Shown piece by piece: positions 1 through 64,000 of a stretch of DNA of 64,000 bases. The notes under the pieces were generated by a model. That model worked only from the letters and a program-made list of their open reading frames with translations, made no database searches and had not been told where the DNA came from. This DNA is from Streptomyces specialis. GTDB lineage: Bacteria > Actinomycetota > Actinomycetes > Streptomycetales > Streptomycetaceae. The position numbers and the translations under genes are program-made. The DNA is taken from assembly GCF_001493375.1 (NCBI RefSeq), contig NZ_LN929769.1:124001-188000 (forward strand), in the 5' to 3' direction. Each line of letters begins with the position of its first letter. Position 1 is the stretch's first letter.

Positions 1-404
1 TCGTGACCCGCATGCGGGAGGCGCACGTCCACGGCGAGGACGCGCACCAGTCGGTGATGACGGGCTTCAACCTGAACGCCCGGGTGGTCACCGCCGCCGC
101 GATCATCATGATCAGCGTCTTCGCGGGCTTCGCGATCCCGACGGACGACTCGATGGTGAAGATGATCGGCTTCGGTCTGGCCGTGGCCGTTCTGCTCGAC
201 GCCTTCGTGGTCCGCATGACGATCGTCCCGGCCGTGATGGGCCTGATCGGCGAGCGCGTCTGGTGGCTGCCGAAGTGGCTGGACCGGATCCTGCCGAATG
301 TCGACGACGAGGGCGACTCGCTGGAGAAGTACCTCACGGCGAACGGCAAGGGCCGCGACGCGCTGAGGAAGCGCTCCGACCGGGAGCCCGCTTCCGTGAG
401 CTGA
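1..404 (+). CDS. MMPL family transporter, C-terminal fragment
   Basis: This is the 3' end of a gene that begins before the window; the reading frame is open from the first bases and stops with TGA at 402-404. About 133 residues remain. They show two hydrophobic segments (roughly residues 28-48 and 53-82), followed by the conserved end of MMPL/RND-type lipid exporters: a VRMTIVPAVMGLIGERVWWLP stretch at about 70-90 and a polar tail containing Asp-Asp-Glu and Lys/Arg residues. Known members export lipids or drugs across the actinobacterial membrane; the substrate cannot be read from this fragment. A strong hairpin follows at 441-479, so this is probably the end of its transcript. The GTG at position 3 is an internal valine codon, not a start. 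Confidence 0.85.
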   Translation, partial: VTRMREAHVHGEDAHQSVMTGFNLNARVVTAAAIIMISVFAGFAIPTDDSMVKMIGFGLAVAVLLDAFVVRMTIVPAVMGLIGERVWWLPKWLDRILPNVDDEGDSLEKYLTANGKGRDALRKRSDREPASVS

Positions 405-440
405 CCGGCCGCGGAGCCGGCCGGGTGGCGTGATGACGAA

Positions 441-479
441 GCCCGGCACCGGAGCCCCCGTGGCGTCCCGGTGCCGGGC
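441..479 (+). terminator. Rho-independent-like hairpin after the MMPL gene
   Basis: Perfect 12-bp stem (GCCCGGCACCGG at 441-452, complement at 468-479) with a 15-nt loop, 36 nt after the MMPL stop codon. It lacks a strong U tract, as is usual for streptomycete terminators, but is followed by TCGTTTCTTCT. Confidence 0.7.
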
Positions 480-546
480 CGAGTCGTTTCTTCTCCCGGT
501 GCGCCCCCTGCCCTTCATCTCATCATCAAATGTGTGACGGATGCTC

Positions 547-563
547 TTGCAAGGCGTTCGCAA
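547..563 (+). promoter_or_regulatory. Candidate Nur box upstream of cbiM
   Basis: The sequence TTGCAA-GGCGT-TCGCAA (547-563) matches the published Streptomyces nickel-uptake regulator box, tTGCaa-N5-ttGCAA, with one mismatch in the right half. It lies about 85 nt before the cbiM start codon and overlaps the candidate -35 region, as expected for a repressor operator. It suggests that the downstream ECF transporter imports nickel, or nickel and cobalt, and is shut off when nickel is plentiful. No B12-box or cobalamin riboswitch structure was recognised between 480 and 650. Confidence 0.55.
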
Positions 564-577
564 CAGGGCTTTATTAT
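547..577 (+). promoter_or_regulatory. Candidate promoter of the cbiMQO operon
   Basis: A TATTAT -10 hexamer at 572-577 stands out in this GC-rich background, with TTGCAA at 547-552 as a possible -35 element (19-nt spacing). Transcription from here would give a leader of about 65 nt before the ATG at 650. The -35 region coincides with the candidate Nur box. Confidence 0.4.
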
Positions 578-649
578 CAAGGAGCGGTGGCCGCCCGGCG
601 GCCCCGCCGCGCCAGGAGCCCGATCCGTGCCACGGAGAGCGAGACCGCC

Positions 650-1753
650 ATGCACGTTCCCGACGGATTTCTCGACGCACCGGTCTCGGTGGCCACCGGC
701 GCCGTGGCCGCCGCCGCGGTCGCCGTCTCGCTGCGCGGGGCGAGGCGCGAACTGGAGGAGCGCACGGCGCCCCTGGCCGGGCTCGTCGCCGCCTTCGTCT
801 TCGCGGTCCAGATGCTCAACTTCCCGGTCGGCGCCGGGACCAGCGGCCACCTGCTGGGCGGCGCCCTCGCCGCCGTCCTGGTGGGACCGTTCACCGCCGT
901 GCTCTGCCTGTCCGTCGTGCTGCTGACCCAGGCGCTGCTCTTCGCCGACGGCGGCCTCACCGCGCTCGGCACCAACATCACGCTCATGGGCGTGGTCACC
1001 GTCGTCGTCGCGCACCTCGTCTTCCACGGCCTGGTCCGCGTGCTGCCGCGCGGCCGGCGCACGGTCGGCGTCGCCACCTTCACGGCCGCCTTCCTGTCGG
1101 TGCCGTGCTCCGCCATCGCGTTCACCGGCCTGTACGCGATCGGCGGCACGGCCGACGTGTCGCTCGGCCGGGTCTTCGCCGCGATGACCGGCGTCCATCT
1201 GCTGATCGGCCTCGGCGAGGCCGCGATCACCACCGCCACCGTCGGCGCCGTGCTCGCCGTCCGCCCCGATCTGGTGCGCGCCGCGGCCGGCCTGACCCGT
1301 CCCGCCCTGGAGATCCGCGGCGGCGCCACCGTGCCCGCCCCCGCCTCCGTTCCCGCTCCCGCCGCGGGGCCCGCGGCCGTGGGTGCCGCGCGCCCGGCGC
1401 GCGCGCTGCGCCCGCTGTGGCTGACCGGTGTCGCGGTGACGCTGGTCTGCGCGGCGTTCGTCAGCTTTTACGCCTCCGCCGACCCGGACGGGCTGGAACG
1501 CGTCGCCACCGAGGAGGGCATCGCCGAGGAGGCCGAGGAGCACGGCCTCGCCGACTCGCCCCTCGCCGCCTACGGCGTCAAGGATGTCGACAACGAGCGG
1601 TTGTCGGTCGGCCTGGCCGGCGCGGCCGGTGCCGCCCTCACCCTCGCCGTCGGCTCCGGCGTCTTCGTCGCCGTCCGCCGCCGCGCCACGGCCCCCTGCC
1701 CGGGCCCGGAGCGCGCGACCGGGACGGTCCGGGCCGAGCCGGAGAAGGTCTGA
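650..1753 (+). CDS. cbiM: Cobalt/nickel ECF transporter, CbiM-CbiN-like (PDGLE) fusion
   Basis: Membrane substrate-binding component of an energy-coupling-factor transporter for Co2+ or Ni2+ (367 aa). The mature start MHVPDGFL is the CbiM/NikM signature, whose N-terminal Met and His2 coordinate the metal; this fixes the ATG at 650 although the frame is open upstream. GTSGHLLGG at 63-71 is another family motif. About six hydrophobic segments cover residues 12-225. After an Ala/Pro-rich linker (about 225-260) comes a second domain with one TM helix, the CbiN-type PDGLE motif near residue 280 and a final TM helix, so CbiM and CbiN functions are fused. It is followed 4 nt later by cbiQ and then cbiO. 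A candidate Nur box suggests nickel control. Confidence 0.9.
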   Translation: MHVPDGFLDAPVSVATGAVAAAAVAVSLRGARRELEERTAPLAGLVAAFVFAVQMLNFPVGAGTSGHLLGGALAAVLVGPFTAVLCLSVVLLTQALLFADGGLTALGTNITLMGVVTVVVAHLVFHGLVRVLPRGRRTVGVATFTAAFLSVPCSAIAFTGLYAIGGTADVSLGRVFAAMTGVHLLIGLGEAAITTATVGAVLAVRPDLVRAAAGLTRPALEIRGGATVPAPASVPAPAAGPAAVGAARPARALRPLWLTGVAVTLVCAAFVSFYASADPDGLERVATEEGIAEEAEEHGLADSPLAAYGVKDVDNERLSVGLAGAAGAALTLAVGSGVFVAVRRRATAPCPGPERATGTVRAEPEKV

Positions 1754-1757
1754 CCGG

Positions 1758-2630
1758 GTGCCCGCCGCCGATGCCGCTGTGACCGATGCCGCCGCTGTGA
1801 CCGATGCCGTGAACGGGCCGCGCCCGCGCGTCGTCCTTCCCGCGCCCCGCCGCCGCCCGGCCGCCGGGCACGCCCACGCCGGAGCCCGCGGACTGTACCG
1901 CCCGGGCGACTCCCCGGTGCACACGCTGCCCGCGCACTGCAAGCTCGTCGCCGTCCTCGGCTTCGTCCTCGTCGTCGTCGCCACGCCCCGCGAGGCCGTC
2001 TGGGCGTTCGGCGTGTACGCGGCGCTGCTCGCCGCCGTCACCGCCACCGCGCGGCTCGGTCCCGGTGTGGTGCTGCGGCGCATGCTCATCGAACTGCCCT
2101 TTGTCACCTTCGCGTTGCTGCTGCCGTTCCTCGCCGAAGGCCCCCGCGTCACCTGGCTCGGGCTCTCCCTCAGCGAGTCCGGCCTGTGGGGCGCCTGGAA
2201 CATCCTGGCCAAGGGCACCCTCGGCGTCGCCGCCTCCGTCCTGCTGGCCGCCACCACCGGGCTGCGCGAGATTCTGCTCGGCCTGGAGCGCCTGCGCCTG
2301 CCCTCCCTCCTGGTGCAGATCGCCACGTTCATGCTCCGCTACGCCGACGTGATCGCCGACGAGCTGCGCCGGATGCGCGTCGCCCGGGCGTCCCGCGGCT
2401 TCACCGCGCGCGGCGTCCGGCACTGGGGGGTGCTCGCCAGGACGGCGGGCGCGCTGTTCATCCGCTGCTACGAGCGCGGCGAACGCGTCCATCTCGCCAT
2501 GCTCAGCCGGGGCTACGACGGCAGCCTGCCCACCGTCGATCCGCTGACGGCGGACCGCGCCCAGTGGGCGCGCGCCGCGGCACTCCCGCTGACCGCGCTG
2601 GTGGTCTGTGTGCTGGGATGGGCCCTGTGA
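1758..2630 (+). CDS. cbiQ: Cobalt/nickel ECF transporter transmembrane protein CbiQ
   Basis: T component of the ECF transporter (290 aa). It couples the two ATPase subunits to the substrate-binding CbiM. The GTG at 1758 starts 4 nt after the cbiM stop with GGAGAAGG upstream; the frame is open further upstream but only as a shadow of cbiM. After a Pro/Arg-rich cytosolic N-terminus come hydrophobic helices (about 60-130 and near the C-terminus). The coupling-helix motif typical of T components is visible: ARASRGFTARG near residue 212 fits the conserved A-x-x-x-R-G pattern. The stop codon overlaps the start region of cbiO, which indicates translational coupling. Confidence 0.88.
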   Translation: MPAADAAVTDAAAVTDAVNGPRPRVVLPAPRRRPAAGHAHAGARGLYRPGDSPVHTLPAHCKLVAVLGFVLVVVATPREAVWAFGVYAALLAAVTATARLGPGVVLRRMLIELPFVTFALLLPFLAEGPRVTWLGLSLSESGLWGAWNILAKGTLGVAASVLLAATTGLREILLGLERLRLPSLLVQIATFMLRYADVIADELRRMRVARASRGFTARGVRHWGVLARTAGALFIRCYERGERVHLAMLSRGYDGSLPTVDPLTADRAQWARAAALPLTALVVCVLGWAL

Positions 2631-3385
2631 CTCCCGCCGCCGACGCCCCCGTTCTCGATGTGTCCGGTCTCGCCTACGCCTACCCGGACGGCCACCAGGC
2701 GCTGTTCGGCGTCGACCTCACCGTTCGGCGCGGTGAACGCGTGGCGCTCCTCGGCCCCAACGGCGCGGGCAAGACGACCCTGGTGCTGCACCTCAACGGC
2801 ATTCTCACCGCCGGGGCGGGCACTGTCCGCGTCGGCGGGCTGCCGGTCGGCAAGGACACCATGGCGGAGATCCGCCGCCGCGTCGGGATCGTCTTCCAGG
2901 ACCCCGACGATCAGCTCTTCATGCCCACCGTCCGGGAGGACGTGGCGTTCGGCCCGGCCAACGCGGGGCTGCGCGGCGCTGAGCTGGAGGCGTGTGTGAC
3001 CCGCGCGCTGGAACGCGTCGGCATGGCCGCCCACGCCGACCGGCCGCCGCACCACCTGTCGTTCGGCCAGCGGCGCCGGGTCGCCGTCGCCACCGTGCTC
3101 GCCATGGACCCGCAGATCCTGGTCCTCGACGAGCCCTCGGCCAACCTCGATCCGGCCGCCCGTCGCGAACTCGCCGACATCCTGCTGTCGTTGGATCTGA
3201 CGGTGCTCATGGTCACCCACGACCTGCCGTACGCGCTGGAGTTGTGCCCGCGTTCGGTGATCCTCAGCGACGGCGTTCTCGCCGCAGACGGCCCCACAGG
3301 CGAACTTCTCGCCGATGCCGAGCTGTTGGGGCGGCACCGGCTTGAGCTGCCGTTCGGGTTCGACCCCTCGGCGGCGCGTCGCTGA
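2618..3385 (+). CDS. cbiO: Cobalt/nickel ECF transporter ATPase CbiO
   Basis: ATP-binding A subunit that powers the CbiMQ channel (255 aa from ATG 2618). All ABC motifs are present: Walker A GPNGAGKTT (46-54), Q-loop FQDPDDQLF (93-101), signature LSFGQ (147-151), Walker B ILVLDEP (167-173) and H-loop VTHD (199-202). The Q-loop FQDPDDQ is typical of ECF ATPases. The start could instead be the GTG at 2627, whose GTGA overlaps the cbiQ stop; that would remove three residues. It is the last gene of the operon; the next gene begins 74 nt later with its own ribosome binding site. Confidence 0.92.
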   Translation: MGPVTPAADAPVLDVSGLAYAYPDGHQALFGVDLTVRRGERVALLGPNGAGKTTLVLHLNGILTAGAGTVRVGGLPVGKDTMAEIRRRVGIVFQDPDDQLFMPTVREDVAFGPANAGLRGAELEACVTRALERVGMAAHADRPPHHLSFGQRRRVAVATVLAMDPQILVLDEPSANLDPAARRELADILLSLDLTVLMVTHDLPYALELCPRSVILSDGVLAADGPTGELLADAELLGRHRLELPFGFDPSAARR

Positions 3386-3459
3386 CGCCGTCCGGCGGCC
3401 TGCTAGTATGCGACGCCATCCCGGCGGGGGGCCGGGGGAGCGGACTTCTGGAGGCGGCG

Positions 3460-4182
3460 GTGCGACGCAGATCATCGGCGGCTCTGTGCCTCGTGGCCGT
3501 GCTGGCCCTCGTCGCCTCGATGGGCCCGCCCGCGCGGGCCGGCGTCGACGGCGACTGTTCGGCGGACGTGGCCCCGCTCGCGTACCCGGTCGCCGACACG
3601 CTGAGCACCGACGAGACGCTGCGCGGGCTCGGCTGCCTGATCATGGTCAGCGACCCGCTGGTCCCCGCCGCCGACGGCGTCTCCGTGTCGCCGCCGGAGG
3701 TCCACGTGATCGGCACGGTCAACGGCCGGGAGCGCTGGGTCGCGATCACCGAGTGGGAGTGGCACGAGGTGCCCGGCTATCCGATGCCGGGCACCCAGTC
3801 GGTCGCCACCTGGTTCAACGTCCCGGTGACGCCGATCCTCCAGGTCGTCCACTACAGCGGCACCACGACCCGGTTCCCCAACACCAGCCGGGAGGACGCC
3901 GCCGAAGTGGGCCCGTACGGCGTCGCGTTCCTCCTGGAGCCGAGCCAGGCGGACGGCGACATGGACATCGCCGTCGGCCGCTCCGCCGTCGTCTTCGAGA
4001 CCGCCGCCGGCACCTGCCGGGAGCTGACGGCGCGTGGCGCGTTCGCCCACGCCTGGGGGGACTCGGCCGTCACCGGCATCGACGTGCACGCCTCGGGCGC
4101 GACGTTCGACTGGTCCGGCCTCACCTCCGAACGTGCCCTGACCATCGGCGAACCGACGCGGGTGAGCGGCTTCTGCCCCTGA
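3460..4182 (+). CDS. Putative secreted protein of unknown function
   Basis: Protein of 240 residues starting at GTG 3460, 5-6 nt after GGAGGCGG. Residues 1-27 form a Sec signal peptide: MRRRSS, a hydrophobic Ala/Leu/Val core, then a PARAG cleavage region. The mature part has about five cysteines (for example in DGDCSAD and GTCREL), suggesting disulfides outside the cell, and many Trp/His/aromatic residues in the middle. No family was recognised and no catalytic motif is obvious. It is convergent with the PRPP-synthetase-like gene at 4203-5144, and only 20 nt separate the stop codons. Confidence 0.75.
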   Translation: MRRRSSAALCLVAVLALVASMGPPARAGVDGDCSADVAPLAYPVADTLSTDETLRGLGCLIMVSDPLVPAADGVSVSPPEVHVIGTVNGRERWVAITEWEWHEVPGYPMPGTQSVATWFNVPVTPILQVVHYSGTTTRFPNTSREDAAEVGPYGVAFLLEPSQADGDMDIAVGRSAVVFETAAGTCRELTARGAFAHAWGDSAVTGIDVHASGATFDWSGLTSERALTIGEPTRVSGFCP

Positions 4183-4202
4183 CCGCGGGGGTGTCGGCGC
4201 CG

Positions 4203-5144
4203 TTACTGGTCGAACAGGGCGCTGACGGACTGGCCGTTGTGGATGCGCCGCATCGCCTCGGCCAGGGCCGGGGCGATGGACAGCACCCGCAGCTTCCCGG
4301 TGCGCTCCTCGTCCGGGATGGGGACCGTGTTGGTGCACACGATCTCCTCCACACCGGGCTCCTCGCTGAGCCGCTTGAGCGCGCCGTTCGAGAACAGGCC
4401 GTGCGTGCAGGCGATCCGGACCGATCCGACGCCGAACTCCCGCAGGCGCTGGAGCAGTTCGATCACGGTGCTGCCCTTGGCGATCTCGTCGTCCAGCACG
4501 ATCACGTCACGCCCGGCGACCTCGCCGATGACCGAACTGATCCGCACCCGGTCGTCGCTGAACCGCTGCTTGGCGCCCGCCGCCACCGGCACCCCCAGCA
4601 TCCGCGCGAACGCCGCGGCCTCCTTGGCGTTGCCCAGATCGGGGGAGACCACCACCGTGTTGCCCAGGTCCTGGCCCCGGAAGTGCGTGGCCAGCTCCCG
4701 CAGCGCGTGCAGGTGATCCACCGGGACGCTGAAGAAGCCGTGCACCTGCGGCGAGTGCAGCGTCATGGCGAGCACCCGGCTCGCGCCCGCCGTCACCATC
4801 AGATCGGCGATCAGCCGCCCGCCGATCGAGATCCGCGGCGCGTCCTTCTTGTCGGAACGGGCGTACGAGTAGTGCGGCATGACCACCGTCGTCCGCGCCG
4901 CCGACGCGCCACGCGCGGCGTCCAGCATCAACAGCAGCTCCACCAGGTGTTCCTGCACCGGGCGGACCAGCGGCTGGATGAGATACACGTCCCGCTCCCG
5001 GCAGTTGGCCTGGAGCTGCACCTGGAGACAGTCGTTGGCGAAACGGTCGACACGGGTCGGCAGCAGCGGCACACCGAGGTGTGAGCAGACTTCCGCGGCC
5101 AGTTGGGGATGGGCGCTGCCACTGAAAACGGCGATCTCGCGCAC
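4203..5144 (-). CDS. Ribose-phosphate pyrophosphokinase paralogue with divergent PRPP loop
   Basis: Phosphoribosyl-diphosphate synthetase-like protein (313 aa), the fold that makes PRPP from ribose 5-phosphate and ATP. It starts at GTG 5144 with GAGGAGG about 8 nt upstream. The N-terminal FSGSAHPQLAAEV and the YARSDKK region match Prs. Two catalytic segments deviate: the usual DLHADQ is TLHSPQ (129-134; His130 kept), and the PRPP-binding loop DDMIDTGGT is DDEIAKGST (218-226). The canonical enzyme is encoded at 39941-40918. This copy may have altered substrate use or regulation, as in class II/III-type Prs or phosphoribosyltransferase-like proteins. It lies 46 nt downstream of the penicillin-binding protein gene on the same strand. 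Confidence 0.85.
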   Translation of the reverse strand: MREIAVFSGSAHPQLAAEVCSHLGVPLLPTRVDRFANDCLQVQLQANCRERDVYLIQPLVRPVQEHLVELLLMLDAARGASAARTTVVMPHYSYARSDKKDAPRISIGGRLIADLMVTAGASRVLAMTLHSPQVHGFFSVPVDHLHALRELATHFRGQDLGNTVVVSPDLGNAKEAAAFARMLGVPVAAGAKQRFSDDRVRISSVIGEVAGRDVIVLDDEIAKGSTVIELLQRLREFGVGSVRIACTHGLFSNGALKRLSEEPGVEEIVCTNTVPIPDEERTGKLRVLSIAPALAEAMRRIHNGQSVSALFDQ

Positions 5145-5190
5145 GGTCCGGTACCTCCTCGTTGGCCCGGACCACTACCCTACTGGGCGT

Positions 5191-6846
5191 TCAGGAGCCC
5201 GCCCGGAGCACGTCCGCCACCACAGGACCGGCGAACTCGCCGCCGTGCCCGGAGTTCGGCACCACGGCCGCGACCGCCAGGTCGTCGCGGTACGCGGTGA
5301 ACCAGGCGTTCGGCTTCTCCTGCCCGTCCACCTCGGCCGACCCGGTCTTGGCGCCGACGTCGCCCTCCAGCCCGGCCATCGCCTCGGCGGCGGTCCCGTT
5401 GCGGGCGGTCCGGTTCATCAGCTCCCGCAACTGCTGCGCGGTACCGGCCGACAGGCTGTCCGGCGCCTGCGCCAACTGCCGTCCGTCGAACTCCGGCGGC
5501 ACCAGATACGGCTGCTGGAAGGCGCCGTTCCGCACGGTCGCGGAAACGGACGCCATGGTCAGCGGGTTCATCCGCACCCCGCCCTGGCCGATGAGCGAGG
5601 CGGCCATCTGCGCGTCGGACTGCGTGGGCACCGCGCCGTCCAGCGTCGTCACGCCGACCTGCCAGTCGAGGCCGAGCCCGAACACGTCACGGGCCTGGTC
5701 GCCGAGGTCGGAGTCGCTCAACTCCGGCGCCTGGCTGATGAAGGCGGTGTTGCAGGACCGGGCGAAGCTGTCGGCGAAGGTGCCGCCGCTGATCTCGAAC
5801 TCGTCGTCGTTCTGGAAACGCCAGCCGCCGTACTCGAAGTACTTGGGACACGGGTGCGGCGCGTCGGCGGAGGCCAGCCCCCGGTCGATGAGCAGCGACG
5901 AGGTCACGACCTTGAACGTGGAGCCGGGCGCCCAACTGCCTTCCAGGGCACCGTTGAAGCCGTCCGCCGGGTTGTTGGCGACGGCCTGGATCGCGCCGGT
6001 GCCGACGTCGATCGCGACCAGGGAGGCCCGGCCGCTGTCCGCGACGGCCTCCTCGGCGGCCCGCTGGATCACCGGGTCGATGGTGGTCGGCACCTGACCC
6101 GCCGCGGGCTCGGCGATCTCCAGCAGGGAGGTGACGGTCTCCCCCTCCGCGTCCACGATCCGCGTCTCGGCGCCGGCGCTGCCGCCGGCCTGCTCGCCGT
6201 ACCGCTCCGCGAGCTGGGACAGTATCGGCGTGAGCGAGGGGAACTCGTCCGCCGCGATCACGTCCCCGTGGCGGTCCAGCATCTCGACCGGCGGCACCTC
6301 GCTGACCGGCCCGGTCACCAGGCTGCGCCCCTCGGTGAGTTCGGGGTGGATGACGGTCGGTGCCCAGGCCACGACCGCCTTCCCGGACTCGGTGTCCCGG
6401 ACGACGGTGAGCGCCGAGTCGTATGCCAGCTCGCCCTGTTCGCCCTCGTGGGCGACGGCGGCGGTGACGGAGAACGGCACGTCCTCCCCGGTCGGCGTCC
6501 CGGCCACCAGCGTCAGCTCCTCGAACCCGGCGTCGGCCGTCAGCGCGCCGAGCGCCGCCTCGGCCTCGTCGGGCCGGTCGGTGAGAGCCGCCGCGGCGGC
6601 CGTGTCACCGGCGGCCCAGGCGTCGAGGAACTCCCCGGCCGTGGCGGCCACTTCCTCCGCGCTCGGCGGCCCGGTCGTGGCCCCGGTCTCCTCCTGCCCC
6701 GACGGCTCACCGACGGTCGCGGCCACGTTCCCCGTCCGGCCGTCGGCGTCGGCACTCCCCATGAGAGCGTACGCCCCGAACCCGACGGCCGAGACGACGG
6801 CCACACAGACCCCCGACACGACCGCGACCCGCTGCCCGTTCCCCAT
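5191..6846 (-). CDS. Penicillin-binding transpeptidase with NTF2-like N-terminal domain
   Basis: Membrane-anchored class B-type PBP of 551 aa that cross-links peptidoglycan outside the cell. It has one N-terminal TM helix (about 8-28), a Gly/Asp/Glu-rich linker, an NTF2-like (MecA_N) domain at about 55-170, a dimerisation segment, and the transpeptidase domain. The active-site motifs are intact: S-T-F-K in WAPGSTFKVV, S-C-N in SFARSCNTAF, and K-T-G in VGAKTGSAE. The ATG at 6846 is preferred because a purine-rich AGGGGCAGGGCGAGC precedes it. The in-frame GTG at 6876 would add ten residues including a rare TTA leucine codon. It is upstream of the prs-like gene. Confidence 0.88.
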   Translation of the reverse strand: MGNGQRVAVVSGVCVAVVSAVGFGAYALMGSADADGRTGNVAATVGEPSGQEETGATTGPPSAEEVAATAGEFLDAWAAGDTAAAAALTDRPDEAEAALGALTADAGFEELTLVAGTPTGEDVPFSVTAAVAHEGEQGELAYDSALTVVRDTESGKAVVAWAPTVIHPELTEGRSLVTGPVSEVPPVEMLDRHGDVIAADEFPSLTPILSQLAERYGEQAGGSAGAETRIVDAEGETVTSLLEIAEPAAGQVPTTIDPVIQRAAEEAVADSGRASLVAIDVGTGAIQAVANNPADGFNGALEGSWAPGSTFKVVTSSLLIDRGLASADAPHPCPKYFEYGGWRFQNDDEFEISGGTFADSFARSCNTAFISQAPELSDSDLGDQARDVFGLGLDWQVGVTTLDGAVPTQSDAQMAASLIGQGGVRMNPLTMASVSATVRNGAFQQPYLVPPEFDGRQLAQAPDSLSAGTAQQLRELMNRTARNGTAAEAMAGLEGDVGAKTGSAEVDGQEKPNAWFTAYRDDLAVAAVVPNSGHGGEFAGPVVADVLRAGS

Positions 6847-6922
6847 GCTCGCCCTGCCCCTAAGTAAAGACCCCACCGATCAGCGCAGCCTACCCGGTAC
6901 GACCATCCGCCTCACGCTGGTG

Positions 6923-7054
6923 CTATGCCGTGGGCACGGCTCGGTGCCAGACGTGTTCACGGGTCCGGCAGGCCCGCAGCACTTCGGTGGGGCCCTCGAC
7001 CAGCTCGACGCCGAGCCTGACGCCCTCCTGCTCGATGGCGCACTTCATCATCAT
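6923..7054 (-). CDS. Small hypothetical protein (43 aa)
   Basis: Short ORF starting with three consecutive ATG codons (7046-7054), preceded by GGCGAGG. It ends in TAG just upstream of the penicillin-binding protein gene. The product has two cysteines and an EGVRLGVELVEGP segment with regular alternation suggestive of a beta hairpin. It is the third of three short leftward ORFs (7621 to 6923) separated by 7 and 29 nt. No family was recognised. It could be the end of a longer protein interrupted between 7054 and 7084, but no single-base change was identified that proves this. Confidence 0.35.
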   Translation of the reverse strand: MMMKCAIEQEGVRLGVELVEGPTEVLRACRTREHVWHRAVPTA

Positions 7055-7083
7055 GTCCTCGCCCGCCTCGGCGTTCCATGGGC

Positions 7084-7503
7084 TCACCGCAGTGGGCAAG
7101 GAAGCGCCGGATCGGTGCGATTGGCGGTGCAGCCGATGATGTCGAGGGTGAGGAACGCCGTGCCGCGCAGGTACCAGCCGGCGTGGGTGTCACCGCCCAG
7201 GGCGAGCGTTCGTTCGATGTAGTCGGCCTTGGCGTCGAGCCGTTCGGGTTGACGTTCCTGATCGGCGGCGAAGTCGGGAGCGGCACGGCGCAGTTCATGG
7301 CAGAACCAGTCGGTTGCCTCCTCGGCGTTGTGGAAGGTGTGCGCGATGGCCCGCGCCGGACGCAGCAGCCAGTGGCAGATGGTCATGGGCGTACACGGAT
7401 TGCCGGCGAACGCGGGGGAGGCCGGCCGTCGGTCGGCCTCCCTGTCGAGCGTCCGGCGTTCGCCCTGCCAGCGGTAGGCGTGGAAGTGAGCCGGAGTGTT
7501 CAT
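7084..7503 (-). CDS. Hypothetical protein, accessory region
   Basis: Protein of 139 aa starting at ATG 7503 with GGTAAGGG upstream, 7 nt after the stop of the preceding 36-residue ORF, so the two are probably cotranscribed. It is mostly hydrophilic with many His, Trp, Arg and Glu residues. A helical central part (HTFHNAEEATDWFCHELRRA, about 67-86) is followed by an Asp/Glu/Arg-rich helix and a C-terminal segment with two Cys. No domain was recognised. The less extreme GC content of this stretch than in flanking core genes suggests acquired DNA. Confidence 0.55.
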   Translation of the reverse strand: MNTPAHFHAYRWQGERRTLDREADRRPASPAFAGNPCTPMTICHWLLRPARAIAHTFHNAEEATDWFCHELRRAAPDFAADQERQPERLDAKADYIERTLALGGDTHAGWYLRGTAFLTLDIIGCTANRTDPALPCPLR

Positions 7504-7510
7504 GTCGCCC

Positions 7511-7621
7511 TTACCGGCGCCCGCAGCCGTCGCCGCCTCCGCAGCCGCCGGACTGACCGCTCTCGGTCGGCTCGTCGTCCCCGGGGTCGGCGCCCGGAAC
7601 CCAAGGCGGGATGAGGTGCAC
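7511..7621 (-). CDS. Small Cys/Gly-rich peptide (36 aa)
   Basis: Starts at GTG 7621 with a strong AAGGAG seven nt upstream (beginning MHLIPPWVPGADPG). The N-terminal half has a hydrophobic/Pro/Trp head and an acidic middle. The C-terminal third is SGGCGGGDGCGRR, with two cysteines separated by five residues. It is the first gene of a three-ORF leftward cluster and is divergent from the DUF6879/HTH module at 7897. It might be a short secreted or processed peptide or a metal-binding peptide; neither is shown. The match of the ribosome binding site is the main support. Confidence 0.5.
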   Translation of the reverse strand: MHLIPPWVPGADPGDDEPTESGQSGGCGGGDGCGRR

Positions 7622-7828
7622 TGGCGTCTCCTTGGTGTGCCGAGGCAGGCACGGGTCCGTCCCGCGCCCGTGGTGCACGACCCGTTCCGGGCAGGGGAGA
7701 GCCAATCCATCCGCCCGGAACGGGTCACTGACTCGTGTCGCTCCGTGTTCCCGAAGCTACGAAGAGATAGGTGCGCGGGTCGCAGAGCTTGCAGGTGCTT
7801 GCATGCGTCTTGATGTCCCAGTGCGCCC

Positions 7829-7859
7829 TTGACGGCAAGAAGTCCCAGGTAGAAAGCTT
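7829..7859 (+). promoter_or_regulatory. Candidate promoter of the first DUF6879/HTH module
   Basis: A TTGACG -35-like hexamer at 7829-7834 lies 68 nt before the ATG of the 88-aa gene. The second copy of the module has TTGACG at 23935-23940, 71 nt before its first start codon, so the element is conserved in position. The -10 is weak here (AAGCTT at a spacing of 19). Upstream, a near-direct repeat of CTTGCA (about 7790-7803) could be an operator. Confidence 0.35.
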
Positions 7860-7896
7860 GTGGCAGCAACCGCAAGCGACAAGACCGGGAGACCGT

Positions 7897-8163
7897 ATGT
7901 CCTTAGAGTTCGCTGGGATCGACCCCAACACGAACCACGAGAATTGCGTTACCGTGTGGACGGACACGGGCGCCGGGGAACTCCTCATCCAGGGATGGAA
8001 CGCTGACGCTGAGACTCAAGCAGCCTGCGAGGCCATCAGTCCGGCCGTCGGGCCTGTGCCGGAGGGTGAGACCATCGTCCGTATCCCTGCCCGCATGGTG
8101 CCGATCCTGAGGGAGGCATGCGATGCAATCGAGCGAGCCGACGTTCGCCGAACTGCTGGCTGA
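7897..8163 (+). CDS. Small conserved protein, first gene of DUF6879/HTH module A
   Basis: Protein of 88 aa starting at ATG 7897 (MSLEFAGIDPNT) after GGGAGACC. Its end, ETIVRIPARMVPILREACD, is nearly identical to the end of the 80-aa protein at 24006-24248 (AVIRIPARMVPAIREACDV), so the two are paralogues. The family is abundant in streptomycetes and always small. It probably acts with the DUF6879 protein encoded next; that gene starts at 8123, inside this one (41-nt overlap), which indicates tight translational coupling. Function is unknown; a regulatory or toxin-antitoxin-like role is only an inference. Confidence 0.75.
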   Translation: MSLEFAGIDPNTNHENCVTVWTDTGAGELLIQGWNADAETQAACEAISPAVGPVPEGETIVRIPARMVPILREACDAIERADVRRTAG

Positions 8164-8641
8164 CTGCAAGACCCATGCCCTCCACCTGGAGATGCGCGAC
8201 GTCTACTACAGCAATGAAGAGTTCGAGCGCTGGCAGGAGGGGCATCGCGTCGACTGGGACGATCGCGACTCCTGGTGGCATCCCTTCCACGAGACGATCG
8301 CCGATGCGGTGGCCCGGGGTGTCGAGGTGCGGCGCGCCCGAGTGATTTCCGAGCCGGTGAGCTCGTACATCCGGTGGGAGCACTACGTCACCACGGCGAA
8401 CGTGCGCGCCGGTGAGCAGGTTCGCTGGCTGCCGCGCCGGAACGCCACCGACCTCAATCTGCCGGGCAATGACTTCTGGGTGTTCGACGACCAAGCGGCG
8501 CGCATCCATCACTTCGCCGGCAACGGCGACTTCGTCGGCTACGACTTCACCGGCGACCAGGGGCTGATCACCCACTGCACTACTGCCTTCGAGCAGGTCT
8601 GGGGCCGGGCGATCCCGCACGAGGAGTACGAGATCCGCTAG
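8123..8641 (+). CDS. DUF6879 family protein, module A
   Basis: Protein of 172 aa starting at ATG 8123 with GGGAGG 7-8 nt upstream. Conserved family blocks include HLEMRDVY (about 21-28), ARGVEVRRARVISEPVS (about 62-78), a Tyr/Trp-Glu-His segment, VRWLPRR and LPGNDFWVFDD (about 115-125), and a C-terminal VWGRAIPHEEYEI. The paralogue at 24220-24744 shares these blocks in the same order. DUF6879 proteins sit next to XRE/DUF5753 regulators in actinomycetes; the biochemical role is not established. The gene overlaps its upstream partner by 41 nt and ends 5 nt before the HTH gene. Confidence 0.85.
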   Translation: MQSSEPTFAELLADCKTHALHLEMRDVYYSNEEFERWQEGHRVDWDDRDSWWHPFHETIADAVARGVEVRRARVISEPVSSYIRWEHYVTTANVRAGEQVRWLPRRNATDLNLPGNDFWVFDDQAARIHHFAGNGDFVGYDFTGDQGLITHCTTAFEQVWGRAIPHEEYEIR

Positions 8642-8646
8642 TCGTC

Positions 8647-9510
8647 GTGCCCGCTTCCTCTCTGTCCGGTGCGCAAAAAGCACGCGTAGCTCTCGCGGAA
8701 CGTCTGCGAGAGCTACGCCTGGACGCCGAGATCACGGGGAGGGAACTGGCCCGTAGATGCGGCTGGAGCGAATCGAAGTCGTCGCGGATCGAGAATGCCA
8801 AGACGTCCCCCACTGATGCCGACATCCGCGCGTGGTGCGCGGCCTGCGACGCGGCGCCCCGTGCGGCGGACCTCATCGCCGCCAACCGCCAGGTCAACAC
8901 CATGTATGTCGAGTGGCGGCGACTGGAACGGGCCGGGCTCCGTCATATGCAGGAGTCTCGCGTCAGCCTCTATCAGCGCACCCGCCAGTTCCACGTGTAC
9001 TGCTCGCACGTGATCCCCGGCATCTTCCAGACCACCGCCTACGCCACGGCCCTGCTGGAGACCATCGCCGGCTTCCGCCGCATCCCCAACGACGCCGCCG
9101 AAGCGGCGCAGGCGCGCGTGCAGCGGTCCAGCGTGATCCGGGAGGGCGATCACCGATTCGCCGTGCTCGTGGAGGAAACGGTCCTCCACTACCGCATCGG
9201 AGACGTGGGCGTCATGGCGGGCCAGCTCGGGCAGTTGCTCGCCGTCATGTCGCTGCCGTCCGTCTCGCTCGGTGTCATCCCCGCCGCCGCCGACCGCCGC
9301 GGCGTCATGTGGCCCCTGGAGGCGTTCACGATCTTCGATCAACGGCAGGTCGACATCGAACTGCTCTCCGCCGCCGTCAACGTCACCGCTCCCACCGAAG
9401 TCGCCCTCTACCTCCGGGCCTTCGAAGAACTCTCCCCCCTCGCCGTCCACGGCGCGCAAGCCCGTGCCCTCATCGTCGGGGCCATCGAGAGGCTCACCAC
9501 CGCCGAGTGA
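8647..9510 (+). CDS. XRE-type HTH regulator with DUF5753 (Scr1-like), module A
   Basis: Protein of 287 aa starting at GTG 8647. The N-terminal helix-turn-helix (about 12-65) reads RLRELRLDAEITGRELARR then CGWSESKSSRIEN, a classic XRE fold. Residues 95-280 match DUF5753, with the typical YCSHVIPGIFQTTAYA, LVEETVLHYRIGD and LPSVSLGVIP blocks. Such proteins often pair with small DUF397-like or DUF6879 partners and regulate development or antibiotic production in Streptomyces. It is paralogous to 24770-25621. Its stop codon abuts that of the convergent mannosyltransferase gene with no base between them. Confidence 0.9.
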   Translation: MPASSLSGAQKARVALAERLRELRLDAEITGRELARRCGWSESKSSRIENAKTSPTDADIRAWCAACDAAPRAADLIAANRQVNTMYVEWRRLERAGLRHMQESRVSLYQRTRQFHVYCSHVIPGIFQTTAYATALLETIAGFRRIPNDAAEAAQARVQRSSVIREGDHRFAVLVEETVLHYRIGDVGVMAGQLGQLLAVMSLPSVSLGVIPAAADRRGVMWPLEAFTIFDQRQVDIELLSAAVNVTAPTEVALYLRAFEELSPLAVHGAQARALIVGAIERLTTAE

Positions 9511-11298
9511 CTACACCCAGGTCCCCAGCCACATGCGGGCGCGCCAGCCGTCCAGGGGGATCGTCTGGCCGGTGTAGATCGGGTAGAAGTAGATGAAGTT
9601 CCACGCGATCAGCAGCACCAGCACGCCCACCGCGACGATGCCGACGACGCGGCGCTGCTCCCGGCAGCCGGGGGGCCCGAGGAGGGCGCCGAGCATCATG
9701 GTCAGGGCCAGGCACAGGAACGGGACGAGGATCACCGCGTAGAAGTAGAAGATCGTCCGCTCCTGGTACATGAACCAGGGCAGGTAACCCGCCGCCACCG
9801 CGCACAGGATGGCGCCCGCGCGCCAGTCGCGGCGGAACAGCCAGCGGTACAGCGCGTAGGCCAGCGCGAAGCAGGCCGACCACCACAGCAACGGCGTGCC
9901 CAGGGCGAGGACTTCGCGGGCGCAGCCGCTGGCGTAGTCGCAGCCGTCCTCGCCGGGGTCGCGGGAGTGGTAGAAGTACGTGACCGGGCGGCCCGCGACG
10001 AGCCAGCTCCACGGGTTCGACTCGTAGTTGTGCTCCGACGTCAGGCCGACGTGGAACTGGTAGACCTCCGTCGTGTAGTGCAGCAGCCCGCGCAGCGGCG
10101 CGGGCAGCCAGGTGTAGCCGTCGTCCTCCGTCGACTGCGCGGCCCACTGGCGGTAGTACCCGTCCGACGTCATGAACCAGCCGGTCCACGTGGCGAGATA
10201 CGTGACGAACGCGACCGGCACCATCGACACGAACGCCGGCAGCGCGTCCCGCCGCAGCGTCGTCAGGAAGGCGCGGGGGGCGCCCGCCGTGCGGCGGGCG
10301 GCGGCGTCCCACAGGACGGTCAGGATGCCGAACGCGGCCAGCACGTACAGCGCGTTCCACTTCGTCGAGCAGCCCAGGCCCAGGCAGACCCCGGCGGCGA
10401 TCCGCCCGGGGCGCAGGCCGAGGCCGAGCCGTTCCCCGACCGTCACGTCCGAACGGAGCAGCCCGTCGGTGCCCTCCGGCAGCGCCGCCGCGAGCCGGGC
10501 GCGCGTCGCGTCGCGGTCGACGAGCAGGCAGCCGAACGCGGCCAGCAGCCAGAACATCAGCACCAGATCCAGCAGCGCCGTCCGGCTCATCACGAAGTGC
10601 AGCCCGTCCACCGCCATCAGCAGCCCGGCGAGGCAGCCCAGGACCGTGGAGCGGAACAGCCGGCGCCCGATCCGGCAGAGCATCAGCACCGACAGCGTGC
10701 CGAGCAGCGCGACCATGAAGCGCCAGCCGAACGGGTTCAGCCCGAACATCCACTCGCCCAGCGCGATGACCCACTTGCCGCCTGGCGGGTGCACCACGTA
10801 CGACGCGGTGTCGCTGAACGGGATGTCGCCCGCGATGATGCGGTCGTTGGCGTCGTCCGGCCACTCGGTCTCGTAGCCGCGCTTCAGCAGCGACCAGGCG
10901 TCCTTGGCGTAGTACGTCTCGTCGAATATCACGGCGTTCGGCGAGCCGAGGTTGACGAAGCGCAGCAGCCCGGCGAAGCAGGCGACCAGCAGCGGGCCGC
11001 CCCAGCCGCCCCAGCGGGCCAGCCGGGCGGCCGCCGCCGGCGCGAACCCGAAGTACGCCCAGATCCGGGCACCCGGCTCCGGGTAGGGCGGGACGAGCCG
11101 CTCGCGCACCCCGCCCGGACGGCTCGGCGCGTACCCGAAGCGACGCAGCCGCAGCTCCCAGGCGGGAGAGGCGGCGTGTTCCTGTCGCGGCGACGCGGCG
11201 GTCCCGCCGGTGTCGCCGGTGTCCCCGGCGTCCCCACTGTTCCCGGGGTCGCCGGTCGTCACGGTCTGGCTGCTGGTCATCACCGGCCATCTTGGCAT
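9511..11298 (-). CDS. pmt: Protein O-mannosyltransferase (PMT, GT39 family)
   Basis: Polytopic membrane glycosyltransferase (595 aa) that moves mannose from polyprenyl phosphate mannose to exported proteins. After a Gly/Asp/Thr-rich N-terminus (about 1-75) come many TM helices. The first external loop carries [12 protein letters not shown] (about 125-136), whose acidic pair is the catalytic DE motif of the PMT family. Later conserved segments include [19 protein letters not shown] and [13 protein letters not shown] 11298 is one start choice; ATG 11280 (six residues shorter) is also possible. It is divergent from rsmI, a pairing I recall as conserved in streptomycetes. Confidence 0.9.
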
Positions 11299-11348
11299 CC
11301 GGGGCGCGGGTTCCCGATGAGGTTCGGCGATCCGCGAGGATGGGCGGC

Positions 11349-12234
11349 ATGACTGGGACAGGCACGCTCGTACTGGCCGGCACCCCGATCGGGGACCTGG
11401 CGGACGCCCCGCCCCGCCTGGGCGAGGAGCTGGCGACGGCGGACGTCGTCGCCGCCGAGGACACGCGGCGGCTGCGGCGGCTGGCGCAGGGGCTGGGCGT
11501 GCGGGTGGGCGGCCGGGTCGTGTCGTACTTCGAGGGGAACGAGGCCGCGCGCACCCCGGAGCTGGCCGATGAGCTGGCGGGCGGGGCGCGGGTGCTGCTG
11601 GTGACGGACGCGGGCATGCCGTCGGTGTCCGACCCGGGGTACCGGCTGGTGGCGGCGGCGGTGGAGCGCGGGGTGCGGGTGACGGCGGTTCCGGGGCCGT
11701 CCGCGGGGCTGACGGCGCTGGCGCTGTCGGGGCTGCCGGTGGACCGGTTCTGCTTCGAGGGGTTCCCGCCGCGCAAGGCGGGGGAGCGGGCGGCGCGGCT
11801 GCGCGAGGCGGCGGGGGAGCGGCGGACGCTGGTGTATTTCGAGTCGCCGCACCGGCTGGCGGCGACGCTGGCCGCGATGGCGGAGGCGTTCGGCCCGGAC
11901 CGGCGGGCGGGGGGGGGGCGGGGGGTGGGCGAAAAGGTGGAGGGGGGGAGGGGGGGGGGGCCTTTTAACAATCTCCCTGGCCACGGGACAGGGCAGACCC
12001 GCCCCCTCCCCCGCCTTGCGCGGCGAGATCACGGTGGTCGTCGCGGGCGCCGAGCCGTCGGCGGGGGTGGCGGGGGCGCCGGACGCCGCCGGGCTGGCCC
12101 GGCTGGTCGCGGAGCGCGAGGCGGCGGGGCAGCATCGCAAGGAGGCCATCGCGGAGGTCGCGCGGGCGGCCGGGCGGCCCAAGCGGGAGGTCTTCGACGC
12201 CGTGGTGGCGGCCCGGAGCGGCCGTCCGGAGTGA
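11349..12234 (+). CDS. rsmI: 16S rRNA 2'-O-methyltransferase RsmI, frame broken by poly-G tract
   Basis: RsmI methylates the ribose of C1402 in 16S rRNA using SAM. The N-terminal part is intact: [42 protein letters not shown] and the VYFESPHRL block up to about residue 185. The C-terminal end [12 protein letters not shown] and following residues resumes at 12019 in another frame. Between them (about 11910-12018) lies low-complexity sequence with runs of 9-10 G, unrelated to the conserved block that should encode roughly 29 residues there. The interval is about 22 nt too long and shifts the frame by one. I regard this as a sequencing or assembly error in a functional gene. Confidence 0.8.
11910..12018. 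other. Low-complexity poly-G segment replacing part of rsmI
   Basis: This stretch holds several G runs of 7-10 nt, then an AT-richer CCTTTTAACAATCTCC patch and C runs. It does not encode the conserved RsmI segment expected here and shifts the reading frame. Poly-G calls are a common artefact of two-colour Illumina chemistry, and a confirmed adapter remnant lies 5.6 kb downstream. Confidence 0.65.
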
Positions 12235-12311
12235 TCATCGGCCAGGCTGATTACCATGGAAAGGTCAGATCCGGACGAATCGAGTGAACCGGACGAAACG
12301 GGAGCGGTGCG

Positions 12312-12599
12312 ATGACGGAGAACGCCGGGGAGACCGTTCGCGAGACGTATGGCTTCGCCTGTCTGAGCTGCGGACACGGATGGGAACAGACGTACCGGAT
12401 CGAGCACCGCGCCGACCCGCACGGCCGCCCGTTCGTGAGCTACCACGAGGACGGCAGGCAGGTCCCGTCCCCGCTGACCCACCCCGTCTGCCGCAACTGC
12501 GGCGGCCACCGCGTCCGTGTCGTGCGCCCCGACCTGGTCGCCGCCGCCCGGCGCGCCGCCTCCTGGCCGGGCGCCCGGACGTTCCCGCCGCCCGCCTGA
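12312..12599 (+). CDS. Small zinc-ribbon-like protein
   Basis: Protein of 95 aa starting at ATG 12312 with GGAGCGG upstream. It has two CxxC-type pairs, ACLSCGHG (about 17-24) and VCRNCGGH (about 58-65), spaced about 40 residues apart. This is consistent with one structural zinc site (zinc ribbon). The rest is polar with a Pro-rich end. It lies between rsmI and tatD on the same strand. The family function is not known to me. The stop codon lies in the first copy of a 22-bp tandem repeat. Confidence 0.75.
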   Translation: MTENAGETVRETYGFACLSCGHGWEQTYRIEHRADPHGRPFVSYHEDGRQVPSPLTHPVCRNCGGHRVRVVRPDLVAAARRAASWPGARTFPPPA

Positions 12600-12675
12600 G
12601 CCGGGACCGCCGCCCGCCTGAGCCGGGACCGCCGCCCGCCTGAGCCGGGACCGCCCCCCGCCTGAGCCGGGACCG
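12588..12675. repeat. 22-bp tandem repeat, about four copies
   Basis: A 22-bp unit containing GCCTGAGCCGGGACCG recurs with exact 22-nt period (GCCTGAG at 12594, 12616, 12638 and 12660), with one base change in the last copies. It covers the 3' end of the zinc-ribbon gene, including its TGA, and most of the gap before tatD. The unit is C/G-rich and could fold in RNA. Confidence 0.85.
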
Positions 12676-12716
12676 GCGCCCGGAGCGGCCGGGGCGGCGG
12701 CCGTAGGATCGACGGC

Positions 12717-13565
12717 ATGCCCAAGTCCGCCAAGTCCAGGGCCGAGCAGCACGTGCCGCCACCGCCGCCCGAGCCGCTCGCCGTGCCCGTCACCGATTCG
12801 CACACGCATCTCGACATGCAGGACACCACCGTCGAGGAGGCCCTCGCCCGGGCCGCCGCCGTCGGCGTCACGCGCGTCGTGCAGATCGGCTGCGACGTGG
12901 AACGCGCCCGGTGGGCCGCCAAGATCGCCGCCGAGCACGAGGCGGTGTGGGCCGCCGTCGCCCTGCACCCCAACGAGGCGGCGCGCATCGACCGGGAGGA
13001 CGGCCCCGGCGCCCTCGACGCCGCGCTGGCGGAGATCGCCGGGCTGGCCCGCCTCCACCAGGTCAGGGCGCTGGGCGAGACCGGCCTCGACTACTTCCGC
13101 ACCGGCCCCGAGGGCACCGCCGCCCAGCAGCACAGCTTCCGCCGCCACATCGCGCTCGCCAAGGAGCTGGACAAGACGCTCGTCATCCACGACCGCGACG
13201 CCCACGACGACGTCCTGCGCATCCTCCGCGAGGAGGGCGCCCCCCGGCGGACCGTGTTCCACTGCTACTCCGGCGACGCCGCGATGGCCGGGATCTGCGC
13301 CGCCGAGGGGTGGTTCATGTCCTTCGCCGGCAACGTCACCTTCGGCAGCGCCCAGCCCCTGCGCGACGCGCTGGCCGCCGCGCCGCCGGAGCTGCTCCTG
13401 GTGGAGACCGACGCCCCGTTCCTCACCCCCACGCCCTTCCGCGGCCGGCCCAACGCGCCCTACCTCATCCCGGTGACCGTGCGGGCCATGGCCGCCGTCA
13501 AGGGGATGACCGAGGAGGACATGTCCCGCCACCTCGCCGCCAACACCGTCCGGGCCTTCGGATGA
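12717..13565 (+). CDS. tatD: TatD family metal-dependent hydrolase/DNase
   Basis: TIM-barrel metallohydrolase (282 aa) of the TatD family, reported as 3'-5' DNA exonuclease and D-aminoacyl-tRNA deacylase-like in different members. Metal ligands are all visible: DSHTHLD (about 27-33), GETGLDY (about 120-126), IHDRDAHDD (about 155), FHCYSG (about 181-186) and [10 protein letters not shown] (about 225-234). A lysine/proline-rich N-terminal extension precedes the barrel. The stop overlaps the rsmA start codon (ATGA), as in many bacteria where tatD, rsmA and ispE form one operon. Confidence 0.93.
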
Positions 13566-14458
13566 CCGGGGCCGACGGCGCGACCGGGACGGACGGCCCG
13601 AGCCGGACCGCCGGGACGGACGCCCTGCTCGGGCCGGCCGACGTGCGCGAGCTGGCAGCCGCCCTCGGCCTGCGCCCGACCAAGCAGCGCGGGCAGAACT
13701 TCGTGATCGACGCCAACACCGTCCGCCGCATCGTCCGCGCCGCCGGTGTCGGCCCGGACGACGTGGTGGTCGAGGTCGGCCCCGGCCTCGGCTCGCTGAC
13801 CCTCGCGCTCCTCGACGCGGCCGGGCACGTCACCGCCGTCGAGATCGACGACGTGCTGGCCGCCGCCCTGCCCGCCACGGTCGCCGCCCGGCTGCCGGAC
13901 CGCGCCGACCGGTTCTCCCTGGTGCACCAGGACGCCATGCGCGTCACCGAGCTGCCGGGGCCGCCCCCCGGCGCCCTCGTCGCCAACCTCCCCTACAACG
14001 TGGCCGTTCCCGTCCTCCTCCACATGCTCGCCACCTTCCCCAGCCTCGAACGGGCCCTGGTGATGGTGCAGTCCGAGGTCGCGGACCGGCTCGCCGCCGC
14101 CCCCGGCTCCAAGGTGTACGGGGTGCCGTCCGTCAAGACGGCCTGGTACGCGGAGGCCCGTCGCGCCGGGGCCATCGGCAGAACCGTGTTCTGGCCCGCG
14201 CCCAACGTCGACTCCGGCCTCGTCGCCCTCACCCGCCGCGACCCGCCGCGCACCACGGCCAGCCGCGCGGAGGTCTTCGCGGTGGTCGACGCGGCGTTCG
14301 CGCAGCGCCGCAAGACGCTGCGCTCCGCGCTCGCCCCGTGGGCCGGCTCCCCGGCCGCCGCCGAGGCCGCCTGCGCGGCGGCCGGCGTCCCGTCCGGCGC
14401 CCGCGGCGAGGCCCTGTCCGTCGAGGACTTCGCCCGCCTCGCCGAGAACCGCCCGTGA
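13562..14458 (+). CDS. rsmA: 16S rRNA dimethyladenosine transferase RsmA (KsgA)
   Basis: SAM-dependent enzyme (298 aa) that dimethylates A1518 and A1519 of 16S rRNA during 30S maturation. It begins at ATG 13562, overlapping the tatD stop. Motifs in order: [10 protein letters not shown] (about 41-50), SAM-binding [12 protein letters not shown] (about 67-78), acidic VEIDD (about 93-97), catalytic NLPYNV (about 140-145), and the C-terminal [12 protein letters not shown] tail. An Ala/Gly/Thr-rich N-terminal extension of about 20 residues precedes the usual start of the fold. It is followed after 30 nt by ispE. Confidence 0.95.
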
Positions 14459-14488
14459 ACTTCCCGCCCGCCTCCCGAGATTGAGCGC

Positions 14489-15430
14489 ATGCCCGCCACC
14501 ACTCCCGTCCCGGTCCGCGTCCCCGCCAAGGTCAACGTCCAGCTCGCCGTCGGCCCGCTCCGGCCGGACGGCTTCCACGACCTGGCCAACGTCTTCCTCG
14601 CCGTGGGCCTTTACGACCACGTCACGGCGACCCCCACCGACCCCTCGGTGCCCGGGATCACCGTCACCTGCGCCGGCCCCGGCAGCGAGCACGTCCCGCT
14701 GGACCGCGCCAACCTCGCCGTCCGCGCCGCCGAAATCCTCGCCGCCCACCACGGACTGGCCCCCGCCGTACGGCTCGACATCGTCAAGGACATCCCCGTC
14801 GCGGGCGGCATGGCGGGCGGCAGCGCGGACGCCGCCGGAGCCCTCCTCGCCTGCGACACCCTCTGGGGAACGGCCACCCCCCGCGCCCAACTCCTCGACC
14901 TGTGCGCCGAGCTGGGCTCCGACGTGCCGTTCAGCCTGGTCGGCGGCGCCGCCCTGGGCCGGGGCAGGGGCGAGAAGCTGACCGAACTGGCCGTCGGGGG
15001 GCCGTTCCACTGGGGGTTCGCCCTCGCGGACGGCGGCCTGTCCACCCCCGAGGTCTACCGCGCGTGCGACCGCCTGCGCGGCGACACCCCCGTCGCCGCG
15101 CCCGAGGCCGACCCCGCGCTCCTGGCGGCCCTGCGTACCGGCGACGCGCCCGCGCTCGCCGCCGCGCTCACCAACGACCTCCAGCCCGCCGCCGTTTCGC
15201 TGCGCCCCTCGCTCGCCGCCACCCTGGCCGCGGGCACCGCCGCCGGCGCGCTGGCCGGCCTGGTCTCCGGCTCCGGGCCGACATGCGCGTTCCTCGCGGC
15301 CGACGCCGGGGCCGCCGCCCGGATCGCCCGTTCCCTGACCGACAGCGGCACCTGCCGCGCCGCCCGCACCACCACCGCGCCCGCCCCGGGCGCGACGGTG
15401 CTCGACGCCACGAGCGAGTCCCATGCCTGA
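14489..15430 (+). CDS. ispE: 4-diphosphocytidyl-2-C-methyl-D-erythritol kinase
   Basis: GHMP-family kinase (313 aa) of the MEP isoprenoid pathway; it phosphorylates CDP-methylerythritol. Motifs: N-terminal VRVPAKVNVQLAVGPLRPDGFHDL (about 8-31), the ATP-binding glycine loop IPVAGGMAGGSADAAGAL (about 106-123), and the C-terminal VSGSGPTCAFLA (about 255-266). The start ATG 14489 lies 30 nt after rsmA. The end overlaps the ABC-F start by 8 nt, so tatD-rsmA-ispE-ABC-F form one transcriptional unit. Confidence 0.94.
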   Translation: MPATTPVPVRVPAKVNVQLAVGPLRPDGFHDLANVFLAVGLYDHVTATPTDPSVPGITVTCAGPGSEHVPLDRANLAVRAAEILAAHHGLAPAVRLDIVKDIPVAGGMAGGSADAAGALLACDTLWGTATPRAQLLDLCAELGSDVPFSLVGGAALGRGRGEKLTELAVGGPFHWGFALADGGLSTPEVYRACDRLRGDTPVAAPEADPALLAALRTGDAPALAAALTNDLQPAAVSLRPSLAATLAAGTAAGALAGLVSGSGPTCAFLAADAGAAARIARSLTDSGTCRAARTTTAPAPGATVLDATSESHA

Positions 15431-17255
15431 AGCCGCGGTCAAACCGGCCAAGAACCTCGTCAACCTGGAGTCCGTCCGCAAGGTCTACGGCACCAGGACC
15501 ATCCTCGACGGCGTCTCCCTCGGCGTCGGCCAGGGCGACCGCATCGGCGTCGTCGGGCGCAACGGCGACGGCAAGACGACGCTCGTCCGCATCCTGGCCC
15601 GCCAGGAGGAGCCCGACGACGGCCGCGTCACCCACCTGGGAGACCTGCGCGGCGGCGTCCTCACCCAGTCCGACACCCTCGACCCGGCCGCCACCGTCCG
15701 CCAGGAGGTCATCGGGGACCTCGCCGCCCACGAGTGGGCCGGCGACGCGCGAGTGCGTTCCGTCCTCACCGGCCTCTTCGGCGGCCTCGACCTGCCCGGC
15801 TTCCCCGACGGCCTGGACACCGTCATCGGCCCCCTGTCCGGCGGCGAACGGCGGCGCGTGGCGCTCGCCAAGCTGCTGATCGCCGAGCAGGACCTGATCG
15901 TCCTGGACGAGCCGACGAACCACCTCGACGTCGAGGGCATCGCCTGGCTCGCCGCCCACCTGCGCGAACGCCGTTCCGCGCTGGTGGTGGTCACCCACGA
16001 CCGGTGGTTCCTCGACCAGGTCTGCACCCGCATGTGGGACGTGCAGCGCGGCACCGTCCACACCTACGACGGCGGGTACAGCGACTACGTCTTCGCCCGC
16101 GCCGAGCGGGAGCGCGTCGCGGCCGGCGAGGAGGCCAGGCGGCAGAACCTGATGCGCAAGGAGCTGGCCTGGCTGCGGCGCGGCGCCCCGGCGCGGACCA
16201 GCAAGCCCCGGTTCCGGATCGAGGCCGCCAACGCCCTGATCGAGGACGTCCCGCCGCCGCGCGACGACGCCGAGCTGACGCGCTTCGCGTCCGCCCGGCT
16301 CGGCAGGACCGTCTTCGATCTGGAGGACGTCACCCTGCGGGTCGGCGGCTCGGGCGGCCGGGAGCTGCTCACCCATCTGACGTGGCAGCTCGGGCCCGGC
16401 GACCGCGTCGGCCTGGTCGGGGTGAACGGCGCGGGCAAGACCACGCTGCTGCGCGCCCTGGCCGACCCCGAGGGCTCGGGGCTGCTCACGGGCGGCAAGG
16501 TGACCGTGGGCAAGACGGTGCGGCTGGCGTATCTGTCGCAGGACGTCGCCGAGCTGGACCCGGCCGAGCGGGTGCTCCAGGCGGTGGAGCGGGTGCGGGC
16601 CCGGGTGGACCTCGGCAAGGGCCGGGAGATGACCGCCTCGCAGCTCTGCGAGCGGTTCGGCTTCGGCAAGGAACGCCAGTGGACCCCGGTCGGCGACCTG
16701 TCCGGCGGCGAACGGCGCCGGCTCCAGATCCTGCGGCTGCTGATGGACGAGCCCAACGTGCTGTTCCTGGACGAGCCGACCAACGACCTGGACATCGAGA
16801 CGCTCACCCAGTTGGAGGACCTCCTCGACGGCTGGCCCGGCTCGCTGGTGGTCGTCAGCCACGACCGGTTCTTCCTGGAACGCGTCACCGATCAGGTGTT
16901 CGCGCTGCTCGGCGACGGCGACCTGCGGATGCTGCCGCGCGGCATCGACGAGTACCTGGAACGCCGCGCCGCCCGCCGCCCGCCGGCCGGCACGGCGGCG
17001 GCACCCGCCGCGACGGGGGCACCTCCGGCGCCCGCGAAGCCGTCCCGGCTCTCCCGCGCCGCGCAGAAGGAGATCCAGCGCATCGAGCGCCAGTTGGAGA
17101 AGCTGGCCGAGAAGGAGTCCGCCCTCCACGCCGACATGGCCGAGAACGCCACGGACTTCGCACGTATCGCGGCCCTGGACACCCAGCTCCGTGAACTCGC
17201 CGCCCAGCGCGACGACCTGGAAACCCGCTGGCTCGAACTCTCGGACGACGAGTAG
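15423..17255 (+). CDS. ABC-F family ATPase (Uup-like)
   Basis: Soluble tandem ABC ATPase of 610 aa without membrane domain, a family that acts on ribosomes (translation factors or antibiotic-resistance proteins). The first domain has Walker A GRNGDGKTT (about 44-52), signature LSGGERRR (about 139-146) and IVLDEPTNHLD; the second has GVNGAGKTT (about 332-340), LSGGERRR and LFLDEPTNDLD. Both ABC-F hallmark ends are present. After a Pro/Ala linker, the C-terminus is a coiled coil with Glu/Lys heptads (about 545-605), as in Uup. It is translationally coupled to ispE. Whether it protects against an antibiotic is unknown. Confidence 0.93.
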   Translation: MPEAAVKPAKNLVNLESVRKVYGTRTILDGVSLGVGQGDRIGVVGRNGDGKTTLVRILARQEEPDDGRVTHLGDLRGGVLTQSDTLDPAATVRQEVIGDLAAHEWAGDARVRSVLTGLFGGLDLPGFPDGLDTVIGPLSGGERRRVALAKLLIAEQDLIVLDEPTNHLDVEGIAWLAAHLRERRSALVVVTHDRWFLDQVCTRMWDVQRGTVHTYDGGYSDYVFARAERERVAAGEEARRQNLMRKELAWLRRGAPARTSKPRFRIEAANALIEDVPPPRDDAELTRFASARLGRTVFDLEDVTLRVGGSGGRELLTHLTWQLGPGDRVGLVGVNGAGKTTLLRALADPEGSGLLTGGKVTVGKTVRLAYLSQDVAELDPAERVLQAVERVRARVDLGKGREMTASQLCERFGFGKERQWTPVGDLSGGERRRLQILRLLMDEPNVLFLDEPTNDLDIETLTQLEDLLDGWPGSLVVVSHDRFFLERVTDQVFALLGDGDLRMLPRGIDEYLERRAARRPPAGTAAAPAATGAPPAPAKPSRLSRAAQKEIQRIERQLEKLAEKESALHADMAENATDFARIAALDTQLRELAAQRDDLETRWLELSDDE

Positions 17256-17385
17256 CCGTTCCCGGCCAAAGCCCCAGCGGCAGGCGGCTCCGCGCGGCTC
17301 CACCACGCCCGGGGCATGAAAGTCCGATGGTAGAAAGAGTTGCTCGTACGACGTTCGACCCGCACCGGGTCAGGGGGATCACCAC

Positions 17386-18955
17386 ATGTCGCAGCCACCT
17401 CCACCGCCGCCGCACCAGCCGCCCCCGGCGGCGGCTCCGGGGCCCCCACCCTGCCCGGCGCGGCCCCCCGGCCCCGGTCCCTTTTCCCCCTCGGCCGCGG
17501 CGGCGGAAGAGGCCGGTCGCGATCTCTGTCGCGGCCTGCTCGAGGATCCCAACCGCAAAGGCTCTATCAAGATCTATTTTTTTTTCAAAGCAGAAGCCGG
17601 CATACGATATTTCTGCCTGTCTCGTGGGTTCGGGGATGTGTTTAAGAGACAGGCTCCTGACGGCCGGCGGCGTCTGGCTGCTGACCGGCGACGACGGCGG
17701 GGAGCCGGCGGCCCAGGACCCGGCCCCCACCCCGGACGGGCTGCCCGCCGAGCCGATCCAGGCGTCCCTCGCCTGGGACCTGCCCTCGCCCCCGGTCACC
17801 GTGGAACAGATCCTCCACACCGCCAAGGGCGCCTGGTTCGTGGACGACGCCTTCGTCCGCGTCATGCCCGACGCGATCGTCTCCTACGACCTCGCGACCG
17901 GCCGCGAGAACTGGACCTTTCCCTTCGAGTCCTCCGAAGGCGACTGCCTGGTCTCGCCCAACGCCTCCGAGAACCGCGTCGCCCTCCTCCAGGGCCGCGA
18001 CTGCGAGGTGCTGACCGTGGTCGACATCACCGACGGCACCGAGGTCATGAGCATGCCCCTCGACTCGCAGTGGCCGACCTCCTCGTCCTCCACCCCCGCC
18101 ATCCTCGGCGATGTCGTGGCGATCGGCACCGGCGTCAGCGGCATGGGCTTCAGCGTCTCCCGGGAGGAGAAGCTCTGGGAGTCCCGCACCAACGACCGCT
18201 GCCGCGAGAACGAGTACATGGTCGTCGACGACATGTTCATCTCCCACCTCACCTGCGGCTCGATGGGCGAGGAGGGCGGCAGCATCCGCGCCACCGACGA
18301 GGCGGGCGAGGAACTGTGGGAGTGGGAGTACCCGGCGACGTACGAGAACGGGGAGCTGTCCGTCAACTCCGTCGTCTCCGTCGACCCGTTGGTCGTCACC
18401 GCGACCGTCGGCGAGGACATCACCGACCCCGGCGCCGCGCACATCTTCGTCGTGGACGAGCAACACCGTGAGATAGCCCACGACTTGGACTACGACATCG
18501 ACCGCTACCTGGACCCGTGCGAGGTCAACACCCTGGGCGACTGCTGGCTGGGCGTGGTCCACGACGGGTTCCTCTACCTGCCGACCAACGTCCCCTACGG
18601 CGACAACGCGGTCGCCGCGTTCGACCTGGCACGCGGCCAGGCCCTGTACGAGGTCGAGGCCATCAACGGCGGCCAGATCTGGCCGTTCGGCGTGCAGGAC
18701 GGGAAGATCCTCGCCTACCAGCCGGCGAGCGACACCCTGGAGGGCATGGTCGTCGCGATCGACCCGGAAACGGAGAGCGCCGCACCCGTCATGGCCCTCG
18801 ACCGGGCCGCCCGCGCCCAGGAGTTCGCCCTCATGTCCAGCTTCATGGTCCATAATCAGCAGCCCATGTGGCACGACAACACCCTGGTGCTGGCCAACCG
18901 GACGTTCTACGACGGCGACGACGAGAGCAAGCCCGCCCTCCTCGTCTACCGGTGA
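17386..18955 (+). CDS. PQQ-type beta-propeller surface protein, interrupted by adapter sequence
   Basis: The start ATG 17386 gives MSQPPPPPPHQPPP, the proline-rich cytosolic head typical of streptomycete membrane-anchored PQQ-like propeller proteins. The C-terminal 430 residues (from about 17655) form repeated beta blades with Trp/Asp-rich motifs such as IVSYDLATGRENWTF and FDLARGQALYEVE. Between about 17520 and 17652 the sequence is foreign: an AT-richer patch, a T run and a Nextera adapter. The expected TM helix and linker are missing and the frames do not join. The native gene probably encodes one continuous extracytoplasmic sensor-like protein of unknown ligand. Confidence 0.7.
17586..17652 (-). 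other. Illumina Nextera P7 adapter with index embedded in assembly
   Basis: On the plus strand this reads the P7 flow-cell sequence (CAAAGCAGAAGCCGGCATAC), then TTCTGCCT, which equals the Nextera i7 index N703, then GTCTCGTGGGTTCGG and GATGTGTTTAAGAGACAG, the transposase read-2 primer and mosaic end. There are only a few base errors. On the minus strand the adapter is followed by a run of nine A, the usual read-through pattern. It is a library artefact, not biology. Confidence 0.97.
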
Positions 18956-19015
18956 CGGGACGACCGGCCCCACGCCGGCGCCCGCGAGCGCGGTCGAAGC
19001 GAGCGTAGGAGACGT

Positions 19016-19693
19016 ATGAGCGTACGGGTCGTGGTCGTCGACGACAGGAGGCTGGTCGCGGAAGCGCTCGCCTCCGCCCTGCGGGTGCGCGGGCACCGGG
19101 TCCTCGGGGCCGGGGCCCCGATCGGCCGGGGCGCGGACCTGGTGGTCGGCAAGCAGCCCGACGTGTGCCTGCTGGGCGCGCTGGAGCCCGAAGCGCCGGG
19201 CGCGCTCGACCCGTTGCGGCGGCTGCGCCACGAGTGCCCCCGGGTGGCGGTCGTCGTGCTCGGCCCGGTGCCCAACCCCCGGGGCGTGGCGGCGGCGTTC
19301 GCGGCGGGCGCGCGGGGCTACGTGCGGCACGACGAGCGCATCGAGGGCGTGGAACGCGCGATGCTGAAGGCGAAGGCGGGCGAGGCGGCGGTGACGCCGC
19401 AGTTGCTGCGCGACGCGTTCGCCGAACTGCTGCACCCGCGCACGGCGGACCAGGCCGAGGGGGCGCGGCTGGCGGCGCTGCTGACGGACCGCGAGGCGGA
19501 CGTGCTGGTGCGCATCGTCGAGGGCGAGGACACCCGGCGCATCGCCGCCGGCCTGGGTGTCGCGCCCAGCACCGCCCGCACCCACGTCCAGCGGCTGCTC
19601 ACCAAGCTCGGCACGGCCTCGCGCCTGGAGGCCGCGGCCCTCGCCGTCCGCACCGGCCTCCTCGATCACCTCGCCGCCTCCCGCGACCTGTGA
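19016..19693 (+). CDS. LuxR-type regulator with degenerate receiver domain
   Basis: Protein of 225 aa with ATG 19016 and GGAGAC upstream. The N-terminal receiver-like domain (1-120) keeps the acidic pair VVVDD, but the phospho-acceptor position is glycine (DVCLLGALEP instead of LLD), the usual Thr is Gly (VVVLGPV) and the usual Lys is replaced (GYVRHDE). It therefore cannot be phosphorylated in the standard way. The C-terminal LuxR/GerE helix-turn-helix is normal: LTDREADVLVRIVEGEDTRRIAAGLGVAPSTARTHVQRLLTKLG (about 160-203), given here as a landmark region. The gene precedes galE-galK with a 240-nt gap; a regulatory link is possible but unproven. Confidence 0.88.
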   Translation: MSVRVVVVDDRRLVAEALASALRVRGHRVLGAGAPIGRGADLVVGKQPDVCLLGALEPEAPGALDPLRRLRHECPRVAVVVLGPVPNPRGVAAAFAAGARGYVRHDERIEGVERAMLKAKAGEAAVTPQLLRDAFAELLHPRTADQAEGARLAALLTDREADVLVRIVEGEDTRRIAAGLGVAPSTARTHVQRLLTKLGTASRLEAAALAVRTGLLDHLAASRDL

Positions 19694-19933
19694 TCCCTGG
19701 GGCCCCGAGCCCCTGAGCCTTTCACCCCGTGATGTGGTGATCCCGTGATCTTCTGTTCCACGGGAACGCCCGCGCGCGTGTCCCGGCGCCACTAAGCTCG
19801 CTGACGTCCGCCACGCCGGTCTCCGCCCACCGCGCCGGCACCCCCGGCCCGTCCGGAGCCCGGCCGGGGCGCGTCGGTGAGTGACGTACTGCCGAACGGC
19901 CGCGGCCGGCCGGCCGGGAAAGGTGGCGACCTG

Positions 19934-20905
19934 ATGAGCAAGTACCTGGTGACGGGCGGCGCGGGTTACGTCGGCGGCACGGTCGCGGCGCACCTGCTGG
20001 CGGCGGGCCACCACGTGACGGTGCTGGACGACCTGTCCACCGGCTTCCGCGCCGGGGTCCCGGAGGGCGCCGACTTCGTCGAGGGCCGCGTCCAGGAGGC
20101 GGGCAAGGTGCTGGACGGCTCCTTCGACGGCGTCCTGCACTTCGCCGCCTTCTCGCAGGTCGGCGAGTCCGTGGCCGACCCCGAGAAGTACTGGCGGAAC
20201 AACGTCGGCGGCACCGTCGAACTGCTCCGCGCCATGCGCGAGGCGGACGTGCGCACCCTGGTCTTCTCCTCCACCGCCGCCGTCTACGGCGAGCCGGACA
20301 CCGTCCCGATCACCGAGGACGCCCCGGCCGCGCCGGGCAACCCGTACGGCGCCACCAAGCTCGCCGTCGACCACATGCTGAGCGGCGAGTGCGCCGCGCA
20401 CGGCCTGGCCGCCGTCTCCCTGCGGTACTTCAACGTGGCGGGCGCCCACGCCGGCGGGATACTGGGCGAACGGCACGACCCCGAAAGCCACTTGATCCCG
20501 ATCATCCTGCAAGTGGCGCTCGGCCGCCGGGAGTCGATCGCGATCTACGGCACCGACTACCCGACGCCGGACGGCACCTGCGTGCGCGACTACATCCACG
20601 TGGACGACCTCGCGAACGCCCACCTGCTGGCCCTGGCGGCGGCCACCGCCGGCGAGCACCTGATCTGCAACCTCGGCAACGGCAACGGCTTCTCCGTCCG
20701 CGAGGTCATCGACACCGCCCGCCGCGTCACCGGCCGGCCCGTCCCCGCGGTCGCCGCCGAGCGCCGCCCGGGCGACCCGGCCGTCCTGGTGGCGTCCGCC
20801 GCCCGCGCCCGTGCCCGCCTCGGCTGGCGCCCCGCCCGCCCGGACCTGGCGGACATCATCGGTGACGCCTGGGAGTTCGCCCGGCGGACGGAGAGGCGGC
20901 CATGA
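19934..20905 (+). CDS. galE: UDP-glucose 4-epimerase
   Basis: NAD-dependent short-chain dehydrogenase-fold enzyme (323 aa) that interconverts UDP-galactose and UDP-glucose. ATG 19934 is chosen for the Rossmann start MSKYLVTGGAGYVGG with an AAAGGTGG ribosome binding site; the frame is open further upstream. Catalytic residues are visible: Ser in FSSTAAVYGE (about 115-124) and the YGATK Tyr/Lys pair (about 138-142). NPYGATK and the later RYFNVAGA block are typical of GalE. The stop overlaps galK (ATGA), so the two form an operon of the Leloir pathway. Confidence 0.94.
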   Translation: MSKYLVTGGAGYVGGTVAAHLLAAGHHVTVLDDLSTGFRAGVPEGADFVEGRVQEAGKVLDGSFDGVLHFAAFSQVGESVADPEKYWRNNVGGTVELLRAMREADVRTLVFSSTAAVYGEPDTVPITEDAPAAPGNPYGATKLAVDHMLSGECAAHGLAAVSLRYFNVAGAHAGGILGERHDPESHLIPIILQVALGRRESIAIYGTDYPTPDGTCVRDYIHVDDLANAHLLALAAATAGEHLICNLGNGNGFSVREVIDTARRVTGRPVPAVAAERRPGDPAVLVASAARARARLGWRPARPDLADIIGDAWEFARRTERRP

Positions 20906-22050
20906 CCCACGAGCGACTGTTCGGCGCCGCCCCTGAGGGCCACTGGTCGGCCCCCGGCCGGGTCAACCTGATCGGCGAGCACACCGACTACAACGACGGC
21001 CTCGCGCTGCCCCTGGCCCTGCCGCACACCACCAAGGCCGCCGTATCCCGCCGCGCCGACCGCCGGCTGCGGCTGTTCTCCGGCGGGTTCTCCGGCGACC
21101 TGCCCGGCGCCGGGCCGGTGGACCTCGACCTCGACGCCCTCGCCCCGGGCGCGGTGACCGGCTGGGCCGCGTACCCGGCGGGGGGGGTGTGGGCGCTGCG
21201 CGAGGCGGGCCACGAACTGGGCGGCCTGAACATCTCCTACGAGTCCGACGTCCCCGTCGGCGCGGGCCTGTCGTCCTCCGCCGCCCTCGAAGTCGTCACC
21301 GCCACCGCCCTGAACGACATCTTCGGCCTGGACCTGACCCCGGTCGCCGTGGCCCGCACCGCCGCGCGGGCGGAGAACGACTTCACCGGCGTCCCCTGCG
21401 GCATCCTCGACCAGATGGCGTCCGCCTGCTGCACCTCGGGCCACGTCATGCGCCTGGACACCCGCGACCTCGGCCGGCGCCAGATCCCGTTCGCCATGGC
21501 CCTGGAGGGGCTGCGGCTGCTGGTGATCGACACCCGGGTCCGGCACGCCCACGCCGACGGCGCCTACGCGCGGCGCCGCGTCGAGTGCGAGGCGGGCGCG
21601 GCGGCCCCGGGCGCGCCCGCGCTGCGCGACGTTGCCGCCGAGGACCTGGACGACGCGCTGGCCCGCCTGCCCGACGACGTCCTGCGCCGCCGCGTCCGCC
21701 CCGTGGTCACCGAGAACGACCGGGTGGCGCGGGCCGTTTCGCTGCTCGACGCCGGGCGCGCCCGCGACATCGGGCCGCTGCTGTCCGCCGGACACGCCTC
21801 GCTCCGCGACGACTTCGGGGTGTCGTGCCCCGAACTCGACCTGGCCGTCGAGGTGTCGGTCGGGGCCGGTGCCCTCGGGGCCCGCATGACGGGCGGCGGC
21901 TTCGGCGGTTCGGCCCTCGCCCTGGTGGACGCGGGCGCGGCCGAGTTCACCGCGCGGGCCGTCCGCGCGGCCTTCGACCGGGCCGGTCATCACCCGCCGC
22001 GCATCTTCGAGGCGATCCCCTCGTCCGGCGCGCAACGCGTCCCGGTGTGA
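20902..22050 (+). CDS. galK: Galactokinase
   Basis: GHMP kinase (382 aa) that phosphorylates galactose at C1. The three family motifs are present: galactokinase signature GRVNLIGEHTDYNDG (about 18-32), ATP-binding VPVGAGLSSSAALEV (about 116-130), and C-terminal MTGGGFGGSAL (about 330-340). The catalytic Arg (GRVNL) and Asp (in CGILDQM) are in place. ATG 20902 overlaps the galE stop by four nt. No galT is found next to galE, unlike the galTEK arrangement described in Streptomyces. Confidence 0.95.
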   Translation: MTHERLFGAAPEGHWSAPGRVNLIGEHTDYNDGLALPLALPHTTKAAVSRRADRRLRLFSGGFSGDLPGAGPVDLDLDALAPGAVTGWAAYPAGGVWALREAGHELGGLNISYESDVPVGAGLSSSAALEVVTATALNDIFGLDLTPVAVARTAARAENDFTGVPCGILDQMASACCTSGHVMRLDTRDLGRRQIPFAMALEGLRLLVIDTRVRHAHADGAYARRRVECEAGAAAPGAPALRDVAAEDLDDALARLPDDVLRRRVRPVVTENDRVARAVSLLDAGRARDIGPLLSAGHASLRDDFGVSCPELDLAVEVSVGAGALGARMTGGGFGGSALALVDAGAAEFTARAVRAAFDRAGHHPPRIFEAIPSSGAQRVPV

Positions 22051-22291
22051 CGTCTTCGATACGCGCACTTCGGCGAAAGGGCTACCGCCGCCCGCCGGCA
22101 CCCGTAATCTGAGGAGAAGCACCGGTGGGGGCCGGTGCCGCTTTCAGGGGGCGAGACAGGTGGGTGCGGCGCCCACGGACCGGCACCGGTGCCGTGCGGC
22201 GGCGGCCGTGCGGACGCACCCCGGGGCCGGGGCGACGGCGTCGTGCCCGCCGAGCCCGCCTTTCCGCTGCCGAGGCGACCGAGGGGCCGCT

Positions 22292-22954
22292 GTGGATCGA
22301 ATTCGGGTGCTCGTGGTGGACGGGCACCGGATCTTCGCCGAGTCGCTGGCCACCGCGCTCACCGCGGAGCAGGACGTGGACGCGATGGCTGTCGGAAGCG
22401 CGCCCGCCGCTCTGCACCAGCTCGAACGGGCGCCGTTCGACGTCCTGTTGCTCGATGCCGGTCTCGACGGCGACGCGCCGGGCGACGGTTCGCTGCTCAC
22501 CGCGGCCCGGGAGCGCCGGCCCGCCCTCCGTGCTGTCATGCTCGCGGCATGCGACGATCCGGTGCGGGCCGCTCTCGCGCTGACCGCGGGCGCCAGCGGC
22601 TGGGTCGCCAAGGACAGTTCCCTGGCCCGGCTCCTCCAGGTCGTCCGCGGCGTGCTGCGCGAGGAGACGCACGTCCCGCCCGCGCTGCTCACCGGAGTCC
22701 TCCGCGAACTGCACCGCGACCGCCGCCACCGCAGCGAACACGAGCGTCTCGTCGAGTCGTTGACCCCCCGCGAGCTGGAGGTCCTGCGCTGCATGCTGGC
22801 CGGTCTCGGCCGCAAGGCGGTCGCCGAGCGGCTCTACCTGTCCCCGCACACGGTCCGCACCCACATGCAGAACGTCCTGGGGAAGCTCGGCGTCCACTCC
22901 ACCCTGGCCGCCGTCGCCCTCGCCCGCCGCGCCGGGGTCCCCCCGGCGGAGTGA
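22292..22954 (+). CDS. NarL/FixJ-type response regulator
   Basis: Protein of 220 aa; GTG 22292 with GAGGGG upstream gives MDRIRVLVVDGHRIFAESL, the natural receiver start, so the longer upstream open frame is rejected. The receiver keeps the phospho-acceptor Asp in FDVLLLDAGL (about 49-58) and Lys in GWVAKDS; the usual Thr is Ala (VMLAACDD). The C-terminal LuxR HTH is LTPRELEVLRCMLAG followed by KAVAERLYLSPHTVRTHMQN (about 152-190). No sensor kinase gene is adjacent. Upstream is a gap of 240 nt after galK. Confidence 0.9.
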   Translation: MDRIRVLVVDGHRIFAESLATALTAEQDVDAMAVGSAPAALHQLERAPFDVLLLDAGLDGDAPGDGSLLTAARERRPALRAVMLAACDDPVRAALALTAGASGWVAKDSSLARLLQVVRGVLREETHVPPALLTGVLRELHRDRRHRSEHERLVESLTPRELEVLRCMLAGLGRKAVAERLYLSPHTVRTHMQNVLGKLGVHSTLAAVALARRAGVPPAE

Positions 22955-23077
22955 CACCCCGCGCGGACACCCGCGCGTGGCCCGCCCGTACCCCCGGTGG
23001 GCATATGCCGTACGCCCGTGCGCCGGATAAGTTGTCAACGAGCAGGCATCGCAGGCACGTCGGCAGGAGTCGAGACA

Positions 23078-23905
23078 GTGGCGGACAACCAGCCAGCAGA
23101 CAGCGGCACTTCGCGTGTGCCCGACAGGATCGACACGTCCGTCCCGCATTCCGCCCGGTTCTGGAACTATCTGCTGGGCGGCAAGGACAACTACGAACCC
23201 GACCGCCAGGTGGGCGAGTACATCAAGGAACACATGCCGGGGCTGGTGGACGTCGCCCGGACCTCCCGGCACTTCCTCGCCCGCGCCATCCGCCATCTGG
23301 TGCTGGAGGAAGGCATCCGGCAGTTCCTCGACATCGGCACCGGCCTGCCCACCGCCGACAACACGCACCAGGTCGCCCAGCGCGCCGCCGCCGACTGCCG
23401 GATCGTCTACGTCGACAACGACCCGCTGGTGCTGGCCCACGCCCGCGCCCTGCTGACCAGCACCCCCGAGGGCGCGACCGCGTACATCGACGCCGACGTG
23501 CGCGACCCGGACGCCATCCTCGACGCCGCCGCCGCGACCCTCGACTTCGACAAGCCGGTCGCCCTCGTCCTGATGGGCATCATGGGCCACATCGAGGACT
23601 TCGAGGTCGCCAAGTCGCTCATCCGGCGCCTGCTGGCGCCGCTGGCGCCCGGCAGCTTCCTCGTCCACTACGACGGGACGAACACCACCGAGCAGATGGT
23701 CGCCGCCGAGGAGGAGTACACCGCCAGCGGCGCCGTGCCGTACTACGTGCGCAGCCCCGAGCAGATCGAGGCGGCTTTCGAGGGGCTGGAGCTCGTCGAG
23801 CCGGGAGTGGTGCGACTCCCCGACTGGCGGCCGGAGTTCGAGGCCTTCAACGGTCCTGCCCACGTCGACGCGTTCGGCGGTGTGGGGCGCAAACCCCTGC
23901 CGTGA
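23078..23905 (+). CDS. SAM-dependent methyltransferase (DUF574/Methyltransf_19)
   Basis: Protein of 275 aa; GTG 23078 with GGCAGGAG upstream (MADNQPADSG). Family hallmarks: PHSARFWNYLLGGKDNYEPDR (about 24-44), the SAM-binding FLDIGTGLPTADNTHQVAQ (about 87-105), VYVDNDPLVLAHARALL (about 112-128), and a late GVGRKP end. DUF574 proteins are expanded in streptomycetes, often beside HTH/DUF5753 or DUF6879 genes, as here. The substrate is unknown. It is directly upstream of module B, whose promoter candidate begins 30 nt after this stop codon. Confidence 0.9.
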   Translation: MADNQPADSGTSRVPDRIDTSVPHSARFWNYLLGGKDNYEPDRQVGEYIKEHMPGLVDVARTSRHFLARAIRHLVLEEGIRQFLDIGTGLPTADNTHQVAQRAAADCRIVYVDNDPLVLAHARALLTSTPEGATAYIDADVRDPDAILDAAAATLDFDKPVALVLMGIMGHIEDFEVAKSLIRRLLAPLAPGSFLVHYDGTNTTEQMVAAEEEYTASGAVPYYVRSPEQIEAAFEGLELVEPGVVRLPDWRPEFEAFNGPAHVDAFGGVGRKPLP

Positions 23906-23934
23906 CCGCCCTTGTCACGCACCGTGTCGCCCTC

Positions 23935-23965
23935 TTGACGCTGCACAAACAAGGGGGCGTATGGT
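23935..23965 (+). promoter_or_regulatory. Candidate promoter of the second DUF6879/HTH module
   Basis: TTGACG at 23935-23940 and TATGGT at 23960-23965 (spacing 19) lie 71 and 46 nt before the start of the 80-aa gene at 24006. The same TTGACG occurs at nearly the same distance before module A. Confidence 0.4.
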
Positions 23966-24005
23966 CGTGCGATCCGGCACAAACCGCGGAGCGTGGGAGG
24001 CAGTC

Positions 24006-24248
24006 ATGGCACTACGGTTCATCGCGAAGGACCCGGCCACCAACGGAACCCAGTGCCCCACCGTGCTGGTGGACGAGCACAACGCCGATCTCGTTCTCCA
24101 GGGTTGGAAGGCCGACCCGGGCACCGAGGAGGAGTGCGGCAAGTTCGGTCCGCTTCCCGAGACCGAGGCGGTGATCCGTATTCCCGCCCGCATGGTCCCG
24201 GCCATCAGGGAGGCGTGTGATGTCGCAGAGCGATCGGCTGTTCGTTGA
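24006..24248 (+). CDS. Small conserved protein, first gene of DUF6879/HTH module B
   Basis: Protein of 80 aa; ATG 24006 is preceded by GTGGGAGGCAGTC. It begins MALRFIAKDPATNGTQCPTV, contains VLQGWKAD (about 30-37) and ends in IRIPARMVPAIREACDVAE. It is paralogous to 7897-8163. The next gene starts at 24220 within this one, giving a 29-nt overlap and implying coupled translation. The role is unknown. Confidence 0.78.
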   Translation: MALRFIAKDPATNGTQCPTVLVDEHNADLVLQGWKADPGTEEECGKFGPLPETEAVIRIPARMVPAIREACDVAERSAVR

Positions 24249-24744
24249 CCTTCTGGCGAACTGCCGTCGTTCCGCCGTCCACCTGGAGATGAGAGACGTC
24301 TACGGCATCGAGGAGGAGGACGCGGCCTTCGCCGCGTGGAAGGCCGGCCACCGGCCCGATCCGGCGGATCCGGCGTCGTGGTGGACGGACTTCCACACGT
24401 GGGTGAGGGATGCGGCGGCCCGGGGAGTGAGATTCCGCCGGGCCCGCATCGTCTCCGAACCCGTCACGGACTACATCCGGTACGAACACGCCTGCACGTT
24501 CCAGAACATCGCCGCGGGAGAAGAGGTCCGGTGGCTCCCGCGGCGCGAGGCGTCGGATCTCGCCCTGCCGGGGAACGACTTCTGGTTGTTCGACGACACC
24601 ACGGTCATGTTCAATTATTTCACTGGTAAGGGGGGTTCAGCGGGCGCTGAGTTGAATCAGACCTCGTCCGTCGCGAAGCTGTGCTCAGCAGCGTTCGCCG
24701 CTGTGTGGGAGCGAGCTGTCCCGCATCAGGAGTATCAGGTCTGA
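24220..24744 (+). CDS. DUF6879 family protein, module B
   Basis: Protein of 174 aa; ATG 24220 with GGAGG upstream (GTG 24217 one codon earlier is also possible). It shares with the 8123-8641 paralogue the blocks HLEMRDVYGIEEED, FRRARIVSEPVTDYIRYEH, VRWLPRR, LPGNDFWLFDD and the C-terminal VWERAVPHQEYQV. A short AT-rich codon stretch near 24605-24625 is unusual for this genome and fits an acquired origin. It stands between the small partner gene and the HTH regulator. Confidence 0.87.
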   Translation: MSQSDRLFVDLLANCRRSAVHLEMRDVYGIEEEDAAFAAWKAGHRPDPADPASWWTDFHTWVRDAAARGVRFRRARIVSEPVTDYIRYEHACTFQNIAAGEEVRWLPRREASDLALPGNDFWLFDDTTVMFNYFTGKGGSAGAELNQTSSVAKLCSAAFAAVWERAVPHQEYQV

Positions 24745-24769
24745 CGCCGTACCACCGAGAGCAAAGTGC

Positions 24770-25621
24770 ATGTCCGTATCGCCGTCCTCCAGCGCCCAGG
24801 CAGCGCGCGAGGCCGTCGCCGCGCGTCTGCGGGACCTCCGCCTGGACGCCGGGCTGACCGGACGCGGGCTGGCCGTCCGCTGCGGCTGGAGCGAGGCCAA
24901 GACCTCGCGCATCGAGAACGCGCGAACGCCCCCCTCCGACGCGGACCTTCGCGCCTGGTGCGAGGCATGCGACGTCCCGGAGCAGATCCCCGACCTCATC
25001 GCCGCCTCCCGCAACGCCGAGTCGCTGTACGTGGAATGGCGGCGGCTCCAGCGCACCGGACTGCGCCGCCTCCAGGAGTCGTACGTGCCGCTGTACGAGC
25101 GGACCCGCAAGTTCCGCGTCTACTGCTCCACGGTGATGCCCGGCGTGCTCCAGACCCGGGAGTACGCCTCCGCGCTCCTCGGCTCGATAACGCAGTTCCA
25201 CGGTGCCCCCGACGACGTGGAGCAGGCCGTCGACGCCCGGCTCGCCCGGTCGCGGATAGTGCACGAGGGCGGGCGGCACTTCGCGCTGCTGGTCGAGGAG
25301 GCCGTGCTGCGCTACCAGATCGGTGACGCCGAGACGATGGCCGGCCAACTCGGCCACCTGCTCAGCCTGATGACGCTGCCGTCGGTCTCGCTCGGCGTGA
25401 TCCCCTTCGGCGCGGGCCCCCGCCGGCTGTGGACGCTGGAGACGTTCAGCCTCTACGACTCGGGCCAGGCGTTCGTGGAGCTGCTCACCGCTCAGGTCAC
25501 CATCACCGCGCCCAGCGAAATGGCCATGTACGAGCGGGCGTTCAGCCAGATGTCGCGGCTGGCGGTCTACGGGCCCGAGGCCAGGGCGCTCATCGGAGCG
25601 GCGGCGGCCTCACTCGGTTGA
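24770..25621 (+). CDS. XRE-type HTH regulator with DUF5753 (Scr1-like), module B
   Basis: Protein of 283 aa starting at ATG 24770. The HTH (about 12-66) has RLRDLRLDAGLTGRGLAVR and CGWSEAKTSRIEN; the DUF5753 domain has YCSTVMPGVLQTREYA, LVEEAVLRYQIGD and LPSVSLGVIPFG. It is closely similar to 8647-9510 along its full length. Such regulators are thought to work with the small proteins encoded beside them; their ligands are unknown. A PCMT-like methyltransferase gene follows 99 nt downstream on the same strand. Confidence 0.9.
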   Translation: MSVSPSSSAQAAREAVAARLRDLRLDAGLTGRGLAVRCGWSEAKTSRIENARTPPSDADLRAWCEACDVPEQIPDLIAASRNAESLYVEWRRLQRTGLRRLQESYVPLYERTRKFRVYCSTVMPGVLQTREYASALLGSITQFHGAPDDVEQAVDARLARSRIVHEGGRHFALLVEEAVLRYQIGDAETMAGQLGHLLSLMTLPSVSLGVIPFGAGPRRLWTLETFSLYDSGQAFVELLTAQVTITAPSEMAMYERAFSQMSRLAVYGPEARALIGAAAASLG

Positions 25622-25720
25622 CTCGCGCGAAAACCGGTGCAAGATCGTGGCCGGTTCTCGCGGACCGTTCTTACCTTCCTCCTGTGGAACCAAGGTTGCG
25701 AGGCCCCCGCGGAGTTGCAC

Positions 25721-26854
25721 GTGTGCGTTGACGTCGACATGGAAGCGCCGCGCCGGCGGCTGACCGAGGCACTGGCGCGCGGGGGGCACTTCCAGTCCGG
25801 GTGGATGGAGGCCGTCTTCGAACGCGTCCCCCGCCACCTGTTCGCGCCCGAGACCGTGTGGCGCCGCAACCCCGCCGGACCCGGCTGGGCACCGGTCCGG
25901 TGGACGGAGAACCCGGATCTGTGGACCGATCTGGTGTACTCCGAGGAAGGGGTCGTCACCCAGCTCGACCCGTCCGGCCAGGAGCCCACCAGCGTCATCA
26001 GCCCGCCCGCCGCCCTGCTGAACATGCTGGCCTCGCTCGAACCCCGGCCCGGCGAACGGGTCCTGGAGGTGGGCACCGGCAGCGGCTACCACGCGGCGCT
26101 GCTGTGCGAGCGGGTCGGGACCGGCCAGGTCACCAGCGTGGAGATCGACGCCTCACTGGTGCGCCGGGCCGTCCGGGTGCTGGCGGACTCCGGATACCGA
26201 CCCCATGTGGTGTGGGGCGACGGGGAGTTGGGCTGGCCGGACGGCGCCCCCTACGACCGGCTGGTCTCCACCGCCGCCGTCCGCCGCGTCCCGCCCGCGT
26301 GGCTGGAACAGGTCCGGCCCGGCGGCGAGATCGTCACCCCCTGGTATCCCAACTACCACGGCCGCGGGCTGATATGGATGCGGGTCGGCGCGGACGGCAC
26401 CGCGCGCGGCTGGTTCCACGGCGGGGAGTCGTTCCTTCCGGTGCGCGGCGGGCGCGTGAACCGGATCGACCCGCGCCGGGTGTGGTCGGCGACCTTCCGC
26501 GCGGCCGAACGGTTCGCCGGCCGGGCCGTCGATCTGTCCGACGTGGACCCGCACGGCGAGTTCGCGCTGAGCGTGCTGCTGCCCGGCGTCGCGCACTGCC
26601 GGCAGGGCGGCGACGACGACTGGTTCTTCCTGGACGGCGAGGGCGACACGGTCTCCTGGGCGCGGGTGACGCCCGGCGCCTCCTACCGGCACGGCCCACG
26701 CGATCTGCTGGCCGACGTCGACTGGGCCCTGGACTGGTGGCGGGCGCGCGGGCGACCCCGCCTGTTCGACTTCGGGATCACCGTCACCAAGGACCAGCAG
26801 GACATCTGGCTGCGCACGCCCGACCGGGTCGTCACGGGACCGGGCGGCGGCTGA
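25721..26854 (+). CDS. PCMT-like protein methyltransferase
   Basis: Protein of 377 aa related to protein-L-isoaspartate O-methyltransferase. GTG 25721 is chosen because CGGAG precedes it; ATG 25739 is an alternative. Conserved features: FERVPRHLFAPE (about 31-42), TSVISPPAALLNMLASLE before the SAM-binding loop VLEVGTGSGYHAALL (about 115-129), and VEIDASLVRRA. The extra C-terminal half (about 230-377) is not in the classical 210-aa enzyme. Similar extended PCMT proteins occur in streptomycete graspetide (RiPP) loci, but no ATP-grasp gene or precursor was found next to it. The substrate therefore remains open. Confidence 0.85.
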   Translation: MCVDVDMEAPRRRLTEALARGGHFQSGWMEAVFERVPRHLFAPETVWRRNPAGPGWAPVRWTENPDLWTDLVYSEEGVVTQLDPSGQEPTSVISPPAALLNMLASLEPRPGERVLEVGTGSGYHAALLCERVGTGQVTSVEIDASLVRRAVRVLADSGYRPHVVWGDGELGWPDGAPYDRLVSTAAVRRVPPAWLEQVRPGGEIVTPWYPNYHGRGLIWMRVGADGTARGWFHGGESFLPVRGGRVNRIDPRRVWSATFRAAERFAGRAVDLSDVDPHGEFALSVLLPGVAHCRQGGDDDWFFLDGEGDTVSWARVTPGASYRHGPRDLLADVDWALDWWRARGRPRLFDFGITVTKDQQDIWLRTPDRVVTGPGGG

Positions 26855-27014
26855 CCGGCGGCCGTTCGCGCCCCGCCGTACGGACCGCGTCAACGAACGC
26901 CGCTTCGCCGTCAGGAAGCCGTCAGCGCCGCCCGCACCGCGCGGCTCCCCGCACTAGCGTGCCCAGCGGGCCGGCGGACGTCCGGCCTCTCGCACGGCGC
27001 CAGGCAGGTGTGTC

Positions 27015-27326
27015 ATGTACCCCAGCGACCCCCTCCCCACCGGACTCCTCCTCGTCCCCGTCCGGACCGGCCCGGCGGGCAGCGTCGCCCGCCTCTGCCG
27101 CACCCCGCTGGGCGTGCGCACGGCCGTCGGCTTCACCAGCGGACGCCGCCTCGTCGCCGCTCTCGGCCCGGCCCAGGCGTGGATCATCCTCTCGGAGCCC
27201 GCCCTGCGCGCCCTGACCGCCCCGCTGGGCGCCGCCGGGGTCATGGTGGACCCGCGCTGGTCCGCGCCGTCCGCACCCGCCGTCCCCGAACGGCCCGTCC
27301 CCCGCCCGCCGGTGGCCGTGCCCTGA
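27015..27326 (+). CDS. SAV_915-like small protein (SseB-like fold)
   Basis: Protein of 103 aa, ATG 27015 with CAGGTGTGTC upstream. The sequence GLLLVPVRTGPAGSVARLCRTPLGVRTAVGFTS (residues 10 onward) and AWIILSEPALRALTAPLG match a small streptomycete family named after SAV_915, with an SseB-like alpha/beta fold predicted from its pattern. Function unknown. It ends in a Pro-rich tail. It is convergent with tamR, with a hairpin between them. Confidence 0.75.
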   Translation: MYPSDPLPTGLLLVPVRTGPAGSVARLCRTPLGVRTAVGFTSGRRLVAALGPAQAWIILSEPALRALTAPLGAAGVMVDPRWSAPSAPAVPERPVPRPPVAVP

Positions 27327-27338
27327 CCGGGCCCCGGA

Positions 27339-27360
27339 GCCCGGCCCGCGAGGGCCGGGC
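27339..27360. terminator. Bidirectional hairpin between SAV_915-like gene and tamR
   Basis: Perfect 9-bp stem GCCCGGCCC/GGGCCGGGC (27339-27347 with 27352-27360) and a 4-nt loop, located between two convergent stop codons, so it can serve both transcripts. Confidence 0.65.
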
Positions 27361-27361
27361 G

Positions 27362-27859
27362 TCACACCGGGGTGTTGTCGAACGGCGCGGTCAACGCGCG
27401 GAGCAGGGCCGCCAGATCGCGGCGCTGCTCCGTGGACAGGTCGCCGAGCAGGGCGCGTTCCTGGACGAGCAGGTCGGCCAGGGCCTCGTCCGCGTGACGC
27501 TGGCCGGAGACGGTCAGCCGCACCAGCACACCGCGCCGGTCGCTGGGGTCGGGCAGCCGCTCGACCAGGCCGCGCTTGGCCAGCCGGTCGATCCGGTTGG
27601 TCATGGTGCCGGAGGTGACGAGGGTCTGGGTCAGGAGCTGGCCGGGGGAGAGCTGATACGGGTCGCCCGCGCGGCGCAGCGCGGTGAGCACGTCGAACTC
27701 CCACGGCTCCAGGTGGTGTTCGGAGAAGACCAGGCGCCTCGCCCGGTCCAGGTGGCGGGCCAGTCTGCTGACGCGGCTGAGCACTTCGAGCGGTTCCACG
27801 TCGAGATCGGGGCGCTCGCGCCGCCAGGCCGCCACCAGCCGGTCCACCTCGTCCTCCAT
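27362..27859 (-). CDS. tamR: MarR family regulator TamR
   Basis: Winged-helix MarR protein (165 aa) beginning at ATG 27859. The recognition region reads LSPGQLLTQTLVTSGTMTNRIDRLAKRGLV (about 68-97), followed by the wing RLPDPSDRRGVLVRLT with the conserved Asp-Arg-Arg. It is divergent from a trans-aconitate methyltransferase gene, the arrangement described for TamR/Tam in S. coelicolor, where TamR responds to trans-aconitate, citrate and related metabolites. The 103-nt intergenic region contains a perfect inverted repeat (27922-27939) that suits a MarR dimer. Assignment as TamR rests on this context. Confidence 0.85.
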   Translation of the reverse strand: MEDEVDRLVAAWRRERPDLDVEPLEVLSRVSRLARHLDRARRLVFSEHHLEPWEFDVLTALRRAGDPYQLSPGQLLTQTLVTSGTMTNRIDRLAKRGLVERLPDPSDRRGVLVRLTVSGQRHADEALADLLVQERALLGDLSTEQRRDLAALLRALTAPFDNTPV

Positions 27860-27921
27860 GGGACCAGTCTAATTGTTCTGTCGATATGAAGTCTCACGAC
27901 ATAAAGCATCATGGCTTCAAG

Positions 27922-27939
27922 TCTCTTGACATCAAGAGA
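27922..27939. promoter_or_regulatory. Candidate TamR operator
   Basis: Inverted repeat TCTCTTGA-CA-TCAAGAGA with 8-bp perfect arms, in the gap between the divergent tamR and tam genes. The surrounding 60 nt are unusually AT-rich and repeat CTT/AAG motifs, which may form a second, weaker site. Confidence 0.65.
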
Positions 27940-27962
27940 TATGGATCGGCAGGCTCGTCCGC

Positions 27963-28817
27963 ATGGCACACGCACCGCGGCCCCGGTGGGACCCCGCGCA
28001 GTACCAGCGGCACGCCGGCCACCGGGCCCGCCCGCTCCTCGACCTCCTCGCCCGCGTCCCGCCCCTGCCCGCGCCCGCCGCGCCCCGCGTCGCCGACCTC
28101 GGCTGCGGTCCCGGACGCCCCAGCCTCGCCCTCACCGCGCGCTGGCCCGACGCCCGCGTCACCGGATACGACAACTCCCCGGAGATGCTCGCCGAGGCCG
28201 CCGCCCACGCCGGACCCACCCCCGGCGGTGGCCGCCTGGACTTCCTCCCCGCCGACCTCGCCACCTGGCGGCCGGCCGAGCCGTTCGACCTGATCGTGTC
28301 CAACGCCGCCCTCCAGTGGGTGCCCGGCCACGCGGACCGTTTCCCCGAGTGGATCGCCGGCCTCGCGCCCGGCGGGGTGTTCGCCTTCCAGGTCCCGGGC
28401 AACTTCGCGGCGCCCAGCCACGCGCTGATGCGCGACCTGTGCGAGAGCCCGCGCTGGCGCGCCCGGCTCGGTGGCGTCCCGCGCCACCCGGACATGGTGC
28501 TCACGCCCCGGGCGTACGCCGAGGCCCTGGCCGCCCTCGGCGGCGCCCCCGACGTGTGGGAGACCACCTACCTGCACGTCCTGCGCGGCGAGGACGCCGT
28601 CCTGGACTGGGTCAAGGGCACCGGCCTGCGGCCCGTCCTCGCCGCCCTTGAGCCCGACCCCGAGGCCCGCGACGCGTTCCTCGCCGACTACCGCGCCGCC
28701 CTGGCCACGGCCTACCCGCCCGGCCCGCACGGCACCCTCTTCCCGTTCCGCCGCGTCTTCGCCGTGACCCGGCGCGAGGGGGGCGCCCAAACCGGGCAAC
28801 CCGGTGCTACCGGCTGA
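27963..28817 (+). CDS. tam: Trans-aconitate 2-methyltransferase
   Basis: SAM-dependent methyltransferase (284 aa) that methylates trans-aconitate, an inhibitor of aconitase formed from cis-aconitate. ATG 27963 begins MAHAPRPRWDPAQYQRHAGHR, the Tam signature (W-x-P-x-Q-Y). SAM motif VADLGCGPGRPSLAL (about 43-57), then YDNSPEML, FDLIVSNAALQWVPGH (about 109-124) and GVFAFQVPGNFAAPSHALMR are typical of Tam. It is divergent from tamR with a candidate operator between them. Confidence 0.93.
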   Translation: MAHAPRPRWDPAQYQRHAGHRARPLLDLLARVPPLPAPAAPRVADLGCGPGRPSLALTARWPDARVTGYDNSPEMLAEAAAHAGPTPGGGRLDFLPADLATWRPAEPFDLIVSNAALQWVPGHADRFPEWIAGLAPGGVFAFQVPGNFAAPSHALMRDLCESPRWRARLGGVPRHPDMVLTPRAYAEALAALGGAPDVWETTYLHVLRGEDAVLDWVKGTGLRPVLAALEPDPEARDAFLADYRAALATAYPPGPHGTLFPFRRVFAVTRREGGAQTGQPGATG

Positions 28818-28929
28818 TTGAGCAACAGCATTGGGCGATTCGGGTGAACAGCGGCAACCGAATCCCCCCAGGCGCGTTGTGCAGGGCGCTCCAGACACAG
28901 GGCATCCCAGAACCCGGAAGGACAAGCTA

Positions 28930-29334
28930 GTGATCAAGAAGACGCTTGCCACGGTCGCGGTCGCGGCCTCGGTCGTCGGCGCGACGGGCATCGCCGCGGC
29001 CCCTGCCATGGCGATCGGCGGCGACGACGAGTCGGGCAGCGCCGCCACGGTGAACGGCAACGGCATGAAGCAGGTGTACGGCAACACCACCACCGGTGGC
29101 TACATGAGCCCGAACATCTCCCTGGTCAACGGGTCGTTCAACGACTTCTGCCTGCCCATCCAGGAGATCCAGAACGTCGTCAACGTGATCGCCATCCCGA
29201 TCGCCGACGTCCTCAACAGCGAGCCGGACCAGATCTGCTCCGACGCCTCCACCCAGGTCGACGGCGACGACCCGCTGTCGCGTCTCCTGTCGGACATCTC
29301 GCTGCTCTCGGAGAACGGCGTCAGCAAGCACTGA
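28930..29334 (+). CDS. Rodlin-type secreted spore-surface protein
   Basis: Protein of 134 aa starting at GTG 28930 with GGAAGGAC upstream. A Sec signal peptide of about 28 residues (MIKKTLATVAVAASVVGATG, then APAMA) is followed by a mature region rich in Asn/Ser/Gly/Thr. The blocks VNGNGMKQVYGNT, YMSPNISLVNGSFNDFC and DDPLSRLLSDISLLSENG match the rodlins RdlA/RdlB, which organise chaplin fibrils into rodlets on aerial hyphae. Two Cys are present. Unlike the classical pair of adjacent rdl genes, only one is here and no chaplin gene is adjacent. A strong terminator follows. Confidence 0.88.
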   Translation: MIKKTLATVAVAASVVGATGIAAAPAMAIGGDDESGSAATVNGNGMKQVYGNTTTGGYMSPNISLVNGSFNDFCLPIQEIQNVVNVIAIPIADVLNSEPDQICSDASTQVDGDDPLSRLLSDISLLSENGVSKH

Positions 29335-29403
29335 GGCGCCCGACGACGGCGACCGGCCCGCGGACTCCGGGTTCTTCGGCCTTCTGACCGGTGCTCCGCA
29401 ACG

Positions 29404-29448
29404 CACGGCTCCCCTTCCCGGACCTTCCGTCCAGGAAGGGGAGCCGTG
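29404..29448. terminator. Strong bidirectional hairpin after the rodlin gene
   Basis: Perfect 15-bp stem CACGGCTCCCCTTCC / GGAAGGGGAGCCGTG (29404-29418 with 29434-29448), with a 15-nt loop. It lies between the rodlin stop (29334) and the convergent TetR stop (29457). Confidence 0.85.
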
Positions 29449-29456
29449 TCGTGTGC

Positions 29457-30161
29457 TCAGGTCCTGCGGCGGCCGATCAGCCGCGGGTGGTGCTCCAGGC
29501 CCTGGAGGCCGTGCCACGCCAGATTCACCAGATGCGACGCGACCTCCGCCTTCTTCGGGCGCCGCACGTTCAGCCACCACTGGCCCGTCAGGGCCACCAT
29601 CCCGACGAGCGCCTGCGCGTATATCGGCGCCAGTTTGGGGTCGTACCCGCGGCTTTTGAACTCGTGCCCCAGGATGTCCTCGACCTGCGTGGCGATGTCC
29701 CCGATGAGCGACGCGAACGTGCCCGTGGCCTGCGCCACCGGCGAGTCCCGCACCAGGATGTGGAAACCGTCCGTGTACTGCTCGATGTAGTCGAGCAGCG
29801 CGAACGCCGCCTGCTCCAGCAACTCCCGCGGGTGCCCCGCCGTCAGCGCGCCGGTCACCATGGACAGCAGACGGCTCATCTCCCGGTCCACGACGACCGC
29901 GTACAGCCCTTCCTTGCCGCCGAAATGCTCGTACACCACCGGTTTGGAGACCCCCGCCTTCGCGGCGATCTCCTCCACCGACGTGCCCTCGAAGCCGCGC
30001 TCGGCGAAGAGCGTGCGCCCGATGTCCAGCAACTGCTCCCGGCGTTCCGTGCCGGTCATCCGCCGGCGGGCCCGCCGCGCCGGGCGGGCGGGCCTCTCCT
30101 TCTCCCTGTCATCGCTGCTCTGGGTCGCCACGCCCACATCATGCCGCGTCGGCAACGGCAT
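29457..30161 (-). CDS. TetR family regulator linked to fatty-acid desaturase
   Basis: TetR-type repressor (234 aa). ATG 30161 has GGAAAG four nt upstream and lies inside the end of the desaturase gene (23-nt overlap); GTG 30131 is an alternative start. The HTH is at about 37-83: RREQLLDIGRTLFAERGF, then SVEEIAAKAGVSKPVVYEHFGGKEGLY. The remaining helical ligand domain has TGQWWLNVRRPKK near its end. Cotranscription with the desaturase suggests it controls that gene, probably through the inverted repeat at 31258-31272, and senses an acyl-CoA or fatty acid. That is an inference from context. Confidence 0.88.
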   Translation of the reverse strand: MPLPTRHDVGVATQSSDDREKERPARPARRARRRMTGTERREQLLDIGRTLFAERGFEGTSVEEIAAKAGVSKPVVYEHFGGKEGLYAVVVDREMSRLLSMVTGALTAGHPRELLEQAAFALLDYIEQYTDGFHILVRDSPVAQATGTFASLIGDIATQVEDILGHEFKSRGYDPKLAPIYAQALVGMVALTGQWWLNVRRPKKAEVASHLVNLAWHGLQGLEHHPRLIGRRRT

Positions 30162-31203
30162 TTTCTTTCCGGTTTTCTCCCCGGTTATCCCGCCGGCCGG
30201 CCCTCCGGCTCCCCGCCCCGCCCGCCGGGGGCGCCGTGCGCCGGGCGTCGAGACGCGACCGCTTGGGCCAGCGGACGTCCCACGCCCAGCCCGCCTTCTC
30301 GAACCAGCGGATCAGCCGGGCACTGGAATCCACCTGCCCCCGGTCCACCCCGTGCCGGGCGCACGTCGGGTCGGCGTGGTGCAGGTTGTGCCAGGACTCG
30401 CCGCACGACAGGACCGCCAGCCACCACACGTTGCCCGACCGGTCCCGCGACCTGAACGGCTGCTTGCCGGTGGCGTGGCAGATCGAGTTGATCGACCAGG
30501 TGACGTGGTGCAGCAGCGCCACCCGGACCAGGGAACCCCAGAAGAACGCGGTGACCGCGCCCTGCCAGGACCAGGTCACCAGACCGCCGATCACCGCCGG
30601 GGCGGCGAGCGAGATCACCGTCCACAGCGCGAACTGCCGCGAGATCCGCACGATGTCGCGGTCCTTCAGCAGGTCGGGCACGTACTGGTACTGCGGGGTC
30701 CGCTCGGTGTCGAACATCCACGCCATGTGGGCCCACCACAGGCCCTTCAGCAGGGCCGGCACGGACTCCCCGTAGCGCCACGGCGAATGCGGGTCGCCCT
30801 CGGCGTCCGAGTGCTTGTGGTGCTTGCGGTGGTCGGCGACCCAGCGGATGACGGGCCCCTCCACCGCCAGGGAACCGGCGATGGCGAGGGCGATCCGCAA
30901 GGGGCGCTTGGCCTTGAACGAGCCGTGCGTGAAGTACCGGTGGAAACCGACGGTGATGCCGTGGCAGCCGATGAAGTAGAACGCCGCCAGCAGACCGAGG
31001 TCCAGCCAGCTCACGCCCCAGCCCCAGGCCAGCGGCACGGCGGCGACCAGGGCGAGGAAGGGGACGACGATGAACAGCAGAAGGGCGATCTGCTCCAGGG
31101 AGCGGCGGTGCTCGCCGCCCAGCGTGCCGGGAGGAAGCGGCCGGCCGGAGGACCCTCCGCCGGGTCTGGGCGACGGCGCGAGATCGTGGTCAGTGGACGA
31201 CAT
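30139..31203 (-). CDS. Acyl-CoA (stearoyl-CoA type) delta-9 desaturase
   Basis: Membrane di-iron desaturase (354 aa) that introduces a double bond in acyl chains. The three histidine boxes are intact: HRYFTH (88-93), HRKHH (125-129) and HNLHH (about 270). Four TM helices flank them (about 38-60, 66-84, 190-215, 220-235). ATG 31203 with GAGGAACC upstream is chosen over a longer open frame that runs into the ppc promoter region. Its C-terminus is rich in Arg/Gly. It is followed by a TetR gene overlapping its stop, and its promoter carries a candidate TetR operator. Confidence 0.92.
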   Translation of the reverse strand: MSSTDHDLAPSPRPGGGSSGRPLPPGTLGGEHRRSLEQIALLLFIVVPFLALVAAVPLAWGWGVSWLDLGLLAAFYFIGCHGITVGFHRYFTHGSFKAKRPLRIALAIAGSLAVEGPVIRWVADHRKHHKHSDAEGDPHSPWRYGESVPALLKGLWWAHMAWMFDTERTPQYQYVPDLLKDRDIVRISRQFALWTVISLAAPAVIGGLVTWSWQGAVTAFFWGSLVRVALLHHVTWSINSICHATGKQPFRSRDRSGNVWWLAVLSCGESWHNLHHADPTCARHGVDRGQVDSSARLIRWFEKAGWAWDVRWPKRSRLDARRTAPPAGGAGSRRAGRRDNRGENRKENAVADAA

Positions 31204-31257
31204 GGGTGGTTCCTCGGGTGAGGGGGGCGTTCTGTGTGGGTTTCGGCCACCTACGGG

Positions 31258-31306
31258 ACCGTAACCTACGGTTTCGTAAGTATCCCAGTTCGCCCCGTCG
31301 GCACAA
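31258..31306 (-). promoter_or_regulatory. Desaturase promoter and candidate TetR operator
   Basis: Reading the minus strand, TTGTGC (31306-31301) and GATACT (31284-31279), spaced 16 nt, form a plausible promoter. Immediately downstream is the inverted repeat ACCGTA-GGT-TACGGT (31258-31272), with perfect 6-bp arms. The position between the -10 and the start codon at 31203 fits repression by the cotranscribed TetR protein. Confidence 0.5.
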
Positions 31307-31435
31307 TGCCGTCTACCCCGGGCGACCGCTTTGTAGCTGGAGTGTGGGGGAATCGTCATTACGATGGCCCTGCCGGACAGCGCGGTCCGCTCTCGCCCGA
31401 CCTTCCTCCGTAAGCCGCCACGAGGAGCCGCAACC

Positions 31436-34213
<2,778 letters not shown>

Positions 34214-34235
34214 GCCGGGCCCGGCCGGGGCCGGT

Positions 34236-35042
34236 TCAGGACCAGGCGATCTCGCCGGTCGCCGCTCGGGCGCCCAGCTCCAGGGCCAGTGTTCCGGCCA
34301 GCCCCGGGCGGAAGGCGAGCACGGCGTCCCGGAGCGCCTCCCCGTTCGCGGCGCGCGCCGCCGCCGTCTCGAACGCGGCCAGGTAGTCCCGGGTGAACGT
34401 GATCGCCGAGGCGTCGGTCGGCGTGTCCGGGGTGCGGTGGCCCGGCACCACCAGCCGGGGCGCCAGCCGCCGCGCCCCGGCCAGCGCCCGGTCCCAGGCG
34501 GCCCGTTCGGCCGGGGTGGCGGTGTCGGCCGTCCACGGGTGGACGCCCGCGTACAGCAGCGCGCCGCCCAGCAGGGCGCGGTCCTCGGGCTGCCACAGGT
34601 ACTGCGTGCGCCACACCAGCTCCGGGTCGCCGCCGCGCACCTCGAACACCCGGCCCTCGAACTCCAGGACGCCGGAGGTCAGCACGTCGGGGATGACGAG
34701 TTCCGTGGGCAGGTTGCGGCCCAGGTTCCGCCAGGTCGCCAGGCGCGCCTCGCCCGTGTCCTTGATCCGTTCGACGGTCGCGGCGGTGGCCACCACCGTC
34801 ACGCCGGGGAACGCCTGGCGGACGGCCTGGAGGCCGAACCAGCAGTCGGGGTCGGCGGCGCTGACGAAGACCGTGGTCAGCCGTTTCCCGCTGTCCAGCA
34901 CCGCCGCCAGCACGCGGTGCTGCTCGGCCAGGGTGAGCTGACCGTCGATCAGCAGCGCCTCGCGTTCGCCGGTGACCAGCACCGACGTCTTGTGCAGGCC
35001 GGAGGCGGGCGCGGTGTGGAGGCAGTAGCTCAGAGCGGGCAC
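34236..35042 (-). CDS. Metallo-beta-lactamase-fold protein lacking metal ligands
   Basis: Protein of 268 aa. The fold is recognised from LLIDGQLTLAEQHRVLAAVL followed by a strand, then the position of the HxHxDH motif, then FPGVTVVATAATVERIK, LLYAGVHPWTAD and LVVPGHRTPDT. The normal THxHxDHxFG motif reads VSAADPDCWFG (about 61-71): all three His are gone and only one Asp is kept. The GD ligand before YAGVHP is also Ala. Only the late PGH His remains. It is therefore probably not a hydrolase of the usual type. It lies between ppc (convergent) and the AraC/DJ-1 regulator on the same strand, 66 nt upstream. Confidence 0.8.
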   Translation of the reverse strand: MPALSYCLHTAPASGLHKTSVLVTGEREALLIDGQLTLAEQHRVLAAVLDSGKRLTTVFVSAADPDCWFGLQAVRQAFPGVTVVATAATVERIKDTGEARLATWRNLGRNLPTELVIPDVLTSGVLEFEGRVFEVRGGDPELVWRTQYLWQPEDRALLGGALLYAGVHPWTADTATPAERAAWDRALAGARRLAPRLVVPGHRTPDTPTDASAITFTRDYLAAFETAAARAANGEALRDAVLAFRPGLAGTLALELGARAATGEIAWS

Positions 35043-35108
35043 GGCATCAGGACACCACGGCCCGGTGCCGTCCGCATGCCGGACGGCACCGGGACACCAC
35101 CGATCCGG

Positions 35109-36098
35109 TCACGCGCGGAACGTCCGCCGGTACCCGGTGGGGGAGACGCCCAGCGCCGCCTGGAGGTGCTGCCGCATCGACGCGGCCGTGCCGAACCCCG
35201 CCTCGCGGGCGATCCGGTCGACGGGCAGGTCGCTGTCCTCCAGCAACTGCCGCGCCCGCTCGACCCGTTGCAGCACGATCCAGCGCTGCGGCGACAGCCC
35301 GGTCTCCTCCCGGAACCGGCGGGTGAACGTCCGCACGCTCATCGCCTCCCGCGCCGCCAGCTCCCGCAGCGTCAGCGGCCGGTCGAGGTGGTCCAGCGCG
35401 TACGAACGGGCCCGGCCCGTGGAGCGCACGCGCGGCGCGGGGACGGGCCGTTCGACGTACTGCGCCTGCCCGCCGTCCCGGTGCGGCGGGACGACCGTGC
35501 GGCGGGCCACCGAATTGGCCACGGCGGCGCCGAAGTCGGAGCGGACCATGTGCAGGCACAGGTCGATGCCGGAGGCGACACCGGCGGAGGTGAGCACGTT
35601 CCCGTCCTCGGTGTAGAGGATGTCCGCGTCCAGCAGGACCTGCGGGTACAGGCTCCTGAAGTGGTCGCAGGAGGCCCAGTGCGTGGTGGCCCGGCGGCCG
35701 TCCAGCATCCCGGCCGCGGCCAGCACGAAGGCGCCCGTGCCGATCGACGCGATCCGCGTGCCGGGCCGGATGCGGGCCAGGGCCCGGGCCAGCGCGGGCG
35801 GCAGCCGGCCCTCGCTGTACGTCTCGTCCGTCTCGTGGGCGGCCGGGACGATCACGGTGTCCGCCTCGGCCAGCGCCTCCGGGCCGTGCGCCACGTTGAT
35901 CGTGACGTCCGCGTCCGTGCGGACCACGCCGGGGGTCGGGGAGCAGGTCACCACCTCGTACAGCGGGCGGCCGTCCGCGTCCTTGGCGCGGCCCATGATG
36001 CGGTGCGCTATGCCCAGTTCGATCGGGAGCAGGCCGTGCCGGACCAGCACGGCGACCCGGTGACGGCCCGGCCGGGTGAAGACACGCGATGCGCTCAT
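35109..36098 (-). CDS. AraC family regulator with N-terminal DJ-1/PfpI domain
   Basis: Protein of 329 aa, ATG 36098 with AAGGA 11 nt upstream. Residues 14-180 form a DJ-1/PfpI (glutamine-amidotransferase-like) domain: HRVAVLVRHGLLPIELGI, VIVPAAHETDET and IASIGTGAFVLAAAGMLDGRRATTHW. The usual nucleophilic Cys of the elbow is Gly-Thr here, as in regulatory members. The C-terminal 110 residues are an AraC double HTH: LTLRELAAREAMSVRTFTRRF and DLPVDRIAREAGFGTAASMRQHL. It is divergent from the MFS gene at 36169 with 70 nt between them and may control it. Confidence 0.9.
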   Translation of the reverse strand: MSASRVFTRPGRHRVAVLVRHGLLPIELGIAHRIMGRAKDADGRPLYEVVTCSPTPGVVRTDADVTINVAHGPEALAEADTVIVPAAHETDETYSEGRLPPALARALARIRPGTRIASIGTGAFVLAAAGMLDGRRATTHWASCDHFRSLYPQVLLDADILYTEDGNVLTSAGVASGIDLCLHMVRSDFGAAVANSVARRTVVPPHRDGGQAQYVERPVPAPRVRSTGRARSYALDHLDRPLTLRELAAREAMSVRTFTRRFREETGLSPQRWIVLQRVERARQLLEDSDLPVDRIAREAGFGTAASMRQHLQAALGVSPTGYRRTFRA

Positions 36099-36168
36099 GG
36101 CCCGATCCTTGCACATCATGGCCATCGGGCCACTCGCCGTCGCGGGGCCCGGATCGCAGGATCGTCGG

Positions 36169-37491
36169 GTGACGCAGACCATCCGTTCCCGGACCCCGTC
36201 GTCCTCGTCCCCGGACGCCGCCGCGCCCGGGCGCGCGCCGCGTGTGCACCCCGCCTGGTGGGTGGCGGCGGTCACGTTCCTCGTCCTCATCGGCGCGGCC
36301 GGTTTCCGGGCCACGCCCGGGGTGCTCATCGACCCGCTGCACGAGGAGTTCGGCTGGTCGCGCGGCGGCATCTCGTTCGCCGTCTCGGTGAACCTGCTGC
36401 TGTACGGCTTCACCGCGCCGTTCTCCACCGCGCTGATGGAGCGGTACGGCATCCGCCGCGTCGTGCTGGGCGCGCTGCTGCTGATATCGGCGGGCAGCGG
36501 GCTGACGGTCTTCATGACCGAGCAGTGGCAACTCGTGCTCTGCTGGGGCGTCCTCGTCGGTCTGGGCGCCGGCTCCATGGCGCTGGCCTTCGCGGCGACG
36601 ATCGCGGGGCGCTGGTTCGTGGCCCGCCGGGGCCTGGTCACCGGCATCCTCACGGCGGGCGGCGCGGCCGGGAACCTGGCCTTCCTGCCGCTGGTCGGTC
36701 TCCTCGCGGCGGGGCCGGGCTGGCGCGTCGCCGCGCTGGCCGTCGCGTTCGCCGCGCTGGCCGTGGTGCCGCTGGTGATCTGGCTGCTGCGCGACCGGCC
36801 CGAGGCCCTGGGCCTGCGCCCGTACGGCGCGGGCGAGGAGTACGTCTCCCCGCCGCCCGCGCCGCCCGGCGCGGCCCGGCGGACGCTCGCCGCGCTGGCC
36901 GCCGCGGCCAGGACGCGGGTGTTCTGGCTGCTGGCCGCCTCGTTCGCGATCTGCGGCGCCTCCACCAACGGCCTGATCGCCACCCACTTCGTGCCCGGCG
37001 CCCACGACCACGGCATGCCGGTCCCGGTCGCCGCCTCCCTGCTCGCGGTCATCGGGATCTTCGACGTGGTCGGCACCATCTGCTCGGGCTGGCTGACCGA
37101 CCGGTACGACGCGCGCCGGCTGCTGGCCGTGTACTACGCGCTGCGCGGCGCGTCCCTGCTGTGCCTGCCGGTGCTGCGGGCGGACGCCGTGCACCCGCCG
37201 ATGGTGCTGTTCATCGTCTTCTACGGGCTCGACTGGGTCGCCACCGTGCCGCCGACCATCGCGCTGTGCCGCGAACACTTCGGGGAGGACGCCGGGGTGG
37301 TCTTCGGCTGGGTGCTGGCCTCGCACCAACTGGGCGCGGCGCTCGTCGCGTTCGGCGCCGGGCTGATCCGGGACACCACCGGCTCCTACGACCTGGCCTG
37401 GACGTCGGCGGGCGCGCTGTGCGCGGTGGCGACCGTGCTGGTGATGGTGATCGGCCGCACCACGGCCCCCGGGGTCCCGGCCCGCGTGTGA
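36169..37491 (+). CDS. MFS transporter
   Basis: Major facilitator protein of 440 aa with about 12 TM helices. GTG 36169 with GCAGGATCG upstream is preferred; the upstream ATG codons lie in the regulator's control region. After a Ser/Pro-rich N-terminus, TM1 begins at about residue 30 (PAWWVAAVTFLVLIG). FRATPGVLIDPLHEEFGWSRGGIS (about 47-70) and GRWFVARRGLVTGILTAGGAAGN (about 145-167) are typical of the monocarboxylate/oxalate-formate-like MFS group. It is probably regulated by the divergent AraC/DJ-1 protein. The substrate is not apparent. Confidence 0.88.
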   Translation: MTQTIRSRTPSSSSPDAAAPGRAPRVHPAWWVAAVTFLVLIGAAGFRATPGVLIDPLHEEFGWSRGGISFAVSVNLLLYGFTAPFSTALMERYGIRRVVLGALLLISAGSGLTVFMTEQWQLVLCWGVLVGLGAGSMALAFAATIAGRWFVARRGLVTGILTAGGAAGNLAFLPLVGLLAAGPGWRVAALAVAFAALAVVPLVIWLLRDRPEALGLRPYGAGEEYVSPPPAPPGAARRTLAALAAAARTRVFWLLAASFAICGASTNGLIATHFVPGAHDHGMPVPVAASLLAVIGIFDVVGTICSGWLTDRYDARRLLAVYYALRGASLLCLPVLRADAVHPPMVLFIVFYGLDWVATVPPTIALCREHFGEDAGVVFGWVLASHQLGAALVAFGAGLIRDTTGSYDLAWTSAGALCAVATVLVMVIGRTTAPGVPARV

Positions 37492-37494
37492 CGA

Positions 37495-37527
37495 CCGGCC
37501 CCGGCGCGGGGTGCGCGCCGGGGCCGG
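37495..37527. terminator. Bidirectional hairpin between MFS and LAETG genes
   Basis: Perfect 13-bp stem CCGGCCCCGGCGC / GCGCCGGGGCCGG (37495-37507 with 37515-37527), 7-nt loop, between the convergent stops at 37491 and 37551. Confidence 0.75.
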
Positions 37528-37550
37528 GTGTGCGTTCGTACGGCCCGGGG

Positions 37551-38303
37551 TCAGCCCTGGGCCGCGTTCCGGCGCCGCAGCGCCAGGTAGCCGCCGGCCA
37601 GGACCAGCGCCGCCGCCCCGGCGGACAGCGCGATCACCGGCATGCCCGAGCCGGTCTCGGCCAGGTCGCCACCGGGCTCCTCACCGGTCTCGCCCTGCGG
37701 CTCGGCGCCCGAGGTGCCTTCGGCGGTCGCGCCGCTCTCCTCGCCGCCGCTGTCGCCGCCCGTGGCCGCTTCCTCGCCGCCGCCGGTCACCGCCGCTTCG
37801 CCGCCGCCGGTCACCGCCGCTTCGCCACCGCCGGTCACCGCTGCCTCGCCGCCGCCGGTCACCGCCGCTTCGCCGCCGCCGGTCGTGGCGGTGCCGGTCT
37901 CGGTCGCCGGGCAGGTGTGGGACAGCCGGAAGTCGACCGTGTCGCCGTGCACGGTGGCCTCGGCCGCGACCAGTGCGGCGCCCGGCGCGGACGCCACGTA
38001 GGCGTGCTTGTCGGACGGCGGGCCGAAGTCGGTGACGACCACCTCGCCGCCGGGCTCGAAGGTGACACGCAGCTCGACGAAGTCGGTGCTGTTGCCGGGC
38101 AGTACGAAGTGCCAGCCGTCCTGGTCGGCCGCCACCGGCGGGCAGTCCTCGCCCTGCGAGAACTCGGCTTCGTCCGCGACGATGGGCAGTTGCTCGTCCT
38201 GGTGGAGCCCGACCTCGTGCTCCGTGGCGAGAGCCGGCGTGGCTCCCGCGATCAGCGTCACCGCGCCGGCGGCGACCGCGCCCAGGATGGACAGCTTGCG
38301 CAT
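37551..38303 (-). CDS. LAETG-anchored cell-surface protein with 8-residue repeats
   Basis: Secreted protein of 250 aa. ATG 38303 starts a Sec signal peptide (MRKLSILGAVAAGAVTLIAG, then ALA). The mature N-terminal part (about 30-130) has several Cys (EDCPP, HTCPA) and beta-strand-like sequence. Then come about four repeats of TGGGEAAV and a Gly/Glu-rich linker (about 140-210). The C-terminus is LAETGSG, a hydrophobic helix, and RRRNAAQG, the sorting signal recognised by class E sortases of actinomycetes, so the protein is probably linked to peptidoglycan. No sortase gene is nearby. Confidence 0.88.
   Translation of the reverse strand: MRKLSILGAVAAGAVTLIAGATPALATEHEVGLHQDEQLPIVADEAEFSQGEDCPPVAADQDGWHFVLPGNSTDFVELRVTFEPGGEVVVTDFGPPSDKHAYVASAPGAALVAAEATVHGDTVDFRLSHTCPATETGTATTGGGEAAVTGGGEAAVTGGGEAAVTGGGEAAVTGGGEEAATGGDSGGEESGATAEGTSGAEPQGETGEEPGGDLAETGSGMPVIALSAGAAALVLAGGYLALRRRNAAQG
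37774..37884. repeat. 24-bp tandem repeat encoding TGGGEAAV units
   Basis: About four to five copies of a 24-bp unit (plus-strand core GCCGCCGCCGGTCACCGC) within the LAETG gene. Each encodes one eight-residue unit on the minus strand. Copies differ by one or two synonymous bases. Confidence 0.85.
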
Positions 38304-38497
38304 AGGGCTTTCAACTCCGGGGAAAAGTGATGAACATCGGGGGGCCGGGCCAGCATTCTGTGGAGAGCTGGGCATGACAAGGACGACTTGTCCCCCCTCG
38401 GCGCCCTTGGCCGCCGAATGTCCCAAAGATCACCGGTAACGATCCGGTCGTGGACCGTTTCACGTCCCCGTGACGTGTCCGCCCGGCCCTTCGCCGT

Positions 38498-39085
38498 TCA
38501 GCCGTTGTACGTGCTCTGCGCCTTCTCCAGGCCCGTCGTCACCAGCGCCTCGACGGCGTCCGCCGCGCGGTCGACGAAGAAGTCCAGCTCCTTGCGCTCG
38601 GCCGCCGAGAAGTCCCGCAGCACGAACGCCGCCACGTCCATCCGCCCCGGCGGACGGCCGACCCCGAAGCGGACGCGGTAGTACTCGCGGCCGAGCGAGG
38701 CGGTCAGGGACTTCAGGCCGTTGTGCCCGTTGTCACCGCCGCCCCGCTTCAGCCTCAGCACCCCGTAGCCGATGTCCAGCTCGTCGTGGACGACGACCAG
38801 ACGGGAGACGGGGACCCGGTAGAAGGTGCTCAGTGCCGTGACCGGACCGCCCGACAGGTTCATGAACGACAGCGGCTTGGCCACCACCACGCGCGGCCCG
38901 CCCGCGCCGGGCGCGCCGAGGCGGCCCTCCAGCACGGCGGCACGGGACTTGTGCGCCTTGAAGGCGCCGCCCATCCGCTCGGCGAGCAGATCGGCCACCA
39001 TGAAGCCCACGTTGTGCCGGTTGGCGGCGTACTGCGGCCCGGGGTTGCCGAGCCCCACGATCAGCCAGGGTTCGTCCACGATCAC
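38498..39085 (-). CDS. pth: Peptidyl-tRNA hydrolase
   Basis: Releases tRNA from prematurely dropped peptidyl-tRNA (195 aa). Starts at GTG 39085. The family motifs are complete: [22 protein letters not shown] with catalytic Asn and His (about 8-29), [13 protein letters not shown] (about 70-82), [12 protein letters not shown] with catalytic Asp (about 97-108), and [13 protein letters not shown] (about 115-127). It is 22 nt downstream of rplY; the pair is conserved in actinomycetes. Confidence 0.96.
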
Positions 39086-39107
39086 ATTCTCCCACCGGTA
39101 CCCGGGG

Positions 39108-39725
39108 TCACTCGGCGGCGGACTGCTCCTCGCCGCCCTGCTCCCCGCCCTCGGCGCCGACGGTCTCGGCGGCGGGCTCCTCGGCCTGCGGCTGGAGCAC
39201 CTGGAGGACGACGTCCTCGCCGTCGATGGCGAGCGAGGTGCCCTTGGGCAGCTTCACGTCCTTGGCGAGCACCGAGTCGCCGGGCTGGAGGCCCTCGACG
39301 GAGATGGTGACCGACTCGGGGATGTGGGTGGCCTCGGTCTCGACCGGCAGCGCGTTGAGCACGTGCTCCAGCAGACCACCGCCGCCCGGGGCCAGCTCGC
39401 CCTCGGTCTGGATCGGGATCTCGACGGTGACCTTCTCGCCGCGCTTGACGATCAGCAGGTCGATGTGGACCAGGAAGTTGCGGATCGCCTCGCGCTGCAC
39501 GGCCTTGGGGATCACCAGCTCCTGGCGGCCCTCGATGTCGAGGGTGATCAGGACGTTCGCCGCCTTCAGGGCGAGCATCAGCTCGTGGCCCGGCAGCGTG
39601 ATGTGCACGGGCTCGGTGCCGTGCCCGTAGATGACGGCGGGGACGCGGCCCGCCGCGCGGATCCGGCGGGCGGCGCCCTTGCCGAACTCGGTGCGGGTCT
39701 CCGCGGTCAGCTTCACATCGGCCAT
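39108..39725 (-). CDS. rplY: 50S ribosomal protein L25 (bL25, CTC type)
   Basis: Long L25 variant (205 aa), binding 5S rRNA. ATG 39725 with ACGAGGAGTGCACC upstream. The N-terminal L25 domain (about 1-95) begins [20 protein letters not shown] and contains [10 protein letters not shown]. The C-terminal CTC beta domain (about 100-185) includes [21 protein letters not shown]. The last 20 residues are Glu/Ala/Gly-rich and acidic, usual in actinobacteria. A terminator separates it from the upstream prs gene, so it has its own promoter in the 165-nt gap; no clear hexamers were identified there. Confidence 0.95.
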
Positions 39726-39889
39726 GGTGCACTCCTCGTAGGTCAACCGTGGGAACGGAACAACGGTCACCCGGCCCAGGGCGGGCCCTCCACGAAGAGC
39801 GCGTCGATAACGGATGACCCTTGCGGGCCTCCCTCGCCGAGCAACGCGGCGAGTCTACCCGTCACGGGCGGAGGGGACGAATCACGCGT

Positions 39890-39919
39890 GCGGCCCCGGC
39901 CGCCAGGGGCCGGGGCCGC
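39890..39919 (-). terminator. Terminator of the glmU-prs unit
   Basis: Perfect 12-bp stem GCGGCCCCGGCC / GGCCGGGGCCGC (39890-39901 with 39908-39919), 6-nt loop, 21 nt after the prs stop codon on the minus strand. Confidence 0.78.
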
Positions 39920-39940
39920 GACCGCGCGGGGGGTGGACGG

Positions 39941-40918
39941 CTACGCGTCGCCCTCGAAGAGGCTGGTCACCGAGCCGTCCTCGAAGACCTCACGGACCGC
40001 CCTGGCGATCGTCGGGGCCATCGACAGGACCGTGATCTTGTCCAGCGCGACCTCGCTCGGGGTCGGCAGGGAGTTGGTGAAGATGAACTCGCTCACCTGC
40101 GAGTTCTTCAGGCGGTCCGCCGCCGGGCCGGACAGCACGCCGTGGGTCGCCGCCACGATCACGTCCTCCGCGCCGTTGGCGAACAGCGCGTCCGCCGCCG
40201 CGCAGATCGTGCCGCCCGTGTCGATCATGTCGTCCACCAGCACGCAGACCCGGCCGCGCACATCGCCGACGACCTCGTGCACCGTCACCTGGTTCGCGAC
40301 GTCCGGGTCGCGCCGCTTGTGCACGATCGCCAGCGGCGCCGCCAGCCGGTCCGCCCAGCGGTCCGCGACCCGCACCCGGCCCGCGTCCGGCGAGACCACG
40401 GTCAGCTTCTGCCGGTCCACCCGGCCGGCGATGTAGTTCGTCAGCACCGGCAGCGCGAACAGGTGGTCCACCGGGCCGTCGAAATACCCCTGCACCTGGT
40501 CCGCGTGGAGATCCATCGTGATGATCCGGTCCGCGCCCGCGGTCTTCAGCAGATCCGCCATCAGCCGGGCCGAAATCGGCTCCCGGCCGCGGTGCTTCTT
40601 GTCCTGCCGGGCATAACCGTAGAAGGGAATGATCACGGAGATGCTCCGCGCCGAAGCCCGCTTCAGGGCGTCCAGCATGATGAGCTGCTCCATGATCCAT
40701 TTATTGATGGGCGCCGTGTGGCTCTGCATCAGAAAACAGTCGGCGCCGCGCACCGACTCCTGGAAGCGCACATAGATCTCGCCGTTGGCGAAGTCGAGGG
40801 CCTTTGTCGGGACCAGCCCCACGCCCAATTGCGCGGCGACCTCCTTCGCCAACTCGGGGTGGGCGCGGCCGGAGAAGAGCATCAGCTTCTTCTCGCCGGT
40901 CGTCTTGATCCCGGTCAC
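39941..40918 (-). CDS. prs: Ribose-phosphate pyrophosphokinase
   Basis: Canonical class I PRPP synthetase (325 aa) supplying PRPP for nucleotides, His and Trp. GTG 40918 with AAGGAGACG upstream is chosen over the longer open frame. All signatures are present: LFSGRAHPELAKEV, FYGYARQDKKHRGREPISARL, the ATP/Mg site TMDLHADQVQGYF, SPDAGRVRVA, and PRPP loop VLVDDMIDTGGT (about 230-241). It forms an operon with glmU (69-nt gap) and is followed by a strong terminator. Contrast with the divergent paralogue at 4203-5144. Confidence 0.96.
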   Translation of the reverse strand: MTGIKTTGEKKLMLFSGRAHPELAKEVAAQLGVGLVPTKALDFANGEIYVRFQESVRGADCFLMQSHTAPINKWIMEQLIMLDALKRASARSISVIIPFYGYARQDKKHRGREPISARLMADLLKTAGADRIITMDLHADQVQGYFDGPVDHLFALPVLTNYIAGRVDRQKLTVVSPDAGRVRVADRWADRLAAPLAIVHKRRDPDVANQVTVHEVVGDVRGRVCVLVDDMIDTGGTICAAADALFANGAEDVIVAATHGVLSGPAADRLKNSQVSEFIFTNSLPTPSEVALDKITVLSMAPTIARAVREVFEDGSVTSLFEGDA

Positions 40919-40987
40919 AGTACGTCTCCTTGGCTTCCGCGACAGCGCTCGTTCACCCCTATGGGGCACCTCTACGGTACGCCCCCC

Positions 40988-42451
40988 TCAGTCCTCGTCC
41001 GACTTGTGCTCCGCCGCAGCTAGGGCGGCGTCGGCGGCCCGCGCCGCCGCCGATCCGGGGCGCTCGCGGGCGACCCACCCCTCGATGTTCCGCTGGCGGG
41101 AACGCGCTACGGCGAGTGATCCCGGCGGTACGTCCTGCGTGATGACCGAACCCGCGGCGGTATAGACCCCGTCCCCGACCGTGACCGGCGCCACAAACAT
41201 ATTGTCCGATCCAGTGCGGCAGTGGGAGCCGATCGTCGTGTGGTGCTTCTCCTGGCCGTCGTAGTTCACGAAGACGCTGGCGGCGCCGATGTTCGTGTGG
41301 TCACCGATCGTCGCGTCACCGACATACGACAGGTGCGGCACCTTCGTTCCCTCGCCGATCACCGAGTTCTTCATCTCCACGAAAGTCCCGGCCTTCGCGC
41401 CCGTGCCCAGGACCGTTCCGCCGCGCAGATAGGTGTACGGGCCGACGTTGGCCCCGGCGCCGATGCGGGCGTTGTCCGCGACCGTGTGGACCACCACGGC
41501 CCGTTCGCCCACGGACGTGTCGCGCAGCCGGGACCCCGGGCCGACCTCGGCGCCGGCGGCCAGGTGCGTGGTGCCCAGCAACTGGGTGCCCGGGTGGACG
41601 ACGGCGTCCGGCTCGTACGTCACGGTCACGTCCAGCCACGTGGTGGCCGGGTCCACGATCGTCACCCCGGCGAGCATCGCCTCTTCCAGCAGGCGGTCGT
41701 TGAGGGTCCGGCGGGCCACGGCGAGCTGCACGCGGTTGTTCACCCCGGCCAGCTCGCCGTGGTCGGCGGCCCGTTCGGCGCCGACCCGGTGCCCGGCGTC
41801 GCGCAGGATGCCCAGCACGTCCGGCAGGTACTCCTCGCCCTGGCTGTTGTCGGTGCCGACGCGCTCCAGCGCCTCGGCCAGCAGCCGCCCGTCGAACGCG
41901 AACACGCCCGAGCTGACCTCCCGCACGGCGAGCTGCGCGGGCGAGGCGTCCCGGTGCTCCACGATCGCGGTCACCGCGCCGTCGGCGCCGCGCAGCACCC
42001 GGCCGTACCCGGTGGCGTCGGGCAGCTCCATCGTCAGCACGGTCACCGCGTTGCCCTGCCCGGCGTGGGCGGCGGCCAGCGCCCGGAGCGTCGCCGGCCG
42101 CTGCATCGGGATGTCGCCGCAGGTCACCAGGACCGTGCCGGAGGTGTCGGCGCCGTGCGCGGCCAGCTCCGCCAGCCCCGCCCTGACGGCGTGCGCGGTG
42201 CCCCGCCGCTCGTGCTGCACGGCGATCCGCGCCCCGGGGTCGGCGTCGGCCAGATGCGCGGCGACCCGCTCCCGGCCGTGGCCCACGACGACCACCAGCT
42301 CGTCCGGCTCCAGCGCGCGGCAGGCGGCCACCACATGGCCGACCAGCGAACGGCCGCAGATCTCGTGGAGCACCTTGGGGGTCGCGGACTTCATGCGGGT
42401 CCCCTCACCCGCTGCGAGAACGATGACGGCTGCCGGGCGCGTGGAACTCAC
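40988..42451 (-). CDS. glmU: Bifunctional UDP-N-acetylglucosamine pyrophosphorylase / glucosamine-1-phosphate N-acetyltransferase
   Basis: Makes UDP-GlcNAc for peptidoglycan (487 aa). The uridylyltransferase domain (1-240) has IVLAAGEGTRMKSATPKVLH (about 10-29), HERRGTAHAV and TCGDIPM. The C-terminal left-handed beta helix (about 260-460) has hexapeptide repeats and the acetyltransferase motif KNSVIGEGTKVPHLSYVGDATIG with catalytic His. GTG 42451 is the start. The tail is Ala-rich and ends EHKSDED. It is upstream of prs on the same strand, the gene order seen across actinobacteria. Confidence 0.96.
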   Translation of the reverse strand: MSSTRPAAVIVLAAGEGTRMKSATPKVLHEICGRSLVGHVVAACRALEPDELVVVVGHGRERVAAHLADADPGARIAVQHERRGTAHAVRAGLAELAAHGADTSGTVLVTCGDIPMQRPATLRALAAAHAGQGNAVTVLTMELPDATGYGRVLRGADGAVTAIVEHRDASPAQLAVREVSSGVFAFDGRLLAEALERVGTDNSQGEEYLPDVLGILRDAGHRVGAERAADHGELAGVNNRVQLAVARRTLNDRLLEEAMLAGVTIVDPATTWLDVTVTYEPDAVVHPGTQLLGTTHLAAGAEVGPGSRLRDTSVGERAVVVHTVADNARIGAGANVGPYTYLRGGTVLGTGAKAGTFVEMKNSVIGEGTKVPHLSYVGDATIGDHTNIGAASVFVNYDGQEKHHTTIGSHCRTGSDNMFVAPVTVGDGVYTAAGSVITQDVPPGSLAVARSRQRNIEGWVARERPGSAAARAADAALAAAEHKSDED

Positions 42452-42524
42452 GAAGATCGTGTCCTTCGGTCGGTCGGTCCTGATCGGTCCTGGGAGACGG
42501 GATTCCCGAGGATACCGACGCTCC

Positions 42525-43433
42525 CTACCCGCGTCCCGCCGCGTCGGCGGGCGGTTCGGCCCCGGACGCCCGGCGCGGGGCGCGGCCGGTCAGCGCGGCC
42601 AGCGTGGAGCGGATGTGCGCCAGGTGGGCCCGTACCCGGTCGGCCTCCTCCGCCACCTCCTGGAGCATCCGCTCGGTCTCCCGCTCGATCCGCTGCCGCC
42701 GCCCCCGCGCGTCGGCGAGCAGCTCGGCGCGGCGCGCGTCGGCCGCCTCCTCACGGGCCTTCGCCTCCGCCTCAGCGTCCGCCAGCCCCCGCTGGGCCCG
42801 CCCCAGCACGGCATCGCCACGGGCGGTCAGCTCCGCCATCCGCGCCTCGGTCTCCGCCTGCCGGGCCGTCAGCTCCTCGTGCAGGACACGGGCGGCCTCG
42901 GCCTGCTTCCTGGTCTGGTCGGCGACCAGCGCCTCACAGCGCCGCGTCGCCTCCGCGAGCGTCGCGTCGGCCTCCCGGCGCACGTCCGCGGCACGGCGCC
43001 GGGCGTCGGCCAGCCCCTGACCGGCGAACGCCTCCGCCGCGGTGAGCACCGCCTCGGCCGCCGCGTCGGCCTCGCCGCGCCGCCGGGCCGCCGCCTGCCG
43101 GGCGTCGTCCCGCGGCCCGCGGGCGGCCCGCTCGGCCGCCTCCAGCAGCTCGCCCGCGTGCTTCTCGGCGGCGGCGCGCAGCCCGGCCGCCTCCGCCTCG
43201 ACCTCGGCGAGCAACTCGCCCGCCCGCTCGCCGAGCACGTCGAACGACGGCGACGGCAGCGCCGCCAGCGCGGCGGCCAACCGGTCGGCCTCCCGCGTCA
43301 TTTCCTCGACCCGCAGGCTCAACCGGGCCAACCGCCGCCACGCGTGATCACGCTCCGCGGCCAGCGCGGCGAGCCGCTGATCCACCTGCGAGGGCCGGTA
43401 GCCCCGACCACGTGCCATGCCGAAGCCCGTCAT
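42525..43433 (-). CDS. Coiled-coil protein (streptomycete cellulose-binding-protein annotated family)
   Basis: Protein of 302 aa starting at ATG 43433 (MTGFGMARGRGYRPSQVD). RGYRPSQVDQRLAALAAERD (about 9-28) is a DivIVA-like opening seen in the family often mislabelled cellulose-binding protein. Residues 20-285 are an almost continuous coiled coil very rich in Ala, Glu and Arg with heptads, no membrane segment and no catalytic motif. By analogy with the filament-forming coiled coils Scy/FilP, it may be structural in hyphae; this is inference. It is 73 nt upstream of glmU and downstream of the SUKH/deaminase gene on the same strand. Confidence 0.8.
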   Translation of the reverse strand: MTGFGMARGRGYRPSQVDQRLAALAAERDHAWRRLARLSLRVEEMTREADRLAAALAALPSPSFDVLGERAGELLAEVEAEAAGLRAAAEKHAGELLEAAERAARGPRDDARQAAARRRGEADAAAEAVLTAAEAFAGQGLADARRRAADVRREADATLAEATRRCEALVADQTRKQAEAARVLHEELTARQAETEARMAELTARGDAVLGRAQRGLADAEAEAKAREEAADARRAELLADARGRRQRIERETERMLQEVAEEADRVRAHLAHIRSTLAALTGRAPRRASGAEPPADAAGRG

Positions 43434-43541
43434 ACGCCAATGATCCCCGCTCCGGGCGGACTCAGGCCACGCGGACCGGGCGTAAGCGAGGAGTCCGACA
43501 CGACTCACCGACGGAAGACGGCATTTGCCGCCCCGCCGCCC

Positions 43542-45478
43542 CTACAGCAGGCCGTCCCACATCTGTTCGAGCAGCACCGACCACCAGCTCTCCGGGTCGG
43601 CCACCGCGACCGGGTCCAGGGACGCCAACTGGGCCTGGAAGTCCGTCGTCCAGCGGCCCGCCTGCTCCGGGTTCAGACCCAGCCGCAGCCGCCACATCCG
43701 GCCCAGCAGCGCCATGCAGCGCGCGAACTGCGGCAGGGACGCGTTGACGAACTGCGGCGGCACCGGCTGCCCGCCCGGCGCGGCCTCCATCGGCACGGCG
43801 ACGATGTGCGCCGTGCCGTACTGCACGCACAGGTGGCGGCCGAAGTCGGTGCCCATCACCAGATAGGAGCCCGCGTCGGGCGCCGGCTGGACGCCGCGTT
43901 CCAGCGCCAGCTCGGCCAATGTGGGCACTGGGCGGCCCGGTTGGGCCTGGGCCCAGAAGAACGGGTTGATCTCCAGCGGCACTCCGGACCACACCAGGGT
44001 CTGCGCCACGATCTCCGGCACGCCCTGCCGCGACACGGCCTGCGGGGTGTACCGGAAGACGCCCTGCGGGCCGAAGGCGTGCACCAGCTCCTGGCCGATC
44101 ACGTCGAGCCCCACGGCGGGCGCGGGCTGCGCCTGCGGCAACGGCACGCGCACCGGGGCGGAACGGGCCGGGCCGTCCGCGAACTGCTGGAGCTCGTCCT
44201 GGTGTTCCACCAGGTGCCTGACCCCGGCCTGCCGGGTCGCGAACTCCCGCCCGTACGCGGCGGTGTGGGTGATCCGCACCTGCGGCCACGTCTCGCGGAT
44301 CATGCGGGCGCAGTACCCGCCGGGCAGTTCGCACGACTGGAGCTCGGTGTGCAGCTCCAGCACCTGCTGCGGCGGCACGTTCATCCCGTGCAGCTCGTGC
44401 AGCAACTGCCACTCGGGATGCGGCATGCCGGGCGCGGAGCGGCGGATGAGCTGCTGCTCGGAGCCGTCCGGGGCGCGGTAGCGCAGCACCGCCATGTAGC
44501 CGGAGCCGACCATCGGCTGCCCGGGCGGCGGGTACCCGTAGCCCTGGCCGCCGGGCGGCGGGCCCGGCACGGGCTGCGGCGCGGGCGCCGGGGCGGGCGC
44601 GGGCGGCGGGGCCGGACGGCCCGGGTCCCGCAGGGACTTCACGAACTCGGGATCGACGGTCTGGGTCGGGATGTAACTCCCCGCCGCGGCGTCGCCGGGC
44701 GGCGGCACCGGAGGGGCGGCCTTCGCCGTGTCGGCGGCGGCGACATCGGCCGCACCGCCCGGAACCGGCGGCGGCCCCACGGGCGTTCCGGCGGGCGCGG
44801 CCGGAGCGGCGGGCGCGGCGGGCGGTCCCGCGCCGTGCACGGCGGTCGGCGGCAGGGCGCTGCCCTGCGGCATGATCGCGGTCCGCGCCTCGGAGGCACC
44901 GACGGGCGAGGCACCCGACGACGGCCCGTCGCGGTCCGTCACCACGGGCGGTGAGAAGACCGTCGCCGGGGGCGCCACGGACTCCGCCTCGGCGCCGCTG
45001 CCGGAGGTGTCGGTGCCGGCCCACGGCGAACCGCCGCCGCTCGCGGCGGGCGCGGGCCGCGGCACGTCCTTGCCCGACCACGGGCTGTCCGCCACCGGCG
45101 ACGGCGGCGGACAGCCCGTGGTCGGGCAAGGACGTGCCGAGGCCCGCCGCCCCCGCCCGCCCCCCCGCCGCCCCGCCCCCGCCGCGCCGCCCGCTGGTCC
45201 CCGGTCCCGGCGGGCGGCGCGGCGGGGGAGGAGCCGTACTCCTCCTCGTACGCGCGGATGACCTCGCCGACCGGCAGCGCCGGCCACAGCGTCGTGTCAC
45301 CGCTGTCCCGGGCGATCACCAGCTTGCCGCCGCCGACCGGGCCGTCCTCCGGGTCCTCGGCCCACGCCACGAAGCCGAGGCCGAACTCCCGCACCCGGAC
45401 CTCCCGGCGCGCGCCCGCGGCCCCCGGGCCGTTCACCCAGCGCTCCGCGCGCTCCTGCGCCTGTGCGAACGTCACCAT
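43542..45478 (-). CDS. Deaminase-SUKH-4 protein with YrhB-like N-terminus (frameshifted in assembly)
   Basis: ATG 45478 begins MVTFAQAQERAERWVNG and continues through REFGLGFVAWAEDPEDG and KLVIARDSGDTTLWPALPVGEVI (an Imm35/YrhB-like domain). The frame then shifts within 45060-45250, near a 34-bp inverted repeat. The second frame runs to 43542: a Pro/Ala linker, a region with HTE plus CELPGGYC (zinc-dependent nucleotide-deaminase pattern, codons near 44330-44360), and a C-terminal SUKH-4-like domain (GTDFGRHLCVQYGTAHIVAVP, FVNASLPQFARCMALL). So two immunity-like domains flank a deaminase-like fold. The gene lies 5 nt after the WHH-SUKH gene. The break is probably an assembly error. Confidence 0.7.
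45060..45139. repeat. 34-bp perfect inverted repeat at the frameshift
   Basis: Arms 45060-45093 and 45106-45139 are exact reverse complements, separated by 12 nt. The left arm encodes part of the linker (DSPWSGKDVPRP in the downstream reading frame); the right arm is its mirror image and breaks the frame. This is typical of a foldback chimera, though a genuine hairpin cannot be excluded. Confidence 0.9.
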
Positions 45479-45483
45479 CGCGC

Positions 45484-46458
45484 TCACCCCTCCACCGGGA
45501 CGGCGCGCGCGAATCCGCCGTCCACCATCAGATTCGCCACCGTCTCCAGCTCCGGGGGGTTCCCCGCCAGCCGCAGCAGGAAGTCGTCGAAGTCCGCGCC
45601 GCACGGCAGCAGCAGCTCATCGACCCGGTACTGCAACGCCAGACCGTCACGGTCCCGCGCGTCGTCGTACGGGCACAGCCAGACCGAGCCCAGGTCGTCG
45701 CCCTTGACCTTCACCGCGAGGATCCCGCCGTGCGTGAACGCCACCCCCAGGTACTCCTTGGTCAGGTGGTCGCGCAGGCACTTGTTGATGTAGACCACGT
45801 CGTCGACCGCGGCCTCCTCGCGCAGCGTGAAGAACGGCTGGTCGATCAGCAGCCCCAGCTCCGCGTCGAGCGCGGTGCCCACCGGCGCGCAGCCACCGGC
45901 CGCCTTCAGGAACGAGCGGTACGCCTCCGGCAGCCGGTACCCCAGCCGGTCCTCGGCGGCGCGCAGCCGGTCCTCCGGGACGGCGGCCGTGTGCGGCACG
46001 GCGAAGTGCGCCGGCTTGGTGTCGGCGAGCGGTCGGGTGCCGCGCTTGGTCTGGTCGACATGCGCCGTCGCCAGACCACCGTGGTGCCGCAGCAGCGCCT
46101 TCACCTCCGCCGGGACCAGCTCCAGCCGCCGCGAGTGCGCCACGTGGTGCCACGTCCAGCCGTGCGGGGTGGCGACGGGCGGCAGGTTCGCCCACAGCTC
46201 GTGGCCCGCGGCGTGCAGCGCGGCGTTCGCCGAGACGTAGTCGGTCAGCCGCAGCTCGTCCACGCCGAAACCCTCGGGCGGATCGGCGATCTCGGCCGCG
46301 GCCCGCGCGTACGGCGTGAAAACGGGATAACCGTCCGCGTCCACGCGGACGCCCTGCGGGAATCGGGCGGCCCGCACCGGGTCCGGGAATTGCACGACCT
46401 GTCCGGCATAAGCCCTGTTCGGTGGCGCGGCCTGATGCCCGAGCCGGCCTGTCGTCAT
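45484..46458 (-). CDS. WHH-type nuclease domain fused to SMI1/KNR4 (SUKH) domain
   Basis: Protein of 324 aa starting at ATG 46458. Residues 20-140 resemble polymorphic-toxin nucleases of the HNH/Endo VII superfamily: a GQVVQFPDPVRAARFPQGVRV segment, then HGWTWHHVAHSRRLELVPAEVKALLRHHGG (about 99-128), where W-H-H is the WHH motif. Residues 155-310 are a SUKH domain: EDRLRAAEDRLGYRLPEAYRSFLKAAGG, then a strand-rich part with DGLALQYRVDELL and FDDFLLRLAGN. Normally the toxin and the SUKH immunity protein are separate polypeptides; here they are fused. It has no export signal. It is divergent from the YwqJ-SUKH-3 gene and cotranscribed with the deaminase-SUKH-4 gene. Confidence 0.8.
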   Translation of the reverse strand: MTTGRLGHQAAPPNRAYAGQVVQFPDPVRAARFPQGVRVDADGYPVFTPYARAAAEIADPPEGFGVDELRLTDYVSANAALHAAGHELWANLPPVATPHGWTWHHVAHSRRLELVPAEVKALLRHHGGLATAHVDQTKRGTRPLADTKPAHFAVPHTAAVPEDRLRAAEDRLGYRLPEAYRSFLKAAGGCAPVGTALDAELGLLIDQPFFTLREEAAVDDVVYINKCLRDHLTKEYLGVAFTHGGILAVKVKGDDLGSVWLCPYDDARDRDGLALQYRVDELLLPCGADFDDFLLRLAGNPPELETVANLMVDGGFARAVPVEG

Positions 46459-46538
46459 GGCGGTACGCCCCCTGCTGTTCCATCACGCTGTCGCCGGACA
46501 GCCTATGGGTTCGATCTGTCGGTGGCACGATCGTGCAC

Positions 46539-47477
46539 GTGATATCGGATACCCACGGCCCGGTCCCGCCCGTGCTCCAGCACCGCCGCGACGGCATTCT
46601 GCCGACGACGGCCGCCGCGCTGTCCGTGCCCGCCCGCGCCCAGGCACTCACCGGAACCGCGAGCCGCGCCGCCGCCGCGCCCGACCTCCACCCGGTCGTC
46701 GCGGAGATCCTCGCGGGTCTCGGCGCCGGACAGCGCGAGCGCCACCTCGGCCGCTGCCCCGAGGCGTTCCTGCTCTCCCGCTGCCTCACCGAGGCGGGCG
46801 CCCACGACATCGCCGCCGCCCGGACCGCCCTGGCGGACGCCGGGATCACCACCCGGCACATCCGGGAGGACGGCGACCCGCTGCACGGCCAGTACGCGCC
46901 GCACTGCCGCTCCTGCGCGGTGCTCCTCGCGCGGCTGGGCGTGCGGAGCGTCAGCGCGGCGTCCGCCGCGTCCCCGGAGGCGCCGGCCGCGGGCGGCCCC
47001 TGGTCGGCGGGCAGCGTGGACCAGGCGCTGGCCGCGGCGGGCTGGACCCCGGGGCGGCGCCACGCGGCCCGCGCCGAGCAGTGGGCGGACGCGCTCAGCG
47101 GCCACCGCTCGCCGCAGGGCCACCCGCACGCGCTGTTCCCGGCCGCGTTCGAGACCTGGGCCGAACTGGGCGAGCTGACCCTGCCGCCGCAGGGCCCGGG
47201 GCAGGAGTACGCGGCGACCGGCGTCGTCGTCGACCCGCTGCGCGGCCTGCACTGGGCCCGCACCCTCGGCGACCTCGGCCGCGCGCTCGGCACGGAGCTG
47301 TGCCCGCTGGGCGAGGAGACCGGCGGAACGGCGCTGATCGCGGTGGACCGCGAGGGCCGCCTGTACGGCGTGGACCACACCGGCGACTGGTACCTCGGTC
47401 CGGACGTGCTCAGCGGCCTGACGACCGTACTGACCGGCGCGGCACCGTATCGCCTGGTGCCGGCGGAAGAGCCGTGA
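46539..47477 (+). CDS. YwqJ-like deaminase fused to SUKH-3 domain
   Basis: Protein of 312 aa; GTG 46539 or 46533 as start, with GGTGG upstream. Residues 15-135 match YwqJ-like deaminases: RHLGRCPEAFLLSRCL with the C-x-E motif at 73-75, and HGQYAPHCRSCAVLLARLGV with the zinc-binding C-x-x-C at 123-126. After a Ser/Ala/Gly linker, residues 175-305 match SUKH-3: FETWAELGELTLPPQGPG, FVVDP-like VVVDPLRGLHWARTLGDLG, TGGTALIAVDREGRLYGVDHTGDWYLG. No secretion signal is seen. Together with the two leftward genes it forms a compact SUKH locus around a 74-80 nt divergent gap. Confidence 0.82.
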   Translation: MISDTHGPVPPVLQHRRDGILPTTAAALSVPARAQALTGTASRAAAAPDLHPVVAEILAGLGAGQRERHLGRCPEAFLLSRCLTEAGAHDIAAARTALADAGITTRHIREDGDPLHGQYAPHCRSCAVLLARLGVRSVSAASAASPEAPAAGGPWSAGSVDQALAAAGWTPGRRHAARAEQWADALSGHRSPQGHPHALFPAAFETWAELGELTLPPQGPGQEYAATGVVVDPLRGLHWARTLGDLGRALGTELCPLGEETGGTALIAVDREGRLYGVDHTGDWYLGPDVLSGLTTVLTGAAPYRLVPAEEP

Positions 47478-47800
47478 CGGCAACCACGGCAGAAACGTTC
47501 CGGTCACCGGCCGGTGTCGCTGCCCGGCGGGTCCGGTTGGCGGTGGTGGGCCGTCGCGCGGCTTCGTGGCCGGAGCCTGTGGCGTCCGCCGCGGCGGCGG
47601 GGTTCGCTGTCCGGCGTGGTCGGCGTGCTCAGCGGCCTGGCGATGACACGGGCCCGGTTGGTGGCGGCGGCCCGTTGGCGGGGCGTTCCGATGTGGTGCC
47701 CGGGGTCGCGTCCGGTGCGGTCGGCGGGCTGGTGACGGCGGAGGGGCGTTCCGGGGTGGCTCAGTGGAGGGTCTCGGCCGTGCGGATCGCGTCGCGGTAG
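47474..47800 (+). CDS. Possible hypothetical protein after the SUKH-3 gene
   Basis: An open frame of 108 aa begins at GTG 47474, overlapping the preceding stop as GTGA. It runs into the 3' end of the convergent mazG gene (40-nt overlap). Composition is Val/Ala/Gly/Arg-rich without clear secondary structure, and GC at third positions is lower than in neighbours. It may be chance; no family was recognised. If it is not a gene, 47478-47760 is a 283-nt gap in which I see nothing else. Confidence 0.25.
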   Translation: MTATTAETFRSPAGVAARRVRLAVVGRRAASWPEPVASAAAAGFAVRRGRRAQRPGDDTGPVGGGGPLAGRSDVVPGVASGAVGGLVTAEGRSGVAQWRVSAVRIASR

Positions 47801-48747
47801 GTGCGGGCCGCCGCGCGGAGTGCCGTTTCGGGGTCGGTGCCCGCGGCTTCCGCCTCGGCGGCCAGGGCCAGCAGGCGGTAGCCGATGTCGTCGCCCTCCG
47901 GCGCGGCCGGGAGCGGCACGTCGAGGCCCGCCGCGCGGGCGCGGGCGGCCAGCTTCGCGGCCAGCGCCAGGCCCGGCTGCCCCAGCGGCACGCCGTCCGT
48001 CACCGACTCCCGGCGCTTCTCCGCCGCCTTGGCGCGCCGCCACAGCGCCCGCACGTCGTCCGCGGTCTCGGCCCGTTCGTCGCCGAAGACATGCGGGTGG
48101 CGGTGGATCAGCTTCGCGACGATGCCGCCCGCCACGTCGTCGATGTCGAACGGCTCCTCCGGGTCGTCCGCCGCGATGGCGGCGTGGAACACGACCTGGA
48201 GCAGCACGTCGCCCAGCTCCTCGCGCAGCTCGGTCCGGTCGCCCGCCTCGATGGCCTCGATCAGCTCGTACATCTCCTCGATCCCGTAGGGCGCGAGGTC
48301 CGCGCTGGTCCGCGTCGAGGCCCACGGGCACGCGGCGCGGATGCGGTCCATCACCTGCACCAGATCCAGCAGCCTGGCCCCCGGCAGGTCGTACGAGCCG
48401 GGCAGCAGCTCCAGCTCGGGCAGCGACGTGGCCCGGCCGGACCCGGCCAGGGCCGCCAGCTCGTCCGTCAGGCGCGGCTCGCCCTCGGCGGAGGCGAGGA
48501 TCACGACCACCCGCCCGCCCGCGCAGGCCCCGACGACCCGGTCCGCGCCGAGCACGGCGGCGGTCTCGACGGCGACGCCCGCCTCCTTCAGGTACGGCGT
48601 CTGCGGGTGCGCCGCGTCCCGGCACAGCACCAGATCGGCGCCGCGCAGCGCCTGCCACGCGGGCCAGGACAGCAGGCCGGGCGCCACCCGGTGGGTGGTG
48701 GTCAGCAGAACGATCCGGCCGGACGGGGCAGACGGTGTGGTGGTCAC
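47761..48747 (-). CDS. mazG: Nucleoside triphosphate pyrophosphohydrolase MazG
   Basis: All-alpha NTP pyrophosphatase (328 aa) that hydrolyses NTPs, including damaged ones, to NMP and PPi. GTG 48747 overlaps the stop of the upstream lipoprotein gene. The N-terminal 120 residues resemble the tetrapyrrole-methylase-like domain (VLLTTTHRVAPGLLSWPAWQAL) found in long MazG proteins, but shortened. The MazG domain has CPWASTRTSADLAPYGIEEMYELIEAI (about 138-165) with the E-x-x-E metal motif and EELGDVLLQVVFHAAIA, then HRHPHVFGDE. The order SurA-like lipoprotein then mazG fits actinobacterial genomes. Confidence 0.92.
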   Translation of the reverse strand: MTTTPSAPSGRIVLLTTTHRVAPGLLSWPAWQALRGADLVLCRDAAHPQTPYLKEAGVAVETAAVLGADRVVGACAGGRVVVILASAEGEPRLTDELAALAGSGRATSLPELELLPGSYDLPGARLLDLVQVMDRIRAACPWASTRTSADLAPYGIEEMYELIEAIEAGDRTELREELGDVLLQVVFHAAIAADDPEEPFDIDDVAGGIVAKLIHRHPHVFGDERAETADDVRALWRRAKAAEKRRESVTDGVPLGQPGLALAAKLAARARAAGLDVPLPAAPEGDDIGYRLLALAAEAEAAGTDPETALRAAARTYRDAIRTAETLH

Positions 48748-49412
48748 CCGTCGAGCGTAACGGGGGCCTGCTCGCCGGTGGCCTCCCGCAGCCACGGCTC
48801 GGCGGCGTCGGTCAGCATGACCTGCCGCGCGTCCCACTCGCCGAACCGCGGGTTGATCTCGACGCCGATCTCGTCGGCGGTGCGCGCCAGCTCGTCGGCG
48901 ATCCGCTGCACGCCCGACGCGTCGGGCGTGACGCCCAGCTCCGCCGCCAGGCCCTGGAACAGCAACTGGCTGCGGAGCATCTGGTCGATCTGCTCGTCCC
49001 CGGCCAGCGGTGTCGCGCCGCTGGCCGGCGTCAGCGCGGCCCGCGCCAGCGCGTCGGCGCCGCCCAGGCTCTCCTCGGCCTGGTCGCGGGCCTCCTGCAC
49101 GTCGCGCCGGGAGACCTTCACCCCGGCGTCGGCCGCGGTGCGCTCCAGCACCTCCAGGTACACCAGGAACTCGACGCGCTCACGGGTCAGGCCGCTGGTG
49201 GCGGCGATGAGCTGGTCCGCCTCCGGCCGGTCGCGCTGCGCGTCGCGAACGGTCTCGACCTGGGACTGGACCGTGGCCAGGGAGATCCGCTCACCGCCCA
49301 CCACGGCCGCCGCGCCCGGGTGGGCGTCGGTGGAGCACCCGGTCAGCAGAGGGGCCGCGGCGGCGAGCAGGGCTGCGGCGGAGACGGACAGTGCGGAGCT
49401 GCGGCGCTTCAC
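48744..49412 (-). CDS. SurA N-terminal-like lipoprotein (putative foldase)
   Basis: Protein of 222 aa, GTG 49412 (MKRRSSALSV). A lipoprotein signal ends in the lipobox PLLTGC with the lipidated Cys at 26. The mature part contains a SurA-N-like helical bundle: AAVVGGERISLATVQSQVETVRD, then ERVEFLVYLEVLERTAADAGVKVSRRDVQEARDQAEESLGG. No PPIase domain is present, so it may be a chaperone acting at the outer face of the membrane. It overlaps mazG by four nt. Confidence 0.85.
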   Translation of the reverse strand: MKRRSSALSVSAAALLAAAAPLLTGCSTDAHPGAAAVVGGERISLATVQSQVETVRDAQRDRPEADQLIAATSGLTRERVEFLVYLEVLERTAADAGVKVSRRDVQEARDQAEESLGGADALARAALTPASGATPLAGDEQIDQMLRSQLLFQGLAAELGVTPDASGVQRIADELARTADEIGVEINPRFGEWDARQVMLTDAAEPWLREATGEQAPVTLDG

Positions 49413-49491
49413 TGAGGCACTCCCGTGGATGAATCCGGTGGGTCGGTCGATCTTATGCAGCGGGCCTGCCGATGTCAGCACCGCTGCGCCG

Positions 49492-50787
49492 TCACTGGCC
49501 TTGCGCCAGGCGGCGGATGACGGGCGCGACCCGGGCCCGCCCGACGCGGTAGATGCCGCCCGCGCCGCGCTGGATCAGCTTCCGCATCGCGGTGGGGTTG
49601 CCCGCCGCGCCGCCCGGCAGCGGGCGCCCGCTGAGGCCGAGGCCGTGGCGCATCAGCAGCGTCTCCAGGTAGTCCGACGCGTTCGCCGGGGTGTAGTACG
49701 GCCGCATCCGCGGCAGCGACATACGGCCCCGGAGCTGGGTGAACCGGGTGCGGGCGGCGGCGAGCGGGTCCCGTTGCCCGAGGCCCTGGCGGGCGGCCCA
49801 GGCGGGGTCGGCGCGGGGGACGAGGCCCTCGTCGAGCTGCGCCCAGGAGGCGAGAAGGCCGGAGTCGAGGAAGTAGTGGTTGCCGTGCGCCTCGCGGATG
49901 CCGTAGTCGGTGAGGATCGCGGTCGGTATGCCGCGGTGCACGGCCTCCATGGCGGCGGTCGAGCTGACGGTGACCAGCAGGTCGGTGCGGTCCAGCACCT
50001 GGCCCATGTCGCCGTGGACGACGGTGAGGTTGGGCGGCGGGTCGGGCAGTTCGTCGTACAGCTCCTGGTACGGGAAGCGCTCGATGCGGCTGGTGGTCTC
50101 GCCCTCCCGCGTGCGCAGTTTGAGCAGCACCTCGCGGTCGGGGAAACGGCGCGCGTGCCGCTGGAGCTTGTCGAGCAGCCCGGCGCGGGCGGCGCGCGAG
50201 GCGGGCACGGTCGGCTGCACGGCGAAGCAGACGGTGAACGGGCGGTCGCCGCGGCCGACGGCCGACGGGTCGTGGCGGCGTCCGCCGAGGAACGGCAGCC
50301 CGGCCTCGACCACGGCCGACGGGTCGGCGCCGATGCTCCGGTAGACGTCGCGGAACCGCCTGGCGTCGTCGGCGCCGTTGGCCAGCACCATGTCGGAGCC
50401 GACCCGCAGCAGCAGGCCGTCGACCAGGTTCTCGTAGACGACCCCGACGTAGCCGGAGACGACCACGGGCCGCCGGGCGGCGCCGTCCCACGCCATCCCC
50501 AGGCTGTGGACGAGCGCGAGGACCGTGCCGCCGATGGCCCCCACGACCAGCAGGTCGGCCTCGGCCAGCGCCGGGTCGTCCAGCAGTTCGGCGCAGGTGA
50601 CGTGGCGGCTGGTGTCGGGCGCGATGCCGACCTCGGCGATCTGGCGCTCGGTGGGGGTGGTGGGGGTCAGCAGGAAACGGGCGTCGACGGCATGCTGGGG
50701 GGCGAGCCTCCGCGCCGCGTGAGCGGCCCACTTCCACCGGCTGTCCGAGTCCGCGAGCACGACCGCACGGGGAACTGCGCTTCCCAT
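49492..50787 (-). CDS. Putative glycosyltransferase (DUF6716-like)
   Basis: Cytosolic protein of 431 aa starting at ATG 50787 (MGSAVPRAVVLADSDSRWKW). The architecture suggests a two-domain GT-B fold: an N-terminal Rossmann-like half with ADLLVVGAIGGTVLALVHSL, and a C-terminal half with VVHGDMGQVLDRTDLLVTVSSTAAMEAVHRGIPTAIL (about 270-306), which resembles nucleotide-sugar-binding regions of glycosyltransferases such as those for capsule or teichoic acid. No signal peptide or TM helix is apparent. Donor and acceptor are unknown. It is upstream of the lipoprotein gene and divergent from the ABC exporter. Confidence 0.7.
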   Translation of the reverse strand: MGSAVPRAVVLADSDSRWKWAAHAARRLAPQHAVDARFLLTPTTPTERQIAEVGIAPDTSRHVTCAELLDDPALAEADLLVVGAIGGTVLALVHSLGMAWDGAARRPVVVSGYVGVVYENLVDGLLLRVGSDMVLANGADDARRFRDVYRSIGADPSAVVEAGLPFLGGRRHDPSAVGRGDRPFTVCFAVQPTVPASRAARAGLLDKLQRHARRFPDREVLLKLRTREGETTSRIERFPYQELYDELPDPPPNLTVVHGDMGQVLDRTDLLVTVSSTAAMEAVHRGIPTAILTDYGIREAHGNHYFLDSGLLASWAQLDEGLVPRADPAWAARQGLGQRDPLAAARTRFTQLRGRMSLPRMRPYYTPANASDYLETLLMRHGLGLSGRPLPGGAAGNPTAMRKLIQRGAGGIYRVGRARVAPVIRRLAQGQ

Positions 50788-51006
50788 CGCTCGACTTCCC
50801 TCCGACGGGACCTGAAGTCCCGGTAGTTCACGGGCGGTCAGGTTACCGTCCGGAGGGGACGCGTTCGAACCGTTGCACGGGCGCGGGTGTCCCCCTAGGG
50901 GAGCGCGCGGCGGGTTCCTCCTGCCGGGCGATGAGCGGGCGGGGTGCCGTCCCTAGTCTTCTGGGGGCGGCGTAGGCCAGAGCTTCACTCACTGGAGGAG
51001 ATCGAC

Positions 51007-51795
51007 GTGACAACGGCTGTTGAGGACGCCACGACCGGGGACGGCGGCGGTCACCCGGCCATGGCCGCGCGGGCCGAGAGCGTGGCGAAGGCGTACGGCG
51101 CCGGCGAGACCCGGGTGGTGGCCCTGGACGGCGTGTCCGTGGACATCGAGCGCGGGGTGTTCACCGCGATCATGGGCCCCTCCGGCTCCGGCAAGTCCAC
51201 CCTGATGCACTGCCTGGCCGGACTCGACACCGTCACCGCCGGACGCGTCTGGATCGGCGACACCGAGATCACCGGAATGAAGGACAAGAAGCTCACCCGG
51301 CTCCGGCGCGACAGCGTCGGCTTCGTCTTCCAGGCGTTCAACCTGCTGCCCACCCTCGACGCCATCGAGAACATCACGCTCCCGATGGACATCGCCGGCC
51401 GCGAGCCCGACCCCGACTGGCTCCGCCGCGTCGTGGAGACCGTCGGCCTCGCCGACCGCCTCAAGCACCGGCCGAACCAGTTGTCCGGCGGCCAGCAGCA
51501 GCGCGTCGCCGTGGCCCGCGCCCTCGCCGCCCGCCCCGCGATCATCTTCGCCGACGAACCCACCGGCAACCTCGACTCCCGCGCCGGCGCCGAAGTCCTC
51601 GGCTTCCTGCGCCGCTCCGTGGACGACCTCGGCCAGACCATCGTCATGGTCACCCACGACCCCGTCGCCGCCGCCCACGCCGACCGCATCGTCTTCCTCG
51701 CCGACGGCCACGTCGTGGACGAGATGCGCGAGCCCACCGCCGACCGCGTCCTGGACCGGATGCGCCGCTTCGACACCCGGGGACGCACCTCATGA
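51007..51795 (+). CDS. ABC transporter ATP-binding protein (MacB/LolD type)
   Basis: ATPase of 262 aa, GTG 51007 after GGAGGAG. Motifs: Walker A GPSGSGKST (about 58-66), Q-loop VFQAFNLLPTL (about 104-114), signature LSGGQQQRVA (about 159-168), Walker B IIFADEPTG (about 179-187) and H-loop VTHD. The Q-loop and signature are those of MacB-family exporters that act by mechanotransmission with an FtsX-like permease. Its stop overlaps the permease start (51792) by four nt. Confidence 0.94.
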   Translation: MTTAVEDATTGDGGGHPAMAARAESVAKAYGAGETRVVALDGVSVDIERGVFTAIMGPSGSGKSTLMHCLAGLDTVTAGRVWIGDTEITGMKDKKLTRLRRDSVGFVFQAFNLLPTLDAIENITLPMDIAGREPDPDWLRRVVETVGLADRLKHRPNQLSGGQQQRVAVARALAARPAIIFADEPTGNLDSRAGAEVLGFLRRSVDDLGQTIVMVTHDPVAAAHADRIVFLADGHVVDEMREPTADRVLDRMRRFDTRGRTS

Positions 51796-54383
51796 CCGTC
51801 CTGAGAACGTCCCTGCGGAACGTCCTCGCCCACAAGGGCCGCATGCTGCTGTCCGGGATGGCGGTCGTCCTGTCCGTCGCGTTCGTCTGCGGCACCCTCG
51901 TCTTCACCGCCACCATGAACACGACGTTCGACCAGCTCTTCGCCGAGACCGCGTCGAACGTGATGGTCGCCCCCCAGGAGGACGACGAGGGAAGCGCCTT
52001 CGAGGAAGGCCCCACCACCGGCGTCCCCGACACCCTGCCCGTCACCGTCCTCGACCGGATCGCCGCCGTCGACGGCGTGGAACGCGTGACCGGCACCGTC
52101 TCCTCCACCACCGCGGTCGCCGTGGACGGCGACAACGAGAACATCGGCCCGACCAGCGGCGCCCCCACCGTCGTCGCCTCCTGGTCCGACATCGAACTGC
52201 GGTCCATGGAGATCGCCGAGGGCCGCCCCCCGTCCGGACCGGACGAGATCATGATCGACGGCGACACCGCCGACAAGAAGAACCTCGGCGTCGGCGACGG
52301 ACTCCGCCTCGTCACCGCCCTCGGCGACCACCCCGTCACCATCAGCGGCATCGCCGACTTCACGATCACCAACCCCGGCGCCGCCCTCGTCTACACCGAC
52401 CTCCCCACCGCCCAGCGGATCCTGCTCGGCGCCACCGACCGGATCACCGCCGTCTACGTCGACTCCACCGGCGCCGTCACGGACGAGGCACTCAAGGCCG
52501 CCGTCACCGACGCCCTCGGCGACGGCCCGTACAAGATCCAGACCGCCGACGAGTACATAGAGGAGAACCGCGACCAGATCGGCGAAGTCCTCGGCATCGT
52601 GCGGTACGTGCTGCTCGGCTTCGCCGGAGTGGCGCTCCTCGTCGGCGTCTTCCTCATCGTCAACACCTTCTCCATGCTCGTCGCCCAGCGCACCCGCGAG
52701 ATCGGCCTGATGCGGGCCATCGGCGCCGGCCGCCGCCAGATCACCGGCTCCGTCCTGATCGAGGCGCTGCTCCTCGGCCTCGCCGCCTCCGTCGTCGGCT
52801 TCGGCGTCGGCATCGGCCTCGCCGTCGTCCTGATGAGCCTGATGAGCCTGCTCGGCATGAACCTCAGCACCGACGAGCTGACCATCGGCTGGAGCGTCCC
52901 GGCCATCGGCATCGTCCTCGGCGTCGCCGTCACCCTCGTCGCCGCCTACTTCCCGTCCCGGCGCGCCGCCCGGATCAGCCCCATGGCGGCGCTCCGCGAC
53001 GCCGGACTCCCCGGCGACACGCGCGCCGGACGGGCGCGGACCGTCATCGGCGCGGTCTGCGCCGCCGCCGGACTCGCCGCCCTCGCCGGCACCGCGACGG
53101 CCGACGACAGCGCCGCGGACGGCGTGCCGTACCTCGTCCTCGGCGTGCCCCTCAGCCTGATCGGGCTGATCGTCGTCGGACCGTTCCTCGTCGGCCTCGT
53201 CGTGCGGGTCCTCAGCGCGCTCCTGCTGCGGATGTTCGGCCCCGTCGGCCGGCTCGCCGAACGCAACGCGCTGCGCAACCCCCGCCGCACCGGCGCCACC
53301 GCCGCCGCGCTGATGATCGGGCTGGCCCTCGTGGCCGGCCTCTCCGTGGTCGGCACCTCCATGGTCGCCTCGGCGACCGAGGAGATCGACGACTCGCTGG
53401 GCGCCGACTTCGTGATCTCCGCCCTCAACTTCCAGCCCGTCCTGCCCGACCCGGCCGAGGCCGTCCGCTCCGTCGCCGAACTCGACCACGTCACCGAGGT
53501 ACGGCAGATCGAGTCCGAGGTGGACTTCCCCGACGGCGGGCACGGCGACATCACCTTCAGCGTGACCACACCCGGCTACGTGGACGACTTCACCTCCACC
53601 GTGCTCTCCGGCGACATCACCCGCGCCCTGGAACCCGGCGGCATCTCCGTCGACGCCGACACCGCCGACCGCCACGGCCTGGAGGTCGGCGACGACCTGG
53701 CGGTCACGTTCGACAACGGCACCGGCACCGCCACCCTCACCGTCCGGGCCATCACCTCCACCGACAGCGTGCTGGAGGGCACCGCCTGGTACACCGGGCT
53801 CGACACCGCCCGCGCCAGCCTCGCGGAGGACGCGCTGCCGCTGCCGACGATGATGTTCGCCACCGCGGCCGACGGACAGCAGGACGAGGCCCGCGCCGCC
53901 CTGGAGACGGCCCTCGACCCGTACCCGACGATGGAGGTCCGCGACCAGGCCGAGTTCAAGGAGCTGATCCAGGGGCAGATCGGCCAGCTCCTCATCATGG
54001 TCTACGCGCTGCTGGCGCTGGCGATCATCGTGGCGATCCTGGGCGTGGTGAACACCCTGGCCCTGTCCGTCGTCGAACGGACCCGGGAGATCGGCCTGAT
54101 GCGCGCCATCGGCCTCTCCCGGCGGCAGTTGCGGCGCATGATCCGCCTGGAGTCCGTCGTGATCGCCCTCTTCGGCGCCATCCTCGGCCTCGGCCTCGGC
54201 ATGGCCTGGGGAGCGGCCGGCCAACAGCTCCTGGCCGCCGAGAACTTCACCGTCCTGGAGATCCCCTGGGTGACCATCGTCGCGGTCTTCGTCGGCTCCG
54301 CCCTGGTCGGCCTCCTCGCCGCCCTCCTCCCGGCCTTCCGCGCCGGCCGGATGAACGTCCTCGACGCCATCGCCACCGAGTGA
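51792..54383 (+). CDS. FtsX-like ABC transporter permease with two FtsX domains
   Basis: Protein of 863 aa; ATG 51792. The topology is one TM helix (about 18-40), a large extracytoplasmic domain (about 45-260), then a three-TM FtsX unit containing LVAQRTREIGLMRAIGAGRRQI (about 297-318). It is followed by a second copy: a TM block near 440-480, a second extracytoplasmic domain (about 520-735) and a final FtsX unit with VVERTREIGLMRAIGLSRRQL (about 760-780). Such proteins with a MacB-like ATPase export lipoproteins, peptides or antibiotics or act as sensors. The substrate is unknown. Both genes form a two-gene operon. Confidence 0.92.
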   Translation: MTVLRTSLRNVLAHKGRMLLSGMAVVLSVAFVCGTLVFTATMNTTFDQLFAETASNVMVAPQEDDEGSAFEEGPTTGVPDTLPVTVLDRIAAVDGVERVTGTVSSTTAVAVDGDNENIGPTSGAPTVVASWSDIELRSMEIAEGRPPSGPDEIMIDGDTADKKNLGVGDGLRLVTALGDHPVTISGIADFTITNPGAALVYTDLPTAQRILLGATDRITAVYVDSTGAVTDEALKAAVTDALGDGPYKIQTADEYIEENRDQIGEVLGIVRYVLLGFAGVALLVGVFLIVNTFSMLVAQRTREIGLMRAIGAGRRQITGSVLIEALLLGLAASVVGFGVGIGLAVVLMSLMSLLGMNLSTDELTIGWSVPAIGIVLGVAVTLVAAYFPSRRAARISPMAALRDAGLPGDTRAGRARTVIGAVCAAAGLAALAGTATADDSAADGVPYLVLGVPLSLIGLIVVGPFLVGLVVRVLSALLLRMFGPVGRLAERNALRNPRRTGATAAALMIGLALVAGLSVVGTSMVASATEEIDDSLGADFVISALNFQPVLPDPAEAVRSVAELDHVTEVRQIESEVDFPDGGHGDITFSVTTPGYVDDFTSTVLSGDITRALEPGGISVDADTADRHGLEVGDDLAVTFDNGTGTATLTVRAITSTDSVLEGTAWYTGLDTARASLAEDALPLPTMMFATAADGQQDEARAALETALDPYPTMEVRDQAEFKELIQGQIGQLLIMVYALLALAIIVAILGVVNTLALSVVERTREIGLMRAIGLSRRQLRRMIRLESVVIALFGAILGLGLGMAWGAAGQQLLAAENFTVLEIPWVTIVAVFVGSALVGLLAALLPAFRAGRMNVLDAIATE

Positions 54384-54513
54384 CCCCACCGGCCGACGCC
54401 CCCGGGGCGCGCGAGGCGGGGGAGGAGCGCTGGGGAAGATGTGCGCGACAGAAAGGAAGTGAAAATGTGAGGCGGACGGTTGAGCGATGATCCGGAGGAC
54501 TAGCATCACTGTC

Positions 54514-55452
54514 ATGGCTGCCACCGCTGACCTGATCCGCATCGTGTCCCGCTCCTCCCCCATGGCGCTCGCCCAGGTCGAGCGGGTCCGGGCCGAACTG
54601 GCGGCGCTGCGGCCGGGGATCAGGACCGAGGTGGTGCCCGTCACCACCTCCGGCGACCGGTGGATGGGGGACCTCGCGGCGCTCGGCGGGAAGGGCGCCT
54701 TCACCAAGGAGGTCGACGCCACGCTGCTCGCCGGCGAGGCCGACCTCGCCGTGCACTGCCTCAAGGACGTGCCCGCCGACCGGCCGCTGCCGGCCGGCAC
54801 GGTGTTCGCCGCCTACCTCGAACGCGACGACATCCGCGACGCCCTCGTCCAGCCCGACGGCCTCACCCTCGACCAGCTCCCGGCGGGCAGCCGCGTCGGC
54901 ACCTCGTCCGTGCGCCGCGTCGCCCAGCTCGCCGCCTCCCACCCGCACCTGCGCTGCGTACCCATCCGGGGCAACGCCAACAGCCGCCTCGCCAAGCTCG
55001 ACGCCGGCGAGGCCGACGCGCTGCTGCTGGCCGTCTCCGGCCTCCAGCGCATCGGGCAGCCGGAGCGGATCGCCCAGATCCTCCCGACCGAGACCATGTG
55101 CCCGCCGATCGGCGCGGGCATCCTCGCCCTCCAGTGCCGCGAGGACGACACCGCGACCATCGACGCCGTCAGCGCCCTGGGCCACCACGACACCTGGCGC
55201 GAGGCGACGGCCGAGCGGATGTTCCTGCACGTCCTCCAGGGCCACTGCAACTCCCCGATCGCCGGCTACGCCAAGGCCGAACCTGACGGCCGGCTCTCCC
55301 TGCGCGGCCGGGTCTTCACCCCCGACGGCAAACGGGTCCTGGACGCCCACGAATGGGCCGGCGCCCTCACCCCCGAGGACCTCGGCACCGCCACCGCCCT
55401 GGCCCTGAAACGCCAGGGCGCCGGCGCCCTGATCGCCGACATCCCCCACTGA
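54514..55452 (+). CDS. hemC: Hydroxymethylbilane synthase (porphobilinogen deaminase)
   Basis: Enzyme of 312 aa that polymerises four porphobilinogens in tetrapyrrole synthesis. ATG 54514 gives [26 protein letters not shown] at 54493 is rather far, and ATG 54487 is an alternative. Family motifs: [22 protein letters not shown] (about 47-68), [13 protein letters not shown] with the catalytic Asp (about 76-88), [13 protein letters not shown] and [13 protein letters not shown]. The dipyrromethane-cofactor Cys is in [13 protein letters not shown] (about 243-255). No other hem genes are nearby, and streptomycetes often have another hemC in their main hem cluster, so this may be a second copy. Confidence 0.9.
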
Positions 55453-56029
55453 CCCACCCCCGGCGCCCGGCGTCCGGCACGTCCCCGGGCCCGTCGCCCG
55501 GCCTTCGCGTCACCGGCCCCCCGGCGCCCGGCGTCCACCATCCGGTACGCGACGCTCGGCCCTCGGCGTCTGGCGTCACCCGGCGTCGGGCACGCGACGC
55601 TCGGCCCTGGGCCCGCCTCCCGGCACGCGACCGTCAGCTCTCGGCGTCCGGTTACGGGTCCCCCGACACCTGGTGCTCGGTGTCGCCGCCCGGCGCGCGA
55701 CGAGCGGGTCCCGGTGTCCGGCTCCACCCGATATGAGGCCCCCCGGGTCTTCGCCGCCGGGCGCCCGGCACCCGGCGTCCACCATCCGGCACGCGAGGCC
55801 GAGCCCTCGGCGTCCGGTATCCCGACCCCCGGTACTTCCCGACACCTGGGCCCTCGGTACCCGGTGTCCCGGTCTCCGGCTCCGCTCGTTACCGGACCCT
55901 CGGTCTTCGCCCCCCGGCGCCTGTCGTCCGGCGCACGGGTCCTCGGCGTCCGGTCTCTGGCGTTGCCCGGCCCCTCGGCCTTCGCCGCCCGGCCCCCGTG
56001 GCCGGCGTCCGCCGCCCGGTGCGGGGAGG
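55453..56029. repeat. Repeat-rich noncoding region between hemC and HNH gene
   Basis: This 577-nt gap contains no convincing gene. It is made of many imperfect short repeats of the type CGGCGTCCGG, CCCGGCGCCCGG and TCGGCCCTCGG. GGCGTCCACCATCCGG occurs at 55530-55545 and again at 55774-55789, and GCGACGCTCGGCCCT at 55549 and 55594. Several open frames cross it on both strands but have repetitive translations without domains. It may be a slippage-prone intergenic array. Confidence 0.7.
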
Positions 56030-56704
56030 TCAGGCGCAGCCGTTGAGGATGCTGGTCAGCGCGCTCTTCTCGGCGGAGTCGACGGCGAGACCGTAGTGGT
56101 GCTTCACCTGCACCCAGGCGCGGGCGTAGGTGCAGTGGTAGGCGGAGCGCGACGGCATCCAGGTGGCCGGGTCCTGGTCGCCCTTGGCCTGGTTCACGTC
56201 GTCCGTCACGGCGATGAGCTGCGGCCGGGTCAGGTCGTTGGCGAACGCCTGGCGCTGGGACGTGGTCCACGAGCCCGCGCCGGAGTCCCACGCCTCGGCG
56301 AGGGGAACGAGGTGGTCGATGTCCACGTCGGACGCCGCGCTCCAGGTGGCACCGTCGTAGGGGGAGTACCAACTACCGCTGACCGCCGCGCAGTTGGAGT
56401 CCTGGACCACGTTCGTGCCGTCGCGCTTGAGCACCACCTCGCGGGTGTTGCAGGTGCCGCTCTGGGTGATCCAGTGGGGGAACAGGTCGCGGTTGTAGCC
56501 CGTCCGGTTCTCGGTGCGGACCGGGAGGGCGGCCAGGTAGCTGCGGGCGGTCGAGGCGCTGATCGGAGTCGGCAGCGCGGCCTGGGCCGACGGGCCGGTG
56601 AAGAGGGCGGCGATGGATATGAGGCCGGTGACGGCGGCGATCAGGGCCAGCCGTCGACGCGCGTAGAAAGTCCGCCGCAGGACGGCGTCGCGCACTCGGT
56701 TCAC
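56030..56704 (-). CDS. Secreted HNH nuclease (DUF1524-like)
   Basis: Protein of 224 aa, GTG 56704 with GGGAG upstream. An Arg-rich signal peptide (about 1-43) contains a hydrophobic core (LALIAAVTGLISIAALF) and an AQA cleavage region. The mature nuclease has VDIDHLVPLAEAWDSGA (about 127-143) with the HNH/His-Me-type DHxxP motif, then NDLTRPQLIAVTDDVNQAKGDQDPATWMPSR (about 160-190) supplying Asn/Asp ligands, and four Cys likely forming two disulfides. It probably degrades nucleic acid outside the cell for nutrition or competition. Confidence 0.88.
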   Translation of the reverse strand: MNRVRDAVLRRTFYARRRLALIAAVTGLISIAALFTGPSAQAALPTPISASTARSYLAALPVRTENRTGYNRDLFPHWITQSGTCNTREVVLKRDGTNVVQDSNCAAVSGSWYSPYDGATWSAASDVDIDHLVPLAEAWDSGAGSWTTSQRQAFANDLTRPQLIAVTDDVNQAKGDQDPATWMPSRSAYHCTYARAWVQVKHHYGLAVDSAEKSALTSILNGCA

Positions 56705-56897
56705 GCGTAACTCCCTTGTGGTGGGGGCGGATTCGGCTCAGCAGAGCCGCGTGTGCTCATGCGTTCGACATGCTCCCGCCGGAACGTTTCCGCCCGGGGT
56801 GCGACAGGTAACGGCTGAAGGGCATGCACACGTCATGAAGGCGCACGGGGAACCTGCGACAGTGGAGGTCTCCGCAGCGGAACGAAGGAGCGGCCAG

Positions 56898-57380
56898 GTG
56901 GGCAGGAACAGGGAGCACGGCTACGACGTCACGGTCCGGTGGACCGGTGACACCGGCGAGGGAACCTCGGGGTACCGCGCGTACGCCCGCGATCACGAGG
57001 TGACCGTGCCGGGGAAGCCGACGATGATCCTGGGCAGCGCGGACCCGGCGTTCGTCGGGGACCCCGACCGGTGGAACCCCGAGGAGCTGCTCGTCGCGTC
57101 GCTCGCGCAGTGCCACATGCTGTCGTATCTGGCGCTGTGCTCGCTGAAGCGCGTGGTGGTGACCGGCTACGAGGACGCGGCCCAGGGCACCATGCGCGAA
57201 ACGCCCGGCGGCGGCGGGGCGTTCCACGAGGTCGTGCTCAACCCGGTGGTGACGGTGGCGGAGGAGTCGATGGTCGAGGCGGCCACCGCGCTGCACGAGG
57301 AGGCGCACCGGATCTGCTTCATCGCCAACTCGGTCAACTTCCCCGTCCACCACGCCCCGACGATCCGGGTGGCGTCCTAG
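56898..57380 (+). CDS. OsmC family peroxiredoxin-like protein
   Basis: Protein of 160 aa; GTG 56898 with AAGGAG eight nt upstream; upstream in-frame sequence is not conserved-looking. The family core is present: an N-terminal beta sheet (YDVTVRWTGDTGEG), NPEELLVASLAQCHMLSYL with the first Cys (about 62-80), and EEAHRICFIANSVNFPVHH with the second Cys (about 135-153). OsmC/Ohr proteins reduce organic hydroperoxides with these two cysteines. It is convergent with the peroxiredoxin-like gene 28 nt away, a small redox cluster. Confidence 0.9.
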   Translation: MGRNREHGYDVTVRWTGDTGEGTSGYRAYARDHEVTVPGKPTMILGSADPAFVGDPDRWNPEELLVASLAQCHMLSYLALCSLKRVVVTGYEDAAQGTMRETPGGGGAFHEVVLNPVVTVAEESMVEAATALHEEAHRICFIANSVNFPVHHAPTIRVAS

Positions 57381-57408
57381 CGGCAACGGCCCGGGCCGGG
57401 TTCGGCGT

Positions 57409-58026
57409 TCAGGAGCGGGCGGCGGCGGCCAGGGCCAGGAGTTCGTCCACCGACCACTGGTCGTACGCGTGGTCGCCGTACTTCGCGGCCAGCACCCGGC
57501 CGTCCGGGGCGAGGAGGAAGTCCGCCGGGAGGCCGAGCTGCCCGCCGTGCGGCCTGAACTTCGGGGCCGGGCGCTTGCGCCGCGCCATCGGGCCGGCGAC
57601 CAGCAGGAAGCCGCGGGCGATGGCCCCCCAGGCGCGCGGCCCCATGGACCGCGCCCCGGACTCGACGCCGAAGCGCCGGTAGAACGTCTTGTCCGGGTCG
57701 GGCACGACCGCGAACGGCAGGTCCGCCACGTACGGGCGCAGGTCGTCGGCCGGCGCGTGGAAGAACACCACCTCGCGGATCCCGGCCGCGGCGATCTCGT
57801 CGTGGCGCCCGACGACCGACCGCAGATGCAGGTTGCAGATCGGGCACCCGGCGAACCGGCGGAACTGGAGGTGCAGCAGCCCGCCCCCGGCCGGGATCGC
57901 GATCCGCTCGCCCGAGAGCGTCTCGACCTCGGCCTCGATCACCGTGCCCACCGGGACGCGCGCGGAGTCCGCCACCGGCGGCCGATCGGGGGACGCGGGC
58001 GTGGCGTCGGGCGTGGCTTCCGGCAT
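57409..58026 (-). CDS. AhpC/TSA-type peroxiredoxin-like protein
   Basis: Thioredoxin-fold protein of 205 aa, ATG 58026. After a Pro/Ala N-terminus comes VPVGTVIEAEVETLSGERIAIPAGG, then FRRFAGCPICNLHLRSV (about 55-71) with a C-x-x-C pair in the peroxidatic position, VVFFHAPADDLRPYV, and PADFLLAPDGRVLAAKYGDHA (about 166-186). This pattern is the redoxin (AhpC/TSA, PRXL2-like) group. It is divergent from a TetR gene at 58101 with 74 nt between, suggesting TetR control. The gap contains GTACGCTG twice (near 58050 and 58086). Confidence 0.87.
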   Translation of the reverse strand: MPEATPDATPASPDRPPVADSARVPVGTVIEAEVETLSGERIAIPAGGGLLHLQFRRFAGCPICNLHLRSVVGRHDEIAAAGIREVVFFHAPADDLRPYVADLPFAVVPDPDKTFYRRFGVESGARSMGPRAWGAIARGFLLVAGPMARRKRPAPKFRPHGGQLGLPADFLLAPDGRVLAAKYGDHAYDQWSVDELLALAAAARS

Positions 58027-58100
58027 GGGTCCACCTGCCTCGTAGGAGTGCGCCGTACGCTGAACGACGGTATGGGCGTATCTTGTACGCTGTCAAGGTC

Positions 58101-58700
58101 ATGCCGCGCCCCAAGTCCCTCACCCAGTCCCAGGTCACCGACGCCGCCCTGGCCGTCATCGACCGCGACGGCCTCACCGCGCTCTCCATGCGCGCGGTCG
58201 CCGCCGAACTCGGCATGGCGACCATGTCGCTGTACCGGTACGTCACCGGCCGCGACGAGCTGGAAAGCCTCGTCGCCGAACGCGTCCTCGGCTCCCTCGA
58301 CATCACCCCGCCGCCCGGCGAGCCCTGGCAGGAACAGGTCGCCGCGCTCCTCGTCCGGCTCCGGGCCGCCGTCGCCGCCCACCCCGAGGCCCTGCCGCTG
58401 ATCCTCACCCACCGGCACGACTCACCCGGCGCCTGGCGCTGGGCCGAGGCCGTCCTCACCGTGCTGCACTCCGCCGGCTTCACCGGCCGCCAGCGCCTCG
58501 TCGGCCTGCGCGGCCTGGTCAGCTACCTGATGGGCGCCCTCCAGACCGACCGGCTCGGCCCGCCGTCCGGCGCCGCCGACGCCGGCGAACACCCCCTGCT
58601 GGCCGACATCGTCCGCCAGGCCAAGGACCTGTCGCCCGACGACGAGTTCCGCAACGGCCTCGACCTCCTGCTCCGCGGCCTCGCCGATCACCTGGCGTGA
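58101..58700 (+). CDS. TetR family regulator (TetR_C_33/TetR-C1-like)
   Basis: Protein of 199 aa, ATG 58101 (MPRPKSLTQSQVTDAAL). The HTH spans about 8-55: VTDAALAVIDRDGL, then SMRAVAAELGMATMSLYRYVTGRDELES. The C-terminal ligand domain is helical and Leu/Ala-rich. It is divergent from the peroxiredoxin-like gene and probably regulates it and itself. The stop lies 179 nt before mfd. Confidence 0.88.
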   Translation: MPRPKSLTQSQVTDAALAVIDRDGLTALSMRAVAAELGMATMSLYRYVTGRDELESLVAERVLGSLDITPPPGEPWQEQVAALLVRLRAAVAAHPEALPLILTHRHDSPGAWRWAEAVLTVLHSAGFTGRQRLVGLRGLVSYLMGALQTDRLGPPSGAADAGEHPLLADIVRQAKDLSPDDEFRNGLDLLLRGLADHLA

Positions 58701-58879
58701 CCGGCGCGTGGGCCGCCGTCCGGCCGGCGCGTGGCCGACCGCCCGGGCGCGTACCCTGGGAACCCCCGGCCCGCCGCGCGTGCCGGGCGATTCGCGTTGC
58801 CCGCCGCCGCGGCGCCCACCACGCCCGGCCCAGCACCCACCATCCCGCACACGCCTCTGAAACCCCCGGACGGAACCTC

Positions 58880-62516
<3,637 letters not shown>

Positions 62517-62540
62517 CCCCGCGCCGGGGAGCCGAGGCGC

Positions 62541-62569
62541 CCGGCACCGGAACCCCTCACCGGTGCCGG
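62541..62569 (+). terminator. Terminator of mfd
   Basis: Perfect 10-bp stem CCGGCACCGG / CCGGTGCCGG (62541-62550 with 62560-62569), 9-nt loop, 24 nt after the mfd stop. The remaining sequence to the tRNA gene (62570-62731) holds no feature I can support. Confidence 0.75.
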
Positions 62570-62731
62570 ACACCCGCCCCACCCGCTGCTCTTCTTCCCG
62601 CTCCACGCGGCACTCTCCCCCCAGCGTCCGGAAGGAAGGCCGAGGGCGCCCGGTGCGACCCGGTGGCGGGCCGACGAACAGCTTCGCCCGCGTCCGATGG
62701 GGACGCGGGCGGTAGGAGACCGGGGAGGAGG

Positions 62732-62804
62732 CTCCGCCGGCTGGATTCGAACCAGCACTGCAAGGCTTCAAAGGCCTGCGGGCTACCTGTTACCCCACGG
62801 CGGA
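62732..62804 (-). tRNA. tRNA-Gln (anticodon UUG)
   Basis: On the minus strand a 73-nt cloverleaf folds: acceptor TCCGCCG/CGGCGGA (perfect) with discriminator G, D arm GGGT-AACAGGTA-GCCC, anticodon loop CTTTGAA giving anticodon TTG, and T arm GCTGG-TTCGAAT-CCAGC (perfect). The first anticodon-stem pair is a C-T mismatch. CCA is not encoded (TCC follows). It lies 14 nt downstream of an HTH/LAGLIDADG-like gene on the same strand. Confidence 0.9.
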
Positions 62805-62818
62805 CGGTAAAGCAGACC

Positions 62819-63465
62819 CTACCGGAGCCGGTGCCCTGCCCTGGCAATACCCGTCCACCAGCCCTCGATCCTGCGGTAGAGCTCGGCGCCGTCCAGGACA
62901 CGGACGACCAGGCAGCCGCGGTACCCGTCGCCCACGTTCTTGCGGACGGTCCTTGGGGTGTGACGCTTCAGCGTCGTCTTCGTGAACTGCTCCCGGCCGG
63001 CGCCGGTGATCCCCCTCCAGTAACTCTCGGCGGCGGCGACATCCGCCGTCGCGTGAATCTGCACCCGGAAGCGCAGACGGTCCGGCGCGACCCCCAGCAG
63101 TCGTAGCCAGGCGAGAAACACCGTGATCATGTCCGGATCGCTGTTGATGAACGTCACCGTCTCCCGCACGGCGTGCGGCTTGCTCTTCGACCCCTCCGAC
63201 CAGTACAGCCCCACGCCGACGAGGAACAGCTCGCGGTCCGTGAGCCGGCCGACTTCCGACTCGGCGCACAGCGAGGTGGCGCGTCGCAGTAAAGTCCGCA
63301 CGCGCCGGTACGGCTGCCAACGAGCCTCGTTCATCCGGCGCATCCGGTCCGGTGACGCCTCCGGCCTGGGCAAGTCCCGCACCCACAGCGACACCGAGCT
63401 CTTCGACACCCCCAGCTCGGCGACGATCTCGTCATAGGTCTTCCCTGCCTCGCGCAGGGCCCGGG
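62819..63465 (-). CDS. HTH plus LAGLIDADG-like protein, N-terminus lost at palindrome centre
   Basis: The readable frame from the palindrome centre encodes RARALREAGKTYDEIVAELG then VSKSSVSLWVRDLP, a resolvase/Trp-repressor-like HTH. A second domain follows with GVGLYWSEGSKSKPHAVRETVTFINSDPDMITVFLAWLRLLG; its G-x-Y-x-x-E-G-S and SD patterns resemble LAGLIDADG homing-endonuclease folds without an obvious second catalytic motif. The true start lies upstream, beyond the foldback; GTG 63409 is an internal valine codon. The stop is 14 nt from tRNA-Gln. Similar HTH-LAGLIDADG-like genes occur in streptomycetes; function unknown. Confidence 0.65.
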
Positions 63466-64000
63466 CCCGGGCCCTGCGCGAGGCAGGGAAGACCTATGAC
63501 GAGATCGTCGCCGAGCTGGGGGTGTCGAAGAGCTCGGTGTCGCTGTGGGTGCGGGACTTGCCCAGGCCGGAGGCGTCACCGGACCGGATGCGCCGGATGA
63601 ACGAGGCTCGTTGGCAGCCGTACCGGCGCGTGCGGACTTTACTGCGACGCGCCACCTCGCTGTGCGCCGAGTCGGAAGTCGGCCGGCTCACGGACCGCGA
63701 GCTGTTCCTCGTCGGCGTGGGGCTGTACTGGTCGGAGGGGTCGAAGAGCAAGCCGCACGCCGTGCGGGAGACGGTGACGTTCATCAACAGCGATCCGGAC
63801 ATGATCACGGTGTTTCTCGCCTGGCTACGACTGCTGGGGGTCGCGCCGGACCGTCTGCGCTTCCGGGTGCAGATTCACGCGACGGCGGATGTCGCCGCCG
63901 CCGAGAGTTACTGGAGGGGGATCACCGGCGCCGGCCGGGAGCAGTTCACGAAGACGACGCTGAAGCGTCACACCCCAAGGACCGTCCGCAAGAACGTGGG
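62931..64000. repeat. Perfect inverted repeat, arms of at least 535 bp
   Basis: Every base from 63466 to 64000 is the reverse complement of 63465 to 62931. The centre has no spacer and lies in the self-complementary GGGCCCGGGCCCGGGCCC. The mirror runs to the window edge. A mirror copy of the HTH gene (from 63466 rightward, incomplete at 64000) is therefore not counted as a separate gene. A foldback assembly artefact at a contig end is the simplest explanation. Confidence 0.95.

Follow-up and report, generated by a model that had tools for sequence, protein, structure and literature searches.

Nextera adapter tails within a propeller gene and across a Streptomyces specialis genome assembly

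In the window, the 64-kb stretch of DNA that we analyzed (assembly G000, contig C15, 124001-188000), the segment at about 17475-17652 (~178 bp) consists of two adapter tails linked through noise. It is not biology and not a real feature of this genome. Judged from the assembled letters, the segment is almost certainly a sequencing and assembly artefact, in which untrimmed low-quality read-through tails were joined at a poorly covered gap. We observed both tails and the two indices at this site, saw them recur in the assembly along with mixed combinations of tails, and noted that conserved sequence is missing. The earlier note on this DNA had reported an adapter at one site. The adapter is indeed there, but it is not isolated and is one among many scars in the assembly. 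The features discussed below are as follows.

11910-12018, + strand: probable second scar inside rsmI, G-rich noise that includes, at 11962-11997, a poor P7/N703-like tail (adapter score 35, frame change, conserved residues replaced)
17386-17474, + strand: true beginning of the propeller coding sequence, with the MSQPPPP... linker, truncated by the artefact; the same MSQPPPP start is found in relatives L206, L207, L208, and L209
17475-17493, + strand: first part of the P5-side read-through tail, a very noisy Tn5 mosaic end in the ungapped register from 17475
17494-17544, + strand: noisy read-1 sequence (17494-17507), S503-like i5 index (17508-17515), and P5 sequence from 17516 (39/60 over 17477-17536)
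17545-17576, no strand: noise separating the two tails, comparable to noise at other loci
17577-17585, - strand: nine A, base calls past the oligo end (nine T on the + strand by direct reading; T/A runs lie beside the P7 end in many copies)
17586-17610, + strand: P7 flow-cell sequence, interrupted by a single extra A (direct reading and local alignment)
17611-17618, + strand: i7 index TTCTGCCT, N703, free of errors (direct reading and alignment; name and sequence in a passage of PMC7589761)
17619-17652, + strand: read-2 transposase sequence (17619-17633) followed by the Tn5 mosaic end (17634-17652), by alignment and mosaic-end scan
17653-18955, + strand: true remainder of the PQQ-like beta-propeller gene, picking up inside the membrane helix (PF13360, 6.4e-10; relatives 41-57% identical)

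Two adapter tails at one site

The P7-side adapter at 17586-17652 follows the Nextera P7/N7xx order and spacing (P7, 8-nt i7, read-2, mosaic end). The earlier note had claimed such an adapter with few errors, and its letters and coordinates were right: local alignment of 17588-17652 to P7, N703, and read 2 gives 60/65 identities. The index it had named, N703, is exact, and N703 also tops the 26 i7 indices compared over 17588-17652 with a score of 55, against 47 for the runner-up. The index sequences of N703 and S503 are given in a passage of PMC7589761, and a literature search listed 25 papers that contain the core of the N703 oligo. Past the oligo end the minus strand continues with a run of A and then noise, indicating the read-through pattern that the earlier note had recognized from these nine A.

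The left flank holds a Nextera P5/S5xx tail, with mosaic end, read-1, i5, and P5 in one register. Read without gaps from 17475, the P5-side read-through sequence (mosaic end, read-1, reverse-complemented S503, and reverse-complemented P5) matches at 40/62 positions; the highest count at any of the 63,930 remaining + positions is 34, and the - strand reaches no more than 33. Leaving out the index columns gives 35/54 at 17475 against 29 on either strand elsewhere in the window. The mosaic end and read-1 part from 17475 matches at 21/33, and elsewhere in the window at most 19 (+) or 20 (-). A 60-column ungapped alignment places the tail on 17477-17536 with 39 identities. In a gapped local alignment with the index masked, the left tail scores 18, which 1033 of 3970 random window stretches equal; we regard this test as unfair, since every masked base is penalized like a mismatch. 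S503 is the top of 18 i5 indices at the left tail (36 vs 32) and the commonest i5 in the remainder of the assembly, but its letters by themselves (5/8) are not decisive, and the S503 assignment is weak when taken alone. The adapter match ends at about 17536, and we saw no homology for 17545-17576.

The GC content is 0.485 for 17520-17585 and 0.567 for 17475-17652, against 0.733 for the window, whose GC and gene content point to Streptomyces. The earlier note had described 17520-17585 as AT-richer than its surroundings and probably foreign. The foreign origin holds, and the foreign sequence begins earlier, near 17475, and is itself P5/S503 adapter and noise. We also considered 17505-17540 as real gene sequence, with a frame (KRPVAI...) that resembles the KRPP and membrane helix of the relatives. 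This resemblance was judged a coincidence given the 60-column fit of the P5 tail, which is upheld without the index.

Damage to the propeller gene and rsmI

The scarred gene is preceded, at 15423-17255, by the gene of an ABC transporter-type ATPase (ABC-F-like) that carries two ABC domains and the ABC_tran_Xtn linker. The artefact is located in the N-terminal linker and membrane-helix region, and the sequence right of the scar restarts within the membrane helix at LLTAGGVWLLTG. A propeller homologue at E<=1e-60 is found in 8/392 genus genomes, the source included, and the best homologue in each of the other seven is 41-57% identical. In a smaller search of 60 genomes, the homologues reached at most about 32% identity, too distant to judge the linker. 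The earlier note had proposed comparison with a relative's propeller gene, and this proved informative: relatives carry an intact gene with both parts in one frame. It had also suspected that the join may be wrong. The join looks right because the MSQPP start on the left and the propeller on the right belong to the same gene and share one reading frame in the relatives.

The distance from the MSQPPP start to the basic patch and membrane helix is 176 (L206), 174 (L207), and 188 (L208) residues, whereas the start-to-scar distance here is 29 codons. Since the linker has 174-188 residues in three relatives against about 29, real sequence is likely missing here, and the artefact probably replaces real linker and membrane-helix sequence. 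Linker length is variable, and the linker of a second propeller copy (L213, 37% identical) is short, so the size of the missing part is uncertain. Contigs of three relatives (G294, G134, and G113; loci L205, L210, and L211) start within the same Pro/Gly-rich linker, which suggests that this linker is generally hard to assemble. The earlier claim that the propeller gene is not really broken probably stands for the organism, whose relatives have it intact. It does not extend to the contig, which probably lacks real linker and membrane-helix sequence, and an intact gene would for this reason not result from excising the adapter. Second propeller copies, 37-40% identical, occur in G155, G368, and G037 (L212, L213, and L214), and in at least one of them the linker is much shorter.

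A second scar of the same kind is probably present in rsmI. The rsmI reading frame shifts across 11910-12018, and 29 residues from RRA/RNA to RGEIT, near-identical in the four relatives compared, out of five with L239 left aside, have given way to 109 nt of G-rich noise. The tail at 11962-11997 scores 35, and none of the reversed-adapter controls on the contig reaches 34. This adapter evidence is weak by itself; the assignment as a scar is likely because of the gene damage and the setting.

Recurrence across the assembly and origin of the scars

The assembly comprises 5,884,160 bases in 143 contigs, with a completeness of 98.47 and a contamination of 0.41. At up to 3 mismatches, an N703-bearing 42-mer was found at 25 places in the assembly, the read-2/mosaic-end 34-mer at 38 places, and the 19-nt mosaic end at 292, about one per 20 kb; the reversed-pattern control gave 0 in each case. 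The mosaic-end remnants lie in the interior of contigs as well as at their ends, for instance on C3, C5, C28, and C33, and contig ends with the same tails are seen, for example, on C3, C33, and C15. When C15 was scanned, 25 tails without mutual overlap scored at least 34, and its reversed-adapter control gave none at that level and one at 32.

We took a census of the indices in the whole of C15, seven stretches of C3 (391,728 bases), and loci from earlier adapter searches. In the index-free census of C15, the P7-type tails (n=7) matched N703 best in 6 cases with 1 tie, and the P5-type tails (n=14) were divided into 9 S503, 3 S511, and 2 ties, with 0 in the reversed controls. Among the loci fetched by an index-free mosaic-end pattern (L034-L062), the P7-type tails were N703 in 11/12 cases and N705 in 1, and the P5-type tails S503 in 15/24, with 6 ties, 2 S513, and 1 S511. 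The 82 stretches of the assembly, counts which include loci fetched with N703 queries, gave N703 in 40/44 P7-type tails (3 ties, 1 N705) and S503 in 29/45 P5-type tails (another i5 best in 6/45, 10 ties). A single i7 index, as of one library, is thus seen across the assembly, and one library, N703/S503, accounts for the index census.

The 82 stretches contain 14 convergent tail pairs spaced 98-280 bp, of which 5 are P5/P5, 7 are P5/P7 in either order, and 2 are P7/P7. The segment at 17475-17652 (P5/P7, 178 bp) would be the fifteenth; it is absent from the 14 because that scan did not pick up its poorly matching left tail. Other tails are solitary beside noise or lie at contig ends. With adapter tails on both sides of the site, and the same repeated elsewhere in the assembly, the earlier description of the contig as chimeric at this place was correct. 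A single Nextera library molecule has one P5 end and one P7 end. The P5/P5 and P7/P7 pairs must therefore come from two reads of different fragments. At four C15 pairs, the window site included, no shared 9-base duplication was found across the insert; the left and right 9-mers differ, indicating that the members of each pair do not stem from a single Tn5 cut. In the 25 tails, 1067/1274 aligned bases match. Error rates are 24% for A, 21% for T, 12% for G, and 9% for C, with A to C the most frequent change (44). Errors that fall mainly on A and T are expected of noisy base calls rather than of mutation.

We propose that two Nextera fragments ended close together at a poorly covered, GC-rich place. 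On the left, the read would have continued beyond its insert through the mosaic end, S503, and P5 of the P5-side adapter; on the right, the read would have passed through the mosaic end, N703, and P7 of the P7-side adapter before entering the A run. Without adapter trimming of the reads, the assembler or a gap closer would have linked the two low-quality tails through noise. At places of poor coverage, the last remaining reads were probably ones that ended in untrimmed, low-quality adapter. Low coverage in the GC-rich linker as the cause of the gap, like the program step that made the join, is deduced from the assembled sequence.

Three other explanations were weighed against this joining of read tails. 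A library chimera, in which adapter was ligated or copied into genomic DNA in one molecule and then faithfully sequenced, would explain why P5- and P7-side sequence are both at the site, as in an adapter dimer. It is nevertheless very unlikely, since 7/14 pairs elsewhere are P5/P5 or P7/P7, several tails are solitary, and the tails, whose errors are concentrated on A and T, fade into noise and homopolymer runs. A genuine insertion of Tn5 type, whether of a natural IS50/Tn5 or in a laboratory transposon mutant of the strain, would fit the location in a coding sequence and the 19-bp mosaic end, which is Tn5's own end. We consider it extremely unlikely, because read-2 sequence, N703, and P7 adjoin the mosaic end, and because ~178 bp is too short for a transposase or marker. 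The insert is wholly adapter or noise, and we found no Tn5/IS50 transposase or cargo between two ends in 17475-17652. The 292 mosaic-end copies with assorted errors, the copies at contig ends, and the absent 9-bp target duplication at the four C15 pairs also argue against an insertion.

The resemblance of natural genomic sequence to an adapter by chance has a negligible probability, and nothing was found in its favour. The P7/N703 alignment scores 55 at the site, against 19 at the second-best place in the window and 15 for the top of 300 base shuffles of 17001-18200. The mosaic end at up to 3 mismatches has one copy in the 64-kb window and 0 in 100 dinucleotide shuffles, and 185/199 sampled genus genomes are without the 34-mer at up to 3 mismatches. 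The joining of untrimmed read-through tails is thus the explanation that we prefer.

Other genomes and known systems

The 34-mer at up to 3 mismatches is found in 14/199 sampled genus genomes, the source included, and the source has the highest number (38). A single-contig assembly of the same genus (G012:C1, 9.0 Mb) contains 18 internal copies of the read-2/mosaic-end 34-mer. In public genome contigs, the exact N703 40-mer occurs in at least 119 stretches. Among the matches listed, 131/132 exact N703 matches are within 100 bases of the end of the fetched stretch, and the sole internal case is in NZ_LR732544.1 (Streptomyces mexicanus, a single record of 7.16 Mb), in which P7/N703 (L136:4256-4295) comes after a long T run. 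In a Methanosarcina sp. scaffold (NZ_JJOY01000030.1, L091), the N703 adapter begins at the first base. We found no description of internal adapter misjoins among the literature matches listed, although this does not by itself show their absence.

This genome, 98.47% complete and 0.41% contaminated by the usual scores, very likely carries noisy adapter remnants in the hundreds; many lie inside contigs, and some are joins of two tails. By the same assessment, its apparent pseudogenes, frameshifts, and odd proteins would in many cases be products of untrimmed tails, to which completeness scores are blind, and single-contig assemblies such as G012 would be affected too. This is a warning about quality, as the usual metrics were passed despite 292 remnants, some of them within genes (the propeller gene and rsmI). 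Searches of this genome for mobile elements, repeats, pseudogenes, or unusual proteins would turn up artefacts. Exact or end-only adapter screens can miss these copies because they are noisy and internal, whereas scanning for the mosaic end with tolerance for errors, against a reversed-pattern control, detects the remnants at once.

The scarred gene belongs to the PQQ-like beta-propeller proteins (PF13360) whose N-terminal part has a Pro/Gly-rich linker and a membrane helix. Compared with other members, the gene itself is ordinary, and only its N-terminal part was lost in the assembly. The tails have the order known from Nextera read-through in short-insert libraries, that is, insert, mosaic end, index, flow-cell sequence, and A run. 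Trimming normally removes such adapter, whereas here it was retained and used as overlap. Adaptors are listed among the common contaminants of genome submissions in a passage of the FCS-GX paper (PMC10898089). The present case is the same in kind as the adapter contamination of public assemblies for which NCBI screens ('adaptors'), with kit oligos in deposited contigs. Among the N703 matches listed from public contigs, nearly all are close to an end of the fetched stretch, whereas many copies here are noisy, lie in the interior of contigs, and form tail-to-tail pairs. Adapter contamination is thus already known as a kind, and its extent in this genome is the point for users.
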